NCBI GenBank assembly: GCA_913045135.1 | Contig: CAJWQD010000022.1 | Coordinates: 1-34,954 of the forward strand | Direction of reading: 5' to 3' | Source: an uncultured Flammeovirgaceae bacterium | GTDB taxonomy: Bacteria; Bacteroidota; Bacteroidia; Cytophagales; Cyclobacteriaceae | DNA: 34,954 nt | Part shown: positions 1 through 34,954 of the stretch, one piece after another | Numbering within the stretch: position 1 is the stretch's first letter | Layout of the letters: the number at the start of each line of letters is the position of its first letter | Notes under the pieces: model-generated | The model's input: only the letters and a program-made list of their open reading frames with translations | Database searches by the model: none | Told to the model about the DNA's origin: nothing | Translations under genes and position numbers: made by a program

Positions 1-1
1 T

Positions 2-73
2 GGCGTATACATAGTTGAATTTGGATATGGAAATGGTCATAATTATGCATTAATATTTTTGATTCAACAGTGA
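2..73 (+). CDS. Possible C-terminal end of a gene cut by the left edge
   Basis: A frame is open from the window edge to a TGA at 71-73 and gives 23 residues that include VEFGYGNGHNYALI. The residue mix looks protein-like, but the stretch is far too short to assign a family and an open frame of this length can occur by chance. If real, it would lie on the same strand as the large lipoprotein gene, about 330 bases upstream of it. Confidence 0.25.
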   Translation, partial: GVYIVEFGYGNGHNYALIFLIQQ

Positions 74-403
74 GCTTTGCCACTCGATTTATAGAACCCA
101 TTTCTAGTTATCAACCTCTGTAAATATAGAATACTCTAGGTGAACAAAAATGGGTCGGAAATTGAATTTTATGGAGGATATTTTTTAGATAGTATAAAGG
201 GACTATAGCGGTAAGAATTATGAATATCGTGATTAATTTTGTGTGGAAATCCAACATTTTCCTGATTGCTCAAAAAACCTCAATTTTTATCAGTTACATT
301 TAAGCAGAGAAGCCGGGTTCTTTCACCTGGATGCATAAATTTGGGGGTTTTAAGGGATTTAAATTTTTTTGAACCTTTTTCGTAAAATGATCATTAATGA
401 TAT
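74..403. other. Non-coding leader region before the large lipoprotein gene
   Basis: About 330 AT-rich bases with no credible gene. Two weak structures are visible. One is an 8-base inverted repeat, ACCCATTT at 96-103 against AAATGGGT at 148-155. The other is a small GC-richer stem, CCGGGT at 313-318 against ACCTGG at 325-330, with a 6-base loop and one G-U pair, 74-91 bases ahead of the start codon at 404. Neither matches a riboswitch class I know. The region presumably holds the promoter of the downstream gene. Confidence 0.4.
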
Positions 404-3400
404 ATGAGAATAATTGTATTTCTTTTTTCTACATCGTTTCTCTTTTCAATTCTCATTTCCTGTAATGAACAAAGAAACCACAAGCTTTTAGTTTTATACC
501 AAGAAGGTGAACTGAATAATGATTTAAATAGTGAATGCATACGGATACTACAAGAAAGTTCTTTCGTCTTTGATATCATAGATCCAAAGAGCTACAGATT
601 GGGCGATTCTTTGTGGCAAAATAACGCATTAATTATACTTTCAGATCTTCAAACTCTCAATCCACAATGGCAATCAGATATAGAACGATATGTTCAAACG
701 GGAGGAACACTTCTGATACCGGCTGATTCTTTCAATTCATATCATTGGCCTTGGTTGCACCAAGCACAAATTAAAAATGAGAAGTATTTTGATGGAGGGA
801 AGATTGATTTTTTTCAAGATTCTACTAATTTCAAAGCATTATTGAAAACTGCCTTCGAGATAATGAGTATTCAAGCTGATCAAGTGAAATCTAGTCAAGC
901 TCCCAGTAACAGCAGATTCACAAAAATAATTTTAGATGCAGAGGTCAATGAGCCTATGGAGCTCGCCGTCCTTCCAGGCGGTCGTGTATTATTTATTGAA
1001 AGAGAAGGTAATTTTAAAGTATATGATCCCGAGATGCGGACGACGAAGTTATTGCATGCTTTTGATGTAAGTACTGAGGGGAACTATGAAGACGGAATGC
1101 TTGGTTTAACCATTGATCCGAATTACGAGGAAAATAACTGGATATACATTTATTATTCACCGAAAGGTGGGCGCCCAAGACAAAATCTCTCGAGATTTGT
1201 TTTGGCATATCAAGATAGCCTCATACTGCAGAGCGAAAAAGTCATACTTGAGGTGGCCGTCCAACGTGAAACTTGCTGTCATTCAGGAGGGTCCATTTCT
1301 TTTGGACCTAATGGAAATTTATTTTTAAGTACCGGGGATAATACAAATTCCAAAGAATCAGATGGGTATTCCCCTTTGGATGAGAGAGTGGGTCGATCTC
1401 CATTTGATGCACAAAAAGGAGCTTCAAACACTCATGATCTCCGGGGTAAAATATTAAGGATAACGCCAAAGAGAGATGGTACTTATACAATTCCTAAAGG
1501 GAATTTATTTTCTTTAGATGGTTCTGAGGGACGTCCGGAAATTTTTGCTATGGGCTGTAGAAATCCCTTCAGATTCTCAGTTGACCAAAGGACTGGATAT
1601 GTATATTGGGGAGATGTGGGTCCTGATTCTGGAATTGATAGTGAACTTGGACCCCAAAGTTATGATGAGTGGAATCAAGCAAAATCTCCGGGCAACTATG
1701 GATGGCCTTATTTTGAGGCCAATAACAAAGCGTATTCCATGCTTGACTTTGCAACTAAAAAAATTGGTCTGCCGAAAAATCCTCTACATCCGCTTAATGA
1801 CTCTCCTAACAACACTGGTGCTAGGGTATTGCCACCCGCGAGACCTTCCATGATTTGGTATCCTTATGGGGTATCAGACATATGGCCAATGTTGGGTAAA
1901 GGATCACGTAGTGCCATGGCAGGTCCAATATATTATGAGCCTACTACACCTTCTCGGACTGCTTTCCCAGGATATTATAATGGCAAATTATTTATTTATG
2001 AGTGGGCAAGGAATTGGATAAAAGTGGTGTCTTTTGATGACGACTGGAATGTAATAAAAATAGAGCCTTTCTTGTCGAATGAAAAATTTAATAAGCCGAT
2101 AGATATGGAGTTTGATCGGGATGGAAATATGTATTTACTTGAATACGGCGCTAATTACTTTGCCAATAATATTGAAGCTAAGCTTGTCAAAATTGAATAT
2201 AATAGAGGCAATAGAGTGCCTTACGCAGTTATTCAAGCAACGAAAACAAAAGGATCGGCACCCTTTAGCGCAACCTTTTCTGCTAGTCAATCCTATGATT
2301 ATGATCTCAATGATACATTAGTTTTTGATTGGAATTTAAGCGACGGGCGCAAATTTAAGGGTGAAAGTATTAGTTTGACAATCGATTCAATTGGGGTTTA
2401 TGAAATTGCCTTGAACGTTACAGATCGTGATGGAGGAACGGCGACCTCATTTTCACAGATTACAGTGGGAAATGCACCTCCAGAAATCTCTTTAAAATTA
2501 GAGGGTAATGAGTCGTTTTATTTTGGTGAAAGCAAACGGAATTATAATATTCAAGTTACTGATTTGGAAGATGGATCATCGTCCTCAGGAACGATAAATT
2601 CTGATGAGGTAAAAGTTAATTTTACTTATTCAGCCGGTGTTCACGATTTGGCTCTTCTCGGAGAAGCCTTCTATGCAAATGTTATCATATCAGAAGGAAA
2701 ACAACTGATTGAGAATAGTGATTGTAGTTCATGTCACGCCATGGAGACAGCTTCAATTGGACCTGGCTTTAAACGAATTGCTGAGAGGTATAAAAGCACC
2801 TCATCAAACATTTCAAGGTTGGCTTTGAAAATCATACAAGGAGGTAATGGAAATTGGGGCCATAGTTTGATGGCTGCTCACCCAGATTTATCAGTCAATG
2901 ATGCTGAAAGTATGGTTGAATATATTCTTTCTGTGAATAACAACCACAATGAACCTAGCTTGCCTTTGGCTGGAAAATTTTTGTTAAGTGAATCTCAAGA
3001 CATAACTGAAAAAGGTTTGTATGTTATGTCAGTTAGTTATGAAGATCATGGCTACAAAGGAATTCCTTCCATCGAGGCTTCAAAAATACAATTTCTAAGA
3101 GCTCCCTATATACAAGCTGAGGACTATGATATTTTTAAAAACGTAGAACAGCAAAGACCATTTGGTGGATCTTTCGCTTTTGTAAGTAGCTTGAGACATG
3201 GGTCATATGTTGGATATGAAAATATAGACTTGCATGGTGTGAACGAAATTTTGCTCAAAGTAATGCCAATCTCTGGAGGCAAAATAGCTCTTTTTCAAGG
3301 TGGATTAAAGGGAAAGCCTCTGGCTGAATTATATATCCCTAGTTCTGACAAAAATCCAAGTTGGGAGGAAGAAAATTTCAGTGAATATAGTTTTATCGTT

Positions 3401-3505
3401 AATAATTCAAAAGAAGGTTCAGATGTCCTATTCTTATTGTTCACAGATGCTGGTGATACCAAAGTTGATATGAATTTAGATCAAATTGTTTTCAAGCAGA
3501 AATAA
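404..3505 (+). CDS. Modular lipoprotein: short ThuA-like module, PQQ-type glucose/sorbosone dehydrogenase, PKD, cytochrome c, CBM6-like
   Basis: A 1033-residue exported lipoprotein. A hydrophobic leader ends in the lipobox LISC, with the lipid-bearing Cys at 20. Residues about 25-150 resemble a shortened ThuA-like domain (YVQTGG near 112, then a W-P-W motif). Residues about 170-600 form a glucose/sorbosone dehydrogenase beta-propeller, with CCHSGGS at 291-297 and GCRNPFR further on. A PKD domain follows at about 610-700, then a class I cytochrome c with C774-x-x-C777-H778 and a likely axial Met 823 before the HP pair, then a CBM6-like carbohydrate-binding module from about 900. By family, the propeller oxidises a sugar or polyol with PQQ and passes electrons to the heme at the membrane surface. 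The substrate cannot be told from sequence. No partner gene lies on the same strand within 3 kb. Confidence 0.9.
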   Translation: MRIIVFLFSTSFLFSILISCNEQRNHKLLVLYQEGELNNDLNSECIRILQESSFVFDIIDPKSYRLGDSLWQNNALIILSDLQTLNPQWQSDIERYVQTGGTLLIPADSFNSYHWPWLHQAQIKNEKYFDGGKIDFFQDSTNFKALLKTAFEIMSIQADQVKSSQAPSNSRFTKIILDAEVNEPMELAVLPGGRVLFIEREGNFKVYDPEMRTTKLLHAFDVSTEGNYEDGMLGLTIDPNYEENNWIYIYYSPKGGRPRQNLSRFVLAYQDSLILQSEKVILEVAVQRETCCHSGGSISFGPNGNLFLSTGDNTNSKESDGYSPLDERVGRSPFDAQKGASNTHDLRGKILRITPKRDGTYTIPKGNLFSLDGSEGRPEIFAMGCRNPFRFSVDQRTGYVYWGDVGPDSGIDSELGPQSYDEWNQAKSPGNYGWPYFEANNKAYSMLDFATKKIGLPKNPLHPLNDSPNNTGARVLPPARPSMIWYPYGVSDIWPMLGKGSRSAMAGPIYYEPTTPSRTAFPGYYNGKLFIYEWARNWIKVVSFDDDWNVIKIEPFLSNEKFNKPIDMEFDRDGNMYLLEYGANYFANNIEAKLVKIEYNRGNRVPYAVIQATKTKGSAPFSATFSASQSYDYDLNDTLVFDWNLSDGRKFKGESISLTIDSIGVYEIALNVTDRDGGTATSFSQITVGNAPPEISLKLEGNESFYFGESKRNYNIQVTDLEDGSSSSGTINSDEVKVNFTYSAGVHDLALLGEAFYANVIISEGKQLIENSDCSSCHAMETASIGPGFKRIAERYKSTSSNISRLALKIIQGGNGNWGHSLMAAHPDLSVNDAESMVEYILSVNNNHNEPSLPLAGKFLLSESQDITEKGLYVMSVSYEDHGYKGIPSIEASKIQFLRAPYIQAEDYDIFKNVEQQRPFGGSFAFVSSLRHGSYVGYENIDLHGVNEILLKVMPISGGKIALFQGGLKGKPLAELYIPSSDKNPSWEEENFSEYSFIVNNSKEGSDVLFLLFTDAGDTKVDMNLDQIVFKQK

Positions 3506-3975
3506 TATTGTGCTGTTCCAATAGGTTCTTGGCTCAATTGGTATAATACATATATTTGTTATACTAAAATTATATTAATTTTTCCTAGTGAAAAAGAGGT
3601 CTAGCTGTGCGCTTTTCTTTGCGTTGACCAGTAATCATTATCAAATGTCTGAGAATAGAGATTTTTATCGGAAGATAAAGAAGCGATTCTTTAAATGGGA
3701 TATATGATTCTCTATTTTATTGATTGAAGCGAGTAAATATTAAGTTAGTTTAGTAGTAGAATAGTCTATATTGATTTAATGGACCAAAGGGTCAAATTAT
3801 TTCAACTTCAGCTATTTATATGAAATCACCTTTCGTTAAGGATATTTTTAATAGAGTACAGTCTTTTACTGATAATTAAGCTATCAATGATTATACGTGC
3901 CTATCTGCTCGATTGAAGAGTTGATAAGTAAGGGTAAATTGATCTGAGCAGGGATTAATATCGAAATTCATTAAT
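3506..3975. other. Intergenic spacer between convergent genes
   Basis: 470 AT-rich bases without a supportable gene. There is a short perfect stem, TTTTTC at 3579-3584 against GAAAAA at 3590-3595 with loop CTAGT. A longer-range pair is CTGCTC at 3905-3910 against GAGCAG at 3946-3951. No U-tract follows either, so I do not call a terminator, although both flanking genes must end transcription here. Confidence 0.4.
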
Positions 3976-5058
3976 TCAAACTTGGTATATCATTGCATTT
4001 ATGTTCATACCTGCACCTACAGAGGCAAATATGATTTTATCACCTTTTTCAATTTGATGTCCATCTAATTCGTTTTTTAAAATGAGATCGAGCAGAGTTG
4101 GAATTGTAGCGACTGATGAGTTGCCAAGCCAAGAAATAGTCATTGGCATTACATCAACAGGGACAGATAAATCACCTTCAAGTTTATATAGTCTGTTGAG
4201 AATGGCATCATCCATTTTTCCATTGGCCTGATGTATGAGTACTTTTTTTATGTCACTGAGTAAGATACCACTTTTATTTAGGCAAGCTTGAATGGCTTTA
4301 GGCACATGGTTTAAGGCATATTGATATAGTTTCCGACCATGCATTTTTAAATAAATGCCTTTTTTGGTACCATTTTCCGGTAAATAAGAATCTCCCATAA
4401 AAAGCATTTCTGAATGCTCTAAAGTATCTGATCGTGTTTTGTGAGTTAAAATACCAGTTGGTGTATTACTTTTTTGAGAAGTCAATAAGGTAGCTCCTGC
4501 ACCATCAGCATAGATCATGCTATCTCTATCATGAGGGTCTGAAATTCGAGAAAGTATGTCTGCTCCAATCACTAAAACATTATGGGCCTCTCCTGATTTG
4601 ATGTAATAATCTGCTTGTATCATAGCCTGGAGCCAACCAGGACATCCAAAAAGAAGGTCATATGCGACCGTATTTGGATTTGCAATATTTAATTTTTTCT
4701 TGACTCGAGCGGCTAGACTTGGAAGAATATCTACTCCTGTATTACCATATCTTAGCTCACCAAAATTTTGAGCAAAAATAATATAATCAAGAGACTCACG
4801 CTCAATTCCAGATGAATTTAATGCATCCTCAGCAGCCAACCAACCAAGATCGGAAGTAGTTAAGTTATTATCTGCAAATCGTCTTTGGTTGATGGTGGTA
4901 ATTTGCTCAAACTTTTCTATTATTTCAATGTTAGAATGAGAAAATGCCTTCCCGGAAGCATCTGTAAAATGATTATCTAAAAAGACTTCGTTGGGTATGA
5001 TATTTGTCGGAATGTATTTACCTGTGCCGCAAATAACACTGTATATTTTTTTTGACAT
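3976..5058 (-). CDS. 3-oxoacyl-ACP synthase III-family (KAS III/FabH-like) protein
   Basis: 360 residues with the thiolase fold. The Cys-His-Asn triad of KAS III is visible: C139 in FGCPGW, H276 in HQAN and N313 in WLGNSS. The glycine-rich end GAGMNINAM also fits. By family it forms a carbon-carbon bond between an acyl-CoA or acyl donor bound to Cys139 and a malonyl-ACP-type extender. It is about 40 residues longer than housekeeping FabH, with the extra length in the N-terminal part (about 30-60), and no other fatty-acid genes are nearby. I read it as a FabH paralogue acting in a side pathway rather than the main initiator. It is transcribed in the same direction as the PqqB-like gene, 145 bases downstream of it. 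Confidence 0.85.
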   Translation of the reverse strand: MSKKIYSVICGTGKYIPTNIIPNEVFLDNHFTDASGKAFSHSNIEIIEKFEQITTINQRRFADNNLTTSDLGWLAAEDALNSSGIERESLDYIIFAQNFGELRYGNTGVDILPSLAARVKKKLNIANPNTVAYDLLFGCPGWLQAMIQADYYIKSGEAHNVLVIGADILSRISDPHDRDSMIYADGAGATLLTSQKSNTPTGILTHKTRSDTLEHSEMLFMGDSYLPENGTKKGIYLKMHGRKLYQYALNHVPKAIQACLNKSGILLSDIKKVLIHQANGKMDDAILNRLYKLEGDLSVPVDVMPMTISWLGNSSVATIPTLLDLILKNELDGHQIEKGDKIIFASVGAGMNINAMIYQV

Positions 5059-5075
5059 GCCTATTAGACTTTGTG

Positions 5076-5102
5076 TAACCTTAAAATAGCTTTTTTAGGT
5101 TA
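5076..5102 (-). promoter_or_regulatory. Inverted repeat just upstream of the KAS III-like gene
   Basis: Arms 5076-5086 and 5092-5102 pair at ten of eleven positions around a 5-base loop. The left arm reads TAACCTTAAAA. On the transcribed minus strand it lies 18-44 bases before the start codon at 5058, so it would be either an operator overlapping the promoter or a hairpin in the 5' leader. It has no U-tract in the minus direction that would make it a terminator for the upstream gene. Confidence 0.35.
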
Positions 5103-5203
5103 ATTCAATACTAATTCTAACGCTAAATTAGTATAAAAAACCTAATTATTTTAAAATAGATCTGTCTATGTTGATTAATATTTATAAATAATCATAATTG
5201 ATT

Positions 5204-6154
5204 TTATAATGGAAATTCTTTTAAGTACTCAGCCACATGAAATCCTCTTTTCCTGATTTTTTGGGCCTGTTTAGAATGTTTATTTAATCCGGCATTTGTG
5301 TGATTTAGATGAATGAAGTGAATTTTGTTTCTTTCTTTAGAGGGCATTGAGGAAAATAAATCCATTGTTTCATTAATAAAAGGATGGGGAATTTCTGAAA
5401 TATTTCTATGTTTGATTTCATCGCTTTCTAAGAAGCTCCCATCAATGAAAGCATAATTAACAAGTGTTATTTTTTCTATGATATCTTCTTCCCACTTATT
5501 CCATTTATCAATATCAGGAATGAACAGCGCTGTTTTATTTGGGCCTTCGATTTGATAACCTACCGTTTCTGAAAACTCATCGCGGTGAGGGACCAAAAAA
5601 GGTTTGACTTTTATTAGAGGATTAATATGAAAATAAGCCTTATTTACTAACGGCTGAATTTCAATGTTTTTTTCATTTATTAATTGATTCCAAGGTCCAT
5701 TTTTCTCTAAAAAAAGTTGCATTTTAGGCATTGCGAAAACTGTTGTTCGGTGGCTGTTAAAAGCTTCTTTACCTAGGTACATGAGTCCTGTGTAATGTCC
5801 AATGTGCGCGTGCGTTAAAAATATGCCATTGGGTATATTTTCATTTTGGAACGGAGTAAACATTTGTAATGCTTTTAGCTGCTCTGGGAAATCTGGTGTG
5901 GCTTCAAAAAGGAAGCTTTGCTCATTAATAGGATCAACCAATCCTAAGCAGGTTACTTTTCTTTTAAGATTTGGATTTTCCCAAAGTGCGGCACAACAAG
6001 ATTTATTACATCCAATATGAGGGGAACCTCCATCTTGAACATTACCCAGAATAACCAGAAAAGGAGTTGATTGCCTATGAGAATCTATTTCAGGCTTTAT
6101 TAGTACATCCAAAATTTGTATACCGATAAAAGACAAAAAAATGATAATTGACAT
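5204..6154 (-). CDS. PqqB-like metallo-beta-lactamase-fold hydrolase
   Basis: 316 residues. A hydrophobic segment at 2-19 may be a signal or membrane anchor. The PqqB-type start ILGNVQDGGSPHIGC is clear, followed by a Cys cluster (C49, C53, C54) and FEATPDFPEQL, matching the PqqB pattern of Cys cluster then SPD. The metal site of the fold is present as TH115AH117IGH120, with H190 in VPHRDE and D214/D216 further on. In PQQ biosynthesis PqqB is a non-heme iron hydroxylase, but many Bacteroidota carry such homologues without a pqq operon and their function is unknown. No pqqA, C, D or E is visible here. Its closeness to a PQQ-type dehydrogenase 1.7 kb away is suggestive only. Confidence 0.8.
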   Translation of the reverse strand: MSIIIFLSFIGIQILDVLIKPEIDSHRQSTPFLVILGNVQDGGSPHIGCNKSCCAALWENPNLKRKVTCLGLVDPINEQSFLFEATPDFPEQLKALQMFTPFQNENIPNGIFLTHAHIGHYTGLMYLGKEAFNSHRTTVFAMPKMQLFLEKNGPWNQLINEKNIEIQPLVNKAYFHINPLIKVKPFLVPHRDEFSETVGYQIEGPNKTALFIPDIDKWNKWEEDIIEKITLVNYAFIDGSFLESDEIKHRNISEIPHPFINETMDLFSSMPSKERNKIHFIHLNHTNAGLNKHSKQAQKIRKRGFHVAEYLKEFPL

Positions 6155-6204
6155 ATTTAAGTAATTTTAAGTTTTGGAGATATAACTAATTAAAATAAAG
6201 GCAT

Positions 6205-6232
6205 AAAAAAAGGAGTAGTTTCAAACTACCCC
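6205..6232 (-). terminator. Rho-independent terminator of the secreted two-repeat protein gene
   Basis: Read on the minus strand, GGGGTAGT (6232-6225) pairs with ACTACTCC (6219-6212) around a 5-base loop, giving an 8-base-pair stem with one G-U pair, followed directly by seven U (6211-6205). It sits 26 bases after the stop codon of the gene at 6258-6851 and separates it from the PqqB-like gene downstream. This is the best-formed terminator in the window. Confidence 0.85.
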
Positions 6233-6257
6233 TTAAACTTAAATAAACAAGAAGAAA

Positions 6258-6851
6258 TTATTTTAATGATATGGGCTTATTGTAGATTTTACCATTTGTA
6301 TATAGCTGGACGGTGTAATCGCCTGAACTGAGTTGAGAAAGATCAAAGGATTGACCTAGATTAACACTTCCAGACAGCTTTTTTTCTGAGATTATATTAT
6401 GTTCTTCATCAATTATTGAAATTTCCAACTTTTCATTGTTCAAGGCAAGTAAGCTAACATTAAGTTGTTTATTCTTCAACATTATCTGAGGTTTGAATGT
6501 TGTATTTTTGTCTTCATTAGTCGTAACCACTCTGCCTTTACTTTTGGTTAAGATTGTAGTCACAATTTTGTAATTGTCTTCTATTCGTAATTTGTAATTC
6601 CCATCGGGCAATTCCGTTAAGTTTAGAGAGCGTTGGAATATATCGGTGCTCGCGATATTTTCTTTGTAGAGTATTTCTCCTCTTTGATTCAGTAATAGGC
6701 ATTTTGTATCATATTTGACATCTGATAACTGAATAACGAATGAATAATTATTTGAAGAAATAATTTCTAAATCAACAAGGTGGTCAGCTTTTGTCAAATT
6801 GACTAATAATAGGAAGTATATAATGGATATTTGGATCTTTAAGTGTTTCAT
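6258..6851 (-). CDS. Secreted protein with two beta-sandwich-like repeats, function unknown
   Basis: 197 residues with a Sec signal peptide (hydrophobic core about 8-20, likely cleavage near Ala22). The mature part looks like two tandem units of about 80 residues, 23-105 and 115-197. Each ends in a matching pattern: LTELPDGNYKLRIEDN in the first and LSQLSSGDYTVQLYTNG in the second. This resembles the short Ig-like C-terminal modules common in secreted Bacteroidota proteins (DUF3244-like), but I cannot name a function. It is divergent from an AraC-type regulator and has its own terminator, so it is probably a single-gene transcript controlled from the palindromic spacer. Confidence 0.75.
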   Translation of the reverse strand: MKHLKIQISIIYFLLLVNLTKADHLVDLEIISSNNYSFVIQLSDVKYDTKCLLLNQRGEILYKENIASTDIFQRSLNLTELPDGNYKLRIEDNYKIVTTILTKSKGRVVTTNEDKNTTFKPQIMLKNKQLNVSLLALNNEKLEISIIDEEHNIISEKKLSGSVNLGQSFDLSQLSSGDYTVQLYTNGKIYNKPISLK

Positions 6852-6896
6852 GTTAAAATCATTTTATGGATAAATATTAAAACAAAATTATTTGGT

Positions 6897-6918
6897 TGAT
6901 GTGATATATAACACATCA
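6897..6918. promoter_or_regulatory. CRP-like dyad in the divergent spacer
   Basis: TGATGTG (6897-6903) and CACATCA (6912-6918) are perfect inverted arms around 8 bases. The core TGTGA-N6-ACACA differs by one base from the CRP-family pattern TGTGA-N6-TCACA. It is centred about 56 bases upstream of the secreted-protein start codon at 6851. It could bind a CRP/FNR-family protein or another dimeric regulator. This is inference from pattern only. Confidence 0.4.
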
Positions 6919-6930
6919 TAATTTTCCAAT

Positions 6931-6974
6931 TTATGTTATATTTTAACAATTTTTATTGTTAAAATATAAAATAA
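6931..6974. promoter_or_regulatory. Long near-perfect palindrome in the divergent spacer
   Basis: Arms 6931-6950 and 6955-6974 pair at 19 of 20 positions around TTTT; the inner 15 pairs (6936-6950 with 6955-6969) are perfect. It is entirely A/T-rich except for one C and one G in matching positions. It lies between two divergent start codons, so it is unlikely to be a terminator. It may be an operator for the AraC-type regulator or another factor, or may extrude as a cruciform. Confidence 0.6.
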
Positions 6975-7040
6975 TGTTAATAATGAATATATATGTGTTA
7001 ATTTAGCATCAAATGAAAAGTCACCTTTTAATGAATTTCT

Positions 7041-7913
7041 ATGATTTTTACGAATCCTAAATTTGAAAAGATCAGCACTCCACATGGGGGATCTATTTTA
7101 ATAAGAAAATTTTCACATATACCCCGAGATACTCGTGCTTATTGGCACTATCATCCTGAATTGGAGTTAGTGTATGTACGTGGAGGTAGTGGAAAACGGC
7201 ATGTAGGAAGTCATTTATCTTATTTCCAGGAGGGGGAACTTGTTTTGATTGGTTCTGATCTCCCCCATCAAGGATTCACCAATAGGTTGAGCGGACATAG
7301 TTGTGAAACTGTTGTTCACTGGTCGGCAGATTTTTTAGGTTCTGATTTTTTTGACGTCGCGGAAATGGCACCTATCAAAAGGATGTTTGAGTTGTCTAGA
7401 AAAGGGTTGGCCTTCACGGGAAAAATCAAATTGGCCGTTGGTACTAAATTAGAAAGGCTTTATGAGTTAAATCATTTTAAACAAGTGACAAGATTATTGG
7501 AAATACTTAATGAGTTAGCCTTGTCCGATGAATACATTATTTTGAATGCTGATGGCTTTTCTTTTGAGATAGAGGGACAAGATAATGATCGTATTAATAT
7601 GGTTTTTAATCATGTGCGTGAGCATTTTCAAGAAGTGATTACCTTGAACGATATTGCCGATTTAGTAAGTATGACCGAACCTTCTTTTTGTCGTTATTTT
7701 AAGAAATTAACGAGTAAAACCTTTGTTCAATTTTTAAACGAATATCGACTGGTTCATGCATCCAAGTTATTAGCAGAAAAAAAAATCAATATAACTGAAG
7801 TATGTTATGAAAGTGGATTCGGTAATTTCTCTCATTTTAACAAGCAGTTTAAGATATTTACTGGTAAAACACCTTCCCGATATAGACAAGATTTAAAACA
7901 GATAATTCAATAG
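7041..7913 (+). CDS. AraC-family transcriptional regulator with cupin sensor domain
   Basis: 290 residues. The N-terminal half is an AraC-type cupin, with H36-Y-H38-P-E40 and a later PHQGF motif at about 75-79, and probably binds a small ligand. Residues about 184-285 hold the double helix-turn-helix: LNDIADLVSMTEPSFCRYFK for the first and ITEVCYESGFGNFSHFNKQF for the second, ending in the usual GKTPSRYR. By family these regulators often control sugar-use genes. It is divergent from the secreted two-repeat protein, with a 189-base spacer that contains two inverted repeats, so it may control that gene, itself, or both. Confidence 0.9.
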   Translation: MIFTNPKFEKISTPHGGSILIRKFSHIPRDTRAYWHYHPELELVYVRGGSGKRHVGSHLSYFQEGELVLIGSDLPHQGFTNRLSGHSCETVVHWSADFLGSDFFDVAEMAPIKRMFELSRKGLAFTGKIKLAVGTKLERLYELNHFKQVTRLLEILNELALSDEYIILNADGFSFEIEGQDNDRINMVFNHVREHFQEVITLNDIADLVSMTEPSFCRYFKKLTSKTFVQFLNEYRLVHASKLLAEKKINITEVCYESGFGNFSHFNKQFKIFTGKTPSRYRQDLKQIIQ

Positions 7914-8068
7914 AATAAGATTATTTAGTTCTAAAGATACATATTGCGCTGATGAACTCTGTAAAATTGAGATTATCTGCTATGATTGTTCCATGAAAGG
8001 GTAGAAATTTGAGAATTGTTAATACTTAATTTAACCTTAGCTTTGCTTGAAAATAATTGATTGTTAAA

Positions 8069-8695
8069 ATGGATTTGTTTTTAGTCATTTGTGGAGCGTT
8101 GATTTCAGTTATGAATCCTTTAGGGTCTGTGCCTATTTTTGTAGGATTGACGCAAGAGCAAACTACACTCGAAAGGAACAAAATTGCTTTTTGGGCTTCT
8201 TTCAATGTTTTTGTCATATTATTGATCTCTTTTTTTGCAGGTAAATTCATTTTAATATTTTTCGGTATTACTCTTAATTCATTAAAAATTGCAGGGGGAT
8301 TAATTATTACTTTTTCAGGGTTTTCTTTATTGACAGGAGCCTTTGCTAAATCCAAAGGAATGAGTAAGATCTCAGTTCAAGAAGATATCAACACGAGATC
8401 AGATATTTCGTTAACCCCATTGGCGCTTCCTATGATTGCGGGACCTGGGACTATTTCATTATTGATTACTTTCAATCAAGAACATACAGGTTTGGAAAAT
8501 GTCATAATCATCTTGGGGGCTATAGCTATTTCAACACTTTTCGTTTTCTTAATACTCAGAAGTTCCTTTATCATTGTTAGAGCAATGGGTGCCTCAGGTA
8601 TCAATGCATTATCCAGAATTATAGGATTTATTGTGATCGCTATTGGCATTGAGTTCATTACGGGTGCGTTAATTAGTATTTTTTATATCAAATAG
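8069..8695 (+). CDS. MarC-family integral membrane protein
   Basis: 208 residues from the ATG at 8069; a TTG at 8057 would add four residues, but the ATG matches the usual family start. The two halves each carry the MarC signature: NPLGSVPIFVGLT near the N-terminus and LALPMIAGPGTIS in the middle. About six hydrophobic segments are visible, separated by a charged loop at about 95-115. MarC proteins sit in the inner membrane. Their transported substrate, if any, is not established, and the older link to multiple antibiotic resistance was not upheld. It stands alone, 155 bases after the AraC-type gene. Confidence 0.88.
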   Translation: MDLFLVICGALISVMNPLGSVPIFVGLTQEQTTLERNKIAFWASFNVFVILLISFFAGKFILIFFGITLNSLKIAGGLIITFSGFSLLTGAFAKSKGMSKISVQEDINTRSDISLTPLALPMIAGPGTISLLITFNQEHTGLENVIIILGAIAISTLFVFLILRSSFIIVRAMGASGINALSRIIGFIVIAIGIEFITGALISIFYIK

Positions 8696-9589
8696 ATTTA
8701 TTTTCATTTTAATCTGGTATTTTTCCAGAGGTACCGTTATTCCCTTATTTGGGAAAGGGAGTATAGAACGAAGAAGCTTATTTAGACATTCATTGATTTA
8801 ATTCTCATCACTTATATTAACTTGTTTCCTCTCAAATCTAAGTTGTAAAGGAAAAGATTAATTAATATGCTTTAGTATGACTTTTCCTAGTGGAAATACC
8901 AAACTTAGTTATAGTAAAATAAATCTATGGGATTTGTTTCGCTTAATTTTCTTAAAATTTAGAAGAATGATTTAAATAGTTGTGATTTTAATTTTTTCTA
9001 TAATTATAGAGTTAAAAGGATTTTCTAATTCATTCATCATATTTTTACTTTAGATATATAAAATCTATCCAGTCTTGAGTCACATGAAAAACTGAGTCTC
9101 TTTCTGTGATTCTAGTTTTGAGTCACAAATATGAAAAAAATATGGATTACAATGGCTCTTTGCTGTTAAGAAAATTACGCCTGATTCCAAAAGATCACTC
9201 AAAAATACGTCAGGGAGTATTAGTAAATGATCTAAGTCAACGGCTATCATTAGTAATAATATGAACTAAACGAAATGCAATTCGTATGGCAAAAAAGTCT
9301 AAGCAAGCCTGGAGCATAAATATTTAACAATTAATGGATAACGATTTGTAGTAGAAAGTATTTATTTTTTCGACAAATGATTTATTTTCATAGCTGGAGA
9401 TGAGGAGATCTTCGAAAATTTAATGCTTATTCTTTTTTATTTGATAAAATTTAAATAGAACCACAAAAAGGTAAAATGAAGGCCTACTTAATGTCTTATT
9501 TGTCACATCGCAAACGAGTAGATACCAATAAAAAAACTGTCAATTTTATTGATCGTCTGACCAAATAGTTTTTCTAGAAAGCCGACCTT
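8696..9589. other. 894-base stretch without a supportable gene
   Basis: AT-rich and stop-rich in all frames. Visible items: a 9-base-pair hairpin at 8738-8763 just after the MarC gene, without a U-tract; a small stem TTTCC/GGAAA at 8883-8896; a direct repeat TTGAGTCACA at 9075-9084 and 9118-9127, each copy followed within four bases by ATGAAAAA; and two tiny open frames, 9142-9264 (40 residues) and 9476-9568 (30 residues, start MKAYLMSYLSHRKR). None resembles a family I know. It may be the remains of lost genes. Confidence 0.4.
8738..8763. other. Hairpin downstream of the MarC gene
   Basis: TATTCCCTT (8738-8746) pairs with AAGGGAGTA (8755-8763), nine pairs with one G-U, around an 8-base loop. 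It is 43 bases after the MarC stop codon. No U-tract follows, so it is a stem that could stabilise the transcript end or assist factor-dependent termination rather than a classical terminator. Confidence 0.35.
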
Positions 9590-11206
9590 CTAAACGATTT
9601 TCTCGCTATCCTGAAGTAGGACTTCATCTAAATTGTATCCTTTGATTTGCATGATTTCTTGTTTGGCATGGTTCCAATCTATACGGCGACCTAGTTTGTA
9701 GGATAAACCAGCCATGTGCGAGGTCATGGCTTCTTCAAACCCTTCTTTTATATTACAGCTTGGCTTTCCGCCATTTCGAATACAGCTCAGCCATTCTCGC
9801 AAATGCAAATGGGTAGAGTCTACACGTTTACCATCTCTGTAGGTCCAAAGGAGTCCTTTATCTGCAAAATATTTAGCTGTGGCAGATGTAATTCCGTCTA
9901 TACTTTTTAAAGCAGGGTCATATTGATAAATAGGGATGTAAGGATCCATTTCTTCCGAAATAATTTTTTCTTTAAATTTTGTGGATTTAGCATCGGCATA
10001 TATGGTTAAACTATTACCAACTTCCATCGTGGCATCATGTCCCATAAATGCGGTTGTTCTACTATATTGGTTACCCAAAGTGGCACTGTAGACCATAGTC
10101 ATGCCTTTTTCTTTCCCCGCCTCTTGACTAGAGCCCGTTGAGAAATCAGGGAACTCCATATTTACCTGCATAACATCAGGAACATTTCTTCCATCTTTAT
10201 GAGTATAAATACCACCTGAAGAAACTATAGAGCTAGGAATTCCCATTTTCAAGATACAATTTACTCGATCATAATCATGGGACATAAGATCTCCGGATAA
10301 GCCCGATCCATAAGCCCACCATTTTCTCCAACGGAAAAAATGTTCAGCATTGAAGGGAATCATAGGTGCGTTTCCGATAAACTGTCTCCAATCAACAGAA
10401 TAGGGATTGGCTTTTTTTTCAATGGGGTATTGCCATGCGCCATTATCATCATTTCGATTGGTGTTGGCTTGAATCAGTGAAACATGACCAAGAATATTTT
10501 TTTTGACTACGTCTTGGGCGGTTAAGAAACTCTGTGTTTGCCTATGTTGGTGCCCCACTTGAAATACTACATCCGAGGCTTCAACAGCATCTTTTAAAGC
10601 ATAGGTCTCTTTAATATTATGGGTCATTGGCTTTTCTACATACACGTGCTTACCTGCTTGAAGGGCAGCGATAGCAATAGGTGCATGCCAGTGATCAGGA
10701 GTAGCAATGATAACGGCTTCAACCACATTACTTTCCACAAGATCTTGATGCGATTTGAATCTTTGTACTTTTATTTTGTCTGTACTGAAAGAGTCTATCG
10801 CATCTTGAGCACGGATATCGAAAAGATCACAGATGGCCGTGATCTGAACATTGAGATGTTCTTGTTCTAAGAAAGAAGACAATCTGTTATCTTTTGGATT
10901 CTTTTTGGAGGCCTCAGCCATACTCGCTAGCCAACTTTTTTGACCAAAACCAAGTGCCCTACATAACTGAGGGCCTCTAATGCCAAAACCAATTATACCA
11001 ATTCGAATGGGATCTCCACCCATCGGTCCTGAAGGGGGTGGTGGTGATGCATTAATATTTAAAGTTTTTAAAATGGAATCTCTTGACTGGGTATTATTCA
11101 CTCCTTTACTGGCACCCGCCCACCATACACTTCCTACGATGGGCATGCCTGCAATTCCTTTAATTAGGTCTCTTCTTGACCAATTATTTTTATTATCTTT
11201 TGACAT
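9590..11206 (-). CDS. Tat-exported Gfo/Idh/MocA-family oxidoreductase
   Basis: 538 residues. The leader has the twin-arginine motif SRRDLIKG at 10-17 followed by a hydrophobic stretch, so the protein is probably exported folded with its cofactor. The Rossmann motif G70-I-I-G73-F-G75-I-R-G78 is followed by ATPDHWH at 168-174 and EKPMTHN at 191-197, the family's nucleotide- and substrate-site signatures, then a long C-terminal alpha/beta domain. By family it interconverts sugar hydroxyl and keto groups with a nicotinamide cofactor. Periplasmic members with Tat signals are common in Bacteroidota and Planctomycetota and may act as glycoside-modifying enzymes. A Pro-rich linker precedes the Rossmann fold. 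It lies 19 bases after the DoxX gene, presumably co-transcribed. Confidence 0.9.
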   Translation of the reverse strand: MSKDNKNNWSRRDLIKGIAGMPIVGSVWWAGASKGVNNTQSRDSILKTLNINASPPPPSGPMGGDPIRIGIIGFGIRGPQLCRALGFGQKSWLASMAEASKKNPKDNRLSSFLEQEHLNVQITAICDLFDIRAQDAIDSFSTDKIKVQRFKSHQDLVESNVVEAVIIATPDHWHAPIAIAALQAGKHVYVEKPMTHNIKETYALKDAVEASDVVFQVGHQHRQTQSFLTAQDVVKKNILGHVSLIQANTNRNDDNGAWQYPIEKKANPYSVDWRQFIGNAPMIPFNAEHFFRWRKWWAYGSGLSGDLMSHDYDRVNCILKMGIPSSIVSSGGIYTHKDGRNVPDVMQVNMEFPDFSTGSSQEAGKEKGMTMVYSATLGNQYSRTTAFMGHDATMEVGNSLTIYADAKSTKFKEKIISEEMDPYIPIYQYDPALKSIDGITSATAKYFADKGLLWTYRDGKRVDSTHLHLREWLSCIRNGGKPSCNIKEGFEEAMTSHMAGLSYKLGRRIDWNHAKQEIMQIKGYNLDEVLLQDSEKIV

Positions 11207-11225
11207 GATTATTTGGTTCGGATGG

Positions 11226-11711
11226 CTAATTTTTCTTTTTCAATAAATTAAGTCCAAAATAAGCACTTGTAGGTATATGATAGAGGACAAAAAGTGCAGC
11301 TGCTTCAATGAGATTTTTATTAATGATCCAGTAAGAGCCTTCAGTGCCAACTTGAGAAGCACCGGGTAATGCTGGATGTGCTATGTAGTACATGATGAGT
11401 AAGCAAATACCGAAAACAATACCTAATCTTTCGAAATAACCTAAAAGCAATGAAAGGCCCACTACCATTAGGCTGAAAATGTTGAGATTGTCAACTAGAT
11501 TAATCATTTCATCACTTGAAAGCCACTGAAATAGAGGCTTTAATAGTTCGGCGCTTGACAAATAAGCTTTGGAGGTCCATGCTGGATTATACAGTTTTAA
11601 AACACCCTCATATAAAAAATGCCACCCTATGAGGATGCGTAAAAGGATCAGACTATTGCGACCTGTTTTGCTGAGATTGATATCTGTCTTCATTTGTATT
11701 ATTAAAGTCAA
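11226..11711 (-). CDS. DoxX-family integral membrane protein
   Basis: 161 residues from the ATG at 11711; an ATG at 11693 would remove six residues and is equally possible. Residues about 19-41 match the DoxX start (RILIGWHFLYEGVLKLYNP), followed by hydrophobic segments at about 78-115 and 130-150, with four helices expected. DoxX relatives are small membrane subunits tied to quinone or thiol redox systems. Its place immediately upstream of the Tat-exported Gfo/Idh gene suggests it may connect that periplasmic enzyme to the membrane; this is an inference from pairing. Confidence 0.85.
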   Translation of the reverse strand: MTLIIQMKTDINLSKTGRNSLILLRILIGWHFLYEGVLKLYNPAWTSKAYLSSAELLKPLFQWLSSDEMINLVDNLNIFSLMVVGLSLLLGYFERLGIVFGICLLIMYYIAHPALPGASQVGTEGSYWIINKNLIEAAALFVLYHIPTSAYFGLNLLKKKN

Positions 11712-12135
11712 TGTTTAAGGCTGATTTAATTTAAGTAAAGAATTTTTGAATATATAAATATAAGAAATAAGGGCTAACTCAAACTTAATAATTAATTAGA
11801 AAATATTATTTTGATACACTTTAACAAAGAGTCTTAATGCTGGTCGTTATTTTAAGGCTAAATGAATGCAAAGCTTTACTTTTGAATTTTTAAGTAGTAA
11901 ATAGTAATATTTGTAATATAGATTTATCGGTGATAGGTACAAATCATAGGATAAAAAAAATAAAATAATTCTGACAAAGCTTTTTAATTCATTTTTATTG
12001 TTTTTGATATCAGAATTTTACGAAAGAGTAATAGAGGATAGATGAGCATTAGGAAATTTATTAAACCCAATCTCGGGTTGAGACAATACTCAATTCGTTC
12101 ATTCAAATAAAAAGAATCTTAAAATCATACGTTAT
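11712..12135. other. Divergent intergenic region without a gene
   Basis: 424 AT-rich bases between the DoxX gene (-) and the LolA-like gene (+), presumably holding promoters for both. The only structures seen are two overlapping, mutually exclusive small stems near 12064-12083 (AACCC with GGGTT, or TCTC with GAGA), too weak to interpret. No open frame longer than about 20 residues with protein-like content was found. Confidence 0.4.
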
Positions 12136-12822
12136 TTGAGAAGCAGTATTTTATTTATATTAATTTTTATGACAGGGATGATAACTTCTATCTTGATATT
12201 AATTTTTATTTTTGATGAAAAAATACCTGATTTACAAGGAGTTCAAGAAGGCGTTCAGTTAGCTGAAAAAATGTCGAAAGCAATTAACAAATCATCCTTT
12301 GATAGTCTTATTTTTATTTCTTGGCAGTATGGATCACATCGCTATGATTGGAATAAAAAAGAAGATTCGGTAAAAGTCATTTGGGCGAATTTTGAAGTAA
12401 ATGTTTCTACCCAAACTCTAGAGGGGATAGCTTATCACGGAGGTGTTATTTTGAAAGGGAATCAAAATACTGAAATAGTTGAGAAAGCCATCCGCTATTT
12501 TAATAATGATTCTTTTTGGCTAGTGGCACCTTACAAAATTTATGATCCAGGTGTTAAACTAAATAGTGTAATCCTTCCTGAAGGTCATGGCTTAATGGTT
12601 ACCTATACCCAAGGCGGGTCGACACCTGGAGACACTTATCTGTGGATATTAGATGAAAACTATTTTCCAAGAGCTTGGAAAATGTGGGTAAAAATGCTTC
12701 CGGTGGGAGGAGTAAAAAGTAAATGGTTGGGATGGCAGAAAAGAAAAGGTGCTTGGTTTCCAGGAAATTTTCAAACATTTTTTTTCTATAAAAAAGAGAT
12801 TGAAAATTTAGTTGTTTATTAA
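12136..12822 (+). CDS. Membrane-anchored LolA-like protein, function unknown
   Basis: 228 residues from a TTG at 12136; no ATG exists upstream before an in-frame stop at 12079, and the first ATG, at 12169, would cut into the transmembrane segment. Residues about 5-26 are a single membrane helix or uncleaved signal. The rest has motifs such as HRYDWNKK at 68-75 and GGSTPGDTYLWILDE in the C-terminal half, which recall a Bacteroidota family with a LolA-like half-barrel of unknown role. It is the first gene of a tight run: its stop codon is followed with no gap by the thioesterase start. Confidence 0.65.
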   Translation: MRSSILFILIFMTGMITSILILIFIFDEKIPDLQGVQEGVQLAEKMSKAINKSSFDSLIFISWQYGSHRYDWNKKEDSVKVIWANFEVNVSTQTLEGIAYHGGVILKGNQNTEIVEKAIRYFNNDSFWLVAPYKIYDPGVKLNSVILPEGHGLMVTYTQGGSTPGDTYLWILDENYFPRAWKMWVKMLPVGGVKSKWLGWQKRKGAWFPGNFQTFFFYKKEIENLVVY

Positions 12823-13230
12823 ATGAATAAAGTATCGACATATCAAAAAATTATTTTTGTTAAGCATGTAGATATAGATGAACTCGATCATGTAAATAAT
12901 GTAGTTTATCTTAATTGGGTACAAGATATTGCCAAAGAACATTGGCAGATCTGTGCTTCTCAAGGAATTATAGATCAATATAAGTGGGTAGTCGTAAACC
13001 ATAACATTACTTATAAAAAGCAATTAAAGATTCATCAAAAAGCATTTATAAAAACACAAGTTTTTGATAATGCTAAAGGAGCATTGTGGGGTCGCATGGT
13101 TTGGATATATGACGAAAGTAAAGATCTCATTGTCGAAGCCAATACACAATGGTGCCTGGTCGATACTCAATCATTAAAACCTAGGCGAATCACCGATGAG
13201 ATTAAATCTGTTTTTTTAGCTTATGAATAA
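12823..13230 (+). CDS. Acyl-CoA thioesterase, 4-hydroxybenzoyl-CoA thioesterase (hotdog) family
   Basis: 135 residues, the usual length of a single hotdog domain. The active-site pattern D17-x-D19-x-x-D22-H23-V-N-N followed by YLNW matches YbgC/FadM-type thioesterases, in which the Asp of this segment is catalytic. It would hydrolyse acyl-CoA or acyl-ACP in the cytoplasm; chain preference is not predictable. The ATG directly follows the TAA of the preceding gene, and its last bases overlap the start of the SDR gene by eight, so translation of all three genes is probably coupled. Confidence 0.85.
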   Translation: MNKVSTYQKIIFVKHVDIDELDHVNNVVYLNWVQDIAKEHWQICASQGIIDQYKWVVVNHNITYKKQLKIHQKAFIKTQVFDNAKGALWGRMVWIYDESKDLIVEANTQWCLVDTQSLKPRRITDEIKSVFLAYE

Positions 13231-14092
13231 AAGTGTTGTAATTACTGGAGTATCAACTGGAATTGGATATCAGCTTTGTGTTGATTTAATTTCAAAAAAT
13301 TATTTTGTGTTTGGTAGCGTAAGGAAGTTGGAAGATGGTCAACGTCTTTCTAAAGAACTAGGTGCCAATTTTCTTCCCTTATATTTTGATATTAACGATT
13401 ATGAGGCTATTGAAAAGGCAGCTTTGGTAGTAGAAAAGAAATTGATGGGAGTTACCTTAACGGGACTTTTTAATAATGCTGGACTCGCCATGGCAGGCCC
13501 ACTATTAGATCTTTCAATCGCTGATTTAAGATATCAATTTGATGTAAATGTGATTGGACTGATGAAGGTAACTCAGGTATTTTCGGGTCTTTTAGGTACA
13601 AGTTTACAAAGAAAAGGAGCTCCAGGCAGAATAGTGATGATCAGTTCAATTAATGGTAAAATTGCCATGCCTTTTCTTGGTGCTTATTGTGCATCTAAAT
13701 TTGCCTTAGAAGGATTATCCCAAAGCCTCAGAAGCGAATTGAACTTTTATGGAATCAAACTAATTGTAGTTGGTCCCGGCCCTATAAAAACACCAATTTT
13801 TGATAAAACGATATTGAAAGCAACTAAGTCGTTTAAAGACTCACCTTATAAGCAAGCTATGACTAATTTTTTGAATAAGTTTGTTCTGAGAACTATAAAA
13901 ACTGCCATGACTACCGAAGTTTTGTCCCATCGAATTGTTAAAATATTTGAAAGTGTTGCCCCAAATAATCATTACATTATCACAAAACATCGTTTCTTCA
14001 GTTACACATTACCTCATTGGCTCCCCATTGATTTTCTTAATGTATTTTTTGTCAAAATCTTGGGGCTAAAAAATCGGAGGTATGAGCATTGA
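13223..14092 (+). CDS. Short-chain dehydrogenase/reductase (classical SDR)
   Basis: 289 residues. The cofactor motif TGVSTGIG is at 8-15, NNAG at 84-87, catalytic Ser at 141/142 and Y155-x-x-x-K159 complete the SDR active site. R34 at the end of the second strand (GSVRK) hints at NADPH preference. The C-terminal tail from about 260 is basic and hydrophobic (HRFFSYTLPHWLPIDFLNVFF) and resembles retinol-dehydrogenase-like SDRs that associate with membranes. Together with the thioesterase it suggests handling of a fatty-acyl or other lipid substrate. It ends 18 bases before the convergent gene. Confidence 0.88.
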   Translation: MNKSVVITGVSTGIGYQLCVDLISKNYFVFGSVRKLEDGQRLSKELGANFLPLYFDINDYEAIEKAALVVEKKLMGVTLTGLFNNAGLAMAGPLLDLSIADLRYQFDVNVIGLMKVTQVFSGLLGTSLQRKGAPGRIVMISSINGKIAMPFLGAYCASKFALEGLSQSLRSELNFYGIKLIVVGPGPIKTPIFDKTILKATKSFKDSPYKQAMTNFLNKFVLRTIKTAMTTEVLSHRIVKIFESVAPNNHYIITKHRFFSYTLPHWLPIDFLNVFFVKILGLKNRRYEH

Positions 14093-14110
14093 TTTGCTAT
14101 CTAATTTCTG

Positions 14111-14899
14111 TCAAATATGGTTTTCAAAACTATTTAAGGGAACAAGAAATGAATAGTTTAATTTTTCCTTTACCAGATTATTACTAATGATTTTATTTGA
14201 ACTACTCTCTTTATTTATTTGAGGCGGAGGGTGACCTATTAATTGGGAAGCACGTGAATAAAAATCTTTTCTTATGGGATGTTCATCGGCGCATGCATTA
14301 AAAACTTCTTCCCAGACTTGATGGGTGATAATTTTCTCAATAATACCCATACAGTCATAAAGATGAATTAGGTTCACTGGATTGTCTGGATTAGTTAATA
14401 ATTTATTTGTAAACCATCTTCCTGGATGCCTTCGTTGATCGAAGAGACCCGCCAGTCTAATTATTGTACTTTGATTCGATGCATTTTGAATTATTTGTTC
14501 AATCATCAAAAGCGAATGCCCCATGTCTAGGGCACCTTTTTCATTTATAGGTTCCGCACTGGGTAAGTACACGTCTGTGGAACTTGTATAAATTACTTTA
14601 ATTGTAGTTGGAAGCTGTTTGATTAAATTGTCAAAGGGATTTATTTGTTTTAAAGGAATTGTTATTATGAGTATATCGGCATTTAAAAAGTCACTAAATC
14701 GAGGTTCCGGTTCCGTAAGTTTGATAAGGTAAGGAATGATCCCTGCACTTTTAATAACCGCCATTTTTTGTGGAGAGGTGGTGGATCCTTTGACTTGATT
14801 ACCTAGTTGGACTAATCGTGTGGCTAAGGGTAAGCCTAACCAACCGCAACCAAGGATGCTGATGCAATAATTGGGATTATTTTTTTTAATTAAAGTCAA
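14111..14899 (-). CDS. NAD(P)-binding Rossmann protein (YeeZ-like extended SDR)
   Basis: 262 residues if translation begins at the TTG at 14899, seven bases after the asparaginase stop codon and preceded by AAAGGAA. An ATG at 14968 gives 285 residues but overlaps the upstream gene by 62 bases and adds 23 residues that do not look conserved. The nucleotide motif GCGWLG is at 17-22 of the shorter form, followed by TSSTDVY and a C-terminal domain like those of YeeZ-type NAD-dependent epimerases. The usual Y-x-x-x-K pair is not evident, so catalysis is uncertain. Probably co-transcribed with the asparaginase-domain gene. Confidence 0.75.
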   Translation of the reverse strand: MTLIKKNNPNYCISILGCGWLGLPLATRLVQLGNQVKGSTTSPQKMAVIKSAGIIPYLIKLTEPEPRFSDFLNADILIITIPLKQINPFDNLIKQLPTTIKVIYTSSTDVYLPSAEPINEKGALDMGHSLLMIEQIIQNASNQSTIIRLAGLFDQRRHPGRWFTNKLLTNPDNPVNLIHLYDCMGIIEKIITHQVWEEVFNACADEHPIRKDFYSRASQLIGHPPPQINKESSSNKIISNNLVKEKLNYSFLVPLNSFENHI

Positions 14900-14906
14900 T
14901 TCCTTT

Positions 14907-15401
14907 TTAATAAAAACAGTCTGTTTTTTTATCTCTCTTGGCTGAATTAGCTGTCTGAATAAGTCCATTCATTGCGATATAGATGCCTTTACTAAGAATG
15001 TTTGCTGCTCCAATTGCGGTTCCAATGTTTAAAGCAGCATCGCTATTAGTAAATCTTTCGGGTCGTAGGGCACCGGTGAGTATAACTAGCTTTTCATTTA
15101 AATTTTTCTCTAAAAACTTACCCGTCTTAATTAAAGTGTCTGTGCCATGGGTGATGATAAAAATGGTTGATGGTTGTTTTTGAATTAATGCTAACAAATG
15201 ATTTCTATCTGAGCTATCAATTTCTAAACTGTCGTTTTTGAAAGCCGTGATGATTTCATATGTAAAGGTGGGATTTATCTTTTCAAGAATCCTGTGAATG
15301 GCAGGGTCACCTATTTCAAAAGCCCATCCGTTTCTTGTTTTCGGATAATCTTTGTCGATGGTGCCACCAGTTTGAATGAAAGTTATTTTTAAAGCGTTCA
15401 A
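14907..15401 (-). CDS. Single-domain asparaginase-like protein
   Basis: 164 residues corresponding only to the N-terminal half of L-asparaginase. The catalytic signature is complete: TGGTI with T14, Ser58 in DSLEID, and T84-H85-G86-T87-D88-T89. The C-terminal domain that completes the active site between subunits in normal enzymes of about 330 residues is absent. A stand-alone family of about 160 residues with this exact layout, ending shortly after MNG, is known in Bacteroidota and other bacteria, so this is unlikely to be a truncation. Whether such proteins hydrolyse asparagine is unknown to me. Confidence 0.8.
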   Translation of the reverse strand: MNALKITFIQTGGTIDKDYPKTRNGWAFEIGDPAIHRILEKINPTFTYEIITAFKNDSLEIDSSDRNHLLALIQKQPSTIFIITHGTDTLIKTGKFLEKNLNEKLVILTGALRPERFTNSDAALNIGTAIGAANILSKGIYIAMNGLIQTANSAKRDKKTDCFY

Positions 15402-15410
15402 TGAATTGGA

Positions 15411-16490
15411 TTAATCTTTGACACGGTTGAAAGAAAAAGCTTTAAGCATCCATTTTGGTAAAGCTTTGCTCGCTCTTCTTGTTTTTAAGTTCAAATTTAT
15501 CCCAAGTTTTTTAATAATGGGAACTTTATGGGTCTCAACAAATTCGATAAGGGCTCCATCTGGATCTTCTATGTAGGAGAAGAAGCCTGCAGCTTCTCCC
15601 ATATCGAAAGAAGCACCATGTTGAGCAGAACTACTGTCAACAGTAAATGGAAATCCTTTATCTTTACATTGTTCTCTTAGGGCATCCATTCCCGTGATGT
15701 CAAAGCATAAGTGTATAAAGCCTAAATCACCCCAAAATCTATCTTCGAATATTTTATTTTTTTCTTTATTTTGAGATTCAAATAATTCTATTTCACTGGA
15801 TCCAAATATTTCAGAAAAGGCACCTGCTCTAGATTGTGAATGAGTGAGAATTGCTCGTTTGTATTTCCCTTCTTTTAGAGGAAGTCCTTGAAGTTCAGCA
15901 TATACACCCTCGCCTTTATACAGCACTTGATCATAGCCTAAAATATCTTTATAGAAGGAAATAGATTTTTCTAAGTCCATACACCCGATGGTCACGCCAT
16001 ATGTTGCTCCTGTAAGTTTATTTTCATTTTTGAACCAGGATGCCTCTTGCTCGATTATATCAAAAATATTACCGTTTGGATCGCACATATAAAAATGCCA
16101 AACACCCCTTGGATCCATGATTAACTCACTCATCAAATCCAAACTTTCTGATTTAAAGTATTGGTATGTTTTTTGTATATTTCTAGTACGAATTTTTGCA
16201 CAAAAAATACCCAGATCCCCTAATTGTATTTTTTGCTTGGGTGGTTGTGGAGTTCGTTGAGTATACTGCCAAATCTCAAAGCCACCACCACCTTGTAAAT
16301 TGAGTGCCAAGGCCGCATATCTCTCGCGAGGTTCACCTCCAGTGTAGGGAAGCATATAATGGGCAACGGCAGCATCTTCAAAAACGCGAATATCCATACC
16401 AAAATATTTGCGGTACCATTGCCATGATTTTTTTACATCGGTTACTCCAATGCCTATTTGCTGAATACCACTGATAACTACTGAGCTCAT
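15411..16490 (-). CDS. Two-domain VOC (glyoxalase/bleomycin-resistance fold) protein
   Basis: 359 residues with two vicinal-oxygen-chelate modules, about 7-149 and 163-320. Each begins with the typical strand plus helix containing W/F-Y-x-x-x-x-G (WYRKYFGMD and FYKDILGYD) and ends with D-P-N/D-G and a Glu in IE/FVE (E147 and E317). Candidate metal ligands in the second module are H260 and E317. The fold supports dioxygenases, isomerases and glyoxalases, and the substrate is not predictable. A basic tail from about 325 is an extra. The gene ends nine bases before the asparaginase start, so the three minus-strand genes from 16490 to 14111 probably form one operon. Confidence 0.8.
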   Translation of the reverse strand: MSSVVISGIQQIGIGVTDVKKSWQWYRKYFGMDIRVFEDAAVAHYMLPYTGGEPRERYAALALNLQGGGGFEIWQYTQRTPQPPKQKIQLGDLGIFCAKIRTRNIQKTYQYFKSESLDLMSELIMDPRGVWHFYMCDPNGNIFDIIEQEASWFKNENKLTGATYGVTIGCMDLEKSISFYKDILGYDQVLYKGEGVYAELQGLPLKEGKYKRAILTHSQSRAGAFSEIFGSSEIELFESQNKEKNKIFEDRFWGDLGFIHLCFDITGMDALREQCKDKGFPFTVDSSSAQHGASFDMGEAAGFFSYIEDPDGALIEFVETHKVPIIKKLGINLNLKTRRASKALPKWMLKAFSFNRVKD

Positions 16491-16608
16491 TTTTTAAAAA
16501 GAATTTCTCATTACAAAAAAAGGCTTTAAAAATATCTAATACAAATTCATAAATTATTATTTAATTCATCTTTAAATACGATCAAATTTTCATAATATAG
16601 TATTTCAA

Positions 16609-17721
16609 ATGGAAAGTTTTATTGTATCGGCTCGGAAGTACAGACCCTTGGGGTTTAGTGAGGTAGTAGGGCAAGGCCATATTATTACTACATTAAAGAA
16701 TGCTATTGAGCAAAATCAATTGGCACAAGCATTGTTATTTTGCGGGCCTAGAGGGGTTGGGAAAACAACATGTGCTAGAATTTTATCCCGAATGATTAAT
16801 GGATTTAAAGCTCAAAATGGGGATGTAAATACTGCCAATTTAAATATCTATGAATTAGATGCTGCATCTAATAATTCAGTTGAAGATATTCGTAATCTCA
16901 TTGATCAGGTTCGCTATCCACCCCAGGAAGGGAAATATAAAGTTTATATTATTGATGAGGTGCACATGTTATCCAACCAAGCGTTCAATGCCTTTTTAAA
17001 AACACTTGAAGAACCACCTTCATATGCGATTTTCATCTTAGCCACTACAGAAAAATATAAAGTTATACCAACCATCTTGTCAAGATGTCAGATTTATGAT
17101 TTCAATAGAATTGAAATCGAAGATATTGTAGGCCAATTAAGAAAGATAGCAAAAGAAGAAGAAATTAGTTTCGAAGATGATGCCTTACACCTAATTGCAC
17201 AGAAGTCAGATGGGGCTTTGCGAGATGCGCTGTCTATGTTTGATTTGATTGTCACCTTTTCTTCCACTAAAAGAATCACTTATCAAAATACGATTACCAA
17301 TCTGCATATTCTTGATCACGATTATTATTTTAAGCTTTTGGATCTATTTTTAGAGCAAAATATATCTCCCACTTTGATGTTGTTTGATGAAATACTAAAA
17401 AAAGGATTTGATCCTCATAATTTTCTGATTGGTTTGGCACAACACTTTAGAAATTTATTGGTTTGTCAAAATCCAGTAACTTTAGTTTTGTTAGAAGTCT
17501 CGGAGAATGTTAAAAATAAATTTAAAGATCAAGCTAAAAGGTCGTCTGCTTCATTTTTGCTTTCGGGGTTAAGTATGATTAATCAATTTGATCAGGGTTA
17601 TAAACAGAGTAAAAATCAAAGGCTTCACATTGAGCTTTGCTTAATGAAACTATCCCAACTTGATCGAGTTTTCATCTTGTCACCACCTAAAGAAGATGTA
17701 AAAAAAAAAGTCTTAACTTAG
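16609..17721 (+). CDS. dnaX: DNA polymerase III gamma (clamp-loader ATPase), zero-frame product of dnaX
   Basis: 370 residues covering domains I-III. Walker A GPRGVGKT is at 46-53, Walker B DEVH at 116-119 and the sensor 1 segment LSRCQ follows. It loads the sliding clamp at the replication fork. The zinc module that sits between Walker A and ELDAASNN in many DnaX proteins is replaced by a short loop without cysteines (about 65-78). The frame ends at TAG 17719-17721, four codons after a run of ten A, just where domain III ends. A shorter gamma-like product would result, as in E. coli and Thermus. The long form continues in the -1 frame. Confidence 0.92.
   Translation: MESFIVSARKYRPLGFSEVVGQGHIITTLKNAIEQNQLAQALLFCGPRGVGKTTCARILSRMINGFKAQNGDVNTANLNIYELDAASNNSVEDIRNLIDQVRYPPQEGKYKVYIIDEVHMLSNQAFNAFLKTLEEPPSYAIFILATTEKYKVIPTILSRCQIYDFNRIEIEDIVGQLRKIAKEEEISFEDDALHLIAQKSDGALRDALSMFDLIVTFSSTKRITYQNTITNLHILDHDYYFKLLDLFLEQNISPTLMLFDEILKKGFDPHNFLIGLAQHFRNLLVCQNPVTLVLLEVSENVKNKFKDQAKRSSASFLLSGLSMINQFDQGYKQSKNQRLHIELCLMKLSQLDRVFILSPPKEDVKKKVLT
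17700..17710 (+). promoter_or_regulatory. Slippery A-run in dnaX (candidate frameshift or transcription-slippage site)
   Basis: Ten A residues (17700-17709) followed by G. In the zero frame the codons are GTA AAA AAA AAA GTC TTA ACT TAG. Moving back one base, or adding one A in the mRNA, opens the frame that reads to 18362. I see no Shine-Dalgarno-like stimulator just upstream and no strong stem within about 40 bases downstream, which favours RNA polymerase slippage, as in Thermus dnaX, over the stimulated ribosomal type of E. coli. A homopolymer length error remains possible. Confidence 0.7.
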
Positions 17722-18362
17722 GAGATCAATCGGCGCCTTTTCAAAAAACATCGTCAAAAGATATTGAGGATGACAAAAAAGAAAGGCCAGAAAGTCAATT
17801 GGTGGTTAAACAAGCCTCAAGGGAAACCCTGAAATTAAGCACTGAGAGTCCATCTATTAGTCAAAAAGATACCTCAGAGAGTGCTCTAAAAGCAAATCCT
17901 GACATTGTAACCCCGACACATACAGAAACTCCTTCGATTTTTAAGAAAAAAAAAGATCAGATGCCAAAAGGGGTAGAGACGAAAGTATTGAAAAATGAAG
18001 CATTTACAGAAGATCAACTTCAAGATGCTTGGAAGCATTTTATTGAATTACGTAAAAAGAAAGTGGTGAGTGAAATGGAACAGCTTATCCTGACACGTCA
18101 AATGACTAAAAAAGGAATGAATGCTCTTGTAATGTTAAATAGCCCTTTAGAGATTGCAATATTGGATCGAATTGAGGTTGATTTAGTTAATTTTTTAAGA
18201 GAAGCCCTATCCAATGATAAGTTAGTTGTTCAAAAAGAAATTAGAGAGGACTCTAAAAAAGAGAGAATTTTTACCAGTAAGGATAAATATGATTACATGT
18301 TGAAAGAGCAGCCTCTACTTCAAAAATTAAAAGATAAATTGGGACTAGATTTCGAGTATTAG
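17709..18362 (+). CDS. dnaX: Tau-specific C-terminal part of DnaX (-1 frame)
   Basis: From the slippery run this frame is open without a stop for 217 codons. It begins KSLNLGDQS, runs through a polar Lys/Ser/Glu-rich linker and ends in a folded segment typical of Bacteroidota tau: an AWKHF motif, a central part with LREALSN, and the end LLQKLKDKLGLDFEY. Joined to the gamma part it gives a 584-residue tau of normal length. Tau binds the polymerase alpha subunit and helicase. Treating it as a separate gene from the TTG at 17799 would leave a protein with no start of its own and no independent function. Its stop overlaps that of the convergent transglycosylase gene. Confidence 0.8.
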   Translation, partial: SLNLGDQSAPFQKTSSKDIEDDKKERPESQLVVKQASRETLKLSTESPSISQKDTSESALKANPDIVTPTHTETPSIFKKKKDQMPKGVETKVLKNEAFTEDQLQDAWKHFIELRKKKVVSEMEQLILTRQMTKKGMNALVMLNSPLEIAILDRIEVDLVNFLREALSNDKLVVQKEIREDSKKERIFTSKDKYDYMLKEQPLLQKLKDKLGLDFEY

Positions 18363-20107
18363 TTGGGACTAACTTTAAGCTTGTCTCCGATAAAGATTAT
18401 ATCATTAATGCGTTTATTAAGTATCATTAGTTCCTTGACTGTCATATTATGCTCATTAGCAATACTATAGAAAGAGTCCCCTTCTTTAACTGTGTAAATG
18501 TTGTTTTTCTTAGATTTAGGTGTTTCTTTTTGAGTTGAGAAAATATAAAGATCTTGACCAATGTATAAGACTTCATTTTCATTGATTTTGTTAAAGGTTT
18601 TTAGGTCATTTATTGACACATTATATTTTTGAGCAATAGACCAGAGTGATTCTCCTACCACGACAGTATGAATATTTTTGATTTCCGATATTTTTTTCTT
18701 ACCCAGAGTAGATTTATGAAGAGTTTTTTCTGACTTGCCTGATCGATCTTCGATATCAGTATTTGAAGAAATAATCTCTTTGTTAATTGCGATTTCATCG
18801 TTTTTCTCTGATTTATAGTATTGAATGGGTATTTTTTTTGGTCTTTTCGCATTGAGCCATAAGACCCTATTAATATCTATTTTTTCGTTTGAATTGATGC
18901 GATTCATAATCATTAATCTATTAAGTCTCACAGCATATTTTTGAGAAATAGACCAAAGTGTTTCGAATTTTTTTACGACATGGAAACCAATTTTCGATTT
19001 GGATTTTTTCTTTTCTAGGTAGTAAATAGTATTCGGTTTTATTGAATCTTTAGGCTTTATGTCATTGTATTTTATAAACAGATTAGTTGGAATTTCCAAC
19101 TCAGCAGCTAAAGAGTTTAGGTTATTAGAATTACCTGATATAATAGCTGTTAAGCCATTATATTTCAAGTACTTTGAATCAACATCTAAAAGGGCTTTTA
19201 GCATTTTAGAGGGAAATATTTTTTTTTCAATCTTGATTTTTTTGACATGTGTATCGTTTTCAATTTCCGGGACGATTTGGGATATCGTTTTATTTTTGAT
19301 TTTATTATAAGTTGGAATTAATACCGTATAATTTTTATTTTTTGGAATTTCTCCATAAAGTATCCATTTATTATAGGTTTTGACCATATCAACGTCAAGG
19401 TCAAATTGCTTGGCGATCTGACTTAAGGTTTTACTGGCACCTTCGTTAAATTCAGTCAGACGTAAGTTTTGAGAATGCTTGTCCTTGACTCGATCTTGAA
19501 AGGCAATTTTATGAGCGATGAATTTCTTCACATACCAATGGGTAGAAGAATTAATTTCCAATTTTCTATCACCATATTTTGATTTGTTCATATATTTCCT
19601 AGCACCTCCCATTCCCGCTTGATAGGCAGACATTGCATAAATCCAATTGTCCACTAAGAAGTTATGTCTTTTAAGATATTTAGCAGCGCCTCGTGATGAA
19701 GCGACGATATTTTTTCTTTCGTCTATCCGTTTATCAACACGTAATCCCACTTCGCGTGCTGTGAAATCCTTAAATTGCCAAAATCCAACGGCATCTGCAG
19801 AGGATACGGCATCTGAGATTAATCCGCTTTCCTGGATGGCAAGGTATTTGAAATCTTCGGGAACCCCTTCTTCTTTAAGAACACGTTCTATAACCGGAAA
19901 ATAAAGAAGCATACGATCTACTTTCATTTGGTAGTACTTAGGACTGCTTGTCAGTGCATTGACTTGTTTCTGTATTTCATTCATTACATTTTTAGACAAA
20001 AAAAGTTTCATATTACCAAATTCAACTTCTCTAGTGACCCGAGGGGTATCATTGGAGAGAAGAATGAGTGCATTTAGAAGGCATATTATGAAAAAATTAA
20101 TCCTCAT
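18359..20107 (-). CDS. Membrane-bound lytic murein transglycosylase with three LysM domains (MltD-like)
   Basis: 582 residues. A signal peptide covers about 1-19. The SLT catalytic domain is at about 60-210 with E93 in AIQESGL as the acid/base, followed by GFWQF at 108-112 and the AYQAG motif at 161-165. Three LysM peptidoglycan-binding domains follow at about 376-419, 480-523 and 538-579, and a degenerate LysM-like stretch may lie at about 215-265. It would cleave the MurNAc-GlcNAc bond to form 1,6-anhydro ends during wall turnover. The start codon overlaps the stop of the O-methyltransferase by four bases (ATGA), so translation is probably coupled. Its stop overlaps that of dnaX tau. Confidence 0.9.
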   Translation of the reverse strand: MRINFFIICLLNALILLSNDTPRVTREVEFGNMKLFLSKNVMNEIQKQVNALTSSPKYYQMKVDRMLLYFPVIERVLKEEGVPEDFKYLAIQESGLISDAVSSADAVGFWQFKDFTAREVGLRVDKRIDERKNIVASSRGAAKYLKRHNFLVDNWIYAMSAYQAGMGGARKYMNKSKYGDRKLEINSSTHWYVKKFIAHKIAFQDRVKDKHSQNLRLTEFNEGASKTLSQIAKQFDLDVDMVKTYNKWILYGEIPKNKNYTVLIPTYNKIKNKTISQIVPEIENDTHVKKIKIEKKIFPSKMLKALLDVDSKYLKYNGLTAIISGNSNNLNSLAAELEIPTNLFIKYNDIKPKDSIKPNTIYYLEKKKSKSKIGFHVVKKFETLWSISQKYAVRLNRLMIMNRINSNEKIDINRVLWLNAKRPKKIPIQYYKSEKNDEIAINKEIISSNTDIEDRSGKSEKTLHKSTLGKKKISEIKNIHTVVVGESLWSIAQKYNVSINDLKTFNKINENEVLYIGQDLYIFSTQKETPKSKKNNIYTVKEGDSFYSIANEHNMTVKELMILNKRINDIIFIGDKLKVSPN

Positions 20108-20742
20108 CTTTTCCTTAGAATCATTAAACCATCTCGAATGGGCAGCAAAAGGTTATCAACTCTAGCATCTTGGTTGATAAAATTGTTAAATAATTTCAAG
20201 GACTTCGTTTTTTTATCTGTTTGATTTTCATCAGTAACTTTTCCATCCCACAACACATTATCGACAATGATAAAACTTTTGGGATTTAATTTTGGCATTA
20301 CCATCTCGTAATAGTTTATATAATTTTCTTTATCTGCATCAATAAATACCAGATCCCAGCAGGCTTCGAGTTTTGGGATAATTTTAAAAGCATCACCGGT
20401 TTTGATAATGATTTGGTGATTGAAACGTGATTTTGAGAAATGAGCTTTTGCCCTCTCAGTAATTTCTTCATTAATGTCAATGGTTGTAATCATACCATCT
20501 GAGGCTAATCCTTCAGCCAAGCAAAGAGTTGCATAGCCAGTGAAGGTCCCAATTTCAAGAATTTGTCGAGGTTGCAGCATATGGCTTAAAAAGGAAAGAA
20601 GTCTTCCTTGATAATGTCCGCTGAGCATCCTTGGATTTAAGACGTGAAGATAGGTGTCTCGGGCAATTTCCTTTAACAAGGGATTTTCGGTTGAACTATT
20701 ATCTTCTACATATTGTCTAATGTTGTCTGGAAGGAAGTTCAT
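20104..20742 (-). CDS. SAM-dependent O-methyltransferase (methyltransferase family 3)
   Basis: 212 residues, the usual size for COMT-like class I methyltransferases. The SAM-binding motif EIGTFTGYA starts at 63, an acidic residue follows the second strand in TTIDIN, and the metal/catalytic motif FIDADKENY is at 133-141. An N-terminal helix pair and the loop with the Lys-rich insert are also typical. By family it methylates a catechol-like hydroxyl with Mg2+; the substrate is unknown. It starts 23 bases after the M16 peptidase and overlaps the transglycosylase start. Confidence 0.88.
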   Translation of the reverse strand: MNFLPDNIRQYVEDNSSTENPLLKEIARDTYLHVLNPRMLSGHYQGRLLSFLSHMLQPRQILEIGTFTGYATLCLAEGLASDGMITTIDINEEITERAKAHFSKSRFNHQIIIKTGDAFKIIPKLEACWDLVFIDADKENYINYYEMVMPKLNPKSFIIVDNVLWDGKVTDENQTDKKTKSLKLFNNFINQDARVDNLLLPIRDGLMILRKR

Positions 20743-20765
20743 ATTTTATAATTAAATCTGGTGAA

Positions 20766-21998
20766 TTAATGAGGCATAAAAGTTAATGAACTCATTTGAT
20801 CAAATACCAATGCTTCTTCCGCAATTTCTCTGAGTTCAATGGCAGTAATGAGATCAATCTGTTTAAAAACTTCATCCAAAATGGGAATCTTATTTAGATC
20901 TAAAAGACTTTTTGCCATCATCAACATCATGGCGTTGTTATTCTCTTCAGACATCGCCATTTGTCCTTGTAGTTGCACTTTGGCAGCATGGAGTTGTCCC
21001 TCACTTAGTGTTTGAATTTGAAGTTTTTTAATTTCTTTAAGAACTAGTGATTTACTCTTATTAAAGTTGGTGGGATCTGTTGCAAAACCAATATTGAAAA
21101 GCCCAACATCCGTGTAGGTTAAAAACTGGGCTTCCACTCCGTAAACAAATCCGTATTTTTCTCGAAGACTCAAGTTTAGTCTTGAGTTCATCGCCGGACC
21201 ACCGAGAATATTCGTTAATAAAAAAAAAGGAATGCGCTTGGGGTCATGTAGGCTGTACGTCGGCAATCCCATAAGATGATGTACTTGTGATATTTCTCTA
21301 TTTTTCACTTGATGATTTGGTTGATAAGTATTAAAAACAAGCCTTTCTTGTACGTTGATTTTTGCCTCTATGGGAGCAAAATACTTATTTATTAGATGAG
21401 TTATTTTTTTTGATGGAATATTACCTAGACTTGAAAATACAATTTTTTTAAAATCTATATGTGCTTCAATAAATCGGATAAAATCAGCTTGCGAGATTGC
21501 TTTGACAGATTGCTCTGTTCCTAAAATATTACATCCTAAAGGATGTTTATTGAAGATGACTTCATCAAACTCATCCATAATTGCATCTTCCGGCGTATCT
21601 TGATACATTGCCATTTCTTCAAGAATCACTTGACGTTCTTTTTCAATTTGGTTCTTTGGAAAAGCCGAATTGAATACAATATCAACGAGCAGTTCAACGG
21701 CTTTTTCTATATGGACATCTAAAATGGAGGCATAGAAGCAAATTTTTTCTTTCGTGGTGTATGCATTGAGTTCTCCTCCAAGCGATTCTAATCTATTTAT
21801 AATATGAAATGATTTTCTTTTGTGGGTTCCTTTGAAAGACATATGTTCCCAAAAATGGGTAATACCTTTTTGGGAATTTTCTTCATCTCGACTACCAATA
21901 TCCAACATGATACCCACATGTGCTATTTTGGTGTAATTGATTTCTTTATGAATAGTTCTTATCCCATTGGATAACTCGTGGTAATAATTTTTTTGCAT
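20766..21998 (-). CDS. M16-family zinc metallopeptidase (insulinase-like)
   Basis: 410 residues. The inverted zinc motif H48-F-W-E51-H52 is followed 76 residues later by E128 in ILEEM, giving the full HxxEH-(76)-E site. The N-terminal domain starts with the family pattern NGIRTI...GIMLDIGSRDE, and the C-terminal M16 domain includes a GG-P-A-M-N-S-R-L motif. Single-unit proteins of this size in Bacteroidota act as processing-peptidase-like enzymes; no signal peptide is seen, so it should be cytoplasmic. It heads an apparent three-gene operon with the O-methyltransferase and transglycosylase. Confidence 0.9.
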   Translation of the reverse strand: MQKNYYHELSNGIRTIHKEINYTKIAHVGIMLDIGSRDEENSQKGITHFWEHMSFKGTHKRKSFHIINRLESLGGELNAYTTKEKICFYASILDVHIEKAVELLVDIVFNSAFPKNQIEKERQVILEEMAMYQDTPEDAIMDEFDEVIFNKHPLGCNILGTEQSVKAISQADFIRFIEAHIDFKKIVFSSLGNIPSKKITHLINKYFAPIEAKINVQERLVFNTYQPNHQVKNREISQVHHLMGLPTYSLHDPKRIPFFLLTNILGGPAMNSRLNLSLREKYGFVYGVEAQFLTYTDVGLFNIGFATDPTNFNKSKSLVLKEIKKLQIQTLSEGQLHAAKVQLQGQMAMSEENNNAMMLMMAKSLLDLNKIPILDEVFKQIDLITAIELREIAEEALVFDQMSSLTFMPH

Positions 21999-22103
21999 CT
22001 GTTGATTAATAAATCTAGTTTTTTGACTAAAATATTTTATTTCATAATTAGTTAGTTTAGCATAATTGTTATTGGATCATTGAATTCACTAATTTAGCTA
22101 AAA

Positions 22104-23090
22104 ATGAATCCTCATCGCATACTTATTATTCAAACTGCTTTTATTGGTGACGTGGTTCTTGCCACGCCATTGATTACACAAATGCGATTATTTTTCCCAA
22201 AAGTAGTTATAGATTTTTTGGTTAGGAAAGGAAATGAAGGCTTGCTAGCCGAAGATGCGAGAATACAAAACATTTTAATCTGGGATAAAAAAGAGAAAAT
22301 CAAGAATTTAATTAAACTTATTAAACAGATTAGAAAAGTAAACTATGATGTAGTTATAAATGTTCAAAGATATTATTCTATGGGTCTACTGACTTTTCTT
22401 TCCCATGCTAAAGTCAAGATAGGTTTTGATAAAAATCCCTTTTCTTGGAGCTTTGATCACACCACAGCTCATTCATTTATGCATCGAATTCATGAGGTGG
22501 ACCGGAATCTGGGATTATTGAAGCCCTTTGGTAATATTTCTAAGCTGAAGCCAGAATTAAAGCTGAGTAAAGCTACTTTTGCGTCTATTAGAAAGTACAA
22601 AACAACACCTTACATTACCATAGCACCGGCTTCTATATGGAAAACTAAGCAGTTCCCTTTACATAAGTGGATTACTTTTATAGAAGCCATTGAATCCCAG
22701 TTGATTATTTATATCATCGGTGGTCCTGATGATAAGAAATTAGGAAATGAGATCCATCAAAAAACCCATGAGGGCGTAGTAAACCTATGCGGAAATTTAA
22801 ATTTGCTGCAGTCGGCTGCGTTGATGGAAGGGGCATTGATGAATTATATGAATGATTCGGCACCTATGCATTTAGCCTCAGCCATGAATGCTCCGACAAC
22901 TGCGATATTTTGTTCAACCATTCCCGCTTTTGGTTTTGGGCCATTAGCTGATAACTGTATGGTAATTGAGAGCTCTCAAAAATTAATTTGCCGCCCTTGT
23001 GGAATCCATGGATCGAAGGCCTGTCCTGAAAAACATTTTAATTGTGCTGAAAAAATTCAAGTTAAATCCCTTTTAAAACGAATTTATTAG
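22104..23090 (+). CDS. Glycosyltransferase family 9 (heptosyltransferase-like)
   Basis: 328 residues in a GT-B arrangement. The N-terminal RILIIQTAFIGDVVLATPLI matches the family's first strand and loop, and the C-terminal donor site has DSAPMHLASAM. A Cys-rich tail (PCGIHGSKACP, then FNCAE) is common in Bacteroidota members. By family it adds heptose or a related sugar to the lipopolysaccharide inner core in the cytoplasm before export. No other LPS gene is adjacent. It is divergent from the M16 peptidase with a 105-base spacer. Confidence 0.88.
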   Translation: MNPHRILIIQTAFIGDVVLATPLITQMRLFFPKVVIDFLVRKGNEGLLAEDARIQNILIWDKKEKIKNLIKLIKQIRKVNYDVVINVQRYYSMGLLTFLSHAKVKIGFDKNPFSWSFDHTTAHSFMHRIHEVDRNLGLLKPFGNISKLKPELKLSKATFASIRKYKTTPYITIAPASIWKTKQFPLHKWITFIEAIESQLIIYIIGGPDDKKLGNEIHQKTHEGVVNLCGNLNLLQSAALMEGALMNYMNDSAPMHLASAMNAPTTAIFCSTIPAFGFGPLADNCMVIESSQKLICRPCGIHGSKACPEKHFNCAEKIQVKSLLKRIY

Positions 23091-23130
23091 CATTTTTATC
23101 TAGATTAAAATGAATTAAAATTCAGTTACT

Positions 23131-24420
23131 ATGAGATATCACAAGATAGATACCCGACTTTTTGTTGAAAATAGGCAGCGATTAAGTGAGTATCTACTCC
23201 CTAATTCAGTGGTAATACTACTATCTAACGATCGAATGCCGACAAATGCTGATGGCATCCTACCGTTTAAACAAAACAGCAATTTATTTTATTTGACGGG
23301 TATTGATCAAGAAGATTCATTTTTGGTATTCGCTCCTGACCATCCAAATGAGAAAATGAGAACACAACTTTTTCTGAAAGAGACCAATGCGCATATTGCT
23401 GTATGGCAGGGTCATAAATTATCAAAGTCAGAGGGCACTGCCTTATCAGGAATTGAGGAGATTCACTGGTCTTCTAAATTTGAAACCTCTTTAAAAGAGG
23501 TCCTGACGCAATGCGATCGCGTTTATTTATATCAAAATGAACATATAAGAGCTGATACGAAAGTTCAAATGGCTAATGAGCGTTTTACTCAAAAACTCAA
23601 GAACGACTATGCATTGCATCAATTTAAACGTTTAGCACCTTTATTATATGATCTTAGAATGATCAAATCTGATGTTGAAATCGATTTAATTAAAGAAGCT
23701 TGTCGCATCACAGAGTTGGGATTCCGTTCTGTTTTACCTTTTGTCAGGCCAGATATTTGGGAATTTGAGGTTGAGGCAGAATATTCTTATCATTTTTTAA
23801 GAAACAGAGCTACGGGATTCGCATATGAGCCAATCATCGCAGGGGGTGCTAATACCTGTACTTTACATTATACGGTGAATGATCAAAAATTGAAATCTGG
23901 TGATTTATTGCTTATGGATGTGGGGGCGAATTATGGGAATTATAATGCTGATATGACGCGAACCATTCCCATAAACGGAAAATTTTCTGCGAGACAGAAA
24001 CAGATATATAATGCTGTACTTCGGGTTAAAAATGGAGCAACGGATCTGTTGCGTCCAGGGTGCTTAATTTCTGAATATCATTTAAAAGTTGGGACGATGA
24101 TGACCGAAGAACTTTTGACTCTTGGCTTATTGACTCCAAAAGAGGTAAAAAAACAAGATTCAAAATGGCCCGCCTACAAAAAATATTTCATGCATGGAAC
24201 TTCACATCATTTAGGATTAGATGTTCATGATGTTGGGATTACAAACAAAAAAGTTGCCGCGGGGATGGTTTTTACCGTGGAGCCAGGTATTTATTTACCA
24301 GAAGAAGGATTTGGAATTCGGCTAGAGGATGATATTTTCATAGCAGAAAATGAAAATATTAACTTAATGGAAGATATCCCTATTGAAATAGAAGAGATAG
24401 AAGATTTAATGAACCGATAA
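23131..24420 (+). CDS. pepP: Xaa-Pro aminopeptidase (M24B)
   Basis: 429 residues. The N-terminal creatinase-like domain (about 1-165) contains the F-x-Q-x-x-x-F-x-Y-L-T-G motif of aminopeptidase P. The catalytic pita-bread domain has the five metal ligands: D263, D274, H359 in HGTSHHLGLDVHD, E384 in TVEPG and E399 in RLEDD, with H355 as the accessory His. It would remove the N-terminal residue preceding proline using two Mn2+ ions in the cytoplasm. It begins 40 bases after the GT9 gene and precedes DUF4290 by 31 bases, in the pepP-DUF4290-murA order. Confidence 0.93.
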   Translation: MRYHKIDTRLFVENRQRLSEYLLPNSVVILLSNDRMPTNADGILPFKQNSNLFYLTGIDQEDSFLVFAPDHPNEKMRTQLFLKETNAHIAVWQGHKLSKSEGTALSGIEEIHWSSKFETSLKEVLTQCDRVYLYQNEHIRADTKVQMANERFTQKLKNDYALHQFKRLAPLLYDLRMIKSDVEIDLIKEACRITELGFRSVLPFVRPDIWEFEVEAEYSYHFLRNRATGFAYEPIIAGGANTCTLHYTVNDQKLKSGDLLLMDVGANYGNYNADMTRTIPINGKFSARQKQIYNAVLRVKNGATDLLRPGCLISEYHLKVGTMMTEELLTLGLLTPKEVKKQDSKWPAYKKYFMHGTSHHLGLDVHDVGITNKKVAAGMVFTVEPGIYLPEEGFGIRLEDDIFIAENENINLMEDIPIEIEEIEDLMNR

Positions 24421-24451
24421 TTCTTTTAAAATACCTATTTTTACCTATAAT

Positions 24452-25108
24452 ATGGAAGCGATGGAATATAATACAGAACGTAAACATTTAATTTTACGCG
24501 AATATGGCAGAAATGTGCAGCGAATGGTCACTTATCTAGCCACAATTGAAGATCATGAAAAGCGTAATAGTTATGCTGCCACATTGGTTGAGCTGATGAA
24601 AAGCATTAATCCTAACGTGAAAGACGTACCTGAATATGATCATAAAGTATGGGACGACTTATTCATTATCTCTGAATTCCAGTTGGATGTGAAAGGTCCT
24701 TATCCACCACCGGCTCCCGAAGTTTTGGTTAAAAAGCCAGATAGAGTAGCCTATAAATACAACAAAATAAAATTCAAGCATTATGGGCGTAGTTTGGAAA
24801 TACTAATCGAAAATGCCATGAAGCTTTCTGAAGAGAAAGAAATTAAAGGAGCTGTGGTATCGATTGGACGTCTTATGAAATCATTTTATCAGACCTGGAA
24901 TAAGGAGGAGATCAGTGATCAACTCATTATGAAAACGATAGAGCGATTATCTAATAATCACTTAAAAATGGATCTTGAAGAAGTTACTGAATTTAAACTA
25001 TTCGATTCCTCAAGAAAAGACAATTACAATCGCAGATCAAGACCCTTTCATCAAAATCATCATAAGAATAGAAGGTTAAATCCAAATCAGATCAAACGTA
25101 GACGCTAA
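24452..25108 (+). CDS. DUF4290 protein with basic C-terminal tail
   Basis: 218 residues; an in-frame ATG at 24461 (MEYNTERKHL) fits the usual family start and may be the real one. The body to about 180 is the conserved all-helical-looking DUF4290 domain, including EYGRNVQ and the proline-rich PYPPPAP. The tail from about 185 is rich in Arg, Asn, His and Lys and probably disordered, with a nucleic-acid-binding character. Its function is not established. It lies two bases before murA, a pairing common in Bacteroidota, which hints at a role in wall synthesis or its control. Confidence 0.88.
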   Translation: MEAMEYNTERKHLILREYGRNVQRMVTYLATIEDHEKRNSYAATLVELMKSINPNVKDVPEYDHKVWDDLFIISEFQLDVKGPYPPPAPEVLVKKPDRVAYKYNKIKFKHYGRSLEILIENAMKLSEEKEIKGAVVSIGRLMKSFYQTWNKEEISDQLIMKTIERLSNNHLKMDLEEVTEFKLFDSSRKDNYNRRSRPFHQNHHKNRRLNPNQIKRRR

Positions 25109-25110
25109 TA

Positions 25111-26418
25111 ATGGCATCTTTTTTAGTAGAAGGCGGAAATTGTTTGTCAGGGGAGATCACACCACAAGGTGCGAAAAATGAAGCGCTGCAAGTAATTTCT
25201 GCAGTATTATTAACGGATCAAACGGTGCATATCCAAAATATTCCTGATATAAGGGATGTAAAAAGTCTAATTGAGTTATTAATTGACCTTGGTGTTGAGG
25301 TTGAAAAGACAAATATCAACGCATTTAAGTTTACGGCTAGAAATGTTGATTTAGATTATCTAGAGAAGGATCAATTTCTAACGAAAGCCGCTACGTTGAG
25401 AGGATCAATTATGCTTTTAGGCCCTCTTTTGGGTCGATTTGGGACTGGAAAAATGCCGAAACCTGGAGGAGACAAAATTGGTAGACGCAGGGTGGATACC
25501 CATTTCATAGGTTTCAAAAAGTTAGGAGCTACCTTTACCTATGATACGAATGCAGGATTTTATTCAGTAGATGGAGCACATCTCAAAGGGGCTTACATGC
25601 ATTTAGATGAGGCCTCAGTAACTGGAACAGCAAATTTGGTTATGGCTTCTGTGATGGCAAAGGGAGAAACTGTCATTTATAATGCAGCTTGTGAGCCTTA
25701 TTTACAGCAGTTGTGTAATATGCTGGTTAGGATGGGAGCGTTCATTGAAGGCATAGGCTCTAATTTAATTAAAATTCAAGGTGTAAATAGCTTGGGAGGA
25801 ACCGAACATTCTTTACTTCCAGACATGATTGAAATAGGAAGTTTTATCGGCCTGGCTGCGATGACTCAATCAGAAATAACTATTAAAAATGCTAGAATTG
25901 ATCAACTTGGATTGATTCCTTATACTTTCGGAAAGTTGGGTATTGAGTTAATTTTCAAAGAAGATGACATATTTATTCCAGCTAAAGATCATTATGAGAT
26001 TGATTCGTACATCGATGGATCTATTTTAACGGTGTCAGATGCTATTTGGCCAGGATTTACACCAGATTTGTTGAGTATAGTTTTGGTGACGGCCATTCAA
26101 GCGCAGGGTACAGTATTAATACATCAAAAGATGTTTGAAAGCCGATTGTTTTTTGTAGACAAACTTATAGATATGGGGGCTCAAATTATTTTATGTGATC
26201 CTCATAGAGCCACTGTAATTGGTCTAGATCGAAAAGTAGCCTTAAAATCCGTAGCGATGACTTCGCCTGATATCAGAGCTGGAGTATCATTGCTAATTGC
26301 GGCATTATCAGCGCAAGGAGTAAGTGAAATTCATAATATAGAGCAAATCGATAGAGGGTATCAACTTATAGATCAGCGGCTCAATCAACTTGGAGCCAGG
26401 ATTACCAGGAAAGAATAA
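25111..26418 (+). CDS. murA: UDP-N-acetylglucosamine 1-carboxyvinyltransferase
   Basis: 435 residues, EPSP-synthase fold. It transfers enolpyruvate from PEP to UDP-GlcNAc, the first committed step of peptidoglycan synthesis. K22 in GAKNEAL, R126 in IGRRRVD and D319 in FTPDLL match the known active-site residues. The catalytic-loop Cys (Cys115 in E. coli) is Asp121 here (PGGDKIG). The same Cys-to-Asp exchange occurs in mycobacteria and chlamydiae and makes MurA insensitive to fosfomycin. It is last in the pepP-DUF4290-murA run and is followed by a hairpin at 26424-26440. Confidence 0.95.
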   Translation: MASFLVEGGNCLSGEITPQGAKNEALQVISAVLLTDQTVHIQNIPDIRDVKSLIELLIDLGVEVEKTNINAFKFTARNVDLDYLEKDQFLTKAATLRGSIMLLGPLLGRFGTGKMPKPGGDKIGRRRVDTHFIGFKKLGATFTYDTNAGFYSVDGAHLKGAYMHLDEASVTGTANLVMASVMAKGETVIYNAACEPYLQQLCNMLVRMGAFIEGIGSNLIKIQGVNSLGGTEHSLLPDMIEIGSFIGLAAMTQSEITIKNARIDQLGLIPYTFGKLGIELIFKEDDIFIPAKDHYEIDSYIDGSILTVSDAIWPGFTPDLLSIVLVTAIQAQGTVLIHQKMFESRLFFVDKLIDMGAQIILCDPHRATVIGLDRKVALKSVAMTSPDIRAGVSLLIAALSAQGVSEIHNIEQIDRGYQLIDQRLNQLGARITRKE

Positions 26419-26423
26419 ACTTG

Positions 26424-26444
26424 TAAATAGGGGCTATTTATTTT
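26424..26444 (+). terminator. Probable terminator after murA
   Basis: TAAATAG (26424-26430) pairs perfectly with CTATTTA (26434-26440) around GGG, then TTTT (26441-26444). It starts six bases after the murA stop codon. The stem is weak and AT-rich and the U-tract short. A second similar element, CCCAA/TTGGG at 26586-26599 followed by TTTTGTTT, lies further down and could serve as a back-up. Confidence 0.5.
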
Positions 26445-26585
26445 GGTTGTATTATTGGATAATCTTCACTTAGAATATTTCTCAAATTAAAATTAAACAA
26501 AATAATTAATATCTCAGTTTAGTGACTCTGTTGAATTTAAGGGATCTTTTAATTTTCTTTTTTTAGATTTAATTGAGTGTCTTTT

Positions 26586-26607
26586 CCCAATTCTTTGGGT
26601 TTTGTTT
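26586..26607 (+). terminator. Possible second terminator-like hairpin before the small coiled-coil gene
   Basis: CCCAA (26586-26590) pairs with TTGGG (26595-26599) around TTCT and is followed by TTTTGTTT. The five-pair stem is short. It lies about 80 bases ahead of the next start codon, so it could instead act in the leader of that gene. Confidence 0.3.
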
Positions 26608-26685
26608 GACAATTCTATTTTATAGGATTTGATAAGTTAGTCATGAATATTTATCAAAAAATAGAATTAAATTTATGATTAAAAA

Positions 26686-26967
26686 ATGGAAGATCACTCA
26701 AGAGGTAAAATGGAAGAAATTCTCAGGGAACTGGGTCATAAAATAGATATACTGATCAATGAAGCTACATCTTCTTCTAAGGAAGTTCGCAGTGAATTGG
26801 AAAAGACGATTCAATTGCTCAAAATACGAAAGGAAAAGTTAGAAAAAGAATTTAATACCTATTCGGCTCAAAAAAAGTGGCAAACAACTAAGAACCATTT
26901 TGGTAATGCTATTGGAGAACTTAAAAAGGCGGTAGAGGCTCTTTTAAATAAAAATGAGAAAGGTTAA
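26686..26967 (+). CDS. Small helical coiled-coil protein, function unknown
   Basis: 93 residues from the ATG at 26686; an ATG at 26710 would shorten it by eight. The sequence is almost entirely helix-forming, with heptad-like spacing of Leu/Ile (for example LEKTIQLLKIRKEKLEKEF at about 38-56), no signal peptide and no membrane segment. It ends in a short amphipathic helix and a Lys-rich tail. I do not recognise a family. It has its own spacer upstream and overlaps the convergent outer-membrane gene by its stop codon. Confidence 0.6.
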   Translation: MEDHSRGKMEEILRELGHKIDILINEATSSSKEVRSELEKTIQLLKIRKEKLEKEFNTYSAQKKWQTTKNHFGNAIGELKKAVEALLNKNEKG

Positions 26968-28046
26968 AAAGCTTCTTTTACAGAAAAATAAATGGCGGAT
27001 TGTCCATTATGGGTAAAGCCTAAATCAAGTCGAATATTTAAGATTTGCTCCTTCAAAGCCTGAAATCGACCACCAATGCCATAATTTAATTTTAAACTCT
27101 CAATATTGAGCGCTTTTAGATTATCAAAAACATCGCCAACCCCAGCAAAAAGCACACCTCCCAATCGCCAAAATAAATGTTGTCTGCCTTCAATTTGGAC
27201 ATAAAAAGAATGTTGAGCTGTATATAAATTGGTATTATCAATACCTCTCAAATAGTCCTTCCCTCCCAGTTTAGATAATTTATAAAAAGGAATGTTACCT
27301 TGATTAAATTGTGCTGCGAGCTGAAAGGCCAGAATACGTTGATCACTAAAAATTTTTTCATATTGACGATAATCGAAGAAAAAATGTTGATATTTATAAT
27401 CACTTCCAATCATTGATCCATACCAGCGACTACCTATTTGTATGAATTTACCTTTTCGAGGATAAAGTATGTGGTCTCTATCATCAAAGGTGAACCCAAT
27501 ACCAGCTCCCACGGAACGTCCTCCCCTTAGGCCATTTGGATTTTCTTGATTAAGTAGTCCGTTGGCTATAAGATCTTGTAAAACACTATAATCAAAATCA
27601 AATAGGACACCTGCATAGAGTTTGGAAGTAATTTCTTTCATTACAAAACCTTGGGTACTTATGAATTGACGTTTGTACATTTCCTTTATTTTGGGATCAT
27701 TTCTATTGCCTAGTCCATAAAAATAATCTGGATAGTTTGAATATTTAATTTCGGTGTCTAATCGACTATTTTTTTCTGTAAAAAAGCTACCATCAAGTGT
27801 TAAAATAGATTGATTATTTAAGGTATAAATTATTTTAGGACTGATCAAATTAGGGGTGTAACTGTAATGATTACTTTTATTTTTGAGGACCATGAGTGCG
27901 AAGACGCCGAATGAAAGATCCGTTTCAGGTGTATAAGCGATAGCTGGATAAATACCTATGTCTAGGGACTCATGTAATGAATCGATATTTTGTCCCAGAA
28001 GAGAGATAGGAAACAGTAATAAAAACCAAATTGAATTGAGTTGCAT
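26964..28046 (-). CDS. Barrel-only Omp85/BamA-like outer-membrane protein
   Basis: 360 residues. A signal peptide covers about 1-18 (cleavage near LLGQ). The rest is alternating beta strands of a 16-strand-type barrel, with the Omp85 hallmark DDRDHILYPRKGKF at 188-201 and LGGKDYLRG at 260-268, the equivalent of the lid-loop R-G-F/Y motif. No POTRA domain is present, since the barrel begins at about residue 30. Such short surface-antigen-type proteins are common in Bacteroidota and their cargo is unknown. It is 142 bases downstream of the acyltransferase gene on the same strand. Confidence 0.82.
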   Translation of the reverse strand: MQLNSIWFLLLFPISLLGQNIDSLHESLDIGIYPAIAYTPETDLSFGVFALMVLKNKSNHYSYTPNLISPKIIYTLNNQSILTLDGSFFTEKNSRLDTEIKYSNYPDYFYGLGNRNDPKIKEMYKRQFISTQGFVMKEITSKLYAGVLFDFDYSVLQDLIANGLLNQENPNGLRGGRSVGAGIGFTFDDRDHILYPRKGKFIQIGSRWYGSMIGSDYKYQHFFFDYRQYEKIFSDQRILAFQLAAQFNQGNIPFYKLSKLGGKDYLRGIDNTNLYTAQHSFYVQIEGRQHLFWRLGGVLFAGVGDVFDNLKALNIESLKLNYGIGGRFQALKEQILNIRLDLGFTHNGQSAIYFSVKEAF

Positions 28047-28188
28047 TACTAATAAGGAAAAACCATTATGCGATTTTTTTGAAATTGAGATATAAATATG
28101 TTTTTTTAATTATTCAAAAGAAATAAATTTTGGATGTACGTAATTTCCATAATTCTATCTACAAAAGATTTCCTATTACAGTTAAAGA

Positions 28189-28827
28189 TTAAGGTTTTAT
28201 TTTAGAAGCAGGGTTACCAAAAACAGTCTCTTTTTTCGGAACGTTTGCAATAACTACTGATCCAGCACCTATTCGAGCACCTTCACCAATGGAGATCCCT
28301 GCGATGATCACAACTCCTGAACCAATAAATGTTTTTTTCTCAATAATAGCACCCGCATTAATAATTGATCCGGCACCTATTTGGACAAAATCGCCTACGA
28401 CAACATCTTGTTCTATAATTACACTTGAATGAATGATACAATGTTTACCAATGGCACTTCCAGACCCGATGATGCTGCCGGAATTGATAAAATTCCCATG
28501 GCCCATATCAGCGGACTTAACGATAAGTGCTTTGTTATGAATAGCATTTATGGGCATGATTTTTCTTGATTTAATTAGCATCTCAGTCAAATGGGTACGT
28601 ATTTTGTAATCATCATACGCAATGAAAGCTTCACATTTTTTACCTATCAATTTAATAAATCTATGATCATCTGTTAGTCCTAATACAGGAACGTCATTTA
28701 TTATCTTTTGATGGGTAGATTTGTCATCATCTAAAAAACCATATACTGTAATCTGGTTGCTTTGAAATATTTCAAGTACACTTTTCGCAATTCCCTTGGC
28801 TCCAAATATGATTACAGGTTTTTCCAT
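28189..28827 (-). CDS. NeuD/PglD-like hexapeptide acyltransferase with altered active site
   Basis: 212 residues. A small Rossmann-like N-terminal domain (about 1-90, IIFGAKGIAKSV) is followed by a left-handed parallel beta-helix of hexapeptide repeats (about 100-205) ending in VFGNPASKI. This is the layout of NeuD/PglD sugar acetyltransferases, which use acetyl-CoA. In that family the coil segment reads E/D-H-D-C-x-I-G-D-x-V-H-I; here both histidines are Gln (Q140 and Q149). The protein may therefore belong to a distinct subfamily or use another base, for example H133. It lies 112 bases downstream of pyrF. Confidence 0.8.
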   Translation of the reverse strand: MEKPVIIFGAKGIAKSVLEIFQSNQITVYGFLDDDKSTHQKIINDVPVLGLTDDHRFIKLIGKKCEAFIAYDDYKIRTHLTEMLIKSRKIMPINAIHNKALIVKSADMGHGNFINSGSIIGSGSAIGKHCIIHSSVIIEQDVVVGDFVQIGAGSIINAGAIIEKKTFIGSGVVIIAGISIGEGARIGAGSVVIANVPKKETVFGNPASKIKP

Positions 28828-28939
28828 TTCTCTTAATTATTTATCCAAAATTAATCACTACTTAATTTTAATGAAAGTGATAAAATATTTGATTTTTTTG
28901 AAAGAGATGACATATCAATTTGTTACGACATCAAAAAAA

Positions 28940-29773
28940 TTAAAGCGACCATTTTTCATATTTTTGAATGGCTGTAGCCATTTTATCTTGTAGTTCAGCA
29001 GCAGCCAAACCTGCATGATACGCAAAATTAACGGTACTGTCCGCATAAATGATACTTCTGGCTGAATTAATAAGTAGGCCTCCAAAATTGTTCATTGCAT
29101 ATTTGCAAACCAAGTCCAAATCACCACCTTGTACACCTACACCAGGGATTAATAAAAAATGATCAGGGATAATTTTTCTTATTTGGGCTAAGGTGTTCAC
29201 TCTAGTTGCTCCTATAACGTACATTAAATTTTGATCGGAACCCCACTTGGAACTGATTTCAATGACTTTTTCATAAATTTTTTGACCTCCACTATTTTCG
29301 ATCATTAATTCCTGAAAATCTAGTGCACCGATATTTGAAGTTGATGCCAATAAGATAGCCCACTTATCTTTGTGATTTAAAAATGGAATCACTGAATCAT
29401 ACCCCATGTAGGGAGCAAGAGTAATCGCATCAAATGACATTTTTTTAAAAAATGCTTCTGCATATTTATTAGAGGTATTCCCGATATCACCTCGTTTGGC
29501 ATCAGCGATGGTAAATATTTCTTGAGGGATATATTCTATTGTTTTTTTTAAAGCTTCCCAGCCTTGAATACCCAAAGATTCATAAAAGGCAATGTTAGGC
29601 TTATAGGCTATTGCATAGGGGAGGGTTGCATCAATAATGGCTTTATTGAATTCAAAAATCGGATCCTCCGTCTCAAGAAGATGTTTGGGGATTTTATCTA
29701 AATCCGGGTCTAAACCTACACAAAGGAAAGATTTTTTACTTTTAATGTGGTCAAATAGTTGTTTTTTATTCAT
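28940..29773 (-). CDS. pyrF: Orotidine-5'-phosphate decarboxylase (type 2)
   Basis: 277 residues, the longer type 2 form. LDPD at 21-24 and the catalytic cluster D91-A-K93-R-G-D96 followed by IGNTS are present, as are PNIAFYE and a phosphate-binding GVGVQGGD motif near the C-terminus. It performs the last step of UMP synthesis by decarboxylating OMP in the cytoplasm. It begins 17 bases after lolA, in the same series as pyrD. Confidence 0.94.
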   Translation of the reverse strand: MNKKQLFDHIKSKKSFLCVGLDPDLDKIPKHLLETEDPIFEFNKAIIDATLPYAIAYKPNIAFYESLGIQGWEALKKTIEYIPQEIFTIADAKRGDIGNTSNKYAEAFFKKMSFDAITLAPYMGYDSVIPFLNHKDKWAILLASTSNIGALDFQELMIENSGGQKIYEKVIEISSKWGSDQNLMYVIGATRVNTLAQIRKIIPDHFLLIPGVGVQGGDLDLVCKYAMNNFGGLLINSARSIIYADSTVNFAYHAGLAAAELQDKMATAIQKYEKWSL

Positions 29774-29790
29774 AGACCTAATAATTATGA

Positions 29791-30423
29791 TTATCTGAAG
29801 TCTATGATTTCTACTTCTGGATACTGTGCAAGATCAAATGTGAAAAAATCATCTGTAAGGTCTGAGCGATTTATGAGTTTTGTAATGTTATAATTATACT
29901 GATTCCCTGACTCTTCAAAAATTCTAAAACTCTTTAAGTCATATTCATTGGTAATAACCATGCGTATCTTATAAAAGGCTTCGACTCCTCTTTCAATTGG
30001 TTCCAAATCAATTATCCAATTCCCCTGCTTATCTGGAAGATTTAATCCATATTTATATCCTTCTTTGTAGAGATCCCAAATATTGGTTAAGGAGATATCT
30101 TGTTCCTCTTTATCATAAGTGCTGACTGTTACTTCCATAATCTCTTCGCTATAAGACCAAAGGTCTTGACCATCATTGAAAATTGTTTGTCCAGCAATCT
30201 CAAGTTTGTATTTATCTCCCTTGACATAAATGGTACCTGAAATTGATTCATTGACGATAGACATTTCATTGATAAGATTTTGTTCAAAAGTGGACATGAA
30301 GGCTGATTTGGATTTGTATTTCGTACTCATGCTCTCAAGTATTAACTCTGCCTCGGGATCAAATTGTGCAGAGCTGCTGAATGTCACTATAACAAAAATC
30401 AATTTTAAACATATTTTTTTCAT
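29791..30423 (-). CDS. lolA: Outer-membrane lipoprotein carrier protein LolA
   Basis: 210 residues with a signal peptide (about 1-19, cleavage near SSAQ). The mature part has the LolA half-barrel: FMSTFEQN near 42-49, SGTIYVKGDKYKLEI, and NDGQDLWSYSE. It would carry lipoproteins across the periplasm from LolCDE. The ftsK-lolA order also occurs in enterobacteria and is usual in Bacteroidota. It starts 31 bases after ftsK. Confidence 0.88.
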   Translation of the reverse strand: MKKICLKLIFVIVTFSSSAQFDPEAELILESMSTKYKSKSAFMSTFEQNLINEMSIVNESISGTIYVKGDKYKLEIAGQTIFNDGQDLWSYSEEIMEVTVSTYDKEEQDISLTNIWDLYKEGYKYGLNLPDKQGNWIIDLEPIERGVEAFYKIRMVITNEYDLKSFRIFEESGNQYNYNITKLINRSDLTDDFFTFDLAQYPEVEIIDFR

Positions 30424-30454
30424 ATCTTAGTATTTTGTCTACATAATAAATTCA

Positions 30455-32926
30455 TCATTTATTTAATTCAGCTAATTTTTCCTCTAAACTATACTGATCG
30501 TTGATCAATACTTCTCGGGCTTTACTTCCTTCAAAAGGGCCAACGATTCCGGCCGCTTCTAATTGATCAATGATTCTACCCGCTCGGTTGTATCCTAATT
30601 TCATTTTTCTTTGAATTAGAGAAGTACTTCCTTGTTGATGTGATACAATAAGTCTCGCGGCATCATCAAACATAACATCTTTATCTGAAAGATCAGTATT
30701 GACACTCGAACCACTTTCCTCTCCTAGGTATTCAGGTAGCATATATGCTGAGTTGTATCCATTCTGTTCACCTATGAAATTGCATATATTTTCAACTTCA
30801 GGTGTATCTAAGAAGGCACATTGTAAACGGATCATATCTGACCCTAAAGAGAGTAGCATATCACCCATACCTACAAGTTGTTCTGCACCACCTGCATCTA
30901 ATATGGTTCTAGAATCAATTTTTGAGGTAACCCTGAAAGAAAGTCTGGCGGGGAAGTTCGCTTTTATTATCCCAGTAATTACATTTACGGAGGGTCTTTG
31001 AGTAGCTACAATGAGGTGAATACCAATTGCCCTAGCTAACTGAGCAAGTCGAGCAATTGGCATTTCTACTTCTTTTCCTGCAGTCATCATAAGGTCAGCA
31101 AGCTCATCAATGACTAAAATGATGTAGGGTAAATATTTATGTCCTTTTTTAGGATTGAGTCGCCGATTAACAAACTTTCTATTGTATTCTTTTAGATTTC
31201 TGCATCCAGCCTCTTTAAGTAAATCATATCTAGTGTCCATTTCAATACACAAAGAATTTAAGGTATTAACTACTTTGGTTGTATCAGTGATAATGGCCTC
31301 ATCTGTTTCTGGTAATTTAGCCAAAAAATGTTTTTCAATTTTATTGAATAAGGTTAATTCTACTTTTTTGGGATCTACTAAGACGAACTTCAATTGAGAG
31401 GGATGCTTTTTGTAAATGAGTGAGGCTAATATGATATTTAAACCTACTGATTTTCCTTGCCCTGTGGCTCCAGCCATAAGTAAGTGGGGCATTTTGGATA
31501 GGTCCGTAACAAAAACCTCATTTGATATAGTTTTGCCCAAAACAATGGGCAATTCATAATCAGACTTTAAGAATTTTTCTGTGGTAATAACTGATTTTGC
31601 ACTGACCATTTCTGGATTTTTATTGGGGACTTCAATACCAATGGTTCCTTTTCCTGGGATTGGTGCGATAATGCGTATGCCCAAAGCAGACAGGCTGAGC
31701 GCAATATCGTCTTCAAGGTTTTTTATCTTAGATATTTTTACACCTGCTTCTGGAACAATTTCATAAAGAGTTACGGTTGGTCCTATAGTTGCTTTAATAC
31801 TTGAAATAGCTATCTTAAAATTAATGAGCGTACTTAATATATTGTCTTTATTTGACTCTAACTCTTCCTTACTTACTCTAACATCTTTTTTAGGATATTC
31901 TGTTAATAGGTTAATTGTGGGATATTGATATTTCGGTAAATCTAAAGTGGGGTCATAGTTTTCAGGTTGATGGGCTTTTTTTTCTGCTTTTGGAGTTGAG
32001 TTCACCTCTAATGCTATGGAATTTGTTTCCACCGCTTCGATTTCTTTTTTTTCTGGTTCAACGATAAGATCAAGAGCTGACGTATTGAGATGCTCTTTTT
32101 TTGATGTATTCCCTACACTTAGTTCTATTGCTTTTGCATCATTTTGCGGTATTACTTTGGTCTTTTCTTCAGCCTTTAATTTGTCTTCGAGTGCTACTTC
32201 TTCTTTTACTTTAGCAATGACAGATTTCATCTTCTCATCTGTTTTTATGACAGACTTTTCTTTAATTTTCAAATTACCTAAAGATGATAACCAGAAGGCG
32301 CGCACATCATCTAGATATCTTACCACTCTATCAAGCTGTTTAATATTGAAAAAATAGATGTTAAAAGTAACTAACAATAATAGAATTAAAAATCCAGAGC
32401 CCCAACCTAATAGACTATCCATAAACCAGGCCATTTCATAGCCAATTCCACCACAGAGGAATCCCATAGTTTCTGAGGCATTAAAATTTATAACGATGTA
32501 ACCAAGTAGCAACGTCAGCCAGATTAAATAGAAGATAGTAAAAATAAAAAATTTTTGAATTTTGAATATTTCATTATAACCCAAAGCTTTAGTACCTAAT
32601 TTGAATAGGAAAAAGGGAATAAGAAATGCTCCCAAACCAAACCAGTGGAAAATAAAATAATGAGCTGCTAATGCACCCATTACTCCAAATAAGTTGGCAA
32701 CTTCTTTCCCAGATTCATTTATGGAGACGTCTAAAAAAGCAGATACTACGCTTTGATCAGCAGGGCCATGGCTGAGGTAAGATAAAAAGGCCAACAGTAA
32801 GAAAAAACTCGTAAATAAGAAGGTAATTCCCAAAATAATTTTAACCTTCTTATCTGAAAAAAATGAAATTTTCAGTTTGAAGGATTTCTTCTCTTTTGGG
32901 TTAGATTTAAAGCTATTGCTTCGCAT
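30455..32926 (-). CDS. ftsK: DNA translocase FtsK
   Basis: 823 residues. Four hydrophobic segments lie in the first ~195 residues (about 29-52, 79-108, 122-146, 173-192), then a charged Lys/Glu-rich linker at about 220-330. The motor follows: alpha/beta domains with Walker A GATGQGKS at 486-493 and Walker B ILVIDELADLM. The C-terminal gamma winged helix includes RKMKLGYNRAGRIIDQLE and recognises polar sequences on the chromosome. It pumps DNA through the septum and activates XerCD at dif. It lies in the same apparent operon as xerD, 29 bases after pyrD. Confidence 0.95.
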   Translation of the reverse strand: MRSNSFKSNPKEKKSFKLKISFFSDKKVKIILGITFLFTSFFLLLAFLSYLSHGPADQSVVSAFLDVSINESGKEVANLFGVMGALAAHYFIFHWFGLGAFLIPFFLFKLGTKALGYNEIFKIQKFFIFTIFYLIWLTLLLGYIVINFNASETMGFLCGGIGYEMAWFMDSLLGWGSGFLILLLLVTFNIYFFNIKQLDRVVRYLDDVRAFWLSSLGNLKIKEKSVIKTDEKMKSVIAKVKEEVALEDKLKAEEKTKVIPQNDAKAIELSVGNTSKKEHLNTSALDLIVEPEKKEIEAVETNSIALEVNSTPKAEKKAHQPENYDPTLDLPKYQYPTINLLTEYPKKDVRVSKEELESNKDNILSTLINFKIAISSIKATIGPTVTLYEIVPEAGVKISKIKNLEDDIALSLSALGIRIIAPIPGKGTIGIEVPNKNPEMVSAKSVITTEKFLKSDYELPIVLGKTISNEVFVTDLSKMPHLLMAGATGQGKSVGLNIILASLIYKKHPSQLKFVLVDPKKVELTLFNKIEKHFLAKLPETDEAIITDTTKVVNTLNSLCIEMDTRYDLLKEAGCRNLKEYNRKFVNRRLNPKKGHKYLPYIILVIDELADLMMTAGKEVEMPIARLAQLARAIGIHLIVATQRPSVNVITGIIKANFPARLSFRVTSKIDSRTILDAGGAEQLVGMGDMLLSLGSDMIRLQCAFLDTPEVENICNFIGEQNGYNSAYMLPEYLGEESGSSVNTDLSDKDVMFDDAARLIVSHQQGSTSLIQRKMKLGYNRAGRIIDQLEAAGIVGPFEGSKAREVLINDQYSLEEKLAELNK

Positions 32927-32955
32927 AGATCAATTCACAAACAAAAATAAGGCAT

Positions 32956-33993
32956 TTAGTTGTCATGCCCTATTTTGATTAAGGCTTCATTTATTTTTTT
33001 AATTAATAATGGGCCTTTGAATACAAAACCAGAATAAATTTGAATCATATTTGCTCCCGCATCTATCTTTTCTAATGCTTTGCTCACATCTCCGATACCT
33101 CCGACTCCGATGATAGGTATTTTTTTGTTTTTTGACCTTAGGAATTTAATTACTTCAGTTGATCGATCGGCTAAGGGCAAGCCACTTAATCCGCCTAAAC
33201 CTATTTTTTTAATCGATTCAGGGGGTTCCTTCAAAGCGTCTCTCGATAGGGTGGTATTAGTAGCGATAAGTCCATCCAATTGAGTATCATCACAAATCTT
33301 TAAAATATCAATAAGCTGATCATCACTTAAATCAGGTGCAATTTTGAGGAGCAATGGTTTAGGTATTTTTTTCAATTTATTTCTCTCCTGTACAGCTTTT
33401 ATAAGTGCAGTTAATGGTTTTTTATCTTGTAATTCACGCAAATTAGGAGTGTTGGGAGAACTCACGTTAATTACAAAATAATCAACATAATCAAATAATT
33501 CCTCAAAGCAAGCGATGTAATCGGCAGCAGCTTTTTCGTTCGGGGTATTTTTATTTTTCCCAATATTGCCTCCTATGATCAAATTTTTGGGTCGATTTTT
33601 TAATTTTTTAATAACTGACTTTACACCCTTATTGTTAAATCCCATACGATTGATGATGGCCTCATCAGCAATAAGTCTAAATAATCGTGGCTTCGGGTTT
33701 CCTTCTTGGGGTAAAGGGGTTACAGTTCCAATTTCAATGAAGCCGAATCCAAAACAAGATAATTCATCTAAATAATTAGCATTTTTATCAAACCCAGCAG
33801 CTAATCCTACGGGATTGGGGAATGTTATTCCCCATAATTTCTTCTCGATTTTTTTTGAATTTACCTTGAAGAGGTACAACATAATATTTTTGATACCGGG
33901 AATTTTGAAGCTCAACTTAAGTAAGTTCATCGTTAATGAATGAGCTTTTTCGGCTGAAAGAAGAAATAAGGTTTTTTTAAGTAGTGTGTACAT
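32956..33993 (-). CDS. pyrD: Dihydroorotate dehydrogenase (quinone), class 2
   Basis: 345 residues. The N-terminal helical extension (about 1-45) is the quinone-tunnel and membrane-association part of class 2 enzymes. The FMN barrel follows, with NPVGLAAGFDKN at 60-71 and NVSSPNTPNLRELQ at 176-189 containing the catalytic Ser. GVGGI and IYSG mark the phosphate-binding end. It oxidises dihydroorotate and passes electrons to the membrane quinone. Its ATG shares one base with the xerD stop (TAATG), suggesting coupled translation. Confidence 0.95.
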   Translation of the reverse strand: MYTLLKKTLFLLSAEKAHSLTMNLLKLSFKIPGIKNIMLYLFKVNSKKIEKKLWGITFPNPVGLAAGFDKNANYLDELSCFGFGFIEIGTVTPLPQEGNPKPRLFRLIADEAIINRMGFNNKGVKSVIKKLKNRPKNLIIGGNIGKNKNTPNEKAAADYIACFEELFDYVDYFVINVSSPNTPNLRELQDKKPLTALIKAVQERNKLKKIPKPLLLKIAPDLSDDQLIDILKICDDTQLDGLIATNTTLSRDALKEPPESIKKIGLGGLSGLPLADRSTEVIKFLRSKNKKIPIIGVGGIGDVSKALEKIDAGANMIQIYSGFVFKGPLLIKKINEALIKIGHDN

Positions 33994-34892
33994 TAACTTC
34001 TCGGATGAAATTCTTTTATTATTTGTTTCAAATAATCACGATCTAAATGTGTGTAGATCTCTGTGGTAGTAATAGATTCATGGCCTAACATTTCTTGAAC
34101 CGCTCTTAGGTCTGCACCCCCTTCGATGAGATGTGTGGCATAGGAATGGCGAAAAGTATGTGGGCTAATTTTTTTATTAATACCTGCGCGTATGGCCAAG
34201 TTTTTAATCAGGTTGAAAACACTCACTCTCGATATTTTATTTCCCAATCTATTTAAGAATAAGTAATCCTCTTGGCCAGATTTTATTTGCATATGGTTTC
34301 GTACCTCATGCTGATAGGATTTAATAAATTTCAAAGCACTTTTTCCTATAGGAGTTAAACGCTCTTTATTTCCTTTTCCCAAAATACGAAGAAAGCCAAC
34401 ATCTTCATAAATATTACTAATTTTTAAGTTGACCAATTCGGAAACTCGTAATCCAGCACTGTAAATGGTTTCGGCCATAGCACGGTCTCTGGGGCCACTC
34501 GCTTTGCTCATATCTATGGTCTCAAATAATTGGTCAATTTCATGAATACTTAAGGTATCAGGAAGTTTTCTGCCTAATCTTGGAAGTTCAATTAGCTCCG
34601 AAGGATCTACTGAAATAAGATTTTCATAAGAAAGATATTTATAAAATCCTTTGATGCCTGAGACTATTCTTGCTTGTGAGTAAGGAGAAAGACCTAATTC
34701 ATTAATAAATTTAATAAAATCAAGTAAATCAACAGGCAATACCTGCAATGGATCTGGAATTTTTTTATGCATATTCAAAAACTCCATTAATTTTGTAACG
34801 TCTCTTGTATAGGCATCTATAGAATTTGATGCTAAAGCCCTTTCGAGCTTTAGGTAATTCTTGAACTGTTTGATATAGAGATTCCAACTCAT
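33993..34892 (-). CDS. xerD: Site-specific tyrosine recombinase XerD
   Basis: 299 residues. The N-terminal SAM-like core-binding domain covers about 1-90. The catalytic residues are complete: R149 in AGLRVSEL, K173, H245-x-x-R248 in HTFRHSYATH, H271 in LGHES and nucleophile Y280. With XerC it resolves chromosome dimers at dif under FtsK control; no convincing dif site is seen in the window. XerC/XerD assignment rests on context, since the xerD-aroQ divergent pair is typical of Bacteroidota. The start is 23 bases from the aroQ start on the opposite strand. Confidence 0.92.
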   Translation of the reverse strand: MSWNLYIKQFKNYLKLERALASNSIDAYTRDVTKLMEFLNMHKKIPDPLQVLPVDLLDFIKFINELGLSPYSQARIVSGIKGFYKYLSYENLISVDPSELIELPRLGRKLPDTLSIHEIDQLFETIDMSKASGPRDRAMAETIYSAGLRVSELVNLKISNIYEDVGFLRILGKGNKERLTPIGKSALKFIKSYQHEVRNHMQIKSGQEDYLFLNRLGNKISRVSVFNLIKNLAIRAGINKKISPHTFRHSYATHLIEGGADLRAVQEMLGHESITTTEIYTHLDRDYLKQIIKEFHPRS

Positions 34893-34915
34893 TAAAAGGC
34901 AAAAGTAATCAGGAC

Positions 34916-34954
34916 ATGCAAATAGCGATCATTAACGGACCAAATTTAAATTTA
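34916..34954 (+). CDS. aroQ: 3-dehydroquinate dehydratase type II, first 13 codons, cut by the right edge
   Basis: ATG at 34916 begins 13 codons open to the window edge, reading MQIAIINGPNLNL. This is the well-conserved start of type II dehydroquinase, whose INGPNLN segment leads into the active site. The full protein is about 140 residues and catalyses the third step of the shikimate pathway. The divergent neighbour xerD supports the call. The gene is otherwise outside the window. Confidence 0.85.
   Translation, partial: MQIAIINGPNLNL

Follow-up and report, generated by a model that had tools for sequence, protein, structure and literature searches.

A conserved poly-A run in Bacteroidota dnaX and its probable role in making gamma and tau by RNA polymerase slippage

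The dnaX gene of an uncultured Flammeovirgaceae bacterium is divided between two reading frames at a run of ten A's, and this single locus probably gives rise to both gamma and tau through slippage of RNA polymerase at the run. The gene was studied in a stretch of 34,954 nucleotides (GenBank assembly GCA_913045135.1, contig CAJWQD010000022.1, positions 1 to 34,954), hereafter the window. Runs of this kind are found in most dnaX genes of the Bacteroidota sampled here. Two signatures, namely stops in the third reading frame and a hairpin abutting the run on its upstream side, favor, as far as sequence comparison can tell, RNA polymerase slippage over ribosomal frameshifting. We also lean, with less confidence, toward a broader reading, in which the gamma:tau ratio throughout the class and in part of the phylum would be set by RNA polymerase at a cassette of hairpin, A10 and two stops, the frame encoded in the DNA being secondary and drifting between zero, -1 and, rarely, +1.

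Results

Organization of dnaX in the window

The gene starts with an ATG, and its zero frame ends GTA AAA AAA AAA GTC TTA ACT TAG (Table 1). This ORF matches TIGR02397 (dnaX_nterm), PF13177, PF22608 and, at residues 235-364, PF12169 (domain III). From the last A of the run, the -1 frame is open for 217 residues, which together with the 367 residues upstream make 584. The tail matched no Pfam family in the profile search; it aligns with positions 427-613, the last third, of NF011531 (gamma/tau, 614 positions), with an E value of 1.3e-20. The zero-frame piece scores 611 bits and the tail 74 bits against this model, each alone being below its curated cut-off of 685 bits. Thus, the preliminary description of this DNA was correct in placing the zero-frame stop just after domain III and in tracing the -1 frame to a tau C-terminus with 584 residues in total. 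No second dnaX copy was found in the source MAG, which is 81.7% complete. A second run, A9 at 17946-17954, lies within the tau tail; it is not conserved, since the congeners L003, L004 and L008 lack a nine-A run at this place.

Table 1. Coordinates of the dnaX features in the window
Feature	Coordinates	Strand	Basis
dnaX zero-frame ORF (gamma, 370 aa): AAA+ clamp-loader domains I-III and stop	16609..17721	+	TIGR02397, PF12169
Weak RNA hairpin adjoining the run	17673..17698	+	CATCTT 17673-17678 pairs with AAGATG 17693-17698
A10 run, predicted shift site	17700..17709	+	241 of 276 distinct genes from relatives have at least nine A's at this site
TAA in the +1 frame, which -1 ribosomal frameshifting does not enter	17714..17716	+	Offset 4 nt
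TAG, zero-frame stop of gamma	17719..17721	+	Sequence
tau-specific tail, -1 frame, 217 aa and stop; last A of the run is re-read	17709..18362	+	NF011531 427-613; dN/dS

The split is shared by congeners

Nine congeners were searched, seven of which gave a dnaX match and two none. When the matched genes were aligned at this site, a check that the preliminary description had proposed, all seven were found to carry A9, A10 or A11 at the same codon region, together with the same -1 split. This makes an assembly error very unlikely, and that candidate was rejected. The run is likewise common in the family of the window (f1), for which 37 rows are available: A10 is present in 28 of them, A11 in two and A9 in one. 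The tau tail is, to judge from its dN/dS of 0.13-0.32 against six of the seven congeners, under purifying selection. The value against the seventh, L004, is 0.75 over 74 codons. The alignment is limited to these by another break in the L004 frame, which falls in the tau tail about 300 bases beyond the run and after which the remainder is open in another frame.

It could be argued that the window holds an ordinary single-frame dnaX affected by a homopolymer error in sequencing or assembly, or by a true inactivating mutation, since homopolymers are prone to errors and the source is a MAG of 97 contigs. With the same split in all matched congeners, the run in most of family f1, selection acting on the tail and a single dnaX found in the MAG, we regard this as scarcely credible.

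One member of the window's family, L026, has no long run in the region that follows domain III. It has instead an A7 phased as A_AAA_AAG, with a zero-frame stop directly after it and GGAGG about nine bases upstream, which looks like a switch to ribosomal frameshifting of the E. coli type.

Spread of the run across Bacteroidota

The dnaX of the window matches records of named Bacteroidota. Our sample comprised 56 dnaX genes from 59 relatives (G008, G009 and G017 had no dnaX match and were left out of the counts), 144 further genes from a class sample of 149 genomes, three of which gave no match, and 80 named loci among the matches listed. Removal of duplicates (L091 and three named loci) left 276 distinct genes. 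From other classes of the phylum, where two of 138 genomes were without a match, 40 matches were taken so as to cover families.

A run of at least nine A's just past domain III is present in 241 of the 276 distinct genes, including the named loci among the matches listed. In 234 of these 241 the run lies between 3 codons before and 30 codons after the point where the aligned domain III ends; in the other seven it lies further on. Ten is the prevailing length (185 of 276 genes), followed by nine (32) and eleven (21), with twelve in two genes and thirteen in one; a run of eight was seen once and of seven in six genes, while 28 genes have six A's or fewer. As background, 239,973 bases of coding sequence upstream of the site in the same genes contain a single run of at least nine A's, and 116,810 downstream bases contain nine such runs.

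The run is present in 174 of 199 distinct relatives and class members, in 27 of the 40 chosen dnaX genes of other classes, in 70 of the 80 named loci among the matches listed and, by family code, in at least one member of 69 of 82 families. Because it occurs in all of these sets, the run must be old, and the lineage-specific gain suggested in the preliminary description does not stand. Among the matches listed, ten run-less named loci have a recorded order, which is Bacteroidales in nine; five of the run-less genes in the named set (matches listed) are Bacteroidales loci that bear the family name Bacteroidaceae or Prevotellaceae.

It should be noted that A10 is not unusual in itself for this genome. 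The genome search listed 90 overlapping matches of A10 or longer; of 17 distinct places examined, seven lie on the coding strand within other ORFs, with at least 20 codons on each side (L058, L069, L070, L078, L081, L082 and L086). Such a run alone therefore need not be programmed. A frameshift considered for the asparaginase gene of the window (14907-15401, minus strand) was rejected, the ORF matching PF00710 almost to its end; it overlaps the next ORF (14111-14968, also minus strand), which we read as an ordinary overlap.

The frame of tau changes while the run is retained

Tau can be assigned to a frame in 239 of the run-bearing genes: it is encoded in the zero frame in 145, in the -1 frame in 89 and in the +1 frame in five. 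The view that most Bacteroidota dnaX genes are single-frame is thus right, but most of these single-frame genes still carry the run. Genes without a run gave 34 zero-frame calls among 35, two of those not resolvable. Two genes, L106 and L218, run off their contigs and were left out of the frame counts.

On a FastTree phylogeny of the N-terminal domains, the tau frame changes at least 40 times, compared with a mean of 77 and a minimum of 64 for shuffled labels. The frame states cluster by clade, yet they have changed repeatedly; therefore, the frame is inherited but has been altered many times with the run retained. A strictly frame-neutral trait is ruled out by this clustering and by the rarity of the +1 arrangement (5 of 239), which means that the frame is not fully free. 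The scarcity of +1 fits slippage biased toward insertion, and a share of -1 ribosomal shifting would fit it too. Slippage in Thermus is described as adding mostly one A and less often two (PMC5009743), and the order zero > -1 > +1 fits a process of this kind, as it would some -1 shifting by ribosomes.

Stops flank the run in both other frames

The first signature concerns the third frame, i.e., the frame that -1 frameshifting never enters. Of 169 run-bearing genes of the class set, 145 have a stop in this frame no more than 20 nt from the run, against 71 expected from codon shuffling of the same linkers. With one gene per family, the count is 58 of 66 against 28 expected. In 163 of 172 genes, both non-tau frames reach a stop within 30 nt, as opposed to 31% at control positions, and the window has a stop near the run in each of its non-tau frames (Table 1). 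Variation of mRNA length in both directions would cause selection for stops on both sides, and the third-frame stops therefore favor slippage.

A hairpin abuts the run on its upstream side

The second signature is a hairpin that adjoins the run. For each gene, we took the best hairpin in the 30 bases before the run with its 3' end 0-3 nt from the run. When one gene was taken from each of 102 groups, among which coded and named families may overlap, the mean energy was -4.4 kcal/mol against -2.5 kcal/mol for dinucleotide shuffles (z -1.16 per gene, p 5.8e-10). The same test was near zero at seven other distances.

Chimeras joining halves from different genes, in which position-specific composition is kept and pairing is broken, served as a further control. 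In the first such test, z was -9 to -10 at the run and -0.3 to -0.8 at 9 nt, with a small effect remaining 60 nt away (z about -2.5). Three random draws from 69 coded families gave z of -8.4 to -10.5 at the run, with mean energies of -4.2 to -4.9 kcal/mol against -2.3 to -2.5 kcal/mol for chimeras, and z between -1.1 and +0.5 when the test window was moved by 6 or 12 nt. The stem sequences themselves differ between families, and the hairpins are stronger in A10 genes than in A9 genes (-5.2 vs -3.0).

The hairpin of the window is weak: the stem CATCTT/AAGATG has 6 bp, a 14-nt loop, one unpaired base before the run and an energy of -3.2 kcal/mol. In the congeners, energies range from 0 (L007, which has no hairpin) to -4.3 kcal/mol. 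The remark in the preliminary description that there is no clear stimulator stem needs amending, as a weak stem does adjoin the run and the putative stimulator seen at the level of the class is upstream of it.

On the downstream side, a hairpin starting 4-8 nt past the run, the position of a frameshift stimulator, is not enriched (z -0.9, 68 families), and a downstream pseudoknot or stem was rejected as the general stimulator on this ground. In the window, the 60-nt stretch gave z -1.1. Downstream folding in general is slightly stronger (mean z -0.51) than in one control (-0.15), but values 180 nt further on are equal. Shine-Dalgarno-like matches just upstream of the run are present in 36 of 241 carriers (15%) and in 3.8% of controls; none is evident in AAAGAAGATGT before the run of the window.

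Discussion

A model of slippage at the run

The evidence presented above supports the earlier suggestion that one gene makes both gamma and tau and that tau is the shifted product in this genome, and the third-frame stops and upstream hairpins add weight to its choice of slippage as the likelier mechanism. Under slippage, gamma would come from transcripts of the window gene that keep ten A's, lose one or gain two, since these would meet a stop 4-9 nt beyond the run. In transcripts that gain one A or lose two, the tail would be in frame and the product would be the 584-residue tau. A nascent-RNA hairpin adjoining the run would probably aid the slipping of the polymerase; this hairpin is strong in many relatives but weak in the window. 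Hairpin and run together are laid out like an intrinsic terminator whose U tract is replaced by an A tract, and the suggested action of the hairpin follows by analogy from the Roseiflexus case described below. If most outcomes are gamma and a minority are tau at any encoded run length, the frame of the DNA could drift for that reason, with the run, the two stops and the hairpin being kept.

Programmed -1 ribosomal frameshifting on A_AAA_AAA within the run would likewise make tau, or gamma where tau is in the zero frame. Any run of at least nine A's contains the phased heptamer, the tau frames observed are almost exclusively zero and -1 (234 of 239), the excess of Shine-Dalgarno-like matches would suit a ribosomal mechanism, and L026 appears to be an instance of one. 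It is, however, difficult to reconcile with several observations. Since the phased heptamer needs only seven A's, the near absence of runs of seven or eight (7 of 276) counts for slippage. Stops are enriched in the very frame that a -1 shift does not enter, the conserved hairpin is upstream of the run and adjoins it while a downstream one is not enriched, and the five +1 arrangements are beyond the reach of a -1 shift. Moreover, the zero frame of the window reads AAA AAA AAA GTC and has no A_AAA_AAG, because the G that follows the run is the first base of a new codon. Ribosomal frameshifting as the general explanation is, in our opinion, unlikely.

Alternatively, the run may do nothing except encode a lysine-rich linker, with gamma being incidental or derived by proteolysis. 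Lysine-rich linkers are common, and proteolysis of tau is reported to yield gamma in Caulobacter (PMC5009743). Split genes, however, cannot make tau without a change of frame, and AAA codons alone leave the two-sided stops, the abutting hairpin and the length peak at ten unexplained. We consider this highly improbable, more so than ribosomal frameshifting.

Relation to known systems

The window gene belongs to a dnaX type that has already been published. Antonov et al. 2013 (PMC3711429) describe a two-ORF dnaX cluster of 17 genes from 12 genera, nine of the 17 with ten A's, and favor transcriptional realignment. As in that type, gamma in the window is the zero frame ending at the poly-A run, followed by a -1 transition to the tau C-terminus. 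The transition is conserved across genera here as well: of the 239 run carriers that could be resolved, 89 have the -1 arrangement. The passages of PMC3711429 that deal with this cluster do not describe single-frame genes bearing the same run, third-frame stops or an abutting upstream hairpin. The corresponding account in PMC5009743 repeats the slippage proposal for two-ORF dnaX genes and names ribosomal shifting for at least one. A literature search, mostly of openly available papers, did not find the class-wide spread with a drifting frame, the third-frame stops or the abutting hairpin.

The dnaX of Thermus thermophilus is described as slipping at A9 to give two products, with stops nearby in both other frames (PMC5009743, PMC1088944). 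Analogously, the window has at least nine A's near the end of the part shared by both products and stops in both non-tau frames. Tau is templated in Thermus, whereas in the window gamma is templated and the run is ten; tau is templated in 145 of the 239 relatives' genes. By this analogy, the window gene would work like that of Thermus but differ from it in arrangement.

For the hairpin, the closest parallel is a Roseiflexus IS transposase, for which PMC5009743 describes stem-loop-mediated slippage with a hairpin immediately 5' of T5C5 and a one-base deletion. The RNA hairpins reported here are likewise immediately 5' of the putative slippage motif, clearly so across the class and weakly in the window. 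The Bacteroidota motif differs from that of the IS in being an A10 in a replisome gene, and dependence on the hairpin is presumed.

In E. coli, as summarized in PMC5009743 and PMC3711429, the same gene gives the same two products by a -1 ribosomal frameshift at A_AAA_AAG, with an upstream Shine-Dalgarno element and a downstream stem, gamma being the shifted product. In the window, by contrast, tau is the shifted one, and the E. coli heptamer does not occur in the zero frame.

Implications

If slippage is the mechanism, one of the largest bacterial groups would make two core subunits of its replisome through an error-prone step of RNA polymerase, kept despite drift of the DNA frame. It would also account for the splitting or truncation of dnaX by automatic annotation in these genomes. 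Furthermore, if the cassette operates as proposed, annotated frameshifts or single frames of dnaX would say little about its products. The differing hairpins and run lengths would offer a natural series for measuring the rules of slippage. Finally, the proposal would reveal the lineages that have lost the trait, which are mostly Bacteroidales among the run-less named loci of recorded order in the matches listed, and this would bear on the purpose of gamma.
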